This document shows positions 1 through 64,000 of a DNA stretch of 64,000 nt, piece after piece. This DNA comes from an uncultured Pseudohongiella sp. GTDB lineage: Bacteria > Pseudomonadota > Gammaproteobacteria > Pseudomonadales > Pseudohongiellaceae. Every line of letters begins with the position of its first letter. Position 1 is the stretch's first letter. The stretch covers positions 2,028,438 through 2,092,437 of the forward strand of contig OX638341.1 of NCBI GenBank assembly GCA_951812965.1, in the 5' to 3' direction. The notes under the pieces are model-generated. The model saw nothing but the letters and a program-made list of their open reading frames with translations. It was not told the DNA's origin and did no database searches. Position numbers and translations under genes: made by a program.

Positions 1-33
1 CGAGCAACCCGCGGAATCCGGGAGGGCATCCCC

Positions 34-474
34 ATGAGCATCCGTTTTCAGCGCGCCAATTTCCTGGTTTCGGATATCGAAGCCGCCTTGCGCTTTTACG
101 TTGATGTGCTGGGCATGGAAGTCGCGTTCCGCAAACCTCACCGCGACGAGAGTTATTCCCATGTCGTGTTCGGACTCGACTGCTCCAATCCCATTGGTTT
201 CGTTGCCTTGAGCACATCCACGGAGCCGCGGGTGATGGGCCTGACCGAAGTTGCCGGAATCGAGCGGCTGCCGGCGCCGCGCCGCTCGACCATCGTGCTG
301 CACGTCGACGACCCCGACGCCGTGGTCGACCGCGCCCGGGCCGGCGGCTTTGAGGTTTTTCCCGAACAGGAACTCATTACCCACGACGGACGCCGGGGCC
401 GGGAGATCGGCCTGCTTGACGCCGACGGCAATGTAGTGGTGATCTATCGCATTACCGCGCCGGCGCCAAAATGA
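34..474 (+). CDS. VOC (glyoxalase/bleomycin-resistance fold) family protein
   Basis: A 146-residue single-domain protein with the betaalphabetabetabeta pattern of the vicinal oxygen chelate superfamily: an N-terminal ANFLVSDIEAALRFYVDVLG segment (residues 8-27) and a closing LLDADGNVVVIYRI strand (126-139). Members bind a metal and act as isomerases, dioxygenases or binding proteins; the substrate here cannot be named. The usual first-strand His is replaced by Asn and the final-strand Glu is not evident, so metal binding is uncertain. A GGAGGG ribosome binding site lies 7 nt before the ATG. The 33 upstream bases can be read as the end of another gene whose TGA (35-37) would overlap this ATG. 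The MFS gene follows after 7 nt, so the two are probably cotranscribed. Confidence 0.8.
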   Translation: MSIRFQRANFLVSDIEAALRFYVDVLGMEVAFRKPHRDESYSHVVFGLDCSNPIGFVALSTSTEPRVMGLTEVAGIERLPAPRRSTIVLHVDDPDAVVDRARAGGFEVFPEQELITHDGRRGREIGLLDADGNVVVIYRITAPAPK

Positions 475-481
475 GAATTGA

Positions 482-1813
482 ATGAAGAACCAGGCTAGCG
501 CCGGACATCCGCCGCAATTTCCGGCGCCCTCGCGCGCCTGGTTGCTGGTTTCGCTGTTGACTGTCGCCTATGTAGTCTCCTTCGTCGACCGCTACATCCT
601 CAGCCTGTTGATCGATCCCATCAAGGCTGATCTCGGCCTGAGCGATTTTCAGATCGGCATCTTGCTCGGCCCCGCTTTCGGCATCTTCTACGCGACCATC
701 GGCCTGCCGCTCGGCTATCTCGCCGACCGTTCGCGCCGGACCTGGATCGTCGCGGCCGGCATCGCGGTCTGGACGCTGGCGACAGCGGCTTCGGGGCTGG
801 CGCGCAGTTTCGCCCAGATGTTTCTCGCGCGGCTTTCGGTCGGTATCGGCGAGGCGGCGCTCAGCCCCTGCGCGATGTCGCTGATTGCCGACTCGTTTCC
901 CGAAGATCGGCGCGGCAAACCGATCGCGCTTTATTCGAGCGCCCTGTCTCTCGGCGCGGCGCTCGCGGCCTTGCTCGGCGCCGCCGTGCTGACCTGGACG
1001 AACACGACGGAAAACCTCGCGCTGCCGCTGATCGGTGAATTGACGCCCTGGCGCATCGCGTTTCTCATCGCCGGCCTGCCGGGACTGATCCTGGTGGTTC
1101 CTTTTTTGCTCATGGGCGAGCCGCCGCGAATCTCCTCTTCCGCAAACCGCTCGCACAGGCATCTCGGCCACATGTTCAGCCATGTCTCCCGCCATGGCCT
1201 GACCTACGGCTGCTTCGTGAGCATTTTTTGCTACATGACCATCGTCGCCTACAGCCAGGGTTGGCTGGCGGTCATGTTCGACCGCACTTTCGGCTGGCCG
1301 GTGGAGGTGTTCGCGCTGTACGACGGCCTGTTGCTGATCGTGATCGGGCCGCTTTCAGTCATGTTCGCCGGCTGGCTGTCGGATTACTACAGCGAGCGCG
1401 GCGCCGCGGACGCGCCGATGCGAATCGCCATTCTCGGATTGTTTATTTCGGTGCCGCCGGCGGTAATAGGACCCTTGCTCAGTAACGATATCGCCGCTTT
1501 CCTGGTGGTCTCGGCCGCGACCATCGGCGCGGCGTTCATTTCCGCGGTCGGCATTACCGCCCTGCTGAAGATCATTCCCTCCGGTATCCGCGCCCAGATT
1601 ATCGCCTTGTACTACATGACGATCAGTCTGGCCGGACTATTTCTCGGGCCGAGCCTGGTCGGACTATTGAACGATATGGTCTTCGGGGTGGACGGCGTGC
1701 GCTACAGCGTGGCGGCGATACCGCTGATCTTCGGACTGCCCGTAATGCTGCTGTCGCCGCTGACGCTGAAGCTGTATCGCAGAGCCTTGGAAGACCCCGC
1801 TTTCCGAGACTAG
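482..1813 (+). CDS. MFS transporter, spinster-like
   Basis: A 443-residue integral membrane protein with about 12 hydrophobic segments. The first half carries typical major facilitator signatures: FVDRYILSLLIDPIKADLGL after the first helix, GYLADRSRR between helices 2 and 3, and a GIGEAALSPCAMSLIADSFP stretch in helix 5. This pattern resembles the spinster-type and hexuronate/aromatic-acid carrier branch. The substrate is unknown. It starts 7 nt after the VOC gene, which suggests one transcript and perhaps joint handling of a small organic compound; that link is inference. Its last 4 nt overlap the end of the convergent HNH nuclease gene. Confidence 0.88.
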   Translation: MKNQASAGHPPQFPAPSRAWLLVSLLTVAYVVSFVDRYILSLLIDPIKADLGLSDFQIGILLGPAFGIFYATIGLPLGYLADRSRRTWIVAAGIAVWTLATAASGLARSFAQMFLARLSVGIGEAALSPCAMSLIADSFPEDRRGKPIALYSSALSLGAALAALLGAAVLTWTNTTENLALPLIGELTPWRIAFLIAGLPGLILVVPFLLMGEPPRISSSANRSHRHLGHMFSHVSRHGLTYGCFVSIFCYMTIVAYSQGWLAVMFDRTFGWPVEVFALYDGLLLIVIGPLSVMFAGWLSDYYSERGAADAPMRIAILGLFISVPPAVIGPLLSNDIAAFLVVSAATIGAAFISAVGITALLKIIPSGIRAQIIALYYMTISLAGLFLGPSLVGLLNDMVFGVDGVRYSVAAIPLIFGLPVMLLSPLTLKLYRRALEDPAFRD

Positions 1814-2490
1814 TCGGTGCAATTCTCGAGTATGTCGTCCATGGCGTTGCGGTCGCGGTTCTCGATGAACAGGTCGTATTTTTCCGCGATCGCGTCCCAC
1901 AGGCGCACGTATTCGCACTGGAATTCCTCCCGCGGCAGGTAACGGCTCGGACCGCGGTCGCGCTTGCGGCGGATTTCGCGGCGGTCGACCATCATGATGT
2001 TCAGCGGGTCGTTGGCGAATTGCAATTTCGCTTGTGGCGACCAGCGGTCTCCGCCATGGGTGTGGGCGTACATGAGCGGAATAACGTGGTCGATATCGAG
2101 TCGCATGGCGACATCAAAGACCTCGCCCGTATATTCGTCGACCCATTCGCCGGTGCGCACGACACAGTTGCGCGGATTGGTATAGCGCACCGGAACCCTG
2201 CTCGTGAGAATCAGCACTTCCTGCCGCGTGGACTGGCAGTCACCGTCGAAATCGAGCTCGAAATTCCAGTCGTCGGTGTTGAAGAATCGCTCGCGCTCAC
2301 GGCGATTCGACGCCATGCGTTCGGAGCCGATGCGGGTGAAGGTGTCCGGGTATACGCAGCCCGGCATGTGGCAATGGTACGAACGGCCGTAATAGTGACC
2401 GCCGTTCTGATCCAGGTTGCCGATATGGGCCGATGCGGCCGGAATGAACAGGGCAACCAGGCCCAAGAGTGTGAGACGAAAGCGGTTCAT
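1810..2490 (-). CDS. secreted HNH-type nuclease with N-terminal YHYH-like motif
   Basis: A 226-residue protein that begins with a signal peptide (1-21, cleaved after ASA). A His/Cys-rich segment follows (residues 22-45, including NGGHYYGRSYHCHMPGC), resembling the YHYH-type metal-binding motif often attached to exported nucleases. The centre holds an HNH motif: DIDHVIPL at 132-139, then LQFANDPLNIMMVDR at 156-170 and an RDRGPSRYLP segment, as in secreted DUF1524/HNH endonucleases. It probably cleaves DNA outside the cytoplasm, for nutrition or against competitors; this is inferred from the family. No immunity gene is recognisable beside it. It converges on the MFS gene and its promoter region carries REP-like repeats. 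Confidence 0.78.
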   Translation of the reverse strand: MNRFRLTLLGLVALFIPAASAHIGNLDQNGGHYYGRSYHCHMPGCVYPDTFTRIGSERMASNRRERERFFNTDDWNFELDFDGDCQSTRQEVLILTSRVPVRYTNPRNCVVRTGEWVDEYTGEVFDVAMRLDIDHVIPLMYAHTHGGDRWSPQAKLQFANDPLNIMMVDRREIRRKRDRGPSRYLPREEFQCEYVRLWDAIAEKYDLFIENRDRNAMDDILENCTD

Positions 2491-2509
2491 GATTGATCCT
2501 CCGAACGGG

Positions 2510-2609
2510 ATTCCGCGCCTGCGCGCGGAATGACATGCTTTGCCACCGTCATCCCGCGCACGAGCCCGGCCACCGTCATTCTGCGCGCAGCGAAGCGAAG
2601 GCGCAGAAT
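2510..2609. repeat. REP-like palindrome cluster (GTCATTC-headed)
   Basis: Two imperfectly related palindromes lie between nadC and the HNH gene. The first has 9-bp arms ATTCCGCGC/GCGCGGAAT (2510-2518 and 2523-2531) with a 4-nt loop. The second has 9-bp arms ATTCTGCGC/GCGCAGAAT (2578-2586 and 2601-2609) with a 14-nt loop. Both belong to the GTCATTC...GAATGAC style of extragenic repeats; a third copy is at 17496-17517. Confidence 0.7.
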
Positions 2610-2620
2610 CTCTTTGGGCC

Positions 2621-3463
2621 TCAATCGAGCAGGAACGACAGATCCGCGGCGCGGCAATGTTTGGTCAATACGCCCAACGAGATATAGTCTACGCCAGTTT
2701 CGGCGATTTTCACCAGTGCCCCTTCGTCGATTCCTCCCGAGGCTTCGAGTTTGCATCGCCCGCCGCACCGCGCCACGGCCCGGCGTATGTCGGCAAGGCT
2801 GAAATTGTCGAGCATCGCGATATCCGTTCCCGCCGTGACGGCTTGCTCGAGTTCATCGAGGTCACGGACTTCGACTTCCACCTTTTTCTCCGGGTGCGAT
2901 TGCCGCGCGCGGCTGATGGCCCCGGCGATTCCGCCGCTCGCGCGGATATGGTTTTCCTTGATGAGGTAAGCGTCGTACAGCCCCATGCGATGATTGTGGC
3001 AGCCGCCGACGCGCACCGCGTATTTCTGCGCGCTGCGCAGTCCCGGAATAGTCTTGCGGGTATCGAGCAGCCGGCATTCGGTATGGGCGACCGCGGCCGC
3101 CAACTCCCGGCTGCGGGCGGCTATGCCGCAGAGCAATTGCAGAAAATTGAGCGCGGTTCGCTCGGCCGTGAGCATCGCGCGGCAGTTGCCTTGAATCGCG
3201 TACAGAACCGAGCCAGCGGGGACGCTGTCTCCTTCCTCGAAATTCCAGTCGGCCGCCAAGGCCGCATCGAGTCGCCGGTAGGCTTCATCGACCCAGGGGC
3301 GTCCGCAAAGCACCGTGGCCTCGCGCGCAATCGCCCGCCCCGAGCCCTCCGCCGTCTCTTCCAGCAGGGCCGCGGTGATATCGCCGCCGCCGATGTCCTC
3401 GGCCAGCGCCCGGTTCACCTGTTCGCGAAGATCGTCCGGAATGAGTTGCGGCGCCGGACTCAC
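2621..3463 (-). CDS. nadC: nicotinate-nucleotide pyrophosphorylase (carboxylating)
   Basis: This enzyme turns quinolinate and PRPP into nicotinate mononucleotide, CO2 and pyrophosphate in cytoplasmic de novo NAD synthesis. The 280-residue length is normal. Visible family motifs include ERTALNFLQLLCGIA, DTRKTIPGLRSAQKYAVRVGG with the substrate-binding TRKT, HRMGLYDAYLIKENHI, and the C-terminal LEASGGID and VDYISLGVLTK barrel strands. It is the last gene of a minus-strand operon (DUF898 protein, M48 protease, retropepsin, nadC) and its ATG overlaps the retropepsin stop by 4 nt, so it is probably translationally coupled. No other NAD gene is nearby. Confidence 0.96.
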   Translation of the reverse strand: MSPAPQLIPDDLREQVNRALAEDIGGGDITAALLEETAEGSGRAIAREATVLCGRPWVDEAYRRLDAALAADWNFEEGDSVPAGSVLYAIQGNCRAMLTAERTALNFLQLLCGIAARSRELAAAVAHTECRLLDTRKTIPGLRSAQKYAVRVGGCHNHRMGLYDAYLIKENHIRASGGIAGAISRARQSHPEKKVEVEVRDLDELEQAVTAGTDIAMLDNFSLADIRRAVARCGGRCKLEASGGIDEGALVKIAETGVDYISLGVLTKHCRAADLSFLLD

Positions 3464-4008
3464 AATCCGGCTTCGGCAGAGGGCTGACGCAAGGTGAGTT
3501 GTGAGCCGCGCTGGGAGAATTCGATGCGTTGCAAGGCGCTCATGCCAAGAAGAATCGTGTCGCCGCCCATGCTGGGAGTAATGCTTGCCGAAAGGTCGTG
3601 CAGCACGATATTGCCGACGATGAGTTCGTCGATATTCGTGGTGTATACCGTTACCGTGCCATTTGCCGTCGACGCCCGCCCGGGGTAGCCGCGTTGCAGG
3701 CCGGCCGCTTGCGCGACATGGCTGGGGATGGCGACGTCGGTGGCGCCTGTATCGAGCAGGAAAACTACCGGCACACCGTTGATTTCGCCGCCCGCCACAT
3801 AATGACCCTGGCGGTTGCGTTCGAGCACGACCTCGCGGGCGCCGTCCGGCCCGACCAGGCCTTGCAGGGTCCGATTGGGATTGGCCTGGCCGTCAAGCCA
3901 GTTATTGAACACCCCGGTCAACGCGGCCAGTCCGAGAGCAAATGCAAATATCAGCATGCCCTGGCCGATGCGCCGGCCGGGAGGTCTGGGTTCGGGAAAG
4001 ACAGCCAT
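3460..4008 (-). CDS. membrane-anchored retropepsin-like aspartic protease (TIGR02281-type)
   Basis: A 182-residue protein with one N-terminal membrane helix (about 17-35) and a periplasmic single-lobe aspartic protease domain. The catalytic motif is FLLDTGATDVAIP at 83-95 (Asp86), followed by a GRASTANGTVTVYTTNIDELIVGNI stretch and an ILLGMSALQRIEF strand near the end, the pattern of clan AA proteases that act as homodimers. The biological substrate of this bacterial family is poorly known. The gene lies 40 nt after the M48 protease and overlaps nadC by 4 nt, so it is part of that operon. Two membrane-associated proteases in a row suggest an envelope proteolysis role, which is inference. Confidence 0.85.
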   Translation of the reverse strand: MAVFPEPRPPGRRIGQGMLIFAFALGLAALTGVFNNWLDGQANPNRTLQGLVGPDGAREVVLERNRQGHYVAGGEINGVPVVFLLDTGATDVAIPSHVAQAAGLQRGYPGRASTANGTVTVYTTNIDELIVGNIVLHDLSASITPSMGGDTILLGMSALQRIEFSQRGSQLTLRQPSAEAGL

Positions 4009-4048
4009 GGCCCGGATTATCCGTCAGGCAGGCGGGAGCGGCAACAGG

Positions 4049-5131
4049 CTATTCGAATTCATTCATGCGCGAACGGGCGTAGGCAACGCGCTCCTCCGTC
4101 GGCGGGTGACTGGAGAGGTAGTCCAGCGGGGAATAGGAGGTCGATCCTTCTTCGCCGCCCGCATCGGGAGTTTGACCGCTATCGCCATCGTCGGTCGAAT
4201 TCTCTTGATCGCGCCGCCGCAGGTGATAAGCCTCCAGCTTCTGCAAAATAGTTGCCAGGTGCATCGGCGACAGGCCGGCTTCGATCAGGCGGTCCACGGC
4301 GAAGGCATCGGCTTCGCGTTCGAATTCCCTCGAATTGGCCGCGAGCCCCACCGACAACGGCAATCCGACGAGCAATTCCCCAACCGCGCCGATATCTCCG
4401 GTGAGCACGGCCAGCATCACCAGCCAGGCAGAGGCGCGAAATACATTTTGCTCGACATGCCGCAGTCTGGCGTGACCGAGTTCATGAAAATAGACTGCGA
4501 GCAATTCCTCGTCGCTTTCCGCCAATTCCACAAGCTCGTCGGAGAAAGCGATCATGGTCGCGCCCAGGGTTACGGCGTTGGCGCCGAAGATGCCGGCTTC
4601 CCTGAATTCGATCGTCGCGACCTCGCCGTGCGACAGAAAGTACCGTTCCAATTCCTCTCGTCGCTCGGGTGCGATGCTGGAAGGCTCCAGAAAGACATCC
4701 AATTGCGACATCAGCACTCCCGACACTTGCGCGCTGATCTCCTCGGGTACGGTCACGGCCAGCCGTGCAGCGAGCGCGGGCACACCCCGGAAGGCGAGGC
4801 CGGCCAGCATCGCGACTACGAGCGCGGCTGCGGCGAGGACCACGGGCATATGCCGCTCGACGCGGCCGGCCAGGCCCGGGTTCAGCGCCAGCGATTCGCG
4901 CAATCGTTCGACTCCGGCTCCGTCTCCGGTGACGAAACTCTCTTTTCCGCCGAATGTGATGCGCGTCGGGGTGCCCGGCAGCGGACTCGAGACTTGCAGT
5001 TCTTCACGATCTACGCTCAAGCTCAAGCCTTCGTCGGCGATCACAGTGACCGCCGAAGCCGACCAGTGCAGTCGCGCGGAACTGCCCTTGCTGCGATCAC
5101 CATCGAACCATGTGCCGCGTACTTCGTTCAA
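4049..5131 (-). CDS. M48 family metalloprotease with N-terminal beta domain
   Basis: A 360-residue protein. Residues 1-65 form a beta-rich domain seen in front of some M48 proteases. A hydrophobic segment at about 96-115 is likely to anchor it in the inner membrane. The zinc site is HELGH at 216-220 with a SREFEREAD segment giving the third ligand (Glu271). A second hydrophobic stretch at 234-265 lies between the two, as in M48B/C-type peptidases. The C-terminus holds HPPTEERV (SSHPPTEERVAYARS), the usual M48 substrate-binding end. The ATG overlaps the stop of the DUF898 gene by 4 nt; the same DUF898-M48 pairing is known in other proteobacteria and suggests a joint membrane function. Confidence 0.9.
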   Translation of the reverse strand: MNEVRGTWFDGDRSKGSSARLHWSASAVTVIADEGLSLSVDREELQVSSPLPGTPTRITFGGKESFVTGDGAGVERLRESLALNPGLAGRVERHMPVVLAAAALVVAMLAGLAFRGVPALAARLAVTVPEEISAQVSGVLMSQLDVFLEPSSIAPERREELERYFLSHGEVATIEFREAGIFGANAVTLGATMIAFSDELVELAESDEELLAVYFHELGHARLRHVEQNVFRASAWLVMLAVLTGDIGAVGELLVGLPLSVGLAANSREFEREADAFAVDRLIEAGLSPMHLATILQKLEAYHLRRRDQENSTDDGDSGQTPDAGGEEGSTSYSPLDYLSSHPPTEERVAYARSRMNEFE

Positions 5132-6213
5132 AAGCCCAATCCGAGATCAAAAGCTTCGCCGATTTCTTCGCCCTGCGCCGAGATATGGTCAAATTCGCCC
5201 GCGGCGAAGGAATCGAGTTGCCTCGCTTCCAGACGAATGTTCGCCATCAAATAGCGCGCGCGGCGCACCGCTGCCCAGGGATAGAAGAAGCCAAGCGTCA
5301 CGACGATAAGAAAAGTATTGCTCAAAATCAGGAGCACGTATTCGATGGAAATGCTGTTGCGCAGTCGGTTGCCGCCGAATTCGATGTTGTTGAATACCAG
5401 ATTGTAGAACATCGCCTGGTAGATTGCCGCCACGCTTGCGTATACGAAAAGGAAGCCGGGGAAAACCGCCAAGGTGGCTTCCACTTCGGCGGGCAATTGC
5501 GATTCCCCGCCCCCAATCATCGCGGTGAGAATGCCGATGGAGAACATCAGGACTATCGCAAGCATGAAAATCACGATCGTCGCTGCAAAGACACTAATCC
5601 CGATGCCGTAAAAGCCGCGCACGGTGGCTGATGAAGTCGAACGGGTCGTTCCGAAACGGTAATGGTCGTATTGAAATCGGTTGATCTTGTACCAGGCGAA
5701 GGGCAATCCGAAGCCGAGAGTGGCGACGCCGAACAAGGGCCAGAAAAGATGCGGCGGATAAGCTTGCCGGTGTCCGCCGTCGAAACCGAAGCGCACCCCG
5801 CGCCAGGCTGAATTGGACGAATTGAAGCGCAACGATTGAACGACCGCCAGCGGAATCAGCGCCAGCAGCAGCGCGAAGGTGATCCAACCCGCTGCAATAC
5901 TGATGTAGCCCGCGAAGGTATAGGCAAGCAGGGCCGCCACGGCGATCAGGCGGCCCTTGAGAATTGCGATGGGGCTGGCGAGATATTCAAAGCGGTCGCC
6001 GGCAAGTTCGGTGTTGCCGTAGAAATACCTTTTGGTTCGGACTTTGGCCCAGGCGGAGTAGATACCCAGGGTGAGAATCGTGAACAGCATGTTCACGATC
6101 CAGATGCGGAAATAGTCCGAGCCGCTGCCGTGGAATGCAAATTGTTCGGTGGTAAACTGCTGTTCCCCGGAGGTATCGATAGTACTGCTGCCGGAATTTT
6201 CAGAATCGATCAT
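5128..6213 (-). CDS. DUF898 (YjgN-like) inner membrane protein
   Basis: A polytopic membrane protein of 361 residues from the chosen start. The N-terminal soluble stretch ends in FHGSGSDYFRIWIVNMLFTI, and the motif LTLGIYSAWAKVRTKRYFYG after the first helix is the hallmark of DUF898 proteins. The motif recurs in weaker form later (FGLPFAWYKINRFQYDHYRFG and TLGFFYPWAAVRRARYLMAN), which points to internal repeats. The function is unknown. An ATG at 6318 is also in frame, but the ATG at 6213 is preceded by AGGGAG at good spacing and removes a 35-residue Arg/Ser-rich leader that does not match the family. It heads the operon with the M48 protease, the retropepsin and nadC. Confidence 0.88.
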   Translation of the reverse strand: MIDSENSGSSTIDTSGEQQFTTEQFAFHGSGSDYFRIWIVNMLFTILTLGIYSAWAKVRTKRYFYGNTELAGDRFEYLASPIAILKGRLIAVAALLAYTFAGYISIAAGWITFALLLALIPLAVVQSLRFNSSNSAWRGVRFGFDGGHRQAYPPHLFWPLFGVATLGFGLPFAWYKINRFQYDHYRFGTTRSTSSATVRGFYGIGISVFAATIVIFMLAIVLMFSIGILTAMIGGGESQLPAEVEATLAVFPGFLFVYASVAAIYQAMFYNLVFNNIEFGGNRLRNSISIEYVLLILSNTFLIVVTLGFFYPWAAVRRARYLMANIRLEARQLDSFAAGEFDHISAQGEEIGEAFDLGLGF

Positions 6214-6305
6214 AATGCGCTCCCTGCGGGCGGGGCTTGCCTTGGATTGTGGTGAACTGATCATCGCGTAGCCTAACACAGTCGATTGTAGTTCCCACAA
6301 CATCA

Positions 6306-6352
6306 ATGGGACACCCATCGAAAAATATCAAAAAAATCAATGGGACACCCAT
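6306..6352 (+). repeat. doublet of the 13-bp hairpin repeat ATGGGACACCCAT
   Basis: Two perfect copies of ATGGGACACCCAT (5-bp arms ATGGG/CCCAT around ACA) start at 6306 and 6340, a period of 34 bp with an AT-rich 21-nt spacer. They sit between the divergent DUF898 and molybdenum hydroxylase genes. A doublet with the same 34-bp period lies upstream of pspA at 29970-30016, and single copies lie at 8754, 26145 and, in variant form, 39891. Confidence 0.85.
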
Positions 6353-6381
6353 CGTGACAGGATGCGGGGCAAGGAGAATCA

Positions 6382-8688
6382 ATGAAGAAATTCGGAATCG
6401 GCCAGCCGGCGGCGCGCTTTGAAGACCGCCGCTTCCTTACCGGCGCCGGCTCTTATATCGACGATGAAAACCTGCCGGGGCAGGCAGTTTGCGTATTCCT
6501 GCGATCTCCTTATGCGCACGCCCGAATAGCCGGAATCGAACTGTCCGGAGCCCAGGTCGCCGACGGCGTTGTCGGGATCTTCACCGGGCCGGATTTGCGC
6601 GCCGCGGGCATTGGCGACCTGCCTTGCATGGCGGATGCGCCGAACGCTGACGGTTCGCCCTGTTACAAGCCACCGCGCCCGGCGCTGGCGATTGGCCGTG
6701 TGCGCCATGTCGGCGAGCCTGTGGCCCTGATCGTCGCCGAAACCCGGGCGCAGGCGCAGGATGCCGCCGAGGCGATTCTCGTCGATTACGAAGAACTGCC
6801 TTCGGTCGTCGAGACCGGCGCGGCCATGGCCGAAGACGCGCCGCGCTTGTGGCGCGAAGCGCCCGACAATCGCTGTTTCGACTGGTATGCCGGCGATGCC
6901 GACGCCACCGCCGCGGCATTGGACGGCGCGGAGCATCGGGTCGAACTTGAATTGATCAACAACCGGCTGGCGCCGAATTCAATGGAGCCTCGCGGGACGA
7001 TCGCCTCGGTCGAAGACGGCCGCATGGTCTTGCGCGTTTCCTGCCAGGGCGTGCACTACATCAAGCGGATGTTGCTGAATGGGGTTTTCGACTGCGCCGA
7101 GGAGGATATCCGTGTGATTTGCAAGGATGTCGGCGGTGGTTTCGGCGCCAAGATCTTCTGCTATCCGGAGTACGTGGCGGCCCTGCATGCGGCGCGGGTT
7201 CTCGGCCGGCCGGTAAAATGGGTGGCCGAGCGCGGCGAGTCCTTTCTCAGCGACAGTCATGGCCGCGATCACGTCACCCGGTTCGAAGCAGGTTTCGACA
7301 GGGAATTTCGTTTCACCGGCCTGCGCGTTTCCACCATAGCCAATCTGGGCTCGAGTTTGTCGCCCTTCGCGCCGTTCGTCGCCACCTCGGCGGGAGTTCC
7401 CATGTTGTCCGGCTGCTACCGGATTCCTTGCGCCCTTGCCCGCGTGCGGGGCGTGTTCACCAATACCGCGCCGGTCGACGCTTATCGCGGCGCCGGCAGG
7501 CCCGAGGCGATCTACGCCATTGAGCGACTGATGGACGCAGCGGCGCGCCGGCTCGGCGTTTCGCCCGCGGAACTCCGCCGCCGCAATCTGATCAGGGCTG
7601 CCGAAATGCCATTCAGAACCGTACTGGGTTCGCATTACGACAGCGGAGAATTTCCGCAAATTCTGGAACGGGCGCTCGAACAATCCGATTGGCACGGATT
7701 CGAGGAGAGGAGGGCGCAAGCCCTGAATCGGAACAGATTGCGGGGCATCGGCCTCGCCAGTTATATCGAGCGGTGCGGGGGCGGTGCGCCAGAGCAGGCC
7801 CGGCTGATTGTCGCGGCCGATGGCCGCATCCATTTACATATCGGCACCATGTCCAACGGCCAAGGGCACGAAACCGCGTTTCGGCAAATTCTCTGCGAAT
7901 ATCTTGAAATCGAACCGGAGCGGATCAACGTCGTCCAGGGCGATTCCGACATCATTGTCCGCGGCGGCGGCACCTCGGGATCGAGATCGGTGCCGGTGGG
8001 CGGGGCGGCCATTGCGGCCTGCGCGAAACAGTTGATTGCATCAGCGAGCGGGAAAGCCGCGGATGCGCTGGAAGTCTCGGCGGCGGATATTCGCTTCGAA
8101 GCTGGACGTTTTCATGTTGCCGGTACCGACCGCGGCCTTGGTTTTGCCGAGGTGGCCGCCCACGCGGCGCCGCCGGACGGCGGCCCTGCTTTCGACGAGA
8201 CCTACAGTTTCGCGCCTGAGCAGGCGACCTATCCCAACGGCGTTCACGTTGTCGAAGTGGAGATCGACCCCGAGACCGGCGAGCTCGACCTGGCGCGCTA
8301 TACCGTGGTCGACGATTTCGGCCAGGTGATCAATCCGAATCTGCTGCTCGGTCAGATTCACGGCGGCATCGCCCAGGGACTCGGTCAGGCATTGCTGGAA
8401 GATTGCCATTACGACCCGCAATCAGGCCAACTGCTTACGGCGAGTTACATGGACTATGCCATGCCGCGGGCGGACGATTGCCTCGATATCGACTTCTCGC
8501 TTCGTCTGGTTCCCTGCAAGACCAATCCCCTGGGAATCAAGGGGGCGGGAGAGGCCGGCGCCATCGGCGCGCCGCCGGCGATAATGAACGCGGTCGCCGA
8601 CGCCCTGCGCGACCATGGCGTGGACCACGTGGACATGCCCGCCACGCCCCAGGCGCTTTGGCGGGCGATTCGGGGTCGCGGCAATTGA
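6382..8688 (+). CDS. molybdenum hydroxylase large subunit (xanthine dehydrogenase/CoxL-like)
   Basis: A 768-residue member of the xanthine oxidase family molybdopterin-cytosine-dinucleotide subunit. Recognisable parts are the N-terminal GQPAARFEDRRFLTGAGSYI start, the pterin-binding GGGFGAK loop (about 250), AYRGAGRPEA (about 370-380), GQGHETAFRQI (about 495), and the C-terminal GIKGAGEAGAIGAPPA with the catalytic Glu. The AYRGAGR loop differs from the AYXCSFR loop of true form I CO dehydrogenase, so it should hydroxylate or dehydrogenate an unknown, probably N-heterocyclic or aldehyde, substrate. The family normally needs FAD and 2Fe-2S subunits; neither is adjacent, so partners must be encoded elsewhere. 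AAGGAG precedes the ATG. Confidence 0.9.
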   Translation: MKKFGIGQPAARFEDRRFLTGAGSYIDDENLPGQAVCVFLRSPYAHARIAGIELSGAQVADGVVGIFTGPDLRAAGIGDLPCMADAPNADGSPCYKPPRPALAIGRVRHVGEPVALIVAETRAQAQDAAEAILVDYEELPSVVETGAAMAEDAPRLWREAPDNRCFDWYAGDADATAAALDGAEHRVELELINNRLAPNSMEPRGTIASVEDGRMVLRVSCQGVHYIKRMLLNGVFDCAEEDIRVICKDVGGGFGAKIFCYPEYVAALHAARVLGRPVKWVAERGESFLSDSHGRDHVTRFEAGFDREFRFTGLRVSTIANLGSSLSPFAPFVATSAGVPMLSGCYRIPCALARVRGVFTNTAPVDAYRGAGRPEAIYAIERLMDAAARRLGVSPAELRRRNLIRAAEMPFRTVLGSHYDSGEFPQILERALEQSDWHGFEERRAQALNRNRLRGIGLASYIERCGGGAPEQARLIVAADGRIHLHIGTMSNGQGHETAFRQILCEYLEIEPERINVVQGDSDIIVRGGGTSGSRSVPVGGAAIAACAKQLIASASGKAADALEVSAADIRFEAGRFHVAGTDRGLGFAEVAAHAAPPDGGPAFDETYSFAPEQATYPNGVHVVEVEIDPETGELDLARYTVVDDFGQVINPNLLLGQIHGGIAQGLGQALLEDCHYDPQSGQLLTASYMDYAMPRADDCLDIDFSLRLVPCKTNPLGIKGAGEAGAIGAPPAIMNAVADALRDHGVDHVDMPATPQALWRAIRGRGN

Positions 8689-8753
8689 GGTTTGAGACGC
8701 GAATATCTTTTTCGCCCCGTTCGGCGCAATGCCCTTCGGTTCGCGCCCCAGTA

Positions 8754-8766
8754 ATGGGACACCCAT
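8754..8766 (+). repeat. single copy of ATGGGACACCCAT
   Basis: A perfect 13-bp copy of the dispersed hairpin repeat lies in the 159-nt gap between the hydroxylase and Rieske genes. No second copy lies 34 bp on either side. Confidence 0.75.
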
Positions 8767-8847
8767 CGCGTTTGCGGCATTTCGCGCTCTTTGCTAACTT
8801 TTCCGTCGACTCGCCCTTAGTCCGCATAAGCAGCGCAGAGGCAGTAA

Positions 8848-9414
8848 GTGACGGAACAAACCGACGGAAAATTCAGCCGCCGCTCGATGCTGGGCCTTGT
8901 CGGCGGCATGGTGGCGGCGACGCCGATCATGGGCCAACCGCCGAACCGCTTGCGGCCCCAGGCGGGCGATGAACTCGTTTTCGACGAAGGCCCGCTGCAA
9001 GGCGAAGTCGTGCGTCCAGGATTGCTCGAATTGCATGCCAGGCCGATTTCCGCCATGGCCCGCGACCCCGCCAGCGGCGTCGTGCGCGATGGGTCGCGGC
9101 TCAATCGGGTCATGCTCACGCGAATCGAATCCGAGCGGCTGACGCCGCGCTTCCAGCCCAATTCCGCAGACGGCATCGTCGCCTATTCCGCGGTCTGCAC
9201 ACATACCGGTTGCGACGTTTTCAACTGGGACGAAGAACAATTGCGCATGGCCTGCCCCTGCCACGAGTCCCAGTTCGACATCTATGACGGAGGACGCGTG
9301 GTAGGCGGCCCGGCGCCGCGGCCACTGGCCATGCTGCCGCTTGAGATCGTCGACGATACGGTACGGGTTGCCGGCCCATTCCGCGGCCGGGTAGGTTTTC
9401 AGCAGGCTTTCTGA
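8848..9414 (+). CDS. Tat-exported Rieske 2Fe-2S protein
   Basis: A 188-residue protein starting at GTG. An SRRSMLGLVGG segment (10-20) followed by a hydrophobic stretch is a twin-arginine export signal. The Rieske cluster motif is CTHTGC at 117-122 and CPCHESQFD at 136-144; the ligands would be Cys117, His119, Cys136 and His139, with Cys122 and Cys138 forming the stabilising disulphide. It therefore carries a high-potential 2Fe-2S centre outside the cytoplasm. The PQQ dehydrogenase starts 12 nt later, which suggests that the Rieske protein passes electrons from that enzyme or from the upstream hydroxylase; this pairing is inference. A full bc1 complex is not encoded here. Confidence 0.9.
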   Translation: MTEQTDGKFSRRSMLGLVGGMVAATPIMGQPPNRLRPQAGDELVFDEGPLQGEVVRPGLLELHARPISAMARDPASGVVRDGSRLNRVMLTRIESERLTPRFQPNSADGIVAYSAVCTHTGCDVFNWDEEQLRMACPCHESQFDIYDGGRVVGGPAPRPLAMLPLEIVDDTVRVAGPFRGRVGFQQAF

Positions 9415-9426
9415 CAGGGGTCGATC

Positions 9427-11145
9427 ATGCTCGGATTCATAACACGCTCGCTCGGTTTCGCCATTGTGCTTTCAGGCCTGGCGTCGGCCCAGGAGATGCC
9501 GCCATACACTCCGGTTACCGCCGACCGACTGCTGAACCCGGAGGCGGGCAACTGGCTCATGTACCGAGGCACTTACGACTCGCACGGCTACAGCGCGCTG
9601 GACCAGATCGATTCGGGCAATGTGGCGGAACTGGAACTCGTCTGGAGTTTCACTACGGGCCTGCGCGAAGGTCATCAGGCGCCGCCTGTCGTCAACGACG
9701 GCTATATGTACGTCACGACGCCGCAGAACCACGTGCTCGCGCTGAACGCCGCCACCGGCGAATTGCTCTGGCGCCATGTGCGCTTCCTGCCCGACGACCT
9801 GCAACAGATGCACCCGACCAATCGCGGCGTCGCGCTCTACGGGGACCGGGTCTACATGGCCACCGTCGACGCGTACCTGGTCAGTCTCGATGCCTTGACG
9901 GGAGAGGTGATCTGGGAAGTGCCGGTGGAGGATTACTACAACGGTTACTACATGACGCTGGCGCCGCTCGCGGCGGACGGCAAGATCATGGTCGGCGTTT
10001 CCGGCGGTGAATGGGGAATTCGCGGATTCGTCGCCGCCTATGACGCCATGACCGGAGAAGAGGCCTGGAAGACCTACACGATTCCCGCCCCCGGCGAGCC
10101 CGGCGCGGAATCCTGGCCGGGCGACGATTCCTGGCAGACCGGTGGAGTGCCGGTCTGGATTACGGGTTCCTACGACCCTGAACTGAACCTGACGTATTGG
10201 GGCACGGGCAACGGCGGCCCCTGGACCGGCGACACCAGGCCGGGCGACAACCTCTACGCAACCTCGGTCATCGCCCTTGATGCGACCAGCGGCGAGCTGC
10301 GCGCGCACCATCAATATCACTGGAACGATTCCTGGGACTGGGACGAGGTATCCGCTCCCCTGCTGATCGACTTCGAACGGGATGGGCGCGTGATCAGCGG
10401 TCTGGTGCATCCGGGCCGCAACGGGTACCTGTGGTTTCTGGAGCGCGGCGCGGACTCGATCGGATTTATCGACGCCGGGCCTTATGTATACCAAGACGTG
10501 TTCACCAGCATCGATCCGGTTACCGGCCGGCCCGAATACGACGGAAACAAGAAACCCGGCATCGATTTCGAGGTGGACTTCTGCCCTTCGCTCTGGGGCG
10601 GCAAGGACTGGCCGCCGGCCGCATTCAACCCGGAATCGCGCCTGCTCTTCATTCCGGCTAACGAAAACGTCTGTTCCACCATGGCGGGCGAGGAGGCGCA
10701 ATACAGCCCGGGCCGGACTTTCATCGGCCGCGGCCAGTCGGAAAACGGCGGCTTTTTCATTCGCGAAGGGGCCGAACATATCGGCGAGTTGCAAGCGTGG
10801 AACGTCGACACCGGCGAAGAAGTCTGGACCACTACTTTCGCAAGCCACAATTGGGGTCCGGTGCTTGCCACCGCCGGTGACCTGGTCTTCATGGGCGGCA
10901 CCAACGACCGTTACTTCCGCGCTTTCGACGCGAGCACCGGCGAGATTCTCTGGCGCTATCCGACGAGTTCCGGAATCACCGGAGTGCCTTCGACCTTTGC
11001 CATCGGCGGCAGACAATTTATCGCCGTGCAAAGCGGCTGGGGCGTAGACGCCCAGCGCGAGCAGAATCTGATCAACCTGGTGCGGGGATCCGATTTTTAC
11101 GTGCCCCAGGGGGGATCGATCTGGGTATTCGCATTGCCGCAATAG
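9427..11145 (+). CDS. PQQ-dependent dehydrogenase (quinoprotein beta-propeller)
   Basis: A 572-residue secreted enzyme with a signal peptide (about 1-21, ending ASA). It has the repeated tryptophan-docking strands of PQQ alcohol dehydrogenases (NHVLALNAATGELLWRH, DAYLVSLDALTGEVIWEV, DRYFRAFDASTGEILWRY). The active-site region contains LTYWGTGNGGPW, TRPGDNLYATSVIALDA and NDSWDWDEVSAPLL, where the Asp is expected to act in catalysis. No C-terminal cytochrome c domain is present, so electrons must go to a separate carrier. The Rieske protein 12 nt upstream is a candidate. The substrate (alcohol, aldehyde or other) cannot be told. The vicinal disulphide of methanol dehydrogenases is not visible. 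Confidence 0.92.
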   Translation: MLGFITRSLGFAIVLSGLASAQEMPPYTPVTADRLLNPEAGNWLMYRGTYDSHGYSALDQIDSGNVAELELVWSFTTGLREGHQAPPVVNDGYMYVTTPQNHVLALNAATGELLWRHVRFLPDDLQQMHPTNRGVALYGDRVYMATVDAYLVSLDALTGEVIWEVPVEDYYNGYYMTLAPLAADGKIMVGVSGGEWGIRGFVAAYDAMTGEEAWKTYTIPAPGEPGAESWPGDDSWQTGGVPVWITGSYDPELNLTYWGTGNGGPWTGDTRPGDNLYATSVIALDATSGELRAHHQYHWNDSWDWDEVSAPLLIDFERDGRVISGLVHPGRNGYLWFLERGADSIGFIDAGPYVYQDVFTSIDPVTGRPEYDGNKKPGIDFEVDFCPSLWGGKDWPPAAFNPESRLLFIPANENVCSTMAGEEAQYSPGRTFIGRGQSENGGFFIREGAEHIGELQAWNVDTGEEVWTTTFASHNWGPVLATAGDLVFMGGTNDRYFRAFDASTGEILWRYPTSSGITGVPSTFAIGGRQFIAVQSGWGVDAQREQNLINLVRGSDFYVPQGGSIWVFALPQ

Positions 11146-11167
11146 CGCGCCCGCGGAATTGCCGGAC

Positions 11168-12106
11168 TCAGTCGATTACCGAACCGGATTGTTCGATCAG
11201 CCGTGTGCCGGCGCGCATGGCGGCGTCGGCCAGCGGACTGATCCAGCGCTGGTCGTGAAACGCCACCCGGTATACCAGACCCATGCGCCGCTTGGGTTCA
11301 GGCTCCGCCAACCGCAGAAATCTCAGGCTGGGCGAAGTCTCCCGCTCGGCAGCAGCGGCTGTTTCGGGAATCAGGGTGAGGCCCGCGTCGGCTCCCGCCA
11401 GACTCGCTACGCTGCCAAGCGATTCGAGGCTGCGATGGACGCCTTCCATTGTCCCCATCGAGCACGCGCCCAGCACCTGATCGCCCAGGCAGTGACCTTC
11501 ATTCAGGGCAAGCAACGGGCCAAGATCGGATTTGGCGAGGTTATCGGCTTTCAGGTCTTCCGAAAGTTCGCGGAACGCGGCAAGTCTGGACGCGGACCCG
11601 GCGAGCAGGAGCCGGTCGTCGAACAATTCCCGCTCGGTCAATTCGAGCATCCCCACGGGAAGGGAAATGATCGCCGCGTCGATATGCCCGCCCAGCAACT
11701 TGTTCAGCAATAGCTTGCTCGTGGCCTCGTACACGGCTATGTCGATCCATTCTTCGTTTCCCCGCAGATTCTCTTTCAGCCCGGGAATGAGATAGGGCGC
11801 CAGCGTCGAAACGATTCCCAGTGCGATATTGAAAGGACCTTTATTGAATCGTTTGCCCATGGTCTCAAGCAGCAGCGCTTCATCGAGAACTCGCAGCGCC
11901 TGCTCATGGATTTCCCTTCCCAGCGTGGTAAGGACGACGCCGTGACTGTCACGCTCGAACAAGGGCCAGCCCAGGTTGGTTTCAAGTTCGCGCACTTGCA
12001 GGGAGAGCGCCGGCTGGGAAACGAAAACCGCCTCCGCCGCGCGGGCGAACGAACCGTTCTCGACGACCGCCTTGAAATAGCGAAGCTGGCGCAAAGTAAC
12101 GGGCAT
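11168..12106 (-). CDS. OxyR-type LysR family regulator, paralogue 1
   Basis: A 312-residue LysR-type regulator with an N-terminal winged helix (residues 1-60, LRQLRYFKAVVENGSFARAA) and an effector-binding domain. The segment LALNEGHCLGDQVLGAC places cysteines at 206 and 215, the same 9-residue spacing as the redox pair of E. coli OxyR (199/208). It is therefore likely to sense peroxide by disulphide formation. It is less canonical than the second copy at 42252-43175 (LNEGHCLGD rather than LEEGHCLRD). It converges on the PQQ dehydrogenase gene and lies 320 nt downstream of a di-haem peroxidase operon on the same strand, a plausible target. Confidence 0.85.
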   Translation of the reverse strand: MPVTLRQLRYFKAVVENGSFARAAEAVFVSQPALSLQVRELETNLGWPLFERDSHGVVLTTLGREIHEQALRVLDEALLLETMGKRFNKGPFNIALGIVSTLAPYLIPGLKENLRGNEEWIDIAVYEATSKLLLNKLLGGHIDAAIISLPVGMLELTERELFDDRLLLAGSASRLAAFRELSEDLKADNLAKSDLGPLLALNEGHCLGDQVLGACSMGTMEGVHRSLESLGSVASLAGADAGLTLIPETAAAAERETSPSLRFLRLAEPEPKRRMGLVYRVAFHDQRWISPLADAAMRAGTRLIEQSGSVID

Positions 12107-12426
12107 TAATCCGTATTTCCTTGTTTGTGGCTTTGATTGGAGCCTGAAGAATTGGCCGGCGCCATTGTCGCATTTTTTTACGGATCGAAGGAAATGACGG
12201 TGAGGAGTATCAAGATGCGGGAGACGGGCCTTGAAAGCAGGACCCGCTCCCGCGAAATCCCAATCCGTAGGGTTTGCCCGCCTGGTTCTTTCGCCAGACT
12301 TCCACGCCAGCGTTTTTCAAACTCTAAAGTCTTCGTTAAGAGTTGACCGGCTAACGACGACCACAGGGTGACGCAGAACGAAAATTCGATCCAATACCGT
12401 TTACTTGGGGAGACGATAAGAAAAAC
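12107..12426. other. 320-nt gap with a strong stem-loop
   Basis: No convincing gene lies here. The stretch holds the upstream region of the OxyR-type gene and a long imperfect stem at 12217-12253: arms GCGGGAG/CTCCCGC continued by CGGG/CCCG around a 9-nt loop, with two bulged A residues. Neither side is followed by a T run, so it is not a standard intrinsic terminator. A second small inverted repeat (AACTCT/AGAGTT) lies at about 12319-12341. Confidence 0.5.
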
Positions 12427-13698
12427 TTAATGTTGTGGCGGCCGGAGCCATTCCGCGGCTGCCGCCGGCGCGGCCTCGAGACTATGCAGAAAGGCTTCGA
12501 GTTGGCGCAATTGGCGGCTGGAAAGACCCAGCGGCTTGGCTTCGTTGTGGCCCAGCATGGAAGTCGGCGCTTCGTCGTAGTGTTGCAGGACTTCTGCCAG
12601 TGTCCCCATCTGCCCCGTGTGCATATAGGGTGCGGTTAGCGTGACATTGCGCAACCCCGGAGTCCTGTGCGCTCCGGTCAGTTCGTTGTCGAATCGGGCA
12701 AAACGCAGTTCCGCGCATTGTCCGGGCGCCGCGTCGCTGAATTCGCCGAGGCAATTGAAGGGGTCGTCGCGCGCCAGCCGTACACCGTCAAAGCGTCCCA
12801 CCGAGGGCAATTGCCCCAGGACCGGAAGGATACCGGTGTTGTGGAAATCGTGGTTGGTGAATAGCGGACCGTTATGACAATTGACGCATTGCGCTGCGCC
12901 GATGAACAAATCGAGACCGGCGATTTCGTCCCTGCTGAGAGTGTCCCCTGGGCGGTGGTGGGTGTCCCCTTGGGGGATTGCCGCCGCATCGGCGTAGTCG
13001 TCGAAGCGGGATCTTCCGGGCAGCAACTTGCGCTGATACGCCGCCAGCGACTTGCCGGCATTGGCAAAAGCGCTCGAAATCTTGAACCTGAGGTCGGGGT
13101 CGAGCATGCGCCAGTTTCGCCGCCCGGGTTCATCGCCGAGCGGCGAAGCCGACTCCGGTAATCGGGCCGGATCAGGCAGGGATCCGAAGATTTCTTCGTA
13201 CATGGTCTTGTAATCGGGGTCGGACGCGAGCAGACGGACGATGGCGGTGCGCCCCGCGCCCTGTTCGAAATGAGTCTCCAGCGGCGTCAGGGCCTGGGCC
13301 CATTGGCTGTCGCGGCGGCCGTCCCAGTAAAACCAGGGGCTGTAGGCGGTGCCGATAAGTCCGGGCGTATGGCGCCGGCCCGGGCCGGTTCCCACCGCGA
13401 TCGGCAGACCGTCCGTGAACGAGAGTTCCGGCCGATGGCAGCTCGCGCAGGAAACGGCGCCGTTGGCGCTGAGCCGCGGGTCGAAAAACAATCGGTGGCC
13501 GAGCGCTGCCGCCCGCTCGTCGTCGGCCGCCGAATTGCTCGAATCGGGCGGCAGCGGCGGCAGCGCGCTGAGGGAAAGCGAGCTGATCAGGGCGGTTTCC
13601 GATTCGGTCCAGCGCTCGGGCAAGGGTGGGGGCGCCAGCAGCCAGACCAGTACCGCGGCGGCAATGAGCAGAAAAATTGCCGAGATGCGCTTGTTCAC
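12427..13698 (-). CDS. di-haem cytochrome c peroxidase (CcpA/MauG family)
   Basis: A 423-residue protein with an N-terminal hydrophobic anchor or signal (about 4-24) and two c-type haem sites, CASCH at 84-88 and CVNCH at 271-275. Other family segments are LGHRLFFDPRLSANGAVSCA, RRHTPGLIGTAYSPWFYWDGR and the C-terminal HRTPGLRNVTLTAPYMHTGQ. Such proteins reduce hydrogen peroxide in the periplasm with electrons from cytochrome c or modify other proteins (MauG branch). At 423 residues it is longer than the classical peroxidase of about 340. It overlaps the YtkA-like gene by 4 nt, and an OxyR-type regulator lies downstream, which supports a peroxide role. Confidence 0.9.
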   Translation of the reverse strand: MNKRISAIFLLIAAAVLVWLLAPPPLPERWTESETALISSLSLSALPPLPPDSSNSAADDERAAALGHRLFFDPRLSANGAVSCASCHRPELSFTDGLPIAVGTGPGRRHTPGLIGTAYSPWFYWDGRRDSQWAQALTPLETHFEQGAGRTAIVRLLASDPDYKTMYEEIFGSLPDPARLPESASPLGDEPGRRNWRMLDPDLRFKISSAFANAGKSLAAYQRKLLPGRSRFDDYADAAAIPQGDTHHRPGDTLSRDEIAGLDLFIGAAQCVNCHNGPLFTNHDFHNTGILPVLGQLPSVGRFDGVRLARDDPFNCLGEFSDAAPGQCAELRFARFDNELTGAHRTPGLRNVTLTAPYMHTGQMGTLAEVLQHYDEAPTSMLGHNEAKPLGLSSRQLRQLEAFLHSLEAAPAAAAEWLRPPQH

Positions 13699-14093
13699 AA
13701 TTCGATTTCGATTGCGGCGCCGTCGATATCCTCTCCCAGGGACATGCCAAACTCTAACAGCCAGCGGCCCGGCATGTGGAAGCGAACGCCTTGCAGCAGA
13801 TAGACTCCTGGTTCGAGTTCGGCGGTGACTTCAGGTCGTGTCGGCAGGCCATGATCGTGTTCCGGCATGCCTCCCAGCACTTCGAACTGCGCCCCGGTGA
13901 CGGGCGCGCCGTCGGCATCGGTCAGCCGCAGTTGCCAACTGTGTATGCGGTTGATTGTCAAAGGCGACAGATCGCTGCTGATGTGCAGGCGGTTGCCGGC
14001 TTCGGTAACAACGGAAAATTCCGCCTGCTCCCCGGCCCAGGCCAGGACGGAAGCGAGAAGGAGCGTCAGCGCAATCGGCAATCGGCAGTTCAT
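13695..14093 (-). CDS. YtkA/FixH-like exported protein
   Basis: A 132-residue protein with a signal peptide (1-20, ending AWA) and one beta-sandwich domain. The GGMPEHDHGLPTRPEV stretch and the YLLQGVRFHMPGRWLLEF strand match YtkA-like domains, which occur with cytochromes and copper proteins in the periplasm and whose role is thought to be metal or redox maturation. The His/Met-rich loop could bind copper; that is inference. Both ends overlap the neighbours by 4 nt (DUF1428 gene before it, di-haem peroxidase after it), so the three genes are tightly coupled. Confidence 0.8.
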   Translation of the reverse strand: MNCRLPIALTLLLASVLAWAGEQAEFSVVTEAGNRLHISSDLSPLTINRIHSWQLRLTDADGAPVTGAQFEVLGGMPEHDHGLPTRPEVTAELEPGVYLLQGVRFHMPGRWLLEFGMSLGEDIDGAAIEIEL

Positions 14094-14464
14094 TCCGCTT
14101 TGGTGTGCGCCACCATTTCAAAGCAACCCATGATCATGCGCGAATGATCGAAAATCTGATCAAATGGAATTTCAAGCTGATCCGGATGCATTCGCGGGTC
14201 CTGCATGACCTTCTGCATGCCGGCATCCCGGATTTCCTTCGATTCCCAGACAATCCAGGAAAAGCAGACGGTTTCGTTCTCCTGCAATTCCACCGCACGG
14301 GGGAAAGAAGTCTTTTTGCCGTGCGGCACCTCGACTCCCCAGTTATCGACATATTCGAGTGCGCCGTGTTCCAGGAAGACTTTTGCCGCCAGGCGGGCGG
14401 AGTTGAGATATGCATCTTTGTTGTCGCTGGGGACGGGGGTTATGAAGCCGTCTACAAATTTCAT
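14090..14464 (-). CDS. DUF1428 (YbaA-like) family protein
   Basis: A 124-residue cytoplasmic protein of the dimeric alpha-beta barrel type, matching DUF1428: MKFVDGFITPVPSDNKDAYL at the start, WGVEVPHGKKTSFPRAV in the middle and a terminal MIMGCFEMV strand. The function of the family is not established. An in-frame ATG at 14554 exists, but the ATG at 14464 is preceded by AAAGGAAC and gives the family length. Its ribosome binding site and first codons are part of a 36-bp direct repeat whose other copy lies 169 bp upstream. It heads the DUF1428-YtkA-peroxidase operon. Confidence 0.85.
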   Translation of the reverse strand: MKFVDGFITPVPSDNKDAYLNSARLAAKVFLEHGALEYVDNWGVEVPHGKKTSFPRAVELQENETVCFSWIVWESKEIRDAGMQKVMQDPRMHPDQLEIPFDQIFDHSRMIMGCFEMVAHTKAE

Positions 14465-14656
14465 TTGTTTGTTCCTTTGGGGATTCCAGTGGATTATACA
14501 TGCCATCCCTGGCGCGACATTAGTGGCTTCAATTTCCCCCGGCCTCGCCATCAATGGCGAGTCGTTCGGCCCTCAAGAAGCTTTGCTTCTTGTCGGCTGC
14601 GCCGACCGGGCCTCACCCATCTACAAATTTCATTTGTTTGTTCCTTTGGGGATTCC
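14452..14656. repeat. 36-bp direct repeat enclosing three consecutive hairpins
   Basis: Positions 14452-14487 and 14621-14656 are identical over 36 bp. The first copy contains the DUF1428 ribosome binding site and start codon. Between them lie three perfect hairpins: CTCGCCAT/ATGGCGAG (14544-14561, 2-nt loop), AAGAAGC/GCTTCTT (14575-14591, 3-nt loop) and GTCGGC/GCCGAC (14592-14606, 3-nt loop). The second copy lies just after the hydrolase stop. This looks like a partial tandem duplication of the DUF1428 promoter-proximal end followed by decay or insertion of palindromes. Confidence 0.85.
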
Positions 14657-14663
14657 GGTGAAT

Positions 14664-15593
14664 TCAGTTCTGCCGCGCAAGCAGCCACCAACGCATGGTT
14701 TCGGTGACCAGGTCGGATGCGTCTTGCTGCACGAAATGCCCGGCGCCGGGCACAGCGACGATAGTGGTATCGCCGTCGTTCCAGTCCCAGGTATTGTTCA
14801 AGCCGTTGGAATGCAGCGCTGTGTCCTCGAGCCCATGGAACAGCAAAAGCGGCACATCGAGTTGCGGCGCCGCGCCGCCGGCGATGGAATCGCCGCCGTC
14901 GCCCGACGGATAGTTCTGCTTGTAGTACGCGAGCATGGCGTCGAAGTCGGAGCGGCCGAAGGCCTCGACATAATGCGCTCGATCCTCGGGATCGGTCACC
15001 CAGCCCGAAATGGTCTCGGGAGTCATGGGGCCGCCGAAAAAGATGTCCGGGTCACTTGCGCTGCCGGCCTGAAACGCACGGGCATAACCGCTGTTCTGTT
15101 GCTGTTCTTCGTTGCCCGCCAATTCCCTGCCCAGTCCGTTTGGATGAGGCAGGTTCAACACGATCAGGCGATCGACCATTTGCGGCAGGGCAAAAGCAAA
15201 TTGCCAGGTTACCGCGCCTCCCCAGTCATGACCGACTATCGTGGCGCTGTCGTGGCCCAAGTGGCGGATGACCGCAGCCACATCGCCGACGAGCAGGCTC
15301 ATGTCGTAGTTTTCCTGGCCTTCGGGCGCACCGCTGCGGTTATAGCCGCGCTGGTCGATGGCGACGACCCGGAAGTCGTCCGCCAGACCCTCCATCTGAT
15401 GCCGCCAGCTATACCAGAAATCCGGAAAGCCATGGATCATGACCACCAGCGGACCTTCACCGATGGCAGCATAATGTATGCTCACGCCGTCGTTGTCAGC
15501 AAAGCCGTGCTCGACTTCATCCCGGATATCCGCAGCGGCGTTGCCGGCGGTAAGTACGAACACAAGCGATGCCAGTGCAGGGGCGAATTTCAT
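14664..15593 (-). CDS. exported alpha/beta hydrolase (epoxide hydrolase/dehalogenase-like)
   Basis: A 309-residue protein with a signal peptide (1-21, ending AAA). The hydrolase core shows [17 protein letters not shown] (oxyanion HGFP motif), [13 protein letters not shown], the nucleophile elbow GHDWGG with Asp as nucleophile, a cap region, [12 protein letters not shown] and a C-terminal GAGHFVQQ with the catalytic His. An Asp nucleophile with HGFP is typical of epoxide hydrolases and haloalkane dehalogenases; the two cannot be separated by eye. Its export to the periplasm is notable. It follows the HupE-like gene by 30 nt on the same strand. Confidence 0.88.
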
Positions 15594-15623
15594 ATGGAAG
15601 GTCTCCTCACAAGGTTAGTTTCG

Positions 15624-16616
15624 CTAGGCCACTACCAGCGCGGGCAGGCGTTCGATGAACCAATAGGTAGCAATTGCGCCAAGGCCGTACGCCAGCCCGC
15701 GCTCCATGCTGAACATCATGCCGCTACCGGTGCGCCGGATAGCATGGTACGCCGCCAGCAGCACGCAAATAAAGCCGATCTGGCCGAGTTCTACGCCGAT
15801 GTTGAAAAACAGCAAGGCAAGCGGGATGTCGGCGTCGCTCAGCCCCAATTCCCCTAGCGCGCCGGCAAACCCGAAGCCGTGCAACAGCCCGAAAGCGAAA
15901 GCGACGAGCCAGGGCTTGCTGTGGACCAGCGTCGTCTCGCCACGCTGCCCCATGATGATCTCACGCGCCAGGAAGGCGATGGAAAGCGCGATCAGCACTT
16001 CGATCGGCGCGCCCGGAACCGGGAATATGCCGAGTACGGCGAAAGCCAGCGTGATGCTATGGGCGATCGTGAAGGAGGTCACTGTCTGCACGAGTTTCCA
16101 GAAACTCTGCATGAGCAATAGCAGGCCCAGTACGAACAGCAGGTGGTCGATGCCGAACAGGATATGCTCGGCGCCGATAATGAGATAGCGTCCGGCCAGG
16201 GTGGTCCAGGAACCCGCGCCGGCCTTGAGTTCGGTCAGGGGAACTTCGATCTCGGCGCCGTCGCCTGGAACGTAAGCGGTAACACCGTCGCCTTCGAGCC
16301 AGTTGGCGATGACCAGAACACCAGCAAGCCCCCAGGGAAAGACGAGGCTGTCGTCGACGTTCAGTTGCGGTTCGCAGGAAAAGCGATAGGAAAAGGCGGC
16401 GGGCGGCAATCCCGTACAGCGTTCCGGCAGGATGCGTTCGATATTGAAAAGCGGCGGCACCTGGGCGTCGACAACCGAGAGCCGATACGATCCGGGTTCG
16501 GATTCCTGCAGGATTACCCGGGCCATGCCGGTAATGTTTATGTCATGCGCCTGGGCGGGCAGGGCCGGCGCCAGCAGCAGGGCGAACAGAAGCAGTTTGC
16601 GCGCCGAGTCAGTCAT
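15624..16616 (-). CDS. HupE/UreJ-type membrane protein with periplasmic N-domain
   Basis: A 330-residue protein with a signal peptide (1-22, ending AQA), a periplasmic beta domain of about 130 residues and a membrane domain of about six helices. The membrane part has GAEHILFGIDHLLFVLGLLLL, TSFTIAHSITLAFA and FGFAGALGELGL, the His-rich segments of the HupE/UreJ_2 family, often linked to nickel or other metal uptake but with unknown function in this subfamily. The ATG at 16616 is chosen because it gives a clean signal peptide; it overlaps the isomerase gene by 8 nt. Pairing with a parvulin gene is common in marine gammaproteobacteria as far as I recall, and suggests joint action. Confidence 0.85.
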   Translation of the reverse strand: MTDSARKLLLFALLLAPALPAQAHDINITGMARVILQESEPGSYRLSVVDAQVPPLFNIERILPERCTGLPPAAFSYRFSCEPQLNVDDSLVFPWGLAGVLVIANWLEGDGVTAYVPGDGAEIEVPLTELKAGAGSWTTLAGRYLIIGAEHILFGIDHLLFVLGLLLLMQSFWKLVQTVTSFTIAHSITLAFAVLGIFPVPGAPIEVLIALSIAFLAREIIMGQRGETTLVHSKPWLVAFAFGLLHGFGFAGALGELGLSDADIPLALLFFNIGVELGQIGFICVLLAAYHAIRRTGSGMMFSMERGLAYGLGAIATYWFIERLPALVVA

Positions 16617-17424
16617 TGACGACGATGACATAGTCATCCCACAGCCGGTCGACTTCGATCTGTAGCAGCCGGTCTTCCTCGGTGGCGATCCAGTCGAGCC
16701 GCACCCGGTCGATGATTTCATCGAATTCAGCCAGTTCCGCTTCTGCGCGTTCGGTCACTCGCAGCCAATGTTGGCCGCGATTGCTGATATACGGCCCGAC
16801 CCATTCGCCGGTTTGCGCCGCGAATACCTGATCGGAGAACCCGTCGCTGAATATGTTCGAAAGGTCGAGCCGGTTTACGTTGGGAAGAGGCGAGTCCGTG
16901 CCGGGCTCAAGCGCCGTTATTTCTTCCGGTTCGCCGCCGGCGGCAAGCAGCGCCAGGGCTTCATCCGCGGGGTCGCTGGAGTCGAACACCAGTTCGTCGA
17001 CAGTGACCGTTTCCAGAGTGGTGTAGCGGTCGCGGTTGACGTCGTAGTAGGCGCGCAATTCCGTTTCATCCGGCTGAATGACTTCGCCCGAGAGCACGTG
17101 GCGCATTTTTTGCGCGAGCATGTCGTGAATTCGCGCATCGTTGTCGAGTTCGAGCCTGACTGCTTCGCGCACCAGAATCTGTTCTTCGATGTAGAGCGCT
17201 GTTATCCCGTCCCGTTCCTCTTGCGTCAATTCCCTGCCGGCGGACAATTCCTGCATGAAAATACGGGCGTCGATGTCCTGTTGTCTGACTTCGAGCACTT
17301 CGCCCCCACCCAGGCTGGAGATGCCGTAAATACCGAACAGCAACGCTGCGAGCACGACGAAATGCGTCATCGGTTCATGCAGTAGCCTGTTCGAGGCTGA
17401 TGGCTTGCCGTTATCTTCCGACAT
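16609..17424 (-). CDS. membrane-anchored parvulin-like peptidyl-prolyl isomerase
   Basis: A 271-residue protein with one N-terminal membrane helix (about 20-38) and a periplasmic region. It has the SurA/PpiC-style chaperone segment with EERDGITALYIEEQILVREAV and DETELRAYYDVNRDRY, then a PpiC-like isomerase domain ending in GEWVGPYISNRGQHWLRV. It probably helps fold the adjacent HupE-like protein or other envelope proteins. The ATG at 17424 is chosen because the 59 residues before it lack family features and run into a repeat. The ribosome binding site is weak. It overlaps the HupE-like gene by 8 nt. Confidence 0.82.
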   Translation of the reverse strand: MSEDNGKPSASNRLLHEPMTHFVVLAALLFGIYGISSLGGGEVLEVRQQDIDARIFMQELSAGRELTQEERDGITALYIEEQILVREAVRLELDNDARIHDMLAQKMRHVLSGEVIQPDETELRAYYDVNRDRYTTLETVTVDELVFDSSDPADEALALLAAGGEPEEITALEPGTDSPLPNVNRLDLSNIFSDGFSDQVFAAQTGEWVGPYISNRGQHWLRVTERAEAELAEFDEIIDRVRLDWIATEEDRLLQIEVDRLWDDYVIVVND

Positions 17425-17495
17425 GAAATTGATTTCGGTTTTTCCGAAAGGCAGAGTTTCTATATAGTGAGAGCCCGATGCAAGTGCCGAATGAC

Positions 17496-17517
17496 TGTCA
17501 TTCCGTGCGGAATGACA
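17496..17517. repeat. perfect REP-like palindrome
   Basis: Perfect 10-bp arms TGTCATTCCG/CGGAATGACA around TG lie in the divergent gap between the isomerase and the TMEM175-like gene. It shares the GTCATTCC head with the cluster at 2510-2609. Confidence 0.75.
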
Positions 17518-17532
17518 ACAGGGGCCGCCGAA

Positions 17533-18276
17533 ATGGAAAGGCTGACAGACGACTACATCGCTTCCTGCCCGCGTGGCGGCGGTCTGATACAGCGCGGACA
17601 CAACATGACCAGGATCGAAACCTTTGTCGACGCCGCCTTTGCCTTCGCCCTGACCCTGCTCGTGATCAGCATCGACGAGATTCCCCGCAGCCCCGCCCAG
17701 CTCGTGGAAACCGCGAAGGACATTCCGGCCTTCCTGATCAGCGCGCTGTTCATCGGTCAGTTATGGTTGGTGCATGTGGATTGGAGCCGCATATTCGGCC
17801 TGCAGGATCGCCTCACCGTCGTGCTCAGCCTGGCCATCGTCATGCTCGTACTGATCTTCGTGTACCCGCTGAAACTTATGTTCCAGTCGGGAATATTCTA
17901 CTTCTCCAGCGGCGCGCTGGGGGCGAACATCATGGTGGACGACGGCGAATGGACGGATGTGGACGTATCCAACATGTTTCTGTTCGCCGCGGCCGGCGTG
18001 CTGTGCCTGGCTCTTGTCGTGATCGCGCTCTATCTGAACGGCCTGCGTTTCACAGAGCAACTGCGCCTGAACGCCGCAGAAATTCGTGTGTGCTGGAGGC
18101 GGATCGTAATCGCCGCCGTGGTAGGCGTTACCGCGATAGCTTGCGCGGTGGCGTCCAGATTCCTGACCGGGGAGGCGCTGCCCTGGGCGGGAATGGGCTA
18201 TGTGAGTCTATTCGTCAGTCTGCCGCTTGCTTCGCGGATTTTCCGGCGCCTCTACCCGTTGCCGCCTCCGGATTGA
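17533..18276 (+). CDS. TMEM175-type (DUF1211) putative potassium channel
   Basis: A 247-residue membrane protein. The motif RIETFVDAAFAFALTLLVIS near the N-terminus matches the RxxxFSD-AxFAFA-TLL signature of TMEM175 channels, with Val in place of Ser. About six hydrophobic helices follow. Bacterial members form potassium-selective tetramers. The ATG at 17533 is used because the reading frame before it overlaps a REP-like palindrome; another ATG at 17605 would start the protein at the channel motif. No obvious partner is near. Confidence 0.8.
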   Translation: MERLTDDYIASCPRGGGLIQRGHNMTRIETFVDAAFAFALTLLVISIDEIPRSPAQLVETAKDIPAFLISALFIGQLWLVHVDWSRIFGLQDRLTVVLSLAIVMLVLIFVYPLKLMFQSGIFYFSSGALGANIMVDDGEWTDVDVSNMFLFAAAGVLCLALVVIALYLNGLRFTEQLRLNAAEIRVCWRRIVIAAVVGVTAIACAVASRFLTGEALPWAGMGYVSLFVSLPLASRIFRRLYPLPPPD

Positions 18277-18336
18277 CCGTTCCGCAAATTGTCGAAGGAT
18301 TCGAACAAACCCCGTTCGTTTGGAATGGGCCTCCTG

Positions 18337-21456
<3,120 letters not shown>

Positions 21457-21462
21457 ACCGAA

Positions 21463-21517
21463 TTTTCCTGTACGTTATTGAACCCGGTCCGAACCCGGTC
21501 TGAATCCGGCAGGAAAA
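21463..21517. terminator. possible terminator or structured end of guaA transcript
   Basis: Inverted arms TTTTCCTG (21463-21470) and CAGGAAAA (21510-21517) enclose two direct copies of GAACCCGGTC. It lies between convergent guaA and the small unknown gene, and a run of A/T at both outer ends could serve both directions. No short GC hairpin with a T tail is seen. Confidence 0.35.
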
Positions 21518-21523
21518 AGTCAA

Positions 21524-21808
21524 TCAGGATTTTTCGTTCCGTACCGCGACAAAACCGGACTGGCCCTTGCCTTTCGCCCTGCGCACGGTGTAGCCGTACC
21601 GCCCCAGATTGAACTTCCGATCATTCTCGAATCCCGCCAGCGCCCCTGTGATTTGTTCGGCAACAGGATCGACTGTCGGAACCTCGGTAACTTGTCTGGC
21701 AAGCCACTTGGAGAATGCATCTTCAGCGAGATCATCGCCGATAGACTTGCGTAATGCGTTCAGCTTTCTGACTTGACCTTTGGTCAGGGATTTTTCGTCT
21801 ATAGCCAT
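21524..21808 (-). CDS. small protein of unknown function
   Basis: A 94-residue protein that I do not recognise. It starts MAIDEKSLTKGQVRKLNALR, is mostly helical and charged, lacks a signal peptide or membrane segment, and ends in a basic stretch (YTVRRAKGKGQSGFVAVRNE). The ATG at 21808 has GGAGAG 4 nt upstream, which strongly supports it over an ATG at 21913. The 279 nt upstream are clearly AT-richer than the surrounding sequence. The combination suggests a recently acquired orphan gene; this is inference. Confidence 0.6.
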   Translation of the reverse strand: MAIDEKSLTKGQVRKLNALRKSIGDDLAEDAFSKWLARQVTEVPTVDPVAEQITGALAGFENDRKFNLGRYGYTVRRAKGKGQSGFVAVRNEKS

Positions 21809-22087
21809 AATACTCTCCAGCGAATCTGTGGCAATTAATAGTTCATCCTTATCTGAAAATAATGGATGCCAAAACGTTCTCGAAATCGGGCGCGAGGATA
21901 CTTCAATCCACAAAACGTATCAAGTGCCATTAAATGCAAGTAAAGTCTTTAATTCTTTCTGACATTATTTCTGTTGACCGAGAGTTAATGCGAATTCTTT
22001 CAAAAAAATTCAAAATATTTGTGAAATCGCGATTCGTCAGTTACTGAAATTCCCGGATAAACTACATTTCAATTCAATCGGAACCTC

Positions 22088-22556
22088 ATGCTACTGGAGG
22101 TTTCGGCTTTGAAGGATTCGCCAAAAGCAGGGGCGGCGATCATTCTGATGCTGCCTTGCGTGGTCTGGTCCGCCGACGCGGAATTGAACGTCAGCATTGA
22201 AGCGCTCACATTGATCGTTGCAAACAACTCGCCGATCGCGCCCGGTGGTGAGATAAGGCTGGTTTGGAGCGATGAATTCGACGGCGCCCGGCTAGATCCG
22301 GAATCCTGGTTTTTCGAGTCGGGCGATGGCAGCCAATATTCGATTCCCGGCTGGGGCAATAGCGAGCTGCAATGTTATCTGCCGGACTATGCCAGAATCG
22401 AAAACGGCAATCTGGTCATAACTGCACGCCGGGAACCGCAAAGCGAATTCAGTTACACATCCGCCCGCATCAACACCAGGGCCCCCTGACTCCGCAACGA
22501 CTTATCCGGTTTCGATGGAAGTCGACTATGTTCGCGTCTATTCGGGAGCGCCCTGA
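22088..22556 (+). pseudogene. glycoside hydrolase family 16 gene with internal deletion
   Basis: The first 133 codons (22088-22489) read as the start of a GH16 beta-glucanase: signal-like N-terminus, then IRLVWSDEFDGARLDPESWF, GWGNSELQCYLPDYARIENG and YTSARINTR, after which GH16 enzymes continue with the catalytic core. Here the frame stops at 22487-22489. From 22500 the +1 frame reads TYPVSMEVDYVRVYSGAP then stop (22554-22556), which is the typical last strand of GH16 domains. The central part with the ExDxxE catalytic residues is therefore missing and the frame is shifted. The gene cannot make a laminarinase/agarase-type enzyme. Confidence 0.75.
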
Positions 22557-22606
22557 GCAGTGATATATGAGTAGTGATATAGTCGCGTCCTTTTCTTCGA
22601 AACCAG

Positions 22607-22849
22607 ATGGATTCCCGAACGATGTGGGCCTTCCTGACCGTCAAGGAAATACCGCGCACCGGTTGGAGTTCGGCCCACCCGCTGTATCTGCGGCCGCCGC
22701 TGATTACCCTGGCGCTGATGTCGTTCGGCCTTTTCGTGATGGGAATCGGGGAGGCGCTGCTGATCGGCCCATCGGCCTCCCTGAGCCTGTATTGGGTGGC
22801 GCGCCTGTCGCCGGCCCGCGCGGCGCCGGCAATGGAGCAGGTCCCATGA
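22607..22849 (+). pseudogene. YczE/YitT-like membrane protein reduced by internal deletion
   Basis: An 80-codon frame. The start (LTVKEIPRTGWSSAHPLYLR then a membrane helix ending GIGEALLI) matches my recollection of the N-terminus of YczE/YyaS/YitT-type proteins of about 200 residues. The next residues, GPSASLSLYWVARLSP, resemble the last helix of the same family (after ...FAFGIGPS). The two ends appear joined in frame, with about 120 residues missing. The stop overlaps the tadA ATG by 4 nt, as an intact coupled gene would. It may be a decayed gene or a functional miniature membrane protein; without alignment the family call is moderate. Confidence 0.45.
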
Positions 22850-23334
22850 CTACGGGCGGCTCGCCGGCACGGCACGATCTTGAAAACATGCAACTTGCAC
22901 TGGCGCTTGCCCGCACCGCGGAAGAGCTGGGCGAAGTTCCGGTAGGCGCGGTTGTCGTGTGCGATGGCGAGATCATGGGGCAGGGTCATAACCGCCCGGT
23001 CAGCAGCAAGGACCCGACCGCACACGCGGAAATCGCGGCGCTGCGGCAAGCAGCGGCCAGGGTCGGCAATTATCGTCTTCCGGGCTCGACGCTATACGTC
23101 ACCATCGAACCTTGCGCGATGTGTGTTGGCGCCATGATTCACGCCCGCGTCGCCCGGCTGGTTTTCGGCGCCCGCGAACCACGCGCCGGAGCGGTAGTCA
23201 GCCGCGAATTACTTGGCGAAAAGAGCTGGCTGAACCACAGCATCGAGGTAACCGAAGGCGTTCTCGCCGACGATTGCGGAACACTCCTGACAGAGTTTTT
23301 CGCCTGCAGGCGCACGGATGCCAGTGGATCGTAA
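22846..23334 (+). CDS. tadA: tRNA-specific adenosine deaminase
   Basis: Converts the wobble adenosine of tRNA-Arg(ACG) to inosine. The 162-residue protein has the cytidine-deaminase fold zinc site: HAE at 60-62 (proton-shuttling Glu62) and PCAMC at 89-93. VPVGAVVV and GHNRP motifs precede it, and the C-terminal region includes EFFACRR. A GGAGCAGG ribosome binding site precedes the ATG at 22846; longer in-frame starts upstream do not add family sequence. It overlaps the remnant membrane gene by 4 nt. Confidence 0.94.
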   Translation: MTTGGSPARHDLENMQLALALARTAEELGEVPVGAVVVCDGEIMGQGHNRPVSSKDPTAHAEIAALRQAAARVGNYRLPGSTLYVTIEPCAMCVGAMIHARVARLVFGAREPRAGAVVSRELLGEKSWLNHSIEVTEGVLADDCGTLLTEFFACRRTDASGS

Positions 23335-23400
23335 ATCCTATATCATTGCGCCCTGTTTTCCGGCAGCCCTTCTGCCGCTCACCACCGCGGGAATTCTTTC

Positions 23401-26400
23401 ATGCAGGTGCTGTACGGGGGCACGGCGCTCTCACCGTTCAAGACCGCCAATCTGCTGAGCGAATTGCAGGCCGTTAGTCCGGCGCTCGGGTCCGTCTCGG
23501 CGAGATTCGTTCACTTCCTTGAGTTCGACAAGTTGACCCAAATCGAGCGGCAAACGCTGGATGTGCTGCTGCGTTATGGCGCGGCCTGGGTGAATGACGC
23601 GAGCGCCGGTCCGGTCAGTTGCCTCGTTGTGCCTCGGCCCGGCACGATTTCGCCCTGGTCGAGCAAGGCCACCGATATCCTCCGCAACTGCGGGCTGGCC
23701 CATCTTGGACGGATCGAACGAGGGATTGTCTATTACTTCGACGCGGAACTCTTTTCTCCCGGCTGGGAACCGCTGATTCACGACCGCATGACCCAGGCGA
23801 TCCTGCCCGATACAGAAGACGCCGCCTGCCTGTTCGAACACCGGGAGCCGCGGCCGATGGCCTCGATCGACGTTCTGCGCGGAGGCCGCGACAGTTTGTT
23901 GCGCGCGAACCGGGACATGGCGCTCGCCCTTGCGCCCGACGAGATCGACTACCTGTACGAAAACTTCCGCGCGCTCGACCGCAACCCGACCGACGTCGAA
24001 CTGATGATGTTCGCCCAGGCAAATTCGGAACATTGCCGCCACAAGATCTTCAACGCGGCCTGGACCATAGACGGCGAGCGCAAGGAACATTCCCTGTTCG
24101 ACATGATCCGGCATACCTACCGAACTTCGCCCGCCGGCGTGCTCTCGGCCTACAAGGACAATGCCGCGGTCATGGAAGGCCATGAAGCCGAACGCTTTTT
24201 CCCCGACCCGAATACGCACGGTTACGGTTACAGCAGGGAAGCCGTGCACATCCTGATGAAGGTCGAGACGCACAATCATCCTACCGCGATCGCGCCTTTC
24301 CCCGGCGCGTCAACCGGTTCCGGCGGCGAAATTCGCGATGAGGGCGCCACCGGAACCGGCGCCAAGCCCAAGGCGGGACTGACTGGATTCAGCGTCTCCA
24401 ACTTGCGCATCCCGGATTTTCCCCAGCCCTGGGAGGAAGATTTCGGCAAGCCCGGCAAGATCGCCTCCGCACTGGAAATCATGCTCGAAGGGCCCATCGG
24501 CGGCGCGGCTTTCAACAACGAATACGGCCGGCCGGCGCTATGCGGATATTTCCGCAGTTTCGAGGAGCGCGTCGACGGCGAATTGCGCGGTTATCACAAG
24601 CCGATCATGATCGCCGGCGGAATCGGCAATATCCGCGAACGGCATGTGCGCAAAGACGAGGTCAGCACGGGAGCGAAACTCGTCGTGCTCGGCGGTCCGG
24701 CAATGCTCATCGGGCTCGGCGGCGGGGCGGCTTCGTCGATGGCTTCCGGCTCGGCGAGCGAGGAACTCGATTTCGCCTCGGTACAACGCGACAACCCGGA
24801 AATGCAGCGCCGCTGCCAGGAAGTGATCGATGCCTGCTGGCAGCTCGGAGAAGCCAATCCGATCCGCTTCATCCACGATGTCGGCGCCGGCGGGCTCGCC
24901 AACGCACTGCCCGAACTGGTCAAGGATGCGGGTACCGGAGGAGAGTTTTCCCTGCGCGCGATTCCCAGCGCGGAATCGAGCATGGCGCCGCTTGAGATCT
25001 GGTGCAACGAAGCCCAGGAACGCTATGTGCTCGCTGTCGATTCGGATGACCTGGACCGGTTTGAAAGTATTTGCGCCCGGGAGCGCTGCCCATTCGCCAT
25101 CGTCGGTGAAACCGTGGCCGAGAATCGGCTGGCGCTGTCGGACTCGCATTTCGGCGATCATCCCATCGACCTGCCGATGGAGTTGTTGTTCGGCAAACCG
25201 CCGACGATGCATCGGCAGGCGCAATCGCCGCCGCCACGCACCGGTGAATTCGATTACGCCGGCATTGAACTGACGGATGCCATCGACCGCGTACTGGCCT
25301 TGCCAGGGGTGGCGAGCAAGTCCTTTCTGATCACCATAGGTGACCGTACGATCACCGGCCAGGTAAGCCGCGATCAGATGGTCGGCCCCTGGCAAACGCC
25401 GGTGGCCGATGCGGCGGTAACCTGCAATTCCTACACCTCCCATACCGGCGAAACCATGGCAATGGGCGAGAGAGCCCCACTGGCCTTGCTCGACGCGCCG
25501 GCCGCGGGTCGCATGGCGATAGCCGAGGCGATCACCAACATCTCCAGCGCCGACATCGCCCGAATCGGCGATATCAAGTTGTCGGCCAACTGGATGGTTG
25601 CCGCCGGCCATAATCACGAGGACGCCAGGCTCTACGCCACCGTGGCGGCGGTGGCGCGCGAGTTTTGCCCTGCGCTCGGGATCTGCATTCCAGTCGGCAA
25701 GGATTCGATGTCGATGCGCACGGTCTGGCAGGCGGACGATGGGGCGGAACACGACATGACGGCGCCGCAGTCGCTGGTGATCAGCGCCTTCGCGCCGGTC
25801 GGCGATGTACGCCGGACCTGGACACCGCAGTTGCGCACGGACCGCGGCCCGAGCAGCCTGGTGCTGCTCGACCCCGGCGGTGGCCGCAACCGGCTCGGTG
25901 GCTCGGCGCTCGGGCAGGTGTATCGCCGCATTGGCGGAGCGCCTCCCGATGTCGACGATCCGGATATTCTGCGAGGCTTGTTCGCCTTCCTTGTCGAATG
26001 CAGGGCGCGAAACCTGGCGCTCGCCTACCACGACCGTTCCGACGGCGGACTGATCACTACCTTGCTGGAAATGGCGTTCGCCGGCCGCTGCGGGCTGGAA
26101 TTACTATTGCCCCACGGCGCCGATGCGCTGGTGCCGCCTCCGTCATGGGACACCCATGCGCTCGGTTGGCTGTTCGCCGAAGAAACCGGCGTTGTTTTGC
26201 AAGTGCGCGACAGCGATTTGCCCGCGGTGCGCGAGCTGGCCGAGTCCCACGGCCTTGCGGCGGCGATGCGTGAAATCGGCAAACCCGCCGCGCATGGCGA
26301 CATCGTGATTCACGCCGCCGGGCGGGAAATCTACCGCAGCCCGCGCATCGTGCTGCAACGGCGCTGGGCGGCGACGAGTTATCACATGCAGCGCTTGCGC

Positions 26401-27294
26401 GACAACGCCGACTGCGCGCGCCAAGAGTACGAAGCCTTGCTCGACGCCGACGACCCCGGCATCTGTTTCGACCCCACTTTCGACCCCCAGGAAGACATCA
26501 CCGCGCCCTACATCAATACGGGAGCGCCGCCGCGCGCGGCGATATTGCGTGAGCAGGGCGTCAACGGCCAAATGGAAATGGCCGCCGCCTTCGACCGCGC
26601 CCGATTCGACGCCGTTGACGTGCATATGACCGATTTGGCGAGCGGCGCGGTCAAGCTGGCGGACTTCAACGCGCTCGCCGCCTGCGGCGGCTTCTCCTTC
26701 GGCGACGTCCTCGGCGCCGGCGGCGGCTGGGCCAAGTCGATTCTTTGCAACGACGCCCTGCGCGGCCAGTTCGAGCAGTTCTTCCACAACCCGGCCACGC
26801 TCGCGCTCGGCGTCTGCAACGGCTGCCAGATGCTCGCGCTGCTGGCCGAACTCATCCCCGGCAGCGGCCACTGGCCCACCTTCCAGCGCAACTTGTCCGA
26901 ACAATTCGAGGCGCGCTTCGCCATGGTGCGAGTGGACGAAAGCCCTTCGGCATTCTTCACCGGCATGGCGGGCAGCCGCTTTCCGCTCGCCGTGGCCCAT
27001 GGCGAAGGCCGCGCGGTTTTCGGCGCGGCAGCGGACAGCGCCGCGCTCGGTTCGCGCATCCCCTTGCGCTATGCCGACAACCGGGGCGGTATCGCGGACA
27101 GCTATCCCGCCAATCCCAACGGCTCCGCCGAGGGCGTCGCCGCCGTATGCAACGAAGACGGCCGCGTTACCATACTCATGCCGCATCCGGAGCGCGTGTT
27201 TCGTGCCTGCCAGAACTCCTGGCATCCCGATGATTGGGGCGAGGACGCGCCCGCCATGCGGCTTTTCCGCAACGCAAGAATCTGGCTTGACTGA
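23401..27294 (+). CDS. purL: phosphoribosylformylglycinamidine synthase, large single-chain form
   Basis: Catalyses the fourth step of purine synthesis, FGAR + glutamine + ATP to FGAM. The 1297-residue single chain (gammaproteobacterial type) has an N-terminal domain, two AIRS-like ATP-binding halves ([38 protein letters not shown], later [18 protein letters not shown]) and a C-terminal glutamine amidotransferase with the nucleophile GVCNGCQM and HPERVFR. A perfect copy of the 13-bp dispersed repeat lies inside the gene at 26145-26157, in a region that varies between PurL proteins. The small NIF3/YqfO-like gene follows after 2 nt. Confidence 0.97.
26145..26157 (+). repeat. copy of ATGGGACACCCAT inside purL
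   Basis: The 13-bp repeat is perfect here and encodes part of SWDTHA in the linker preceding the [12 protein letters not shown] segment. All other copies are intergenic. Confidence 0.6.
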
Positions 27295-27296
27295 AA

Positions 27297-27626
27297 ATGA
27301 CTGAGAATAGCCTGTACAAGATCGAGTTCTACGTCCCCGAGTCCCACCTCGAAGCGGTGAAGACCGCGATGTTCGCCGCCGGCGCCGGCCGCGTCGGCGA
27401 TTACGACAGTTGCGCCTGGCAGACCCGGGGTCAGGGCCAGTTCCGGCCGCTGGAAGGCGCCTCGCCTTACATTGGCCAGACCGGCCAGGTAGAAACCGAA
27501 CCCGAATACAAAGTCGAAATGGTGTGTGCCGGTGAACACATCCGCGAAGTTATTGAAGCGATGATTTGCGCCCACCCCTATGAAGAGGTAGCCCACAGCA
27601 TTATTCGCTGCGAACAATTCGACTAG
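27297..27626 (+). CDS. NIF3/YqfO-domain (CutA-like) protein
   Basis: A 109-residue cytoplasmic protein with the ferredoxin-like fold that is found inserted in NIF3/YqfO proteins and also stands alone. It contains YKIEFYVPESHLEAVKTAMFAAGAGRVGDYDSCAW and ends with EAMICAHPYEEVAHSI, both family hallmarks. The stand-alone version is widespread in gammaproteobacteria; its function is unknown, perhaps metal or small-molecule binding. It starts 2 nt after purL and overlaps the convergent Nudix gene by 4 nt. Confidence 0.88.
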   Translation: MTENSLYKIEFYVPESHLEAVKTAMFAAGAGRVGDYDSCAWQTRGQGQFRPLEGASPYIGQTGQVETEPEYKVEMVCAGEHIREVIEAMICAHPYEEVAHSIIRCEQFD

Positions 27627-28216
27627 CTGCTGCTTACGTCAGATTCACTGATCAGCCGTACGTCGAGTTCCCGCCCGTCGCGGGTCACGTCGAACATGCG
27701 TACCGGAAAGCGCTGTTTTTCCACATCCCTAAAATAATGTTCCAGCGTGATTCTCACGACCGGGAATGCGATTTCGTCCCAGGGAACATCCGCTTCAGTA
27801 AACAGCTTCGCTTCCAGGGTTTCCTCGGTGAATCCGAGATCAGCCTCGAGAATGCTCGCGCGGAACAGCAGATATACCTGGTTGATCTGGGGCAGATTGA
27901 ACAGGGTGTAGAGCGTGCTCTGGCCGAGTTCGATGCGTGCGCCGGCTTCTTCCATGGTTTCGCGGGCCGCGCCCGCGTGAGTCGATTCACCGTTCTCCAT
28001 GAAGCCCGCCGGCAGCGTCCATTTTCCGTGGCGTGGTTCAATGCCGCGTTTGCAGAGCAACACCCTGCCGTCCCCGCTGACTGGCACCGTGCCGACGACA
28101 TTGCGCGGGTTTTCATAGAACACGATGTCGCAATCGGGGCAGTAATGGCGATGGCGGTCGTCGCCTTGCGGAATCAGATAGCTTACCGGCCGGGCGCAAT
28201 GCTGGCAGAACTTCAT
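27623..28216 (-). CDS. Nudix hydrolase with N-terminal zinc ribbon
   Basis: A 197-residue protein. Residues 4-29 form a zinc ribbon (CQHC and CPDC), as in NudC-type and ADP-ribose pyrophosphatases. The Nudix box is complete at 71-93 (GFMENGESTHAGAARETMEEAG), which gives hydrolysis of a nucleoside diphosphate linked to another group; the substrate is unknown. The ATG at 28216 is chosen because it overlaps the pspC stop by 4 nt; an ATG 18 nt upstream is possible. It is the last gene of the psp operon, which is unusual and suggests expression under envelope stress. Confidence 0.9.
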   Translation of the reverse strand: MKFCQHCARPVSYLIPQGDDRHRHYCPDCDIVFYENPRNVVGTVPVSGDGRVLLCKRGIEPRHGKWTLPAGFMENGESTHAGAARETMEEAGARIELGQSTLYTLFNLPQINQVYLLFRASILEADLGFTEETLEAKLFTEADVPWDEIAFPVVRITLEHYFRDVEKQRFPVRMFDVTRDGRELDVRLISESDVSSS

Positions 28217-28893
28217 GCGCGCTTGATTTCGCAATGCAGGCGGAAGCTCTTGGATGTCATGTAGGACTCGATTTCGCGCAGGCGTTTTTCCAGATCGCGA
28301 AAGGTGGAGGCGCAGTTTTCAGCCTTGCCGTTTTTGCGTTCCGGTTTGTGCCCTGATCTGCGCGGCGGTTCACCCGATGACGGCGGCGGCTCGGCATGAG
28401 CGGAGCGGGTCTGGCGCCGCCGTCTGCGCTCCAGCCGCTCGTCTTCGAGAAAAGGGTCCGGATCGAGCAGGAAAATACAGAGGATGTACCCGAAAATCGT
28501 AAAGGGACCCAATACGAACAGCGAGAGAAAAGTCAGCAGGCGGATCCAGAACGGGCTGACCTCGAGATAGTCGGCGATTCCCGCGCAAACCCCGGCGAGT
28601 TTCTTGTCGCGGGTATTGCGGTATATCGGTTTGCGGTAGTTCAGATTGCGGAAATGCTCCGACGTGCCGGCAGGGTCGAGGTTGTCCCAGGTACGGTCGC
28701 GGAAAACGTCGCGGTCCATGCAGAAGTACATTACGAAATAACCGAAAAACAGCGTCGGCCAGAACAGGACGGCGATCACGAAGACCGTTCGCACCAGCGC
28801 TGCTGGAACGTCCAGCCATTCCGCGATGCCGCTGCAAACCCCGAGCCAGACGGCGTTACTTTTCTTCAGTCGCAAGCTACCCGGCCTGCTCAT
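28213..28893 (-). CDS. pspC: phage shock protein C, two PspC domains
   Basis: A 226-residue membrane protein of the phage shock response. It carries two PspC domains in tandem: NAVWLGVCSGIAEWLDVPAALVRTVFVI (about 11-38) and KKLAGVCAGIADYLEVSPFWIRLLTF (about 97-122), each followed by hydrophobic helices, then a basic, proline-rich linker and a C-terminal helix. E. coli PspC has one domain in 119 residues, so this is the longer form. The ATG at 28893 is chosen by its position and overlaps pspB by 17 nt. It works with PspB to release PspF from PspA at the membrane. Confidence 0.9.
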   Translation of the reverse strand: MSRPGSLRLKKSNAVWLGVCSGIAEWLDVPAALVRTVFVIAVLFWPTLFFGYFVMYFCMDRDVFRDRTWDNLDPAGTSEHFRNLNYRKPIYRNTRDKKLAGVCAGIADYLEVSPFWIRLLTFLSLFVLGPFTIFGYILCIFLLDPDPFLEDERLERRRRRQTRSAHAEPPPSSGEPPRRSGHKPERKNGKAENCASTFRDLEKRLREIESYMTSKSFRLHCEIKRA

Positions 28894-29128
28894 GATGCTC
28901 CCTCCAGTTGGGGACTTCGGCGTCGAGAATCGACTCGAGCACATCGATGCGCTCGGTCAATGAATCGGCCATCGCCGACAGCCGTTCGAGGTCGTGATTG
29001 TCTCCGTCCCGCTCATGGCGCCGGCGCTGGCGTTTTCCGCCGTCCTTGGTGATTCCCAGCTTGATCCAGTAGGTGATGAATCCGAAGACCATCCCCACCA
29101 GGGCGATGACGAAAGTGAAGGTATTCAT
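28877..29128 (-). CDS. pspB: phage shock protein B
   Basis: An 83-residue protein with an N-terminal membrane helix (about 3-25, FTFVIALVGMVFGFITYWI) and a cytoplasmic helix rich in charged residues with a leucine-heptad stretch (LSAMADSLTERIDVLESIL). Length, topology and place between pspA and pspC fit PspB, which senses envelope stress with PspC. The WREHHEQAG end is compatible with the family. It starts 9 nt after pspA. Confidence 0.88.
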   Translation of the reverse strand: MNTFTFVIALVGMVFGFITYWIKLGITKDGGKRQRRRHERDGDNHDLERLSAMADSLTERIDVLESILDAEVPNWREHHEQAG

Positions 29129-29137
29129 ATCCGTGAC

Positions 29138-29797
29138 CTATTTGCTTTTCAGGCGATCTTTCAAATCCTGCAGCTCCTGGTCGATGTTTTCTTCGCGCGC
29201 CAGTTCATCGAATTCGGCCTGCAAGCCCTTCTGCTCCACGCTGTCGCTGTCGATCTGGCCTTCCATCTGGTCGATCTTGCGCTCGTAATACTCGAATTTG
29301 TCCATGGCGTTGTCAATCGCCTGGTTGCTGAGCTGTTTGCGCACGTCGCGACGGGTGGTGGTAGCGCGGGTGCGCATGACGATAGTCTTCTGCCGCGCCC
29401 TGGCGTCGTTCAGTTTCTCCTGCAACAGGTGAATTTCGCCGTCGAGCTTGTCCAGCGTCTCATCGAGCTTGAACATATCGGCCTCGGTGGTCTCCACCCG
29501 GGTTTGAATCGTCGCTTTTTCCAGCAGCGCCGACCGCGCCAGATCCTCGCGCTCCTTGGACAGCGCCAGTTCGGCCTTGTACTCCCAGTCTTCCGCCTGG
29601 GCGCGCAACTGTTCGAGCCGGCGGGTCAGGGTTTTCTTCTCCGCCATTACCCGGGCCGTGCTCGAGCGCACTTCCACCAGGGTGTCTTCCATTTCCTGGA
29701 TTACCATACGAATCATTTTTTCCGGATTCTCAGCCTTGTCGAGCAAGGAACTGATGTTGGAATTGATGATGTCGGACAGTCTCGAAAAAATGCTCAT
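29138..29797 (-). CDS. pspA: phage shock protein A
   Basis: A 219-residue ESCRT-III/IM30 family protein that is almost entirely coiled coil. It starts MSIFSRLSDIINSNISSLLD (amphipathic membrane-binding helix), then KMIRMVIQEMEDTLVEVRSS and long heptads up to ENIDQELQDLKDRLKSK. It binds and repairs stressed inner membrane and holds PspF inactive. The ATG at 29797 is preceded by GGAGGAAT; the open frame continues far upstream but only antisense to pspF. Transcription should start from the sigma54 promoter at 29898-29914, which leaves a leader of about 90 nt. Confidence 0.96.
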   Translation of the reverse strand: MSIFSRLSDIINSNISSLLDKAENPEKMIRMVIQEMEDTLVEVRSSTARVMAEKKTLTRRLEQLRAQAEDWEYKAELALSKEREDLARSALLEKATIQTRVETTEADMFKLDETLDKLDGEIHLLQEKLNDARARQKTIVMRTRATTTRRDVRKQLSNQAIDNAMDKFEYYERKIDQMEGQIDSDSVEQKGLQAEFDELAREENIDQELQDLKDRLKSK

Positions 29798-29897
29798 TAC
29801 TGATTCCTCCTGTGAAATCCTGCTTGCATCGTTTTTGAAACGCTTTGGGGATGTTTCTGAAAACTTGCAACGCGTTTCGTCGTCTTGACCATTTCCC

Positions 29898-29914
29898 AGC
29901 AGAATGCGTGCCAA
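29898..29914 (-). promoter_or_regulatory. sigma54 promoter of pspABC
   Basis: On the minus strand the sequence reads TTGGCACGCATTCTGCT: a perfect -24 TTGGCACG and a -12 CTGCT (consensus TTGCT), with the invariant GG and GC 12 bp apart. It lies about 100 nt upstream of the pspA ATG and faces it. The divergent gene encodes PspF, the sigma54 activator, which agrees with this reading. Confidence 0.85.
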
Positions 29915-29969
29915 TTTTCCTAAATTTCGATAACTATTTGAAAAAGCTGAGAAAAATTTCCGTGAGAAC

Positions 29970-30016
29970 ATGGATGTCCCATCGTGAAACCCACCGTGAA
30001 AGCATGGGTGTCCCAT
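29970..30016 (-). repeat. doublet of the 13-bp hairpin repeat upstream of pspA
   Basis: On the plus strand ATGGATGTCCCAT (29970-29982, one mismatch) and ATGGGTGTCCCAT (30004-30016, perfect) lie 34 bp apart, the same period as the doublet at 6306. They sit about 55-120 bp upstream of the sigma54 promoter, where activator sites normally lie, and just before pspF. Confidence 0.8.
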
Positions 30017-30086
30017 TGAAATGGCTGGAAATCCCAATATGTGGTAGTTTGCGCCAACAGAAAATCCCGCCAGTTCGGTGTTGAAA

Positions 30087-31118
30087 ATGACAGATCGCGA
30101 TTCGCCCTTGCGCATGATCGGCGAAGCGGCGAGTTTCCTCGAAATGCAGGAACACGTCTCGCTGGTGGCGCCGCTGAGCAAGCCGGTGCTGATCGTCGGC
30201 GAGCGGGGAACCGGCAAGGAACTTGTCGCCACCCGCCTGCACCATCTTTCCCTGCGCTGGGAGCGGAGCTTTCTCAAGCTCAATTGCGCCGCGCTCAGCG
30301 AATCACTGCTCGAAGCGCAATTGTTCGGCCACGAGGCCGGCGCATTCACCGGTGCGGCCAGGATGCGCCGCGGCCTGTTCGAGCGCGCCGACGAAGGCAC
30401 GCTGTTTCTCGACGAGTTGGCCAATACCAGCATGGCCGTGCAGGAAAAGATCCTGCGCGTCATCGAATACGGCGAATTCGAGCGTCTCGGCGGCGCCGAG
30501 GCGATAAGCGTCGATGTGCGGCTGATCGCCGCCACCAATGAGGATTTGCCTGCCCTGGCAAAACGCGGCAAGTTCCGCGACGACCTGCTCGACCGGCTGG
30601 CTTTCGATGTCATCACCTTGCCGCCGCTGCGCGAGCGACTCGAAGACATTCCCATCCTGGCCCAGCATTTTGCCGTCGGCATGGTCAAGGAGATTGGCGG
30701 CGAATATTTCGCGGGGTTCGGCCGCAAGGTGCAGGGCGAATTGCTTGACTATCCCTGGCCGGGGAATGTGCGGGAGTTGAAGAACGTGGTCGAGCGCGCG
30801 GTCTATCAACATGGCGGCAAGACAGTAAAGAATCTCGTGTTCGACCCCTTCGCATCGCCCTGGCGTCCCGTCGGGAAGGCGGAGTCCGGCGGGGAAGGGG
30901 AAGGCGGGCTGCCGACTGCGGCACCGTCCGAGGCGCCCGACCTGGCGCAACTCAATCAGATCGACTTGCGCAGCCACATGCAGGACTACGAGAAACAACT
31001 CCTGCGCCAGGCGCTGCAACAAAACCAGTTCAACCAGCGCAAGACCGCCGAATTCCTCAAACTAAGCTACGACCAGCTACGCGGCTACATGCGCAAATAC
31101 GACCTGACGTCCGGGTGA
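30087..31118 (+). CDS. pspF: sigma54-dependent activator of the psp operon
   Basis: A 343-residue AAA+ activator without a receiver domain. The Walker A motif is GERGTGKE, the sigma54-contacting loop is GAFTGA (in FGHEAGAFTGAARMRRGLFE), Walker B is TLFLDEL and the C-terminus carries a Fis-type helix-turn-helix (FNQRKTAEFLKLSYDQLRGYMRKY). PspF remodels the closed sigma54 complex at pspA and is inhibited by PspA. ATG 30087 is used; a GTG at 30078 is also in frame. It is divergent from pspA and separated from it by 280 nt holding the sigma54 promoter and the repeat doublet. Confidence 0.94.
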   Translation: MTDRDSPLRMIGEAASFLEMQEHVSLVAPLSKPVLIVGERGTGKELVATRLHHLSLRWERSFLKLNCAALSESLLEAQLFGHEAGAFTGAARMRRGLFERADEGTLFLDELANTSMAVQEKILRVIEYGEFERLGGAEAISVDVRLIAATNEDLPALAKRGKFRDDLLDRLAFDVITLPPLRERLEDIPILAQHFAVGMVKEIGGEYFAGFGRKVQGELLDYPWPGNVRELKNVVERAVYQHGGKTVKNLVFDPFASPWRPVGKAESGGEGEGGLPTAAPSEAPDLAQLNQIDLRSHMQDYEKQLLRQALQQNQFNQRKTAEFLKLSYDQLRGYMRKYDLTSG

Positions 31119-31140
31119 GTGCCGGTCGGCGCGGACGTAT

Positions 31141-31467
31141 TCATTCGATTTGCTCAATCAGCCGTTTCAGGTTTGCAATGTGCGCATTCAGTGCCTTCCT
31201 GCCCGCATCCGTCAACTGATACCAGGTTACGGGTCGGCGGTCGCGAAAACTTTTCTCGACCAGCAGGTATCCGGCATCTTCGAGCTTGCGCAGATGTGTG
31301 CCGAGACTGCCGTCGTTTTCTTCCAGCACTTGCTTCAGCCGGCTGAAAGATATCGCCTTGTGTCTGGCCAGGAGAACGCAGGCTGCCAGCCTGACCCGGT
31401 GTTCGAGCAATCCGCGGGGAGTGCCGAACAGCCCGATTTCCGCGATATCGGGATCATTCCGCCGCAT
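31141..31467 (-). CDS. winged-helix transcriptional regulator (MarR/ArsR-like)
   Basis: A 108-residue single-domain winged helix. The segment GLLEHRVRLAACVLLARHKAISFSRLKQVLEENDGSLGTHLRKLEDAGYLLVEKSFRDRRPVTWYQLTDAG is the pattern of the short winged-helix DNA-binding family (often PF13601). It probably represses its own operon. Its start overlaps the end of the membrane protein gene by 14 nt. The same regulator plus multi-helix membrane protein pair is common in bacteria; the signal is unknown. Confidence 0.85.
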   Translation of the reverse strand: MRRNDPDIAEIGLFGTPRGLLEHRVRLAACVLLARHKAISFSRLKQVLEENDGSLGTHLRKLEDAGYLLVEKSFRDRRPVTWYQLTDAGRKALNAHIANLKRLIEQIE

Positions 31468-32026
31468 CTGCGTTTCTCGGGCCGAGGAAGGCCATGGTTA
31501 CCAGGGCAATGGCTGCCAGTATGCCGGCTGTAATAAATCCATACCCGGGCATGAACAGTGATATAAGGTATCCGACCCCCAGCAGCAGGCTGACGGGAAG
31601 CAGCCGGCGTTCAAGATGCAGGCCTGCCAGGAAATAAGTCAGCGCTGCCAATAGAATCCAATGAGAACTGAACCCTGCCCAAGTCAGTTGGCCCGTGGCG
31701 ACAGCGGCAATTCCCAGCAATCCGGCGGTAACGAATCCCAGAAAATGTAGTGCCCAGCGACTACTTTGACGTCGATCGACTACTCCCGCGCGATGACGCG
31801 CTTGCCACGCCAGCCAGATGGTAGTTCCAAAACCCGCAGGGGAAGCAACCAGCCAAAAGTAGCCGATCAAGGCCGATTGCGGTCCTACAATGTCCACCAG
31901 CGAAAAACCACATAGGCAAATTGCCGCCCATAACAGATAAATCGCCGGTACATGCACATTCGTTGACTGCTCGGCAGCAGTTCGAACATAGGCAAGATCA
32001 TCTTCAAGTGACTGTTTGTTCGCCAT
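31454..32026 (-). CDS. six-helix membrane protein paired with a winged-helix regulator
   Basis: A 190-residue protein with a short soluble N-terminus (MANKQSLEDDLAYVRTAAEQ) and about six hydrophobic helices ending in FLGPRNADAAE. I do not recognise a named family. The ATG at 32026 follows GGAGGG at 5 nt, which fixes the start. It is first in a two-gene operon with the winged-helix regulator. The AT-rich upstream region has an inverted repeat that may be the operator. Confidence 0.75.
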   Translation of the reverse strand: MANKQSLEDDLAYVRTAAEQSTNVHVPAIYLLWAAICLCGFSLVDIVGPQSALIGYFWLVASPAGFGTTIWLAWQARHRAGVVDRRQSSRWALHFLGFVTAGLLGIAAVATGQLTWAGFSSHWILLAALTYFLAGLHLERRLLPVSLLLGVGYLISLFMPGYGFITAGILAAIALVTMAFLGPRNADAAE

Positions 32027-32073
32027 TTTTCCCTCCAAATGCCACATCCGGCATATACTTTAAAATAAAATGT

Positions 32074-32090
32074 ACTCTGAAAAATAGAGT
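32074..32090. promoter_or_regulatory. candidate operator of the regulator/membrane-protein pair
   Basis: ACTCT (32074-32078) and AGAGT (32086-32090) form a short inverted repeat within an AT-rich stretch, 47 nt upstream of the membrane protein start. It is only suggestive. Confidence 0.3.
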
Positions 32091-32270
32091 TTAAGGTCGG
32101 TATTGTCAAGTGCTTAAAGGGAGGAAATTAAACTTGAGTTGGGGTTACATAAAGTATCACACCGAAATCTGTGAAAATTTGTGGAGGGGGCGATGCATTT
32201 TCAGGATTTCGTTCAGAACTATCTTGACGAAGTCATGGCTGGCGGTTACGCCTGAATTCGAATACTTGGG

Positions 32271-32391
32271 ATGCGCTTTCAGGGACTGGCTTATCGAGCG
32301 CACGACCCGCATTGGGCCTGGAATTCATTGTCGGGCGAAGGCGCTCGGCCAAGGCCGTGCTGGTCGACGATGACGGACGCCTTGTTCGATA
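32271..32391 (+). pseudogene. remnant of a RES-domain toxin gene
   Basis: From an ATG at 32271 the sequence encodes MRFQGLAYRAHDPHWAWNSL and continues SGEGA, which matches the start of RES toxins (YRAHxPxW...LSGEGA). The next segment of the family, GGRFNPKG..ALYLS, is absent. Thirty nucleotides on, another frame reads KAVLVDDDGRLVR and stops at 32391, resembling the C-terminal VDDDGRL of RES proteins. The NAD-degrading core is thus deleted. A 20-codon frame (32193-32255, MHFQDFVQNYLDEVMAGGYA) just upstream may be a leftover of the antitoxin. This occupies most of the 393-nt gap 32027-32419. Confidence 0.55.
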
Positions 32392-32419
32392 GTGAAACCG
32401 GGAGCCAGCGGATCCTTCT

Positions 32420-33649
32420 TCAGTTCCGCATGGCTTCGTAGACCACCTGCTGGGCTACGTTATTGTTGAATGGCGCCGGCGGCCCGCCCCACTTCTGTTC
32501 CATGTACACCATGTAAAAGTCGTTTTCCCGGTCGACGATGAAGATGGTGCCGCCGATGCCGCGCCAGCCGAAGTTGTAAGGCCCTTCGGGATCGTCGGTT
32601 GTAGGCTGCAAGTGAAAGCCGAGACCCCAGTCACCCAGGCCGCCGAAGAAGTAGTATTCCCGCGAAACGCTGTCGCCGATCTTCGGCTCAAGCATTTGCT
32701 CAAGCGTGGCTTCCTCGATGACGCGTTCGCCGCGATACTCGCCGCCATTGAGCAGCATTTCGGCGAAGCGCAGGTAGTCCTCGGCGGTGGAATTCAGGCC
32801 CCCGCCACCGGAAAGCATGCGCCGGGGAACCGTGTTGTCGGTCATGGCGGCGCCGTGAATCGGTTCCGCGATGCGGAAGCTCTCGCGCTTCGGCACCCAG
32901 AAGTAAGTGTCGTCCATGCCCAGCGGGTCGAATATTCGCTCTTGCAGCACCACGTCGAGAGTCTTGCCATCCGCCGCTTCCAGAATCGCGCCGAGCACGT
33001 CTGTGGAATGCCCGTAATGCCAGGCCGTCCCCGGTTCGAAATACAGCGGCAGCGCACCGATACGGGCGGCAAGCTCCCGGGCGGTGAGATCACCGCGCAG
33101 TTCGCCGGCGTACATCTGACCGAGTTCACTGTCGGGTGAAAAGATCGCCTGGATGAGTCCTGATTCGTGTGTCAGCAAATTTTCGATCGTCATGACGTTT
33201 TGCGCCGGGCTCAACTCGCCGGTTTCCTGATCGATCACGCTGGCGTCCGCGAACTCGGGAATAAATTTCGAAACGGGGTCGTCAAGCGCCATCAGCCCGT
33301 CTTCCACCATGGTCATGATCGCCACGCTGACGATGGGCTTGGTCATGGAATAGATGCGGAAAATCGAGTCCTGATTTACGGGCTTCGGGATTTCCGGAGA
33401 GAGCAGTCCGACGGACTCCAGCACGCCCACACCCTGGCCGTTGCCGACCAGCAAGAGAGCGCCATTGAGAAAATCGCCGTCCACCGCGGCCTGCATCTGC
33501 GCCCTGATTTCCTCGATTTCTCCCTGGTCGATGCCGAAATTGGTCGAGTGAATTCGCTCGACGGAAGAATCGGCCAGCGCCTGCGACGCGGACAGAAAAA
33601 GCAGAAGGGTGGCGCCTGTAAGTGCGCGCCCGGCTCGAATCGGATTCAT
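32420..33649 (-). CDS. exported serine hydrolase (class C beta-lactamase family)
   Basis: A 409-residue protein with a signal peptide (1-26, ending ALA). The active-site motifs of the beta-lactamase/transpeptidase-like family are visible: SMTK (SxxK) in IFRIYSMTKPIVSVAIM, YGH in GTAWHYGHSTDVLGAI and GLGFHL/GWRGIGGTIF near the end as the KTG-equivalent region. Such proteins are usually esterases or peptidases rather than true beta-lactamases. No regulator is adjacent. It is one of two members of this family in the window (see 57676-58707). Confidence 0.9.
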   Translation of the reverse strand: MNPIRAGRALTGATLLLFLSASQALADSSVERIHSTNFGIDQGEIEEIRAQMQAAVDGDFLNGALLLVGNGQGVGVLESVGLLSPEIPKPVNQDSIFRIYSMTKPIVSVAIMTMVEDGLMALDDPVSKFIPEFADASVIDQETGELSPAQNVMTIENLLTHESGLIQAIFSPDSELGQMYAGELRGDLTARELAARIGALPLYFEPGTAWHYGHSTDVLGAILEAADGKTLDVVLQERIFDPLGMDDTYFWVPKRESFRIAEPIHGAAMTDNTVPRRMLSGGGGLNSTAEDYLRFAEMLLNGGEYRGERVIEEATLEQMLEPKIGDSVSREYYFFGGLGDWGLGFHLQPTTDDPEGPYNFGWRGIGGTIFIVDRENDFYMVYMEQKWGGPPAPFNNNVAQQVVYEAMRN

Positions 33650-33846
33650 GAAGGTAACCTCGAAAGCAGTGCGGAAGAAGCGGCAAAGTAACCCAGCCGC
33701 AAGTGGCGTTCATGCCGCCAGTAAGGAGATTGCAAGTCCCGCGTCCTTGTTCGGCAAGTGGGTGCCCCAAGTCGTCACGATGTTTTGGAGACGCCGGCGC
33801 CGTATCGGCAATGAAGATAATTGAACATTGTGATACCTTTTTTGAT

Positions 33847-33871
33847 CTCATATCATTGGTGATGTTATGAG
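33847..33871. promoter_or_regulatory. candidate toxin-antitoxin operator
   Basis: CTCATA and TATGAG (33847-33852 and 33866-33871), with inner TCA/TGA, form an inverted repeat that includes the PIN gene start codon. This is where autoregulating RHH antitoxins often bind. Confidence 0.35.
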
Positions 33872-34289
33872 ACTGATATTGGATACCAATGTAGTAGTAG
33901 CAGGATTGCGCAGTCCGTCGGGCGCATCGGCGAAACTGCTGGAAATGGCGCTAGACCGGCAGTTTTCGCTGGAGCTTTCGGTAGCGCTCGCGCTGGAATT
34001 TGAGGCTGTGTGCAATGATCCAAGTCAACGGATTGACTCTGGACTGAGTGAGGAGGAAGTCAACCAGATCATTTCCTCGCTCTGTGCAGTGGCGGACCCT
34101 GTTTCCGTCCATTTGCTCTGGCGCCCACAGTTGCGCGACCCGGGAGACGAAATGGTTCTCGAAGCCGCGATCAACGGTTACGCCGACGCGTTGGTAACTT
34201 TTAATCAGAGAGATTTTGGCGATGTGCCGAGCCGTTTTGGCATCGCCTTACTTACGCCGCAGCAGGCATTGAGGAGTCTGTCTTCATGA
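33867..34289 (+). CDS. PIN-domain toxin (COG1569 type)
   Basis: A 140-residue PIN ribonuclease. It starts MRLILDTNVVVAGLRSPSGA with the first catalytic Asp and ends ...GDEMVLEAAINGYADALVTFNQRDFGDV with the conserved acidic residues (DxxE and Asp of TxNxxDF). This is the putative-toxin PIN family. It probably cleaves RNA and is neutralised by the downstream RHH protein. The stop overlaps the antitoxin ATG by 4 nt. Toxin-first order is typical of this PIN branch. Confidence 0.9.
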   Translation: MRLILDTNVVVAGLRSPSGASAKLLEMALDRQFSLELSVALALEFEAVCNDPSQRIDSGLSEEEVNQIISSLCAVADPVSVHLLWRPQLRDPGDEMVLEAAINGYADALVTFNQRDFGDVPSRFGIALLTPQQALRSLSS

Positions 34290-34543
34290 AAACGCAAACT
34301 GTCGCATACCCCTTGCGGTTACCCAAGTCCTTGAAATCCGAGTTGGCCGGCATATGCCGGGAGGAAGGCACCAGCATGAATCAATTCATCGCAACCGCCG
34401 TGGCCGAGAAGGTAACAGCGCTTAAAACGGCCGAGTTTTTTGCCGACAGGCAGGAAATGGCGAACATCGAAGAGGCGCGTCGCTTGCTGCGGCGCAAAGG
34501 CGGGCAGCCACCTGAGCCCCATGATCGCCTGGATGATGCGTGA
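34286..34543 (+). CDS. RHH-type antitoxin
   Basis: An 85-residue protein with an N-terminal ribbon-helix-helix (YPLRLPKSLKSELAGICREE then GTSMNQFIATAVAEKVTAL) and a charged C-terminus that would wrap the PIN toxin. It overlaps the toxin gene by 4 nt. It presumably binds the operator at the toxin start and represses the pair. Confidence 0.85.
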   Translation: MKTQTVAYPLRLPKSLKSELAGICREEGTSMNQFIATAVAEKVTALKTAEFFADRQEMANIEEARRLLRRKGGQPPEPHDRLDDA

Positions 34544-34582
34544 GGCTTGGTTGGCAAATCCGATGAGGTGCTGCTCGATTCG

Positions 34583-37500
34583 TCACCGCGGCAGGAAAAC
34601 GAGTTCCGGCACGACGACTTCCCACTCGGAGTCGCAGCGAATGCCATCGTGGTATTGCGGTTCCGACTGTTCCTTGCTCCATCGCAGCACAGCGAAAACC
34701 GAGGCCTGGATGCAGCGCTTTTCTTCAGGGGGCTTGAACTTCGTCGACAATCGGCCTACCCGTCGTCCCGAAGCATCGAACAACTCCCAGCGGGAGTCGC
34801 CCGTGGCGGCAACCTGAAGTTTCAATTCATCGCCCGGCTGGAGTTTGCCGATCGCCTGGTGAACCGGGTTGCGCGAGACATGTCTGCCGGCGAAACCCAG
34901 GTCGACCGTCTCCAGGTCCAACCGTTTGTAGTGTGCCTTTAGCTGAAGCGCATCCCCCACTGTGTAATTTCCGCGACTCTCTTCGACCGCGCGCGAATTG
35001 TCCATTGGTGTCTCGCGGCGCAATATGGCGGGCAAGCGCTCCAGATCATCGACAAACGGATTTACTTCCTGCGCCATGCGCATCAGCGCGAGCGTTTGCC
35101 GCGCGCGGGTCATGGCGACATAGAACAGCCGTCTTGAGGCGTCGGGGTCTTCGCCCCGGCTGCGTTTTTGCCAGCCGCCGTCAAGCACGATCACGTGATC
35201 GAACTCAAGGCCCTTGGCCCGATGAGCCGTAAGCAAAAGCAGTCCCCGCTGGCGGCCGCGAATGTCGCGGCCCCATTCGGCAAGCCATTCGACAAAGTGC
35301 TCGACCGGCATTTCGCCTTCGCCAGATTCGTCGGCGTACTCGGCCACTGCTTCCCGCAACAATTCGTTCCAGCGCCCCGGCGACTGTTCATTCAACCACC
35401 GATTCATGGCAGTGGCATTCACCGTGCGTGGTTTTCGTTCCTGCACCCAGGCCAGCAGCGCCCGGGTTTCCCGCAAACGCCAGAAGCCGCGGAACTGCTC
35501 GTTGCCGAACTGCACTTCTACGCCTTCGAGTTCACAAACGGCTCGCACAGGGTCGAGAAACTGCCATTCGCGGGCGATCACCGCGCATTTGCTCCAGTCC
35601 CAATCCGGCCCGGCCAAATTGGCGAGACGGCGCAATTCGCTCAAGGCTGCCTGGGCTTGCGAGAATGCATCGCCGCTCGGAAGTATCTGTACCCGGCCAC
35701 GCGCCACGGGATCAAGATCTTGCCAGGCGCCGCCGGGTGGAGTCGCGCGCCGGGCGGAATCGATACTGATGGGACGATCCGGTTTCATCCGTTGCCGGGC
35801 GGGCGCGATCAGCGCGTTTGCTGCCTCGATGATATTGCTGATGGAGCGATAGTTGTCGATCAAGTAGGCGCGCTTGGCATCGTAGTCGGATTCGAAACGG
35901 CGGATGTACTCTACCGATGCGCCGGCGAATGCGTAAATATTCTGGTCGTCGTCGCCCACCGTGAACAAGCTCAGGCGGTCTTGTTTTTCTTTCAGCTTGC
36001 GACCGGAGAGAGCGGAGATCAGCGCATATTCGTCCGGTCCAATGTCTTGATATTCGTCTACCAGTATCCAGCGAAAACCGGCCAGCAGACGTCGCCGGTT
36101 TTCGTCCAGTTCTTCCGGTGGCAAATCCTCGCCCTGCAACAGGTCCGTGGCCTTGCGCAGAACTTCGGTAAAACTGTCGTCGTTCGGTTTGACTGTTCGC
36201 GCGGCGCCGGCGCGAACGCTGAAACTCGCGCCCAGCAGACGCATGGCAAGGCTGTGGCAGGTCATTACGGTCACGCCATTGGCGTCGTCGTCGACCAGGT
36301 CGCGTAATCGCCGCCGGATATCCGCCGCCGCGTGACGGTTGTAGGCCAGTGCGATAATGCTTCCCGGACGCTCGCGTCGCGCCCGCAGCAGCCAGGCGAT
36401 GCGATGAACAAGCACCCGGGTCTTGCCGGAACCGGGCCCCGCGAGTACCAGTACACTGGTTTGTTCGCGTTTATCGGTGACGATTCGTTCCTGTTCCGGG
36501 TTGCCGAGACTTTCGACGATGTTGCGCCAGGACGCCGCGGTCATTTGCCTGCTGATTTCAGTTTCTTTTTCCGGCAGCCAGCGCTCCAGAAACGAGTCCT
36601 GGTCCAACTCGAAGTAGTCCATCGCCAGTACGAGCGCATCGGCAATTTCCTCAATTCCCCTTTGCGCGTATTCCTCCATTACGTGGATTTGCAGCATTCT
36701 GTCTTGGTAGTGGAGTTCAAGCGGTTCGAATTCGGTTTTGCCGAAACCTCGCTTCCAGTCTTTGCCGAGGTTTATCGTCATTGCCTGCCGGAATACCGCA
36801 AGGCCCTTGTTCAGGCGGATAACTTCCAACTCGTGCAGCCACAACAAGGCGCGTTCCATCAGTTTTTGCGGATTCTTCGTCCCGGATTTCAATACGAGGT
36901 CGGAATCGATCGCATCCCGTAACAATCCCAAGCTTGTCTCGGCAAGCAAGTCGACCCCCTTGCTGCCTTTATCCAAACGGGACAACAGATGTTCAAGCAG
37001 ACATTGCGCGGCCGCGCGGCGCCGGTCGGCGGTTTTCTGCAGTGCATTCCAATTGCGGTTCAATGTGAGCCGGATCGTGTCTTGCCCTTCACGACCTCTG
37101 ATCGAAATACTGCCTTTGCGGGCGGTTTCGTCGCGGCCGTCTTCAGCAAGACCCCGCAACAATCGCATCACGCGTTCCGGCAAGGCGCTGTCGTGGCCGA
37201 GATCCTTCAGCCGCTGAGTGGTCACGCGCAGGTGCAGAATCTCCGAGTCTCCTTCCTGCAGATCGGGAGCGAGTTCGCGCATCAGGTCGATCAGCGAAGT
37301 TTCTATTGCGCGAGCGTCCGCGAGCCGATTTTGGGAATGGTTGGGCACACCTTGGTGCACGTAGGCGGTCAGCGCGGTGTCGTTGTTGGCGACTCCCAAA
37401 TCCTCAAGATCGTAAAGCGCTTTTCTGACTTGCTCCGGGCTCAGCCCCGAGACTTGCATGAGTTCGTCGGTTGATATGCCTTCCACTGCATCGGCATCGA

Positions 37501-39793
37501 TCAATCTCCCGGTAATCAGCAGCAATTGATTCCGGTAGCTCTCGAGTTCGATACGATTCCTGATTCTCTTTTTTGCCTCTTCAATTGAGTTCACCCGCAG
37601 CGACGAAGGGAAAACGTGAACCAGATTTTCTTCGCGGCTCAGCAATTTTGCCTCTTCAAGCCAGGACACAGCAGTGCGCACGCGGGTGTCGTCGGTAACC
37701 CTGTCCCGTTCGAACGCCGCTTCTTCGTCTTCCCTGAGAATCTCGCCCGCCGTTGCGACCACTTCCCCTTTCAGTTTCTTGTGTTTGTCGAGATTGCGCA
37801 GCGCGCGCAGGATTCCGTGAATTTCCTGCCGACTCAGCCGTGATCGCGCCGACAAGCCAAACTGACGTTCCACGTCGTCGGGCGTGTAAAGCAGGACGCA
37901 TCGGGCCGCGGCCAGATCCCGGCCGGCCCTGCCCGCTTCCTGCAGGTAATTTTCCAGCGACCCGGGAATGTCCGCGTGAATCACCAGGCGCACATCGGGT
38001 TTGTCGATACCCATGCCGAACGCGTTGGTCGCGACAATTACCCGCAATTCGCCTTCGGTGAATGCCTTTTGCACCGAGCCTTTCGCCTCCGGTTGCAAAC
38101 CGGCATGAAAGAAATCCGCTGCGACATCGCGTTCCCGCAGGAACGCGGCGATTTCTTCGGTTCGCCGCCTCGTTGAGCAATAGATTATCGCGCCGCCGGG
38201 AATGTCCGATGGCAGGTCGGACGAAAGTACTTCGGTGATATGGTGATATTTTTCGGCTGCAGTCGTGCGCACGACGACGAAATCGAGATTCTCGCGTCGA
38301 GCGCCGCCGTCGAAAAGTTGCAGTTCGACGCCCAGTTTCTGCCGAAAATATTGCAGAATTTCATCGACGACTTCCGGCTTGGCTGTCGCGGTCAAACACA
38401 ATACCGGCGGCTGGTATCCAGCTTGCGAATTGGTTTTCTCCTTGATGAATCTGGCAATGTAGCGGTAGTCGGGGCGGAAATCGTGACCCCATCGCGACAG
38501 ACAATGCGCCTCGTCGAGCACCCAGAGTCCGACTTCGCGCAGTTCCAGCGCCTTGCGCACCGTGGGATTCCGCAATTGTTCGGGCGAGATCAGGACAATG
38601 CCCGCATCTCCCAATCGGACGCGGTCCAGCGCTGCGCCGCGTTCGGGTAGAGACAACAAGCCGTTGATAGTTGCGCCCGACTCGATGCCGCGCTTTTCGA
38701 GGCCGGTCACCTGGTCAGCCATGAGCGCCACCAGCGGTGAAATGACAACAGTTAACGCACCCGTTTTGTTGTATCGCGAGAGTGCGGGAATCTGGTAACA
38801 GAGAGATTTTCCGGTTCCCGTCGGCAAGATGGCGAGTGCATGCTTTCCGGCCATGACGGCCTCAACAATCGATTGCTGCATGGGCTTGCCCGCATCGTCC
38901 CTGGGTTCGGGCCGAAACCCGGCGAAGCCGAACCAGCGCTTGAGTTCCTTGTTCGCGTCGTGGCGTTCCCGGCACCAGTTGCAATCCGACGCAGCGCAAG
39001 CGGTGTCGCGCAGGCGGCGGACGAGTTCGCCCGCGTCGGGAAATTGATGACGCACCCACGGCGGCATGACCGAGTCCCCGCCTGCAACAGAAAGCCAGGC
39101 CAGCGCGTAGGCGAGCGGCCAGCCGTTGTGCGCCGCGTCGTCGAGACTTTTTCTACCCTGCTTAGTGCAGGACTCTCCGCCCAGTAGTTCTAATATCACC
39201 GATCTTGCTTCAACCTCGGTCGGGCAGGAATTGCCACGAACCGTTGCGAAGAATCGGTCAAAGCCGGCGGCGATGGAGTCTCGGGTCGTCAGCCAGTGGT
39301 AAGCGAGGGACAGGTTCGCGTCCATGGCGCGGAAAGCGTCGATTTCCTCCGCGAACAATTTTAAGGATTCGCGGCAATCGAGTTCGGGATTATTGCGCAA
39401 GCCGCGAACAATGCCGCCGTCCTTGTAGTGCTTGACTAATCGGTGGTAAGGATTGCGCGGAAAGGCAAGGGGACTGAATCGCAGCGTATCCAGCAGAAGT
39501 AACTGCAGCAGCTTCGACCCAGGCGCCGTGACTTCCAGGTGTGGAAAGTCATGAGTGATCAGATTGTGGCCGACCAGGAACTCCGAATCTTCCGCGAATG
39601 ACTCAAGCTGCTTCCAGTCAGCGTGGTTGATCCTGCCGCCGAACTTTTTATGAAACGATTCGCCATCGCCCGAACGCACCGCTGCAAAAGAGTGGATGCG
39701 GGAATCTGTCTTGCCGACTTCCAGATCCAGGGCCAGGCACTTGAACGGCAAAGCAGTACTTACCGAACCCCGATCGTCGTGTGGATCAGCCAT
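34583..39793 (-). CDS. giant fused helicase: DEDD exonuclease - RecQ (SF2) - UvrD (SF1)
   Basis: A 1736-residue protein with three enzymatic parts. Residues 18-160 are a DnaQ-like 3'-5' exonuclease (ALDLEV with Asp23/Glu25; VGHNLITHDFPHL with Asp82; NPELDCRESLKLF). A Cys/His cluster (266, 271, 274, 278) precedes a RecQ helicase: PTGTGKS at 324-330, DEAH at 427-430, QEAGRAGRD ending at 626, followed by a winged-helix region. From about 1100 a full UvrD-type helicase follows: LAGPGSGKT at 1117-1125, DEYQD at 1246-1250, VGDDDQNIYAFAGA, LTAHRAKGLEF and YVAMTRAR. It could resect, unwind and degrade DNA alone. Role unknown: repair or defence. The gene stands alone on its strand beside a toxin-antitoxin pair and an IS. 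Confidence 0.92.
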   Translation of the reverse strand: MADPHDDRGSVSTALPFKCLALDLEVGKTDSRIHSFAAVRSGDGESFHKKFGGRINHADWKQLESFAEDSEFLVGHNLITHDFPHLEVTAPGSKLLQLLLLDTLRFSPLAFPRNPYHRLVKHYKDGGIVRGLRNNPELDCRESLKLFAEEIDAFRAMDANLSLAYHWLTTRDSIAAGFDRFFATVRGNSCPTEVEARSVILELLGGESCTKQGRKSLDDAAHNGWPLAYALAWLSVAGGDSVMPPWVRHQFPDAGELVRRLRDTACAASDCNWCRERHDANKELKRWFGFAGFRPEPRDDAGKPMQQSIVEAVMAGKHALAILPTGTGKSLCYQIPALSRYNKTGALTVVISPLVALMADQVTGLEKRGIESGATINGLLSLPERGAALDRVRLGDAGIVLISPEQLRNPTVRKALELREVGLWVLDEAHCLSRWGHDFRPDYRYIARFIKEKTNSQAGYQPPVLCLTATAKPEVVDEILQYFRQKLGVELQLFDGGARRENLDFVVVRTTAAEKYHHITEVLSSDLPSDIPGGAIIYCSTRRRTEEIAAFLRERDVAADFFHAGLQPEAKGSVQKAFTEGELRVIVATNAFGMGIDKPDVRLVIHADIPGSLENYLQEAGRAGRDLAAARCVLLYTPDDVERQFGLSARSRLSRQEIHGILRALRNLDKHKKLKGEVVATAGEILREDEEAAFERDRVTDDTRVRTAVSWLEEAKLLSREENLVHVFPSSLRVNSIEEAKKRIRNRIELESYRNQLLLITGRLIDADAVEGISTDELMQVSGLSPEQVRKALYDLEDLGVANNDTALTAYVHQGVPNHSQNRLADARAIETSLIDLMRELAPDLQEGDSEILHLRVTTQRLKDLGHDSALPERVMRLLRGLAEDGRDETARKGSISIRGREGQDTIRLTLNRNWNALQKTADRRRAAAQCLLEHLLSRLDKGSKGVDLLAETSLGLLRDAIDSDLVLKSGTKNPQKLMERALLWLHELEVIRLNKGLAVFRQAMTINLGKDWKRGFGKTEFEPLELHYQDRMLQIHVMEEYAQRGIEEIADALVLAMDYFELDQDSFLERWLPEKETEISRQMTAASWRNIVESLGNPEQERIVTDKREQTSVLVLAGPGSGKTRVLVHRIAWLLRARRERPGSIIALAYNRHAAADIRRRLRDLVDDDANGVTVMTCHSLAMRLLGASFSVRAGAARTVKPNDDSFTEVLRKATDLLQGEDLPPEELDENRRRLLAGFRWILVDEYQDIGPDEYALISALSGRKLKEKQDRLSLFTVGDDDQNIYAFAGASVEYIRRFESDYDAKRAYLIDNYRSISNIIEAANALIAPARQRMKPDRPISIDSARRATPPGGAWQDLDPVARGRVQILPSGDAFSQAQAALSELRRLANLAGPDWDWSKCAVIAREWQFLDPVRAVCELEGVEVQFGNEQFRGFWRLRETRALLAWVQERKPRTVNATAMNRWLNEQSPGRWNELLREAVAEYADESGEGEMPVEHFVEWLAEWGRDIRGRQRGLLLLTAHRAKGLEFDHVIVLDGGWQKRSRGEDPDASRRLFYVAMTRARQTLALMRMAQEVNPFVDDLERLPAILRRETPMDNSRAVEESRGNYTVGDALQLKAHYKRLDLETVDLGFAGRHVSRNPVHQAIGKLQPGDELKLQVAATGDSRWELFDASGRRVGRLSTKFKPPEEKRCIQASVFAVLRWSKEQSEPQYHDGIRCDSEWEVVVPELVFLPR

Positions 39794-39890
39794 TTGTTTG
39801 TGTTGTACCGAGCCAAGTTGGCAGGCATTTTATCCGAAATCTCTTGACGCCAAAATTTCTCAAGGCTATTGCCGCACCCAGGACTTGCGA

Positions 39891-39903
39891 ATGGATGTCC
39901 CAT
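39891..39903 (-). repeat. variant copy of the 13-bp repeat
   Basis: ATGGATGTCCCAT, the same one-mismatch variant seen at 29970, lies in the gap upstream of the fused helicase gene. No partner copy lies at 34 bp. Confidence 0.6.
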
Positions 39904-39911
39904 GTTTTCCC

Positions 39912-39955
39912 ACGGTTTCGGGGTCGTTCGCGGGCGAGGCATCCCTCGCCCCTAC
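39912..39955 (-). repeat. 44-bp dispersed repeat, copy 1
   Basis: Read on the minus strand this 44-bp segment matches 47060-47103 with two mismatches. It contains the palindrome GGGCGAGG/CCTCGCCC and continues into a GCGAACG..CCCCGAAACCGT tail, so it is a longer unit than a simple REP hairpin. Confidence 0.75.
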
Positions 39956-40002
39956 AGGCTGAACCCGCACAGACAGTTGGTTTTGAGGCCGGTACGGTGT
40001 GA

Positions 40003-40092
40003 GTCGCCGTCTGGCGGGCGGCATGCAGCGAGCCCGAAGCGTACAGGGAAGTATTTACAGCGTCCGCGGCATGCCGCCCGCCAGACGGCGAC
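40003..40092. repeat. 24-bp perfect inverted repeat with 42-nt loop
   Basis: The arms 40003-40026 and 40069-40092 are perfectly complementary over 24 bp (starting GTCGCCGTCTGG). The loop of 42 nt has no recognisable gene. With the 13-bp variant and the 44-bp dispersed repeat it fills most of the 329-nt gap (39794-40122) between the fused helicase and the IS. It may be a small non-autonomous element or a cruciform-forming site. Confidence 0.8.
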
Positions 40093-40112
40093 GGATCGCA
40101 GCCACCACCAGT

Positions 40113-40122
40113 TGAAATTCCC
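40113..40122. repeat. IS target-site duplication, left copy
   Basis: TGAAATTCCC directly abuts the left IS end and is identical to 42199-42208. Confidence 0.95.
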
Positions 40123-42198
40123 CAGGGCCATCTTAAAGTCGTCGTTAACCAACTGAAGCATTGCCGGAAATTTCCGGTCTGGACATTTGGCGCTGGAAGG
40201 GTTACGCTGGTTCCATGTCTGATCGCGCACATGAGCACAACGACGCTGCTGTGGAATTGGGTTTTTCCCTGTCCGCGGTCGAGGTGCGGCCTGTTTCCGA
40301 CGCGGCCGAGCGGGCCCGGTGGGATCGTGTGATGGACGCGGAGCACTATCTGGGTTTCCGAGGCATGTTCGGTCACGGGATCCGGCATGTGGCGACGGGT
40401 CCGGACGGTGAATGGCTGGCGCTGCTCGGCTGGTGCGCCGGGGCGTTCAAGGTCAAGGCGCGGGACGCCTGGATCGGCTGGGCGCCGGAGCAGCAGTTCA
40501 GGCGTTTGCGGTTGATTGCGAACAACTGCCGTTTTCTGGTGCTGCCCCGCGGTCGGGCGCCGAACCTGGCCTCCCGCGTGCTGGCGCTTTCGGCGCGCCG
40601 TCTTTCCGCGGACATGGAGGCGCGGTTCGGCCATCCGGTGCTGCTGGCGGAGACTTTCGTCGACCCGTCCCGATTCCGGGGTGTGTGTTACCGCGCCGCC
40701 GGGTGGGAGCAAGTCGGCGTGACGCGTGGTTACGCCCGGTCCGGCGGCGGCTGGGTGGCGCACGGAGAGCCGAAGACGGTGTGGCTGCGGCCTTTGGCGC
40801 CGAGCGCGGGCACTGACTTGGCCGGGCTGGCCGAACCTGCGCATTGGGGTTGCGGACAAGAGGAGCCGGAGTTGCCGGAACCCGGCCGACTGCGCAGCCT
40901 GTTCGATCACCTGCGGCAGGTGCCGGAGTTTCGTTGCGCGCGCGGGGTGCGGCACTCGCTGGCGAGCGTGCTGGCCATTGCCGTGGCGGCGAAGCTGGCC
41001 GGCGCCCAGGGGCCGACCGCCATCGCCGAGTTCGGGGCGCGGCTGGACCAGCGGCAACTGGCGGCGGTGCGGGCTTTTCGCAGTCCGACCACCGGTCGGC
41101 TGACACCGCCTTCGCGGGCGAGCATGCACCGCCTGCTGTCGGGTATCGATCCGGACGCGCTGGACCGGGCGGTACGGCGGTTCTCGGCCGCCCGGCGGCC
41201 CCCGGAGGGCGCTTTGGCCATTGACGGCAAGGCTGCCCCGCTCCATCGGCCGGCCGGGCCGGACGACGGGCGCATGTTGCTGGCCGCGGTCACGCACGGC
41301 GCCGGCATCGTCGCCGGCCAGACCGCCTCGGACAGCGCGGGCGGGGAGATCCGCGGCGCCCGGCGCCTGATCCGGGAACTGGACGTCGGCGGTCGCGTGT
41401 TGACGCTGGACGCCTTGCACAGTTGCCCGAAAACCGCGCGCTTGATCCTCGACGAAGGCGCGGACTATGTGATGCCCGTCAAGGGCAACCGCAAAACCCT
41501 GCGCGAAGACCTCGCGGCCTTCAATGCCGCCTTCGACGCCGCGCCCGCCGCCGAAACGCTCGACAAGGGCCACGGACGCCTGGAGGAACGCGCTTGCGCG
41601 CTGCTGTCGCTGGAGGAATGCCCGGACGATCTGGCCGCCCTGCCGGGACGCCGCCAGGCTTTCCGCATCCGCCGGCGGCGCACCGTCCTGAAGAAAAACA
41701 CCACCACCGTCGAAACCGTGTACGGTCTCACTTCGCTCGGCGCCGACCGCGCCGGCCCCGCGGAAATACTCGCCCTGAACCGCGGACACTGGGAAATCGA
41801 AAATCGACTTCACTATGTTCGCGATTGGTCCTGGGACGAGGATCGGTCTCGGGTCCGCAACGGCAAACTGCCCCGCAATCTGGCCTGCCTGTCCAACGTC
41901 GCCATCTCCATCATCCGCCTGCGCGGCCGCTTCAAGCACCAACCACAGGCCCAGCGACATTACGCCGCCCGCCAGGGCGACGCCCTGCGCGAAGTCGTCA
42001 ACGCCGCCTGACCCAGCCCCAAAACGCACCGGCCCAAACCGTACCGAACAAGCTGGCAAGTGCCAATATCGATTCCCGCCCAACCGCTCCCGTCCACAGA
42101 ACGAGCAAAACCGTCAAAACAACACCCCCCCAGCCCGACCGCAATCAAACCAAACAACTGAGAACCCCAACTACCTATGTGACTATAAGATGGCCCTG
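40123..42198 (+). mobile_element. complete ISAs1-family insertion sequence, 2076 bp
   Basis: The ends are CAGGGCCATCTTAAAGTC (40123-40140) and, on the other strand, CAGGGCCATCTTATAGTC (42198-42181): 17 of 18 match. The element is flanked by a perfect 10-bp target duplication, TGAAATTCCC at 40113-40122 and 42199-42208, within the range known for this family. One gene, a DruA-domain transposase, fills it. The element is visibly more GC-rich than its surroundings. Intact ends, an open transposase and a perfect duplication indicate a recent insertion. The right end lies 53 bp upstream of oxyR. Confidence 0.95.
40215..42011 (+). CDS. ISAs1-type transposase with N-terminal DruA (DUF4338) domain
   Basis: A 598-residue protein. 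Residues about 30-190 match DUF4338, the domain of DruA from the Druantia anti-phage system: WDRVMDAEHYLGFRGMFG, DAWIGWAPEQQFRRLRLI, NNCRFLVLP, NLASRVLALSARRL, LAETFVDPSRFRGVCYRAAG. After a linker comes an ISAs1/IS4-type DDE transposase with LAIDGKAA (Asp337), LTLDALHS (Asp399), GADYVMPVKGNRKTL and RGHWEIENRLHYVRDWSWDED (Glu529). An ATG at 40161 is in frame, but 40215 starts just before the conserved domain. It moves the IS that contains it. The role of the DruA part in transposition is not known to me. Confidence 0.92.
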   Translation: MSDRAHEHNDAAVELGFSLSAVEVRPVSDAAERARWDRVMDAEHYLGFRGMFGHGIRHVATGPDGEWLALLGWCAGAFKVKARDAWIGWAPEQQFRRLRLIANNCRFLVLPRGRAPNLASRVLALSARRLSADMEARFGHPVLLAETFVDPSRFRGVCYRAAGWEQVGVTRGYARSGGGWVAHGEPKTVWLRPLAPSAGTDLAGLAEPAHWGCGQEEPELPEPGRLRSLFDHLRQVPEFRCARGVRHSLASVLAIAVAAKLAGAQGPTAIAEFGARLDQRQLAAVRAFRSPTTGRLTPPSRASMHRLLSGIDPDALDRAVRRFSAARRPPEGALAIDGKAAPLHRPAGPDDGRMLLAAVTHGAGIVAGQTASDSAGGEIRGARRLIRELDVGGRVLTLDALHSCPKTARLILDEGADYVMPVKGNRKTLREDLAAFNAAFDAAPAAETLDKGHGRLEERACALLSLEECPDDLAALPGRRQAFRIRRRRTVLKKNTTTVETVYGLTSLGADRAGPAEILALNRGHWEIENRLHYVRDWSWDEDRSRVRNGKLPRNLACLSNVAISIIRLRGRFKHQPQAQRHYAARQGDALREVVNAA

Positions 42199-42208
42199 TG
42201 AAATTCCC
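42199..42208. repeat. IS target-site duplication, right copy
   Basis: TGAAATTCCC directly after the right IS end, identical to 40113-40122. Confidence 0.95.
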
Positions 42209-42251
42209 ACACCTTGCAGCCTTGATTGACAAAAGCGATTAACATGAGCTG

Positions 42252-43175
42252 ATGATTCCAACGATCAGGCAACTCAGGTACCTGGTGGCCGTGGCTGAGC
42301 ACCGGCACTTCAGCAAGGCAGCCGAGGCCTGTTTCGTTACCCAGTCGACCTTGAGTACGGCGATTCGGGAACTCGAGCAGCAACTCGGCGTGGTGATCTT
42401 CGAACGCAATCGCAAGTCGGTGCTGATCACGCCGGTGGGGGAAAAGCTGCTGGCGCGGGCACAGACGATTCTCGGCGAAGTCGAGGATTTCGTCAGTCTG
42501 GCCCGGGCGGAAAAGGGCTCCCTGACCGGTGAAATCCGGCTTGGCGTCATTCCCACTATAGGGCCTTTCCTGTTGCCGAAGATTCTCGGCGAGTTGCGTC
42601 AGACATACGGCAAATTGCGTTTTTATCTCAAGGAGGAAATCAGTTCGCGCCTTGCGGTCATGTTGACGCGGGGCCAGCTCGACGTGCTGATACTGGCTTT
42701 TCCTTTTCCATTGCGCGATGTGGAAACCGTGACCTTGTTCGAGGACGAGTTTCTGCTTTGCATGCCATCCGGACATACGCTGGAGAAGCTGCAGTCGGTG
42801 CGGCAGAAACAATTGCGCGGGGAAGCGCTGCTGCTGCTCGAAGAAGGCCATTGCCTGCGCGACCATGCACTCGAAGCCTGTGAGTTGCAATCGGCCGAAA
42901 CCAACCTGGTGTACCAGGGCACGAGCCTGCATACGCTGGTGCAGATGGTCGCGGGCGGCCTCGGCCTGACCTTGCTGCCCGCCATGGCGGTAGCGGGCGA
43001 TGTGCTCGGCGACACGAATCTGCCCTTGCGCCGTTTCAGTTCGGAGAAAGTCGCTAGGCGTATCGGCATGGCCTGGCGCAAATCCGATCCGCGCCGGGAT
43101 GAATATCGAATCCTGGCTGAATTCATTGCCGAGCGTTGCGTTCCTTCGGCAGCCACGACCGCCGTCCGCAAATGA
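42252..43175 (+). CDS. oxyR: hydrogen peroxide-sensing regulator OxyR
   Basis: A 307-residue LysR-type regulator with close OxyR features: IRQLRYLVAVAEHRHFSKAA winged helix at the N-terminus and LLLLEEGHCLRDHALEAC with Cys201 and Cys210 at the 9-residue spacing of the redox disulphide. The segment YQGTSLHTLVQMVAGGLGLTLLP is also typical. It would activate peroxide defence genes when oxidised. The IS inserted 53 bp upstream of the ATG and may have separated the gene from its promoter; no clear -35/-10 pair is visible in the remaining 43 bp. The phosphopantetheinyl transferase gene overlaps its stop by 4 nt. Confidence 0.9.
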   Translation: MIPTIRQLRYLVAVAEHRHFSKAAEACFVTQSTLSTAIRELEQQLGVVIFERNRKSVLITPVGEKLLARAQTILGEVEDFVSLARAEKGSLTGEIRLGVIPTIGPFLLPKILGELRQTYGKLRFYLKEEISSRLAVMLTRGQLDVLILAFPFPLRDVETVTLFEDEFLLCMPSGHTLEKLQSVRQKQLRGEALLLLEEGHCLRDHALEACELQSAETNLVYQGTSLHTLVQMVAGGLGLTLLPAMAVAGDVLGDTNLPLRRFSSEKVARRIGMAWRKSDPRRDEYRILAEFIAERCVPSAATTAVRK

Positions 43176-43930
43176 GCAACGGCCTGCTACAACTGCAACT
43201 GTGGCATTTGCGGATCGGGGATTTCTCCGATGCGGAATTGCGCCTCGGCTTGTCCTGGCTCAGCGGGGAGGAACTCGATTACTTTCGCAATTGCGCCTCG
43301 CGGACGCGCAAGCGGCAGTTCGCCCTGGGCCGGCTGTTGCTGCGCGCGGCGCTTTCCCACCTCGACGCCGAACGCGCGCCCGGTCAATGGCGCATCGTCG
43401 AAGGACCTCATGGCAGGCCGGAACTGGCCTCCGGCGAGCCGTTCATCGGCTTCAACCTGGCGCATTCAGGCGACCGCATCGCGCTTGTCACCGGACCGCT
43501 GCAAAGGCTTGGCATCGATCTTGAGTATGGATTGAAGCGACGCAAGGTCGAGCGGCTCGCCCGGCGCTGGTTCAACGCGCCCGAACTGACGGAAATGATG
43601 CAGCTTGCGCCCGAGGCGCGTCAGCAGTGGTTCTATCGGCTCTGGACCATGAAGGAGGCCTGGAGCAAGGCGCTCGGCGAACCGCTCGCGCCCTCATTGC
43701 GGCGCGTGACGGTCACGGGAGCCGAGGACGGCGAATGCAGCGTAACCGTAACCGGCGGCGAAGCGGATAGATGGCAGTTTTTCCGGATTCAGGCGGCTCC
43801 CGGATTTCACTGCGCCCTGGCTTGTCAAAGCGAAGCGGAGATCAGACTGACATCGCGCCGCATGTCCGGCCTGGCCCGATTCGAATCTACCAAAAGTCAA
43901 ATTCTCGAGCGGGCGGAAAGCACTTCCTGA
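43172..43930 (+). CDS. 4'-phosphopantetheinyl transferase, Sfp type
   Basis: A 252-residue enzyme that moves phosphopantetheine from CoA to carrier proteins. The magnesium and CoA motifs are clear: RKRQFALGRLLLR, FNLAHSGDRIAL, GIDLEYG at 114-120 and WTMKEAWSKALG at 158-169. The size is that of Sfp-type enzymes acting on polyketide, nonribosomal peptide or fatty acid carriers. No such synthase is in the window. The ATG at 43172 overlaps the oxyR stop (ATGA); an earlier in-frame start at 43136 is less likely. Coupling to oxyR is unexplained. Confidence 0.92.
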   Translation: MSNGLLQLQLWHLRIGDFSDAELRLGLSWLSGEELDYFRNCASRTRKRQFALGRLLLRAALSHLDAERAPGQWRIVEGPHGRPELASGEPFIGFNLAHSGDRIALVTGPLQRLGIDLEYGLKRRKVERLARRWFNAPELTEMMQLAPEARQQWFYRLWTMKEAWSKALGEPLAPSLRRVTVTGAEDGECSVTVTGGEADRWQFFRIQAAPGFHCALACQSEAEIRLTSRRMSGLARFESTKSQILERAESTS

Positions 43931-43964
43931 AGGAGCCGGTTGCGAAGCGGTTTCATTGAAGCAA

Positions 43965-44735
43965 TCAGCACTCGCCGATTTCGGCGAGCGACTCCAATAC
44001 GCGTTCATGCAAAAACTCGTCCCAGACGTTGCGGTTGGGTGTCTCGCGCGCGGCCCGCAACAATTGTAACGCGCGGTCTCCGTAACGCCGTTCGCTCAGC
44101 AACAGCAGCGAATATCCGGTTTCCAGTTGCACGACCTTGAGTTCCGATCCGTATTCAAGCGCGAGGTCGATATGTTCCAGAGCCCTTGCGCTGGATGCGC
44201 GGAACAGCAGGCGCGCGACAATCCCGGCCTTGTCGAGCGCTTCCGCGTGCCAGACCGCGATGCCGAGATGCGCCAAGGCAGAGTCCGGGTCGAGTTCCAC
44301 CGCGGTCTCCACCGCGTCGCGCACACGCGTCACGTAGCGATTGCCGAGTACTTCCAGAACACCGACCACCTGGGCGTAGCGGCCCATGGCGTGGGCAAGT
44401 TGCAGGTGCGCCTGTACGTTTTGTGGATCGAGTCTGACCGATTCCATTCCATAGTCGGTCGCGGCACCGAAAATCTCTTCCTGTTCCTCACCCGCGGCGG
44501 CGATGTGATAGCCATATACCGACAGCGACTCCGCCGCCAGGGCATATCCATCGGAAGTATTCAACTCCGCGGCAATTTCCGCGGCAGTGAGAAAATCACC
44601 ATTGTCCCTGGCCATCCGTGCCGCTTCCAGCGATTGGGCATGGAAAGCGCCTCCGGCGAAGCAAGCGACCGTGACACATGCCAGGCGCACAACGCGGAGA
44701 ATCGCAGATGTTCTTTTTGTTTTAGCTGAGCACAT
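43965..44735 (-). CDS. exported TPR-like repeat protein
   Basis: A 256-residue protein with a signal peptide (about 1-34) and helical repeats resembling TPR units: NVQAHLQLAHAMGRYAQVVG, DSALAHLGIAVWHAEALDKA and SARALEHIDLALEYGSELKV. It has no enzymatic motif. It overlaps the CcsA-like gene by 14 nt and follows it, so the two are probably cotranscribed. The likely role is a periplasmic protein-binding scaffold; nothing more can be said. Confidence 0.75.
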   Translation of the reverse strand: MCSAKTKRTSAILRVVRLACVTVACFAGGAFHAQSLEAARMARDNGDFLTAAEIAAELNTSDGYALAAESLSVYGYHIAAAGEEQEEIFGAATDYGMESVRLDPQNVQAHLQLAHAMGRYAQVVGVLEVLGNRYVTRVRDAVETAVELDPDSALAHLGIAVWHAEALDKAGIVARLLFRASSARALEHIDLALEYGSELKVVQLETGYSLLLLSERRYGDRALQLLRAARETPNRNVWDEFLHERVLESLAEIGEC

Positions 44736-45537
44736 ACTCGATTACGAATTTTGAACCGTAGAATCCAACAACGAGTAATACGAACCCGGTCAGTGTACCG
44801 CGAATCATGGTGGTTCCGCGCCATCCCAGTCGATGATGTCCCCAAAGCAGGACGGCGAACAAAAGCCAGGCGAGCGCGGTGAAGAAGCTCTTGTGGATGA
44901 TGCCTTCCATGTTCCAGACATCTTCAATGAAAAAGACGCCGGCCACGATCGCCAGGCTGAGCAGTACTTCGCCGGCCCAGAGCAGTTCGAGCAGGAAGGC
45001 TTCCATGTCCTGTAGCGGCGGCAGCCTGGTGAGCAGGCCGCCTGCATGGCCGTGCTTGAGCTGATAGTTCTGGTAAGAAAGGAAGATCGCCTGCAACGCG
45101 GCAATGGAAATGAAGCCATAGGCGAGCACCGACAACAGAACATGGCTGCCGGAGCCAGGGCCGAGGCTGGTGGTCGGAAAACTGCTGCCGATCGTCAGCG
45201 ACAGCAGGATGGCCACGATTGCCAGCGGAAAAAGCCCGAGGAACAGATTGTCGAGCGGTTTGCGCAAGCTCGAGCCGAGCACGAGCATGGAAATCGCCAT
45301 GGCGATCAGCGTGCTGATCTGGGTAATGCCGAAATGATAGCCGTTTGGCTCGCGAACGATTTCCCAGGCGCTGACGGCATGGGCGAGTACGGCAACCAGG
45401 CCGCAAGACAGGACCAGCGAGCGGGAAATCCTGTCGCTGCGCAGCCGCCGCCATTGCAGCGCACAGGTCAGGCCGTAAAATACGACAGCGATCAGTCCGG
45501 CTATTACGCTCGGTTCCGGCATTTTCCCAGGCGCCAT
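44722..45537 (-). CDS. CcsA/YpjD-like inner membrane protein
   Basis: A 271-residue protein with about eight membrane helices. The motif set HVLLSVLAYGFISIAALQAIFL, GVFFIEDVWNMEGIIHKSFFT and LLWGHHRLGWRG matches the cytochrome c assembly (CcsA/CcmC-like) family, in particular the YpjD group placed next to ffh in gammaproteobacteria. The conserved His residues suggest haem handling. It is divergent from ffh with 120 nt between them. The start at 45537 could also be the ATG at 45522, which has a better ribosome binding site. Confidence 0.88.
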   Translation of the reverse strand: MAPGKMPEPSVIAGLIAVVFYGLTCALQWRRLRSDRISRSLVLSCGLVAVLAHAVSAWEIVREPNGYHFGITQISTLIAMAISMLVLGSSLRKPLDNLFLGLFPLAIVAILLSLTIGSSFPTTSLGPGSGSHVLLSVLAYGFISIAALQAIFLSYQNYQLKHGHAGGLLTRLPPLQDMEAFLLELLWAGEVLLSLAIVAGVFFIEDVWNMEGIIHKSFFTALAWLLFAVLLWGHHRLGWRGTTMIRGTLTGFVLLVVGFYGSKFVIEYVLS

Positions 45538-45657
45538 TCAGCAAAAAGGAGCGGAAAAGTGTCGCATATGTCCCAGCGCGGTTGAAGCGATTTTTACAGC
45601 GCTGTTGCCGGTCAGGCCGGTTCGCTATACTGGCGCCTTTTTCGCCGGAACCTCACA

Positions 45658-47025
45658 GTGTTCGAAAATCTCACCAGGCGTCTTTCCGCCACTTTCCGCA
45701 ATCTGGGCGGCAAGACCGCGCTGAACGAAAGCCAGATTCAGGCGGCCTTGCGCGATGTGCGCAGGGCGCTGATCGAAGCCGATGTGGCGCTGCCGGTCGT
45801 GATGGAGTTCATCGACCGGGTTCGTGTTCGGGCGAAGGGCCGGGAAATCGCGGGCAGCCTTACTCCGGCGCAGACCCTCATCAAGGTCGTGCAGGCCGAA
45901 CTCGAAGCGGTTATGGGTCCGGCGAGCGCGGAACTCGAACTGCGCGCCGTTCCGCCCGCGGTCATTCTGATGGCCGGCCTGCAGGGCTCGGGCAAAACCA
46001 CCACGGTGGCGAAACTGGCGTCCTGGCTCAAGCGCGAACAGAAAAAGAGGGTCATGGTCGCTAGTGCCGACGTGTATCGCCCTGCCGCCATCGGTCAACT
46101 GGAAACGCTGGCGGCCCAGGTCGAAGTCGAGTTCTTTGCCGGCGACAGCAGCCGGGGCGCGCTTGCCATCGCCGGCGCGGCGCTGAAGGAAGCGAAGAAA
46201 CAGTTCGTTGACGTACTTATTGTCGACACAGCGGGCCGGCTGGCCATCGACGACGAAATGATGCTGGAGATTCGCAACCTGCACGAGTCTCTCAAGCCGG
46301 TGGAATCCCTGTTCGTGGTCGACGCCATGACCGGTCAGGACGCCGCCAGTACCGCCCGCGTCTTCGGCGAAGCGCTGCCGCTCACGGGCGTGGTGCTGAC
46401 CAAGGCGGACGGCGACGCCCGGGGCGGGGCGGCGCTTTCGGTGCGCCACGTCACCGGCAAGCCGATCAAGTTCATCGGCACGGGCGAAAAACCCGACGCC
46501 TTCGAGCCGTTCCATCCCCAGCGCATTGCGTCCCGCATTCTCGGCATGGGCGACATGATGTCGCTGATCGAGGAGGCCGAACGCAAGGTCGACAAGAAGA
46601 AAGCCGCCCGCATGGCGCAAAAAGTCAGAAAGGGCAAGGGCTTTGATCTCGATGACATGCGCGAGCAACTGCGCCAGATGCGCAGCATGGGCGGTGTGGC
46701 AGGAATCATGGACAAACTGCCCGGAATGGGCGCCCTGCCGCCGGGCGCGGCAGGCATGATGGACGAACGTCACCTGGTCCGCATGGAGGCGGTGATCAAT
46801 TCCATGACGCCGCGCGAACGCAGCAACCCGGCCATCCTCAACGGCTCGCGCAAGCGCCGCATTCTGCAAGGCGCCGGCGCACAGATCCAGGACCTCAACC
46901 GTCTCCTCAAGCAGCACAAGACGATGCAGAAGGCCGCCCGCAGGATGAAAGGCGGCAACCTGGAGAAAATGATGAATCGCCTACCCGGCGCCCCCGGCGC
47001 CGGCCACTTCCCGCCGCGGCTTTAA
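45658..47025 (+). CDS. ffh: signal recognition particle protein Ffh
   Basis: A 455-residue SRP54 GTPase that targets membrane proteins to SecYEG. It starts at GTG with MFENLTRRLSATFRNLGGK (N domain). The G domain shows GLQGSGKTT, DVYRPAA, DTAGR, TKADGDARGG and GTGEK. The M domain from about 300 is methionine-rich (MREQLRQMRSMGGVAGIMDKLPGM) with the SRNGSRKRR-like RNA-binding region ending NGSRKRRI. A weak TATACT -10 lies at 45626-45631. The rpsP operon follows after 247 nt. Confidence 0.97.
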   Translation: MFENLTRRLSATFRNLGGKTALNESQIQAALRDVRRALIEADVALPVVMEFIDRVRVRAKGREIAGSLTPAQTLIKVVQAELEAVMGPASAELELRAVPPAVILMAGLQGSGKTTTVAKLASWLKREQKKRVMVASADVYRPAAIGQLETLAAQVEVEFFAGDSSRGALAIAGAALKEAKKQFVDVLIVDTAGRLAIDDEMMLEIRNLHESLKPVESLFVVDAMTGQDAASTARVFGEALPLTGVVLTKADGDARGGAALSVRHVTGKPIKFIGTGEKPDAFEPFHPQRIASRILGMGDMMSLIEEAERKVDKKKAARMAQKVRKGKGFDLDDMREQLRQMRSMGGVAGIMDKLPGMGALPPGAAGMMDERHLVRMEAVINSMTPRERSNPAILNGSRKRRILQGAGAQIQDLNRLLKQHKTMQKAARRMKGGNLEKMMNRLPGAPGAGHFPPRL

Positions 47026-47059
47026 TCCCTTCTGTGCAGGTTCAAATACATGTGAGACC

Positions 47060-47103
47060 GTAGGGGCGAGGCATGCCTCGCCCGCGAACGGCCCCGAAAC
47101 CGT
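47060..47103 (+). repeat. 44-bp dispersed repeat, copy 2, with adjacent half-palindrome
   Basis: Two mismatches to the copy at 39912-39955. The perfect palindrome GGGCGAGGCATGCCTCGCCC lies within it, and a related GGGCGAGGCATGCCTCCCCC lies 50 nt on (47115-47134), giving a paired arrangement between ffh and rpsP. Confidence 0.75.
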
Positions 47104-47188
47104 ACAACCCCCGTGGGCGAGGCATGCCTCCCCCCTACCTGCTGAAGGCGGACGCGCACACCATCTTTCATTGCCTGTCGAATTGCCT

Positions 47189-47194
47189 TAGAAT
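47189..47194 (+). promoter_or_regulatory. likely -10 box of the rpsP operon
   Basis: TAGAAT about 80 nt upstream of rpsP is the best -10 match in the gap; a CTTTCA hexamer 18 nt upstream would be a poor -35. A GC-rich hairpin follows in the leader. Confidence 0.35.
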
Positions 47195-47272
47195 ACCCGG
47201 CCTTTTAACCGGGCCGGCGCGATCCACCAGAGAGCGGCGTGTCCGGCAAATTGACTTCGACAGGAACTGATT

Positions 47273-47548
47273 ATGGTAACGATTCGTCTGGCGCGTGGCG
47301 GGGCGAAGAAGAAGCCGTTCTACCACATTACCGTCGCCGACGTGCGGTCGCCGCGCGATGGCCGGTTCATAGAACGCATCGGATTCTTCAATCCCGTGGC
47401 CCGTGGCCGGGAAGAGCGCCTGCGGCTGGACCTTGCACGCATGGCGTACTGGCAGTCCCAGGGTGCGCAGGTTACGCCCAGGGTTGCTACCCTGGTACGG
47501 GATGCTGAAGCGCAGGACACGCAAGCGGCAGCTACTTCCGAAGGCTGA
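47273..47548 (+). CDS. rpsP: 30S ribosomal protein S16
   Basis: A 91-residue ribosomal protein starting [20 protein letters not shown], followed by [19 protein letters not shown], the hallmark of S16. The length is normal, with a slightly longer C-terminal tail. AGGAAC precedes the ATG. It leads the conserved rpsP-rimM-trmD-rplS operon. Confidence 0.98.
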
Positions 47549-47559
47549 GTCGCTGCGCC

Positions 47560-48111
47560 ATGGCGCGGGACATCGACTCCAGCCGTTCCCGCATCGTAAT
47601 GGGAAGGATTGGCCGTACGCATGGCGTAAAGGGCTGGTTGAAATTGCAATCCTGGACCAGCCCCGCGGAAAACATTCTCGAATTCGCCCACTTGCAGGTT
47701 GAAACGGCTATCGGGCTCGAGAGCTTGCACATCGATCACAGCCGCTGGCAGGGCAGCAACCTGCTGGTGCATTTCGAGGGATATGACGAACCGGAACTTG
47801 CACGGCGGCTTACCGGATGTGACGTCGCGGTTGACGCTTCCGAGTTGGCTGAACTGGAAGCGGGAGAGTATTACTGGCATCAGTTGCAGGGATTGCAGGT
47901 GGTCAACACGGCGGGCGAGAACTTCGGCCGCGTCGGACATCTGCTCGAGACCGGCGCGAACGACGTGCTCGTGGTCGAGCCCGAAGCCGGCAGCATTGAC
48001 GATCGCAGGCGCCTGATTCCCATGGTATGGGACCAGGTGGTGCATCGAGTGGATTTGGAAGCCGGCACGATCGAAGTCGATTGGGGCGCGGATTTCCTCG
48101 TGGAAACGTGA
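47560..48111 (+). CDS. rimM: 16S rRNA processing protein RimM
   Basis: A 183-residue maturation factor that binds S19 in the 30S head. The N-terminal beta barrel shows [19 protein letters not shown], and the PRC barrel holds [12 protein letters not shown] and [17 protein letters not shown]. It lies 11 nt after rpsP and 1 nt before trmD. An internal ATG at 47599 is also near the conserved start. Confidence 0.96.
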
Positions 48112-48112
48112 C

Positions 48113-48850
48113 ATGCGGGTCGATATAGTCACGCTGTTCCCCGAAATGTTCACCGCGCTGAGCGAATACGGAGTGACCGGCCGGGCGATCCGGCAGGGCT
48201 TGATCGAACTGGCTTTCCGGAATCCACGGGATTACGCCGGAGACCGGCATCGGACCGTGGACGACCGGCCGTTCGGCGGCGGGCCGGGGATGCTGATGAA
48301 AACAGCGCCGCTGCTCGACAGTCTGGCGGCGGCGCAACAGGACGGCAGGGGCAGGGTGGTTTACCTGTCGCCACAGGGCCGGCGACTCGACCACGAAACG
48401 GTAGTCCGTCTAGGGGCAACGCCGAAACTGGTGCTGCTTTGCGGCCGTTACCAGGGCGTCGACCAGCGCGTGATCGACAGCGCGGTCGATGAGGAACTGT
48501 CGCTGGGAGACTTCGTCGTCAGCGGCGGCGAATTGGCGGCGATGGCCTTGATCGACGCGATGATCCGCCTGTTGCCGGGCGCGCTTGGCGACGAAGATAG
48601 CGCCGGGGACGACAGTTTCGCCGACGGCCTGTTGCTGGGTCCGGAATATACCCGGCCCAGGGAAATCGCCGGAACGGCAGTGCCGGAAGTGTTGCTGAGC
48701 GGCGATCACGAGGCGATCAGGCGCTGGCGTCTGATGCAGAAACTCGGTACGACCTGGCGCAAGCGGCCGGACTTGCTGGCCGGCCGGGAGTTGACCGGAG
48801 AGGAACAGCGATTGCTGGACGAGTACCGCTCCGGCATGAAGGAAAACTGA
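48113..48850 (+). CDS. trmD: tRNA (guanine37-N1)-methyltransferase
   Basis: A 245-residue SPOUT-fold enzyme that methylates G37 with S-adenosylmethionine to prevent frameshifting. [13 protein letters not shown] at the start, [32 protein letters not shown] and [16 protein letters not shown] form the trefoil-knot SAM site. It starts 1 nt after rimM. Confidence 0.98.
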
Positions 48851-48894
48851 ATTATTGCGGGCCATGCGGCCGCACCGCCCGAGGAGCGAAGACG

Positions 48895-49269
48895 ATGAGC
48901 AAGAACAAGATCATCCAGCAGATCGAACAGGAGCAGATGAACAAGCAACTGCCCGAATTCGGTCCGGGCGACACCGTCGTGGTGCAGGTTCGCATCAGGG
49001 AAGGCGAACGCGAGCGTATCCAGGCTTTCGAAGGCGTCGTAATCGGCGTGCGCAACCGGGGCCTGAATTCAGCGTTCACCGTGCGCAAGATTTCCCATGG
49101 CGTGGGCGTGGAGCGCACTTTCCAGACTTACAGCCCCCTGGTCGCCGGCGTCAAGATCAAGCGCCGCGGCGATGTGCGCCAGGCCAAGTTGTACTATCTG
49201 CGCAATTTGAGCGGCCGCGCCGCGCGCATAACCGAAAAACTCGGCAAGAAACAGCAAGACGCATCCTGA
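48895..49269 (+). CDS. rplS: 50S ribosomal protein L19
   Basis: A 124-residue ribosomal protein at the 30S-50S interface. [29 protein letters not shown] and [21 protein letters not shown] are the family signature. GGAGCGAAG precedes the ATG. It closes the rpsP operon. Confidence 0.98.
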
Positions 49270-49304
49270 AACCCGGATTTTCGGTATATTATTGACGTTT
49301 GCGC

Positions 49305-49346
49305 CACCGGTCTCATAACACCGGTCTCATAACACCGGTCTCATAA
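49305..49346 (+). repeat. three perfect tandem 14-bp repeats upstream of dsbC
   Basis: CACCGGTCTCATAA occurs three times head to tail at 49305, 49319 and 49333, ending 15 nt before the dsbC ATG. The sequence ahead has TTGACG (about 49292) and the repeats each contain CATAA, so copy number could alter the promoter or leader spacing. Confidence 0.9.
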
Positions 49347-49361
49347 AGAGGTCCCTTGAAC

Positions 49362-50114
49362 ATGAAACCTTTCGGCAAGACCGTGATCGTCTCCGGCTGC
49401 GCGGCGTTACTGTTCGCCGTACTGGTCCAGCCCGCCGCCGGCCAGGACGAAGCCCTGCGCGAACGGCTGCACGAATCCATCGTTGCCGCCTCGGGCGGCC
49501 AGTTGGAAATCGTCAACATCAAGCCCACGCCGCTCGACCGGATATTTGAAGTGGAGCTGAACACCGGGGAATTGCTGTACGTAGACGCCTCGGGAGAATA
49601 CCTGTTTGCCGGTGACCTGTATCAGACCACGCCGGACGGACTGCTCAATCTGACCTCCGCCACCCGGCAGGAAGCCATCTTGCGCAAGGTGGCCGCCGTA
49701 CCCGACGAAGAAGCCATCATCTTCGAACCCGAAGGCGAGGTGAAAGCGACGTTGACGATTTTCACCGATGTCGATTGCACTTATTGCCGTCAGTTGCATG
49801 GCGAACGCGAGCAGTTGCACGGTTTCGGCATCCGCATCCGCTATCTCGCTTATCCGCGCGGCGGCGAAAACGCGACGTCCTTCGACAAGATGATCTCGGT
49901 GTGGTGTTCGGAAGACCGCCATCGTTCGCTGACCCAGGCCAAGAACGGCCAGAATTTACCCATCAGGGATTGTGAAACCCCGGTACTGGCGCATTACGAT
50001 CTGGGCAATCAACTCGGTATCCAGGGTACCCCGGCCCTGGTGTTTCCGGACGGACGCCTGATCCCGGGTTACGTGGAAGCGCAACGCCTGGCGGCGATGC
50101 TCGGAATCGAATAA
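49362..50114 (+). CDS. dsbC: periplasmic disulphide isomerase DsbC
   Basis: A 250-residue protein with a signal peptide (to about 27, ending AAG), an N-terminal dimerisation domain and a thioredoxin domain with the active site CTYC at 139-142 after TLTIFTDVDC. The GTPALVFPDGRLIPGY loop holds the cis-proline. A second Cys pair (VWCSEDR...RDCETP) matches the structural disulphide of DsbC. A TTG 6 nt upstream is an alternative start, but the AGAGG site suits the ATG. DsbC reshuffles wrong disulphides and is kept reduced by DsbD; a DsbD-type reductase lies at 54726. Confidence 0.95.
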   Translation: MKPFGKTVIVSGCAALLFAVLVQPAAGQDEALRERLHESIVAASGGQLEIVNIKPTPLDRIFEVELNTGELLYVDASGEYLFAGDLYQTTPDGLLNLTSATRQEAILRKVAAVPDEEAIIFEPEGEVKATLTIFTDVDCTYCRQLHGEREQLHGFGIRIRYLAYPRGGENATSFDKMISVWCSEDRHRSLTQAKNGQNLPIRDCETPVLAHYDLGNQLGIQGTPALVFPDGRLIPGYVEAQRLAAMLGIE

Positions 50115-50135
50115 GGAGCCGGCCGCCGCTTCCAG

Positions 50136-50141
50136 TATAAT
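50136..50141 (+). promoter_or_regulatory. candidate -10 box of hom
   Basis: A consensus TATAAT lies 41 nt upstream of the hom ATG. No good -35 is visible 16-18 nt before it. Confidence 0.4.
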
Positions 50142-50176
50142 CCGCGCTTCGTTACTCGGCGCGGAAGCCAATCTCT

Positions 50177-51499
50177 ATGCAATCACCCGTCAAGGTAGGA
50201 ATTTGCGGACTGGGCACAGTCGGCGGCGGCAGTTTACGCCTGCTGTTGGAAAATGCCGATGAGATTGCGCGCCGCGCCGGCGCTTCGATTCAGGTCGTGC
50301 GCGTGGCGACGCGGCGGCCTCGGGAGGCGAAAGAGGCTGTAAGTCCCGATTCCGGGATTGCCCTCGGCAACGACCCCTTCGCGGTCGTTAAGGACGCCGA
50401 AATTCAGGTCGTCGTGGAAACCATGGGCGGATTCGATCCCGCCTTCGACGTGGTAAGGCAGGCGCTGGCAAACGGCAAGCACGTCGTCACCGCGAATAAG
50501 GCCCTGATTGCCGAGCGCGGCAACGAGCTGTTCGAAGTCGCCGAAGCGCATGGAACCACGCTGGCCTATGAAAGCAGCGTCGCCGGCGGCATCCCGATCA
50601 TCAAGACCCTGCGCGAGGGGCTGGCCGCTAACCGCATCGAATGGCTGGCCGGGATTATCAACGGCACCGGCAATTTCATCCTGACCGAAATGTCCGCCGG
50701 CGGACGCACTTTCGAAGATGTGCTGGCGCAGGCCCAGGAACTCGGTTATGCCGAAGCCGATCCGGGTTTCGACGTGGAAGGCACGGACGCCGCTCACAAG
50801 CTGACGATCATGGCTTCCATCGCTTTCGGCATTCCCCTGCAATTCTCCGCTACCTGGACCGAGGGAATCGGTACGCTGGAGCCCGAAGATCTGGCTTATG
50901 CCGAAGAACTGGGATATCGCATCAAGCATCTCGGCATCGCCCGGCGCACGGAACGGGGAGTCGAGTTGCGCGTACATCCCACCCTGATCAGCAAGCGCTG
51001 GCTGTTGTCCGAAGTGGCTGGCGTCGACAACGCCATCGTCGTCAAGGGCCATGCCGTCGGCACGACCCTGTATCAGGGTCCGGGCGCCGGCGCCGACGCG
51101 ACCGCATCCGCGGTGGTCGCGGACATCATCGACATAGCCCGCCGGCTTCGCGCGGGCGCCGCGCGGCCGCTCGCGCCTTCCCTGCATTATCACGGCGAGG
51201 CCCGGGACCTTCCCATGGTGTCCATGGACGATATCGAGTCCGAATGTTATCTGCGCATCCCGGTGCTCGACCGCATGGGCGTGATGGCCAGGATCACACG
51301 GGTGCTCGAACAGCATGCCATTAGTATAGAGGCGGTAATTCAGAAAGAAGTGCATGGCGGCAGCGTGCCCATCGTTCTGCTGACCCATGCGGCGCCGGAA
51401 AGCAGCATGAACGCCGCCATCGCCGAACTCGGTTCGGTGCCGGACGTGGTCGGCCCGATCAGCCGGGTCCGGGTAGCGCCCTTTCCCGCCGGGGAATGA
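50177..51499 (+). CDS. hom: homoserine dehydrogenase
   Basis: A 440-residue monofunctional enzyme that reduces aspartate semialdehyde to homoserine in threonine, methionine and isoleucine synthesis. VKVGICGLGTVGGG is the NAD(P)-binding loop, VVTANKALIAERG and ESSVAGGIPIIKTLREGL form the active site, and DVEGTDAAHKL the substrate loop. The C-terminal ACT domain (LRIPVLDRMGVMARITRVLEQHAISIEAVIQ) allows threonine feedback. thrC follows 2 nt later. Confidence 0.97.
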   Translation: MQSPVKVGICGLGTVGGGSLRLLLENADEIARRAGASIQVVRVATRRPREAKEAVSPDSGIALGNDPFAVVKDAEIQVVVETMGGFDPAFDVVRQALANGKHVVTANKALIAERGNELFEVAEAHGTTLAYESSVAGGIPIIKTLREGLAANRIEWLAGIINGTGNFILTEMSAGGRTFEDVLAQAQELGYAEADPGFDVEGTDAAHKLTIMASIAFGIPLQFSATWTEGIGTLEPEDLAYAEELGYRIKHLGIARRTERGVELRVHPTLISKRWLLSEVAGVDNAIVVKGHAVGTTLYQGPGAGADATASAVVADIIDIARRLRAGAARPLAPSLHYHGEARDLPMVSMDDIESECYLRIPVLDRMGVMARITRVLEQHAISIEAVIQKEVHGGSVPIVLLTHAAPESSMNAAIAELGSVPDVVGPISRVRVAPFPAGE

Positions 51500-51501
51500 G
51501 T

Positions 51502-52893
51502 ATGAAGTATCTCAGCACCCGCGGCGGCTGTTCCGGGCAAGGATTCGAAGAGGTGCTGCTGACCGGGCTCGCTCCGGACGGCGGCCTGTTCGTCCCGGAG
51601 GAATTGCCCCGGCTCAGTACCGCTGATCTCAGGGAAATGCGTGATCTGCCCTATGCCGAACTCGCCTGGCGGATTACATCCCTGTTCGCTTCCGGCGCTT
51701 TCCCGGAAGACGAACTGCGCCGGATGATCGAGTCGAGTTACGCCGGTTTCGCTCACCCGGAAATCGCGCCGCTGACGGCGCTGGACGATGGCGAACATGT
51801 GCTCGAGTTGTTTCACGGACCGACTCTGGCCTTCAAGGACTTCGCCTTGCAGGTACTGGGCCGGATGCTCGATCACGTGCTGCGGCAAAAAGGCAAGCGT
51901 GCGCTCATTCTCGGAGCGACTTCGGGCGATACCGGCTCGGCTGCGCTGGAAGGCTGCCGCCATTCCTCACAGGTCGATATCTGCATTCTGCACCCGCAGG
52001 GGAAAGTATCCGAGGTGCAACGCAAGCAAATGACCACGGTGGCTGGCGAGAATATTTTCAATCTGGCGGTCGAAGGCAATTTCGACGACTGTCAGCGCCT
52101 GGTGAAGGCCGCTTTCGCCGACCAGTCTTTTCTCCCCGCGGGCCGGCAACTCGTGGCGGTAAATTCGATCAACTGGGCGCGCATCGTCATGCAGATCGTC
52201 TATTACGTCCATGCGGGCCTGCGGCTCGGCGCTCCGGAGAACCCGGTTTCTTTCTCGGTGCCGACTGGAAACTTCGGCGACGTATACGCCGGTTACCTGG
52301 CCCGGGAAATGGGCCTGCCGATCGAGCGCCTGATTGTCGCCACCAACGAAAACGACATCCTCCATCGTTTCATCGGCGGCAACGACTATTCGATCTCGGC
52401 CCTGCGTCATACCTTCTCGCCGAGCATGGATATCCTCGTTTCCAGCAATTTCGAACGTTACCTGTTCGATCTGTTCGGCCGCGACAGCGAGGCGCTCGCG
52501 CAATTCATGGCCGCGGGCGCCGCCGGCGGGGCGAAGCTGTCCGATTCGCGCTGGCGAGACATGCGTGAAGTTTTCGACAGCGCGAGCGCGGACGACGCGA
52601 CAACCTGCGCCACCATTGCCGAGGTGTGGCGCGATCATGGCGTCTTGCTGGACCCGCATACCGCGGTCGGCGTGCGCGCCGCGCGCGATTGCGGCCGTGA
52701 CCTGCAAGTACCCATGATCTGCCTGGCAACCGCGCATCCGGCCAAGTTCAGCGAGGCGGTCGCCGCCGCCGGACTGCAGGCGCCGGAATTACCCGGGCGT
52801 CTGCAACGCCAGTTTCAGAGGCCGGAACGCTATCGCGTGGTCGAAAACGACCTGGCCGCGCTCACCGCGATTCTCGGCGGTCTCGCGGTTTGA
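51502..52893 (+). CDS. thrC: threonine synthase
   Basis: A 463-residue PLP enzyme that converts phosphohomoserine to threonine. MKYLSTRGG is the typical start, LFHGPTLAFKDFALQ contains the PLP lysine, and ATSGDTGSAALEG is the phosphate-binding stretch. An ATG 6 nt earlier overlaps the hom stop, but the one used matches the family start and the GGGGA spacing. hom-thrC is the usual threonine pair. Confidence 0.96.
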   Translation: MKYLSTRGGCSGQGFEEVLLTGLAPDGGLFVPEELPRLSTADLREMRDLPYAELAWRITSLFASGAFPEDELRRMIESSYAGFAHPEIAPLTALDDGEHVLELFHGPTLAFKDFALQVLGRMLDHVLRQKGKRALILGATSGDTGSAALEGCRHSSQVDICILHPQGKVSEVQRKQMTTVAGENIFNLAVEGNFDDCQRLVKAAFADQSFLPAGRQLVAVNSINWARIVMQIVYYVHAGLRLGAPENPVSFSVPTGNFGDVYAGYLAREMGLPIERLIVATNENDILHRFIGGNDYSISALRHTFSPSMDILVSSNFERYLFDLFGRDSEALAQFMAAGAAGGAKLSDSRWRDMREVFDSASADDATTCATIAEVWRDHGVLLDPHTAVGVRAARDCGRDLQVPMICLATAHPAKFSEAVAAAGLQAPELPGRLQRQFQRPERYRVVENDLAALTAILGGLAV

Positions 52894-52901
52894 ACCGGGC
52901 G

Positions 52902-54635
52902 ATGCTGATCCGGCGCCAGGCCTCAGGCCCCGACTGGTCCGGCGAGATGCATCCGCTGCTGCGGCGCGTCTACAGCCAGCGCGGCGTGACCAGTTCCGCG
53001 GAACTGGATCTGGGGCTTGCCAATCTGGCGCCGCCGGAGTCGCTCAAGGGCATGGACCAAGCCGTGGACCTGCTGCTGGCCGCCTTGCACGGCAAATGGA
53101 AAATCCTGCTCGTGGGGGATTACGACGCCGACGGCGCCACGAGTTGCGCGGTGGCGCTCAATGCCTTGCATGGATTCGGCTTCGATCGTCTGGACTACAT
53201 CGTCCCGAACCGTTTCGAATTCGGTTACGGGCTGACGCCGGCCATTGTCAAACTCGCCTGCGCCCGCGACCCGAATCTGTTGATCACCGTAGACAATGGC
53301 ATTTCCAGCATCGATGGCGTAGCCGCGGCCAGGAGCGCGGGCTTGCGCACTCTTGTCACGGATCATCATCTGCCCGCGGCGCAATTGCCCGAGGCCGACG
53401 CCATCGTTAATCCCAATCAGCCGGGCTGCGAGTTTCCGGCCAGGCACACCGCCGGCGTCGGCGTGATTTTCTACGTGATGCTCGCCTTGCGCCGCCGCTT
53501 GCGCGAGATTAACTGGTTCGCGGACGAAGGGCTGCCCGAGCCGAATCTGGCCGAACTGCTCGACCTCGTGGCGGTCGGCACGGTCGCCGACGTGGTTTCC
53601 TTCGATCGCAATAATCGCATACTGGTGCAGCAAGGACTGCGCCGGATTCGGGCGGGCAGGGCCAGGCCGGGCATCCGCGCCCTGCTGAAAGCCGCTGGAC
53701 GAAACCCCGTCACCGCCGTTGCTGCGGACCTGGCGTTCGGCGTCGCGCCCCGGCTCAATGCCGCGGGCCGCCTGACCGACATGTCCACCGGCATCGAATG
53801 CCTGCTCGCGGAAGACGAACATTCCGCCGGCGAACTGGCCCGGTCGCTGGACGAAATCAACCGGGAACGCCGGGAGATTCAGGCGGAAATGGATGAGCAG
53901 GCCACGGAACTGGTGACGGAATTGACGGCATCCATGCAGGAACTGCCGGCGGGCCTGTGCCTGTACGAGCCAGGCTGGCATCAGGGCGTGGTAGGAATCG
54001 TGGCCTCGCGCATCAAGGACCGCCTGCATCGACCGGTGATTGCCTTTGCCAAGAACGGTGAAAATTCGCCGGGAGAACTCAAGGGTTCGGGCCGTTCGAT
54101 TCGGGGATTTCACATACGCGATGCGCTGGAAGCCATCGCCGGCCGGCATCCCGGCCTGGTCACGCGCTTCGGCGGTCACGCCATGGCCGCGGGGCTGAGC
54201 CTGGCAGCAGACAGGTTCGGGGAATTCCAGGCGGCATTCGCCGAGGAGGCCGCCCGGCAACTCGGCCCCGGGCAACCGGAAGCGCAACTGTTCAGCGACG
54301 GGCCGCTCGAACCACAATGGTTCAGTCTCGAAATCGCCCGGTTGTTGCGCAACGCCGGCCCCTGGGGCAAGGATTTCCCGGAACCGGTGTTCGACGGCCG
54401 ATTCCGCCTGCGGCGGCAACAGCCGCTCAAGGAGAAGCACCTGCGCATGACCTTGAGTCCACTGGAAGCCCAGGAAGTTCAGGTCGAGGCGATCGCCTTC
54501 AACGTTGAAGACTGGCCCGATCCCGAGGCCACCGAAATCAGCCTCGCGTACCGCCTTGATGTCAATGAATTTCGCGGCGAGCGCAAACTGCAACTCGTGG
54601 TCGAGCGGTTTCTGGTTGAAACTCTCCCGGAATGA
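52902..54635 (+). CDS. recJ: single-stranded-DNA exonuclease RecJ
   Basis: A 577-residue 5'-3' exonuclease of the DHH family used in recombination and mismatch repair. GDYDADGATSCAVAL holds the first metal motif, TVDNGISS and LVTDHHLP the DHH motif, DLVAVGTVADVV the next, and GSGRSIRGFHIRDAL with FGGHAMAAGLSL the DHHA1 domain. An in-frame TTG at 52890 overlaps the thrC stop and may be the real start; neither start has a clear ribosome binding site. Confidence 0.95.
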   Translation: MLIRRQASGPDWSGEMHPLLRRVYSQRGVTSSAELDLGLANLAPPESLKGMDQAVDLLLAALHGKWKILLVGDYDADGATSCAVALNALHGFGFDRLDYIVPNRFEFGYGLTPAIVKLACARDPNLLITVDNGISSIDGVAAARSAGLRTLVTDHHLPAAQLPEADAIVNPNQPGCEFPARHTAGVGVIFYVMLALRRRLREINWFADEGLPEPNLAELLDLVAVGTVADVVSFDRNNRILVQQGLRRIRAGRARPGIRALLKAAGRNPVTAVAADLAFGVAPRLNAAGRLTDMSTGIECLLAEDEHSAGELARSLDEINRERREIQAEMDEQATELVTELTASMQELPAGLCLYEPGWHQGVVGIVASRIKDRLHRPVIAFAKNGENSPGELKGSGRSIRGFHIRDALEAIAGRHPGLVTRFGGHAMAAGLSLAADRFGEFQAAFAEEAARQLGPGQPEAQLFSDGPLEPQWFSLEIARLLRNAGPWGKDFPEPVFDGRFRLRRQQPLKEKHLRMTLSPLEAQEVQVEAIAFNVEDWPDPEATEISLAYRLDVNEFRGERKLQLVVERFLVETLPE

Positions 54636-54725
54636 AGCCCGTAATGTTACCCTTTGCCACAAAATTCGTGCGCGAATGGCGTAAAATCAACCTGATGCGT
54701 TACACGCTGACAATACGGAACTGAC

Positions 54726-57647
54726 GTGATGTGCAAAACTCCGGCCCGGCTGTTGACTTTGCTCGTGTTGTGCCTTGCGGGCCTCGGCCTGAAGGCCCAG
54801 GTGCACGGCACCGAGCAGATCGAAGTCGAACTCGTCGCCGAGACCGTAAACGTGGTGCCGGGCGAGACCTTGTGGCTGGGCATTCGTCTCGACCCGGTCG
54901 AAAATTGGCACACCTACTGGAAATTCGGCGGCGACAGCGGCGAAGCCACCAGCACGAGTGACTGGCAGTTACCCGGCGGCATGAACGAGGGCGACGTCGG
55001 CGAGATTGTCTGGCCGATTCCCGAGTGGACGCCTTTCCTCGATTCCGGCCTGGTGACTTTCACCTATGGCCATGAGGTTTTTCTGCCGCTGCCGGTTTCG
55101 ATTCCGGCGGACTTCCAGGGCGATGCGTTCGTTGCCGAAACCACTATCGACTGGCAGGTCTGCGAAGTCATCTGCATTCCCGGCAGCGCGCGCTTCGCCG
55201 TTTCATTGCCGGTGGCTGACTCGCTCGCGATAGACGAGCGCTGGCGCGAAGGCTTCGCGGACGCCCGCGCCAATACGCCGGTTCCGCTCGGCGATCACGA
55301 TCTGATCGCGCAATTCAACCATCATGACGGCAAGGTCAATGTCATGGTGCAGGCCCCGGATACGCGCTTCGCCGAAGTCGATGAGGCCTGGTTCTTCCCA
55401 ACCCGCGCCCGCGTCATGAAATACGCGCCGTATCGCGATGTGATGCTGGAAGACTCGCGAATCCAGATTTCCACTGAACAGCACAATCGCTATCCAGCCG
55501 ACATGACCGAACTCGACGGCATGCTTGCCTGGGTCGACGAGGAGGGCGCCTGGTACGGCTACGATCTGCGCACGACCCGCACCAGCGTCGCCTGGGACCA
55601 TAGCATCGAAGTCGAACTGATCGCGGAAAACACGCGTATCGTTCCCGGCGAAACCGCCTGGCTCGGCCTGTTGCTCGACCCTGCCGAACACTGGCACACC
55701 TATTGGAAGATGGGTGGAGACAGCGGCGAGCCTACCAGCCTCGATGAATGGGTTGCGCCGCCGGGTACGCAAATCGGCGAACTGCAATTTCCCGCGCCGT
55801 CCTGGCTGCCGTTTTATGACACCGACCTGGTCAATTTTGGTTACGAGGAACAGGTGCTGCATCCGGTCGCGGTTACCGTTCCCGCCGGCTACCAAGGCGA
55901 GTCGGTAGAACTTTCCACCCTGGCGTACTGGAATGTGTGCGACCTGATCTGCATTCCCGGGGAACAGCGCCTGAGCATCACGCTGCCTGTCGGTGAAACT
56001 ACCGGGCCTGATGCGAAAAATGCCGGGCTGTTCACTGAGGCGCGCGAGCAGTTGCCGATTGCCGACCACGACATCCGATCCCTGCTTGCGGTCGCGGGCG
56101 AGCGCGTCAGTCTCGGATTCGAATCGGCCTCGCTCAATTTCGACGGCTACACCGATGCCTGGTTTTTCCCGGAACAACGCCGGGTCATCAAGCCGGGGCC
56201 GCTGCGCGATGTTTCGGTGCAGTCCAATCTGCTGCAGATCACACATCAGCAGCCGCGCCGCATGCTCGATGACCTGGATGGATCGGTCTACGGCACGCTG
56301 GTGCTTGAAAACTCGACCGGTGAGCGCACGGCTTACGATTTCGTCAATCCCGCGGGCATCGCCAGCGCGGAAACCATAGCGCCGATGGCGGCCGGTTTCG
56401 GCGGCGACAGCGGCCTCGGAGGGCTGCCCCTGTTCATGCTGGGCGCCTTGATCGGCGGCATCATTCTCAATCTGATGCCTTGCGTATTCCCGGTGCTGTC
56501 GCTGAAAGCGCTCAGTTTCGTCGCCGCTTCCGGCGAGACCGCCCGTCACCAGCGCAATGAAGGGCTGGCCTATACCGCCGGCATACTCGTTTCCTTCGTG
56601 CTGCTTGCCTCGGTGCTGATCGCACTGCGCGCGGCGGGCGAGCAGGTGGGCTGGGCGTTCCAGTTTCAGCAGCCCTGGTTCCTGGCCTTCATCGTCTACC
56701 TGTTTTTCACCCTGGCCCTGAGCCTTTCCGGCGTGTTCGAAATCGGTACCGGGCTGATGGGAGCAGGCAACAGCCTGACCATGCAGAAAGGCTACCGGGG
56801 CTCGTTCTTCACCGGCGTGCTCGCGACCATCGTCGCAACCCCATGCACCGCCCCGTTCATGGGTCCGGCGCTCGGTTTTGCCCTGACGCAACCCTGGATC
56901 GTGGCGATGCTCGTGTTCCTCGCGCTCGGATTCGGCATGGCCTTGCCGATTCTCGTGCTGTCCTTCCTGCCGGCGCTGACGCGGTACCTGCCGCGTCCGG
57001 GCGCCTGGATGAACACCTTCAAGCAATTCATGGCCTTCCCGCTCTACGCTTCAGCCGCCTTCTTCCTGTGGGTGCTCGGCAACCAGGTCGGCGTTCTGGG
57101 CATGTCGCTGGTGCTTGGCGTCTGCATCCTGCTGGCGCTGTCGGCCTGGCTGTATCAGCGCCGTTTTGTGGTAGGGCCGATCATGCGCACCGCCAATCTC
57201 GCGGTCGGCCTGGCCACCTTGTTCCTGGCCGGGTACCTGATGCAGACGCCATTCCTGCAAACCATGGCCCGGGCCGATTCGGACCTGGCCCAGGACGCAA
57301 GCGCGGAGTTTGAACCTTTCAGCAGCGCCCGGCTGGCGGAATATCGCGGCGGCGGCACCCCGGTTTTCGTCAACATGACCGCGGACTGGTGCATTACCTG
57401 CCTGGTCAACGAACAAAGCAGTCTCGGCACCGAACGCGTGAAGCAGTCCATGCAAGAGAACAACATCGTCTACATGAAGGGCGACTGGACCAACGAGGAC
57501 CCGGAGATTACAGCCGTACTCGAAGAATTCCGGCGGCCGTCGGTGCCGCTGTACGTGCTGTATCCGGGCGACCCGGCAGGCGAGCCGGTGATCCTTCCGC
57601 AGATATTGACGCCGTCGATTCTCGACGACGCTTTCAGCGCGATCTGA
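54726..57647 (+). CDS. DsbD/ScsB-type thiol:disulphide reductase with duplicated N-domain
   Basis: A 973-residue membrane protein that would carry electrons from thioredoxin to periplasmic thiol proteins. A signal peptide (about 1-26) is followed by two homologous periplasmic units, 31-285 and about 292-555. Each has LxPxENWHTYWKxGGDSGE, a WPIPEW/FPAPSW strand and a Cys pair (146/150 in WQVCEVICIPG, 405/409 in WNVCDLICIPG). The membrane part has NLMPCVFPVLSLK (Cys586) and ATPCTAPFMGPALGF. The C-terminal thioredoxin domain has WCITC. Family members usually have one N-terminal unit. It could serve DsbC (49362). Confidence 0.92.
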   Translation: MMCKTPARLLTLLVLCLAGLGLKAQVHGTEQIEVELVAETVNVVPGETLWLGIRLDPVENWHTYWKFGGDSGEATSTSDWQLPGGMNEGDVGEIVWPIPEWTPFLDSGLVTFTYGHEVFLPLPVSIPADFQGDAFVAETTIDWQVCEVICIPGSARFAVSLPVADSLAIDERWREGFADARANTPVPLGDHDLIAQFNHHDGKVNVMVQAPDTRFAEVDEAWFFPTRARVMKYAPYRDVMLEDSRIQISTEQHNRYPADMTELDGMLAWVDEEGAWYGYDLRTTRTSVAWDHSIEVELIAENTRIVPGETAWLGLLLDPAEHWHTYWKMGGDSGEPTSLDEWVAPPGTQIGELQFPAPSWLPFYDTDLVNFGYEEQVLHPVAVTVPAGYQGESVELSTLAYWNVCDLICIPGEQRLSITLPVGETTGPDAKNAGLFTEAREQLPIADHDIRSLLAVAGERVSLGFESASLNFDGYTDAWFFPEQRRVIKPGPLRDVSVQSNLLQITHQQPRRMLDDLDGSVYGTLVLENSTGERTAYDFVNPAGIASAETIAPMAAGFGGDSGLGGLPLFMLGALIGGIILNLMPCVFPVLSLKALSFVAASGETARHQRNEGLAYTAGILVSFVLLASVLIALRAAGEQVGWAFQFQQPWFLAFIVYLFFTLALSLSGVFEIGTGLMGAGNSLTMQKGYRGSFFTGVLATIVATPCTAPFMGPALGFALTQPWIVAMLVFLALGFGMALPILVLSFLPALTRYLPRPGAWMNTFKQFMAFPLYASAAFFLWVLGNQVGVLGMSLVLGVCILLALSAWLYQRRFVVGPIMRTANLAVGLATLFLAGYLMQTPFLQTMARADSDLAQDASAEFEPFSSARLAEYRGGGTPVFVNMTADWCITCLVNEQSSLGTERVKQSMQENNIVYMKGDWTNEDPEITAVLEEFRRPSVPLYVLYPGDPAGEPVILPQILTPSILDDAFSAI

Positions 57648-57675
57648 CAACAACGGAAACAAGGGCGAAATCAAG

Positions 57676-58707
57676 ATGACAAGGATTGTGCGAATTCTGG
57701 TCTTGCCGCTCATTTTCTTGCTTGCGTCGCCGGCCCCGGCCCAAAATCGAGACCAGCAGCTCGATTTCGATTCCGCCGACGGCGCGGCCCGGCGCTTGAC
57801 GCGGCTGCACAGCCTGCTCGTCCAGCACAACGGCGAGCTGGTATTCGAAAAGTACTACAACGGCGCCAGCGCCGGCCGTCCGGCGAACATGAAATCCGCA
57901 TCGAAGAGCGTCATTTCCGCGCTGGTGGGAATCGCCATCGAAGAAGGCTTCATCGAATCGGTGGACAGCGACCTTCAAGAGTTCTTCCCGGAATATCTGG
58001 AAGGCGAGGAATACGCCGAAAAACGCGCAATCACGGTAGAAAACCTGCTCACCATGCAGTCCGGCCTGCAAACCACGAGCAACCGCAATTACGGCCGCTG
58101 GGTCGCAAGCCGGGACTGGGTGAAGTTCGCCATCGATCAGCCGCTGGTGGCGCAACCCGGCGCCAGAATGCTGTACAGCACCGGAAGCACGCACCTGCTG
58201 TCCGCCATCTTGACCCGCGCGACCGGCATGGACGCCAAACAGTTCGCGCAGGAATACTTGACTCACCCCATGGGCTATTCGATGTCCTATTGGTCACAAG
58301 ACCCGCAAGGCATTTATTTCGGCGGCAATGACATGGAAATGACTCCGCGCCAGATGCTCGCCTTCGGCGCAATGTATCTCAATGACGGCAGGCACGGCGA
58401 AACCCAGGTCGTGCCGCGGGAGTGGATAGACGCATCGCACCAGCCCCGTGCGCGTTCGCCTCGCGGTCAGGGCCGTTATTACGGCTATGGCTGGTGGCTG
58501 CGCGACCTGGCCGGCATGCAGGTGCCCGTGGCCTGGGGCTATGGCGGTCAGCTCATCTTCGTGGTCGAGGAACTCGACCTGGTCGTGGTCGCCACATCCG
58601 ACAGCAACCCGGGCCCCACGCGCCGTGGCCATCTCGGCAGGCTTTACGACCTGGTCGAGGACCATATCCTCATGCCCGCACGTTTCGCGTCCCGCATCGG
58701 ACCCTGA
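57676..58707 (+). CDS. exported serine hydrolase (class C beta-lactamase family)
   Basis: A 343-residue protein with a signal peptide (1-22, ending AQN). SxxK is in MKSASKSVISALVGIAI, the YxS motif in MLYSTGSTHLLSAIL, and a GYGGQLIFVVEELDLVVV strand near the end replaces KTG. The family mostly consists of esterases and peptidases. It starts 28 nt after the DsbD-type gene and may be cotranscribed with it. Confidence 0.9.
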   Translation: MTRIVRILVLPLIFLLASPAPAQNRDQQLDFDSADGAARRLTRLHSLLVQHNGELVFEKYYNGASAGRPANMKSASKSVISALVGIAIEEGFIESVDSDLQEFFPEYLEGEEYAEKRAITVENLLTMQSGLQTTSNRNYGRWVASRDWVKFAIDQPLVAQPGARMLYSTGSTHLLSAILTRATGMDAKQFAQEYLTHPMGYSMSYWSQDPQGIYFGGNDMEMTPRQMLAFGAMYLNDGRHGETQVVPREWIDASHQPRARSPRGQGRYYGYGWWLRDLAGMQVPVAWGYGGQLIFVVEELDLVVVATSDSNPGPTRRGHLGRLYDLVEDHILMPARFASRIGP

Positions 58708-58783
58708 CGCAGCTAACGCTGTCCCCGTCATCCTATCCGCAGTCGCGAGATTTATCTCGGTAAAAATAAAACTTGCCTTTCGA

Positions 58784-58808
58784 AAATATAAAGTTTACTT
58801 TTATATTT
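58784..58808. promoter_or_regulatory. AT-rich 9-bp inverted repeat before the DUF4143 ATPase
   Basis: Perfect arms AAATATAAA and TTTATATTT (58784-58792, 58800-58808) with a 7-nt loop lie 25 nt before the ATG in an AT-rich stretch. This could be an operator; a small CGAGA/TCTCG hairpin lies at 58746-58759. Confidence 0.4.
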
Positions 58809-58833
58809 GCACGAAACATCGGTGGTTGGAACG

Positions 58834-60078
58834 ATGATTCCACGCAGATTGAGCAAGGCTGTTCTTGCGGCGTTGCAGGACACTCCCGCCGTCTATGTGG
58901 CGGGCCCGCGGCAGGCCGGCAAAAGCACATTGGTCCTGCGGCTGGCGAAAAACGACTGGCCCGCGGATTATGTTACTTTCGACGAGGCTGGCATGCTCGG
59001 CGCGGCAGAAGCCAATCCCCAAAGCTTTCTCCAGGCCTGGGATGGCCCTCTTGTGCTCGACGAAGTGCAGATGGCGCCGGGATTGTTCCGAACGTTCAAG
59101 CTGTTGATCGACGAAGCACGCTACGAGAATCCGGCATCCGCCAACGGCAGGTACTTGCTTACCGGCTCATCGAGCATCCTGGCTTTGCCCAAACTCGCCG
59201 ACGCGTTAGTGGGACGGATTGGCGTTTTCACGCTCTATCCATTGTCGGCGCTGGAGATTTCCGCGGGGGAGGGCGACTTTCTGTCACGTCTGTCGGAAAA
59301 CCGCTTCATTCCCGGCCCCTTGCGGAGCAAGCATCGACTTACCGACATGATAGTCAAGGCGACCTTCCCGGAGATTTCGCATAAGGGTCAATCCGAGCGC
59401 CGAAAATGGTTTGAAGACTATGTTTCGACGATTTTGCAACGGGATGTGAGACAGATTGCGGAAATCGCCAAACTTGGCGTATTGCCGAACCTGCTCAAGT
59501 TGCTTGCCGGGCGGGCCGGCGGACTGGTGAACGAAGCCGATATTGCACGGTCGCTCGGGCTAAACGCGGTAACCGCGAAAAACTATCGTATTTTGCTGCA
59601 AATGATATTTCTCACGCTGGATGTAACACCCTGGTTCCGAAACGTCGGCAAGCGTCTGGTCAAAGCGCCCAAGTGTTATCTCGTCGATACTTCACTTCTG
59701 TGTCATTTGCTGAACATCGACCCCGGCCATGCCGCAGTGCATGAACCTCATGTCTTCGGTCAGGTAATGGAGAATTTCGTTGCCTCGGAGCTCGCCAAGC
59801 AATTGACCGTATTCGACCCCTACGCGAGGCTGCATCACTTCAGAACGAGCTACGGCAAGGAAGTCGATTTCGTGCTCGAAGATCCAGGCGGAAAAATCTC
59901 GGCAATCGAGGTCAAGGGCCGTGATGCGGTTACCGCAGCGGATTTCAACGGTCTTCGAGAACTCCATAGCCTCGCGGGCAGGGATTTTGTCTGCGGAGTT
60001 GTCCTTTATCGCGGAAACCAGACAATCCCTTTCGACAAGAACCTTTGGGCGGTTCCAGTCTCGGCTTTGTGGCAATGA
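58834..60078 (+). CDS. AAA+ ATPase with C-terminal DUF4143
   Basis: A 414-residue protein. The N-terminal ATPase has VYVAGPRQAGKSTLVLRL (Walker A) and GPLVLDEVQMAP (Walker B), then SSILALPKLADALVGRIGVFTLYPLS with the sensor residues. The DUF4143 half contains a winged-helix-like segment (LVNEADIARSLGLNAVTAKNYR) and a nuclease-fold-like end, RTSYGKEVDFVLEDPGGKISAIEVKG, with the D..ExK pattern. The function of this widespread family is unclear. The ATG at 58834 is used rather than a TTG at 58807. The AT-rich upstream region and lack of partner genes suggest horizontal acquisition. Confidence 0.88.
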   Translation: MIPRRLSKAVLAALQDTPAVYVAGPRQAGKSTLVLRLAKNDWPADYVTFDEAGMLGAAEANPQSFLQAWDGPLVLDEVQMAPGLFRTFKLLIDEARYENPASANGRYLLTGSSSILALPKLADALVGRIGVFTLYPLSALEISAGEGDFLSRLSENRFIPGPLRSKHRLTDMIVKATFPEISHKGQSERRKWFEDYVSTILQRDVRQIAEIAKLGVLPNLLKLLAGRAGGLVNEADIARSLGLNAVTAKNYRILLQMIFLTLDVTPWFRNVGKRLVKAPKCYLVDTSLLCHLLNIDPGHAAVHEPHVFGQVMENFVASELAKQLTVFDPYARLHHFRTSYGKEVDFVLEDPGGKISAIEVKGRDAVTAADFNGLRELHSLAGRDFVCGVVLYRGNQTIPFDKNLWAVPVSALWQ

Positions 60079-60083
60079 GTGTA

Positions 60084-62207
60084 TCAAGAAGCCAGGAGAT
60101 ATCGGTACAGTTTCATCGCCAGCGCCGTCTCGTGCTCTTCGAGCCAGCGGCGAATTTCCTGCCCCAGCACCAGAGTCCTGCCTGACTCGTCGGCGACGAT
60201 AGATACGGCTCTTGCGTCCACGCGTTGCGCGGGCGAGACCGGATCTCCGGTTCCGCATTGGCACAGGCGCGTACCGGCCGAATCGTATGCCGAAGCGCGG
60301 CCCTCCAGCAGAATCTGCAATTCGTCCGCGCCCGATTCCTTCAGCTTGTCTCCCTTTGCAAAACTTCTCGCATCCAGCCAGGGCTCCAATTCCTCGATCA
60401 GTTCCTCGAAAAGGACCTGTCTTTCCAGGAATCGGTCAAGCTCTTCGGCGGTGCTGCTCAGGAGCGAAGCTCGTTTTACGTCCGCGTCGCCGGGTGCCGA
60501 CTTCCAGACTTCAATGAGAAAACTCTCGCAATTTTCCAACGCCCGATCTTCGTTGGGCGCAATTTCCACCTGCGCGAAGGTTGCGGCGGGGACGTTGCTT
60601 TCAAGTCCCGACTGCAAAGACCGGGAAGTCGAACTCAAGCTGACTTGTACGCCGGCGGCAACAGCCGATTGCATGAATCTGCCCAGCACATTGATTGCCG
60701 AATAATCAAATCCCGAAACTGATTCCATATCGATTATCAGACACACAGGGGGCGCCGGGGATTCCAGCGATTGCTTGAGCTTGGCGACCAGCGGCCAGGC
60801 GCTGCCGAAAAACAGGTAGCCACGCAGGCGGTAGCCGTGAATTCGCTCCCCGCCTTCCAGCAGGATGGCCCGGTCCGGAGGCGGGCGGGCCATGTTGCTT
60901 CGCTCGCTGCGTCCGGTGAACTGACTGGCGATCGGGTCAACGCGGCTCAGCCGAAGCGCAAAGAAAACCAGAGTGGCGAACAATCCGGTGCTGACGCCCT
61001 CGATCAGGCCGAAGGCAACGATTACCACGAATATCAGAAGAACGATCGCATATTCCGACACAGGCAAACGTTTTCGACTCCGCAGCAGCCCCTCTTCGAT
61101 CATCCCGGCGCCGGCGAAAAACAGCATGCCGGAAATCAGCGCGACGGGTATGAATTCGAGCATGCCGTCACCGAAAAACAGTCCCGCTCCGATGACCAGG
61201 GCGCAAGTTACGCCGGTCAGGCGTGTCGAGGCGCCGAACAGTTTGCTGCGAAACGAGGCCGGAACGATCATGCAGGCGAATGTGCCGCCGCTCAGGCCGC
61301 TGAACACGTTGGCGACGCCCGTCGCCCGAAACTCACGATCCCAGTCCAATTCCTCGTTCAGCGCCACCTCCAGTCCCGCGAGACTCATGATCACGCAGAT
61401 CAATGCGACGATGACCAATACCAGCAGATTGGGTATCTGGCTCGACATTGCGGTCCAGTCGACATGCGCAAGATCAGCCGGGCCAATGGCCGGCCACAGG
61501 GTTCCTTCCGCTGTGCCGGCCAGAAGCAGGCCCGCGGTTCTCGCTTCGTCGCTGCTCAGCCCCGCCGCCGCGAAGACGGCGTGGCAGCCGCCGACCGCGA
61601 TCACTACGCTGAGAGGCAGGATCAAGGGGTTGCGCCATCGGCGCATGGCGAAATACAAGGCAAGGCCGTAAAACGCTCCGGGCCCCCAAAGCAGCAAGCT
61701 GGAAGCTTCGAAAACTTCAGCCATCGACCGCCAGCCCGTTGTTACTCCCGCGGATTCGATCGCGCCCAGAAACACGGCGCCGCCGATTCCGGCAACGAAC
61801 CCGCTCGCAACGGGATACGGTATAAAGCGAACCAGGTTGGCCAGGCGCAAGCCTCCGATCAGAAAGCAAAGCGCGGCGGCACAGATAACACCGGTTACCA
61901 GCACCACGAAGGTTGTCACGAAAAGATTCTGTCCTTCGGCGTCAATGGTGGATCCGATGTCGCCCATCACGATGACGAGAGCCGGTGAGAGTCCCGCGAT
62001 CGCGCCGCGAAAACCACCGGTCAGGGCAACGATCAGGCATCCCGCAAAGGCGCCAAAGAGTATCAGGCCAATTCCCTGGGAAGACCAGGGCTGCAAGGCG
62101 CCCGAAAAGACAAAACTCGCGAAGGCGATGTGGCTGACCAGCAAGCCCAGCCCGGAAGTCGACCCCGCCGACAGCGCCGGTATCAGTCTGGAGGTCGCGG
62201 ATTGCAC
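60084..62207 (-). CDS. SulP family transporter with STAS and cyclic-nucleotide-binding domains
   Basis: A 707-residue protein that starts at GTG. Residues 1-410 form the SulP transport core (GLGLLVSHIAFASFVFSGAL, GGFRGAIAGLSPALVIVMGD, GGTFACMIVPASFRSKLFGA). A STAS domain follows at about 435-545 (LRGYLFFGSAWPLVAKLKQS, CLIIDMESVSGFDYSAINVL). The C-terminal 130 residues look like a cNMP-binding beta roll (LEPWLDARSFAKGDKLKESGADELQILLEGRASAYDSAG). The transported anion is unknown. The gene begins 1 nt after the PP2C phosphatase stop, so the two are coupled, which hints at regulated STAS phosphorylation. Confidence 0.88.
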   Translation of the reverse strand: MQSATSRLIPALSAGSTSGLGLLVSHIAFASFVFSGALQPWSSQGIGLILFGAFAGCLIVALTGGFRGAIAGLSPALVIVMGDIGSTIDAEGQNLFVTTFVVLVTGVICAAALCFLIGGLRLANLVRFIPYPVASGFVAGIGGAVFLGAIESAGVTTGWRSMAEVFEASSLLLWGPGAFYGLALYFAMRRWRNPLILPLSVVIAVGGCHAVFAAAGLSSDEARTAGLLLAGTAEGTLWPAIGPADLAHVDWTAMSSQIPNLLVLVIVALICVIMSLAGLEVALNEELDWDREFRATGVANVFSGLSGGTFACMIVPASFRSKLFGASTRLTGVTCALVIGAGLFFGDGMLEFIPVALISGMLFFAGAGMIEEGLLRSRKRLPVSEYAIVLLIFVVIVAFGLIEGVSTGLFATLVFFALRLSRVDPIASQFTGRSERSNMARPPPDRAILLEGGERIHGYRLRGYLFFGSAWPLVAKLKQSLESPAPPVCLIIDMESVSGFDYSAINVLGRFMQSAVAAGVQVSLSSTSRSLQSGLESNVPAATFAQVEIAPNEDRALENCESFLIEVWKSAPGDADVKRASLLSSTAEELDRFLERQVLFEELIEELEPWLDARSFAKGDKLKESGADELQILLEGRASAYDSAGTRLCQCGTGDPVSPAQRVDARAVSIVADESGRTLVLGQEIRRWLEEHETALAMKLYRYLLAS

Positions 62208-62208
62208 C

Positions 62209-62958
62209 TTAGTCCAGCCGCATCAGGATCGCGGAAATATTGTCCTTGCCGCCATTGCGGTTGGCGCTGTCGACCAGTTTCACGATGCAGCGATCGAGAT
62301 CCTCGGAATTGTAATTAAGGATGTCCTTGATCTCCCAGTCGGCGACCATGCTCCAGAGGCCGTCGGAACACATCAGCAGCAGGTCGCCGCCTTGCAATTC
62401 GTGTTCGAGGCGATCGATCTCCACCGTATCGTGAATGCCCAGCGCCCGGGTCAGAATGTGGTCGATATCGGTAAGTGAGAAGCCATTGTTCGGCATCGCG
62501 CCCTTGGCCAGCAGATCGTTGATCAGCGTGTGATCGTGCGACAACTGCTCGAGTTGTCTGTTTCGCAACAAATACAGGCGCGAGTCTCCCACGCAGCCCG
62601 CGAACATGCGCCGGCCTTCGATCCGGGTCGCGATCAGGGTCGTGCTCATGCCGTTATGGCATTTGTTGGCGCCGGCCGCGTGGAAAATCCTGAGATTGGC
62701 CGCATTTATCGCGCGCAGCAATTCGTCGAACTGGTCGTCGGTTTCCGCATCGGGCGGACGGTCCGGGCGCAACTCGGTCAGAATCGATGTGACTGCCATG
62801 CAGGAGGCGACTTCGCCCGAGGCGCGGCCACCGAGGCCATCCGCCAGAATCGCCAGGGCGGCGTCTTCGTCAAAACCGATGAAATCTTCGTTGTGTTCAC
62901 GCAGGAGGCCGGTATCGGTCTTGCCGGCGATGCGAAGCTTGAGTCGTTCTCCTGTCAT
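62209..62958 (-). CDS. PP2C-type serine/threonine phosphatase
   Basis: A 249-residue cytoplasmic phosphatase. The metal motifs are clear: TDTGLLREHNEDF, LAILADGLGGRASGE, GMSTTLIATRI, VGDSRLYLLR and LLMCSDGLWSMV with RNGGKDNISAILM at the end. It uses the ATG at 62958; the reading frame extends to a TTG one codon earlier. It precedes the SulP-STAS gene by 1 nt. PP2C phosphatases commonly act on STAS or kinase partners; the target here is inferred. Confidence 0.93.
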   Translation of the reverse strand: MTGERLKLRIAGKTDTGLLREHNEDFIGFDEDAALAILADGLGGRASGEVASCMAVTSILTELRPDRPPDAETDDQFDELLRAINAANLRIFHAAGANKCHNGMSTTLIATRIEGRRMFAGCVGDSRLYLLRNRQLEQLSHDHTLINDLLAKGAMPNNGFSLTDIDHILTRALGIHDTVEIDRLEHELQGGDLLLMCSDGLWSMVADWEIKDILNYNSEDLDRCIVKLVDSANRNGGKDNISAILMRLD

Positions 62959-63040
62959 CAACAGGCCCCCTATTCTTGGTTTGTCCTTGATCGCGCCGGT
63001 TGCAACAGTGCCTGACGCAAGCCGCTATCTTTATTGATAC

Positions 63041-63060
63041 GGGGCTTTCTGACAAGCCCC
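63041..63060. other. perfect hairpin in the divergent PP2C/permease gap
   Basis: GGGGCTT and AAGCCCC with a 6-nt loop lie in the 223-nt gap between the PP2C and permease genes. No T tail follows on either strand, so the role is open. Confidence 0.35.
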
Positions 63061-63181
63061 TTGCCGGATTGCGGTTGCGCGCAGTATTTTCTTTCGAATG
63101 GGAAAGGCCAAATATGGTAACCTTCGCGGGTTGTCAAGAACGGACGCGTTCCGAGCCTGTTCCCAAAGGAATTTTCGAACG

Positions 63182-64000
63182 ATGAAAGTGCCTAACTACC
63201 TGGCCGTCGTGCTGCTGGTAGTCGTAGTCTTCTACTTGCTGATCGTCGGCGAGTCGTTGCTGCTGCCGCTGGTGATCGCGATCGCCCTCTGGTATCTGAT
63301 CAACACCCTGGCGGCAACGCTGGGGCGGCTTTCCATCGGGAGCTTTTCGATACCCGGTCCGATTTGCCTGGGCTTGTCGGTGCTGACTTTTCTGGCGGCG
63401 ATCTGGGGTGTCGTCAATTTTCTGAGTTCCTCGTTCGGCGGCGTCTTGGAGATGGCGCCGATATACCAGGAAAACCTGATCCGTCGGCTTGAATCGATGT
63501 CGCTTCCTTTCGTGGACGTAGGAGACATCCAGGGGGAAAACTTCGGCCAGATGGTCATTGAATGGATCGATCTGCCAAGCTACGCCACCTCTCTGGCCGG
63601 TTCGGCGGCCGGAATCCTGGCTAGCAGCAGCCTGATCCTGATCTATATCGGTTTTCTGTTTTTCGAGCAGGGACAATTCAGGAACAAGATCAGCGCGCTG
63701 ATTTCCGACTCTGAAAAGGAAAAGGAAGTAAACGGAATTTTCGACCGCATCCGTGACGACATCCAGAAATACATCACCATCAAGATGTTCACCAGTACGC
63801 TCACCGGCGTACTCAGTTTCGGGCTCCTGCTGCTGATGGGAGTGGACTTCGCAGGCGTCTGGGGGCTGTTGATCTTTCTGCTCAATTTCATCCCCACCAT
63901 CGGCTCCATCATCGCCACCATGTTTCCGGCGATGATCGCCCTGGCCCAGTCCGACGGTTACTTCCTGTTCCTGCTGGTGCTCGGGGGCATCGGCGCTTTC
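63182..64000 (+). CDS. AI-2E/PerM family permease (partial)
   Basis: The first 273 codons of a membrane protein running off the window. It starts MKVPNYLAVVLLVVVVFYLL and has hydrophobic helices, a soluble loop (QENLIRRLESMSLPFVDVGD), RIRDDIQKYITIKMFTSTLTGVLSF and FLLNFIPTIGSIIATMFPAMIAL, the hallmark of the AI-2E transporter/PerM family. AAAGGA lies upstream of the ATG. Members are putative exporters or sodium/proton antiporters. It is divergent from PP2C. Confidence 0.9.
   Translation, partial: MKVPNYLAVVLLVVVVFYLLIVGESLLLPLVIAIALWYLINTLAATLGRLSIGSFSIPGPICLGLSVLTFLAAIWGVVNFLSSSFGGVLEMAPIYQENLIRRLESMSLPFVDVGDIQGENFGQMVIEWIDLPSYATSLAGSAAGILASSSLILIYIGFLFFEQGQFRNKISALISDSEKEKEVNGIFDRIRDDIQKYITIKMFTSTLTGVLSFGLLLLMGVDFAGVWGLLIFLLNFIPTIGSIIATMFPAMIALAQSDGYFLFLLVLGGIGAF

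What the first reader, a model, noticed from the sequence alone, without database searches (positions are those of the whole stretch)
40113..42208. Intact IS whose transposase carries the Druantia DruA domain
The transposase joins a full DUF4338 (DruA) domain to an ISAs1-type DDE transposase. The IS is complete: 17/18 matching ends, perfect 10-bp duplication TGAAATTCCC, open frame. DruA domains are best known from anti-phage Druantia, where their activity is obscure; an active IS with the same domain suggests that defence DruA came from a transposon accessory domain that may bind or process DNA.
Basis: partly seen in the sequence, partly recalled or inferred. Interest (0 to 1): 0.7.

Follow-up and report, generated by a model that had tools for sequence, protein, structure and literature searches.

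The report
Jumping gene with a Mom-like domain
A recently active bacterial jumping gene carries, on the front of its transposase, a domain related both to the Druantia antiphage protein DruA and to the phage Mu enzyme Mom that chemically tags DNA, which gives a testable idea of what this puzzling domain does.

Summary
Window 40123-42198 is an intact 2076-bp ISAs1-family IS (17/18-bp ends, 10-bp duplication, open frame). Its genome holds eight full-length copies; five, the window's included, are identical, and seven of eight have perfect 10-11-bp duplications.

The N-terminal domain matches PF14236 (DruA, 76 bits) over profile positions 51-220 of 297, but no PADLOC DruA model. Profile comparison shows homology to Mom, the phage Mu DNA-modifying acyltransferase (pooled E 8e-11; generic GNATs and reversed Mom give nothing) and, slightly more strongly, to Druantia DruA. 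In residues it follows Mom: the window keeps Mom's H, Y, R, S, D and Y; of these only the last Y is general in Druantia DruA. A model made without Mom rows ranks Mom third in the PDB. The domain is under strong purifying selection (dN/dS 0.11; DDE part 0.32). Relatives are fused to Tn5-type transposases or adjoin IS66, Tn5-type and other transposases.

Most likely the transposase carries a Mom-like acyltransferase acting on DNA; activity is unproven. The ML tree, rooted on Mom, nests Druantia DruA among transposon and phage forms, but the alternative is not rejected (p 0.30).

The parts
40113..40122 (.). left copy of the target duplication TGAAATTCCC
40123..40140 (+). left terminal inverted repeat CAGGGCCATCTTAAAGTC
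   Evidence: 17 of 18 to the right end
40218..42011 (+). transposase gene, 597 aa from ATG (a longer frame opens at TTG 40161)
   Evidence: NCBIfam ISAs1 transposase 174.7 bits
40281..40733 (+). Mom-like / DUF4338 (Pfam DruA) domain, residues 22-172; AF2 models made on 40218-40862
   Evidence: PF14236 76 bits; hhalign of the fused group to 9 Mom rows E 1.8e-6, of pooled rows 7.9e-11; GNAT fold, Mom third in the PDB
40344..40349 (+). H43-Y44, shared with Mom
40530..40532 (+). R105, shared with Mom
40572..40574 (+). S119, aligned with S124 of the 241-aa Mu Mom frame; PDB 8bv8 is titled 'inactive mutant S124A'
   Evidence: that both use one numbering is inferred
40662..40664 (+). D149, shared with Mom
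40689..40691 (+). Y158, shared with Mom and with Druantia DruA
40902..41183 (+). DDE_Tnp_1_assoc domain, residues 229-322
41205..41861 (+). DDE_Tnp_1 catalytic domain, residues 330-548
   Evidence: invariant D, D and E columns of alignment A4, taken as the triad by inference
42181..42198 (-). right terminal inverted repeat CAGGGCCATCTTATAGTC
42199..42208 (.). right copy of the target duplication TGAAATTCCC

Best explanation
The element is an intact, recently mobile ISAs1-family IS. Its transposase has an N-terminal GNAT-fold domain of the DUF4338 family that is homologous to Mom, the DNA adenine-modifying acyltransferase of phage Mu. I think the domain is an acyltransferase that acts on DNA: brought to the element's ends or target by the transposase, it would place an acyl mark on bases there, protecting the transposing DNA or its new copy from host nucleases, as mom does for the transposing phage Mu (recalled). 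Shown here: intact element, several recent copies, homology to Mom, GNAT fold, conserved active-site-like residues, purifying selection, repeated association with unrelated transposases. Inferred: catalysis, DNA as substrate, protection as the benefit.
For: Homology, with Mom rows not chosen through DUF4338 (9 of the 11): pooled 25 transposon-type and phage DUF4338 rows E 7.9e-11, fused rows alone 1.8e-6, other transposon-type 1.6e-8, phage 3.4e-7; controls reversed Mom E 0.04-0.4, generic GNATs 0.8. With all 11 Mom rows 5.4e-15 for 26 rows; ISAs1 domain against Mom prob 0.1. PHROG 1384 'Mom-like DNA modification protein' hits 2 of 8 DUF4338 proteins tested under 1e-3: L025 5.2e-6, L075 5.5e-7. 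Pfam Mom hits 2 of 6 ISAs1-fused relatives under 1e-3: L053 2e-4, L054 1.4e-4, both below the curated cut-off. Residues: H43, Y44, R105, S119, D149, Y158 are kept in 22, 20, 23, 23, 17, 22 of 23 transposon-type rows (four of them of unknown context) and in 11, 11, 11, 10, 11, 11 of 11 Mom rows. Fold: AF2 model without Mom rows, pLDDT 75.0, pTM 0.71; Mu Mom 8bv8_B is third in the PDB, E 1e-5. Selection: dN/dS 0.11 in the domain, 0.32 in the DDE part, window against L044. Recurrence: 18 of 32 non-Druantia-type loci are fused to or beside a transposase. In print: DUF4338 as a GNAT domain, PMC10853773 (passage); Mom as a GNAT that acylates adenine N6, PMC7824862 (passages).
Against: No activity was measured. 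By profile score Druantia DruA is nearer than Mom to each group once the two Mom rows found through DUF4338 (L096, L098) are left out: fused 1e-7 against 1.8e-6, other transposon-type 6.6e-13 against 1.6e-8, phage 1.2e-13 against 3.4e-7. The window's own domain gets no Pfam Mom hit, no NCBIfam family and only E 0.32 for PHROG 1384. Sequence profiles of DUF4338 did not find the Mom chain in the PDB. The two Tn5-fused rows lack Y44. Nothing shows that the IS is protected from a nuclease.
Confidence: 0.45

Rival explanations
1. The Mom-like domain no longer catalyses; it is a DNA-binding module that helps the transposase find its ends or target sites.
For: Targets look non-random: GT precedes and AC follows the duplicated bases in 6 of 7 perfect sites each, and 5 of 8 insertions lie 13-27 bp from a REP-like palindrome. 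Both motifs were seen first and tested afterwards.
Against: The Mom-like residues are kept in most transposon-type rows; a pure binding module would not need them. The ISAs1 elements without the domain that I could delimit have similar ends and duplications.
Confidence: 0.32
2. The domain acylates a protein (the transposase itself or a host factor) and so regulates transposition, like ordinary GNAT protein acetyltransferases.
For: GNAT fold; protein and small-molecule N-acetyltransferases are among the Foldseek matches.
Against: The five generic GNATs of the genome do not match by profile and no GNAT family of Pfam hits the window domain, while Mom matches; the shared residue set is Mom's.
Confidence: 0.12
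3. The domain is a passenger of no importance, fused by chance and carried along.
For: It is rare: the domain alone matches 2 of 72,556 plasmid records, while the whole protein matches 774.
Against: dN/dS 0.11 in the domain, lower than in the DDE part; fusions to two unrelated transposase types and adjacency to others.
Confidence: 0.05

Closest known systems
ISAs1 family insertion sequences (NCBIfam NF033564)
   Same: DDE_Tnp_1_assoc plus DDE_Tnp_1, CA[CG]GGC-type ends, 10-bp duplications
   Different: extra N-terminal domain of about 200 residues; 2076 bp instead of the 1252-1473 bp of the three domain-less elements delimited
Mom family DNA modification proteins (PF25680; phage Mu Mom, PDB 8bv8)
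   Same: colinear profile alignment, shared H, Y, R, S, D, Y, GNAT fold
   Different: no Pfam Mom hit for the window domain; RD..GW and NN.RF motifs are its own; fused to a transposase
Druantia type I DruA (PADLOC DruA)
   Same: PF14236 family; fused rows E 1e-7 by profile; RD..G motif, last Y and G
   Different: DruA is about 400 aa with a further C-terminal part; lacks the H, Y, S and D and mostly the R in the alignment used; its own PADLOC model, beside druD/druE where tested (L158)
DUF4338-transposase fusions of the Tn5 type (L026, L051)
   Same: PF14236 domain N-terminal to a transposase
   Different: other transposase type, Y44 replaced by P

Membership tests
ISAs1 insertion sequence | ISAs1 transposase domain | tested here: met
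   NF033564 174.7 bits over cut-off 70
ISAs1 insertion sequence | short terminal inverted repeats and 8-10 bp duplications (family values recalled) | tested here: met
   17/18 bp; perfect duplications 10 bp in four and 11 bp in three of 8 copies
ISAs1 insertion sequence | length about 1.2-1.5 kb with one transposase domain (recalled) | tested here: not met
   2076 bp with an added N-terminal domain; filed as a variant for that reason
Pfam PF14236 (DUF4338, DruA) | profile score over 27 bits | tested here: met
   76 bits, profile 51-220 of 297
Druantia type I | PADLOC DruA model | tested here: not met
   no PADLOC family
Druantia type I | druB-druE beside it | tested here: not met
   inside an IS with its own ends; flanking frames look like a RecQ-type helicase and a LysR-type regulator (read by eye)
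Mom DNA modification family | Pfam PF25680 over 27.1 bits | tested here: not met
   no hit for the window domain; relatives L053, L054 21.5 and 22.0 bits
Mom DNA modification family | homology by profile comparison with controls | tested here: met
   E 1.8e-6 (fused rows) to 7.9e-11 (pooled) without the two rows found through DUF4338; reversed Mom and GNAT controls nothing
Mom DNA modification family | conserved H, Y, R, S, D, Y | tested here: met
   all six in the window
Mom DNA modification family | modifies adenine in DNA | not testable with these tools
   needs LC-MS

The most novel reading that the evidence does not exclude
Bacterial DDE transposons carry their own base-modifying enzyme: a Mom-like acyltransferase, fused to or beside unrelated transposases (ISAs1, Tn5 type, IS66, others), that marks the moving DNA. 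Druantia DruA is a derived branch of this transposon/phage family, taken into defence together with helicases and nucleases, so that DruA's obscure activity descends from DNA acylation.
Probability: 0.28. Interest if true: 0.88.

Novelty: new variant of a known kind. Interest (0 to 1): 0.66.

Why it matters
As far as the passages I read go, DruA and DUF4338 have no known activity. Linking them by profile, residues and fold to a characterised DNA-modifying enzyme, with the transposon and phage forms as the sequence bridge (Mom to Druantia DruA is not detectable directly), turns an open question into a mass-spectrometry experiment. A transposase that also modifies DNA would be a new kind of self-protection for an IS. 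I saw no such link in the listings of ten searches of the paper library; a GNAT assignment of DUF4338 is in print. Papers outside that library were not searched.

Tried and rejected
Rejected or led nowhere: (1) That this is Druantia's own DruA fused to a transposase: PADLOC does not hit it. (2) That the domain is nearer to Mom than to Druantia DruA by profile: so it looked for the fused rows, but two of the 11 Mom rows had been found through DUF4338; without them Druantia scores better for every group. (3) A different end or duplication type caused by the domain: not seen. I found ends for 3 of 6 domain-less ISAs1 loci (L121, L124, L126; none for L120, L122, L123) and for 4 of 5 domain-bearing loci from other genomes (L027, L040, L070, L071; not L035). 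(4) Finding the IS in viral contigs with the whole protein: 2 candidates, none a relative. (5) Finding Druantia druA DNA in E. coli with L018: no match. (6) Relatives of the small phage DUF4338 L075 in phage records: no match. (7) Direct Druantia DruA to Mom comparison: not detectable. (8) My first frame extraction took antisense frames for minus-strand loci; redone by homology. (9) Programmed frameshift as a general feature: of the four elements read, the three G249 copies share a slippery A7G and the Thiodictyon copy breaks elsewhere; not pursued. (10) Rooting: AU tests rejected neither alternative. (11) Of 32 non-Druantia-type loci, 14 were not tied to a transposase; many are short or at contig edges and were not followed.

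Full report
OBSERVATION. Window 40123-42198 is a complete IS: 17 of 18 matching ends and a 10-bp direct repeat TGAAATTCCC outside them. The longest sense frame, 597 aa from ATG 40218 (which also lists a 765-aa antisense frame), has the Pfam order DruA (22-172), DDE_Tnp_1_assoc (229-322), DDE_Tnp_1 (330-548) and scores 174.7 bits as an ISAs1 transposase. The genome (one contig, 3.43 Mb, unnamed) has 8 full-length copies, 5 of them identical, the window's included; 7 of 8 have perfect duplications, four of 10 bp and three of 11 bp, and L007 is imperfect. The 8 PF14236 matches and the 8 ISAs1 matches of the genome are these copies. It is not a 'full' DruA: the match spans profile positions 51-220 of 297 and no PADLOC model hits.

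WHAT THE DOMAIN IS. PF14236 covers several groups. For hhalign I used 8 ISAs1-fused rows, 11 other transposon-type rows, 6 small phage rows, 17 Druantia-type, 7 phage DruA-like, 11 Mom and 5 generic GNAT rows. Fused rows gave: other transposon-type E 5e-63, small phage 7e-28, Mom 1.5e-9, Druantia 1e-7, generic GNATs prob 0.1. A wider set of 26 rows against the 11 Mom rows gave prob 98.4, E 5.4e-15 over 170 columns. But two of the 11 Mom rows (L096, L098) had been found with a DUF4338 query and could flatter the score. Without them: fused 1.8e-6, other transposon-type 1.6e-8, phage 3.4e-7, all pooled (25 rows) 7.9e-11; also without Mu Mom, pooled 1.1e-10. Controls: reversed Mom E 0.04-0.4, GNATs against Mom 0.8, ISAs1 domain against Mom prob 0.1. 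So homology to Mom stands, but Druantia DruA is the nearer relative by score for every group (1e-7, 6.6e-13, 1.2e-13; pooled 1.2e-17). Druantia DruA against Mom is not detectable: the transposon and phage forms bridge the two. Single-profile searches agree in part: PHROG 1384 'Mom-like DNA modification protein' hits 2 of 8 DUF4338 proteins tested under 1e-3 (L025 5.2e-6, L075 5.5e-7), with 0.029 for L086 and 0.32 for the window; Pfam Mom hits 2 of 6 ISAs1-fused relatives at 2e-4 and 1.4e-4, under its cut-off, and L025 and L072 at 0.01 and 0.05. PDB sequence searches with DUF4338 profiles did not find Mom.

RESIDUES AND FOLD. Of the columns conserved in Mom, the window keeps H43, Y44, R105, N116, S119, D149, G155, Y158, A160, G167 and K186 (one of these, K186, is Q in Mu Mom itself). 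For H43, Y44, R105, S119, D149, Y158 in that order: 22, 20, 23, 23, 17, 22 of 23 transposon-type rows (four of unknown context, two of them from viral contigs); 11, 11, 11, 10, 11, 11 of 11 Mom rows; 6, 6, 6, 4, 0, 6 of 6 small phage rows; 0, 0, 5, 0, 0, 17 of 17 Druantia rows. The Druantia rows are distant and hard to align around D149. S119 aligns with S124 of the 241-aa Mu Mom frame, and the PDB title of 8bv8 reads 'phage Mu protein Mom inactive mutant S124A'; that both use one numbering is my inference. An AF2 model of the domain has pLDDT 82.4, pTM 0.81 and matches GNAT structures (84 PDB matches at E up to 0.001), but two Mom rows were in its alignment and Mom was not in the 50 rows shown. 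A second model without Mom rows (pLDDT 75.0, pTM 0.71) ranks NAT10, an RNA cytidine acetyltransferase, first and second and Mu Mom third (E 1e-5, TM about 0.5; its other chain is 47th). In the viral library the 50 rows shown are uncharacterised proteins, GNATs, endonuclease fusions and a few others, none named Mom. A GNAT assignment of DUF4338 is already in print (PMC10853773, passage read).

FUNCTIONAL CONSTRAINT. Against the 89% relative L044 (a MAG labelled Pseudomonadales), dN/dS is 0.11 in the domain, 0.09 in the associated domain, 0.32 in the DDE part. The differences of copies L006 and L008 from the window copy are synonymous at 14 of 16 coding sites.

RECURRENCE. PF14236 occurs in 17 of 369 genomes of the class and 17 of 398 of the phylum, the window's genome in both. 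Of the matches that were given a locus, leaving out the window genome's copies, the Druantia-type loci and one double entry, 32 loci remain; 18 are fused to or beside a transposase: 13 by Pfam on neighbour or fused frames and 5 by tblastn to the window's ISAs1 part. Types: ISAs1 fusions (L027, L030, L035, L037, L040, L042, L053, L054, L058; by Pfam L027, L030, L053 and L054 show the ISAs1-associated domain only), Tn5-type fusions (L026, L051), Tn5-type neighbours (L023, L050), IS66 neighbours (L024, L028, L043), UPF0236 neighbour (L049; a transposase family by recall), DDE_Tnp_1 neighbour (L062). A viral contig, L094, also has an IS66 neighbour. The other 14 were not assigned; of them only L034's neighbour was tested, without a Pfam family, and L055's own frame, without a transposase domain.

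ORIGIN OF DEFENCE DRUA. With Mom as outgroup the ML tree (64 rows, 200 columns) puts transposon forms at the base and nests Druantia DruA with phage forms (80/96, 80/97, 92/93). The AU test does not reject Druantia as sister to all other PF14236 rows (p 0.304), nor one clade of transposon forms (p 0.354). The outgroup and Druantia branches are long. Five Druantia-type loci were looked at with wider flanks. L158 has DruE and DruD by PADLOC; its 952-aa frame and the like-sized 956-aa frame of L160 have no hit; L160 resembles L158 otherwise by frame sizes only. L157, L159 and L161 have two other genes after DruA: HerA-like in all three (weaker in L161), NurA in L157 and L159.

MECHANISM. Most likely (0.45): a Mom-like acyltransferase on DNA, brought to ends or target by the transposase, giving protection like that of mom in Mu. 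Steps shown: intact mobile element, homology, fold, residues, constraint. Steps inferred: catalysis, substrate, benefit. Rivals: inactive DNA-binding module (0.32), protein acylation (0.12), passenger (0.05). Target choice looks non-random: GT before and AC after the duplicated bases in 6 of 7 perfect sites each, chance of 6 or more of 7 for GT about 1e-7 from flank composition (motif chosen after seeing it). And 5 of 8 insertions lie 13-27 bp from a REP-like palindrome with about 680 matches per strand at up to 2 mismatches, mostly the same palindromic places by the rows shown; by density alone I estimate P about 1e-6 (hand calculation; one search computed 7e-8 with 412 exact matches), without correcting for intergenic preference. 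The domain-less ISAs1 elements that I could delimit share end type and 10-bp duplications, so the domain is not needed for that chemistry.

LITERATURE. DUF4338 is in 3 papers of the library; no paper has both ISAs1 and DruA or Druantia and GNAT. Passages only were read of PMC10853773, PMC12774648, PMC12458937, PMC13192584, PMC8565338, PMC7251935, PMC7824862; other papers were seen only in listings.

Noticed in passing
window 39932-39951, 47064-47083, 47115-47134; genome-wide: A REP-like palindrome GGGCGAGGCATGCCTCGCC has about 680 matches per strand in the 3.4-Mb genome, some in regular arrays; 5 of 8 IS copies sit 13-27 bp from one.
   Followed up: partly
L157, L159, L161: Druantia-type DruA is followed by a HerA-like ATPase gene in all three (weaker in L161) and by a NurA nuclease gene in L157 and L159: a possible DruA-NurA-HerA defence set.
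   Followed up: partly
L161 (G569:C1:2592500-2612000): Its DruA-like gene lies directly after Mu-type transposase, TniB and TniQ genes, so that it may be cargo of a Tn5053/Tn7-like transposon.
   Followed up: partly
L027, L035, L040 (G249): Three DruA-ISAs1 copies share an A7G run after which the reading continues in the -1 frame; L027 and L040 have perfect 10-bp duplications at different sites. Programmed frameshifting or trans mobilisation is possible.
   Followed up: partly
L026, L051: DruA domain fused to Tn5-type transposases, 774 and 679 aa frames, with Y44 replaced by P.
   Followed up: partly
L115 2732-4714: A phage DruA-like protein seems to be interrupted by an intein just before its conserved G..GRR motif (translation; read by eye).
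   Followed up: no
L075, L077, L078, L082, L084, L086, L089: A family of about 230-256-aa DUF4338 proteins on viral contigs, with the Mom-like H, Y, R and last Y but not D149 (L078 not in the residue count).
   Followed up: partly
window 42199-42252: The IS duplication ends 43 bp before the ATG of a LysR-type (OxyR-like by eye) frame, so that the IS may alter its expression.
   Followed up: no
window 34583-39793, minus strand: A 1736-aa frame looks like a RecQ helicase joined to a UvrD-like helicase (read by eye).
   Followed up: no
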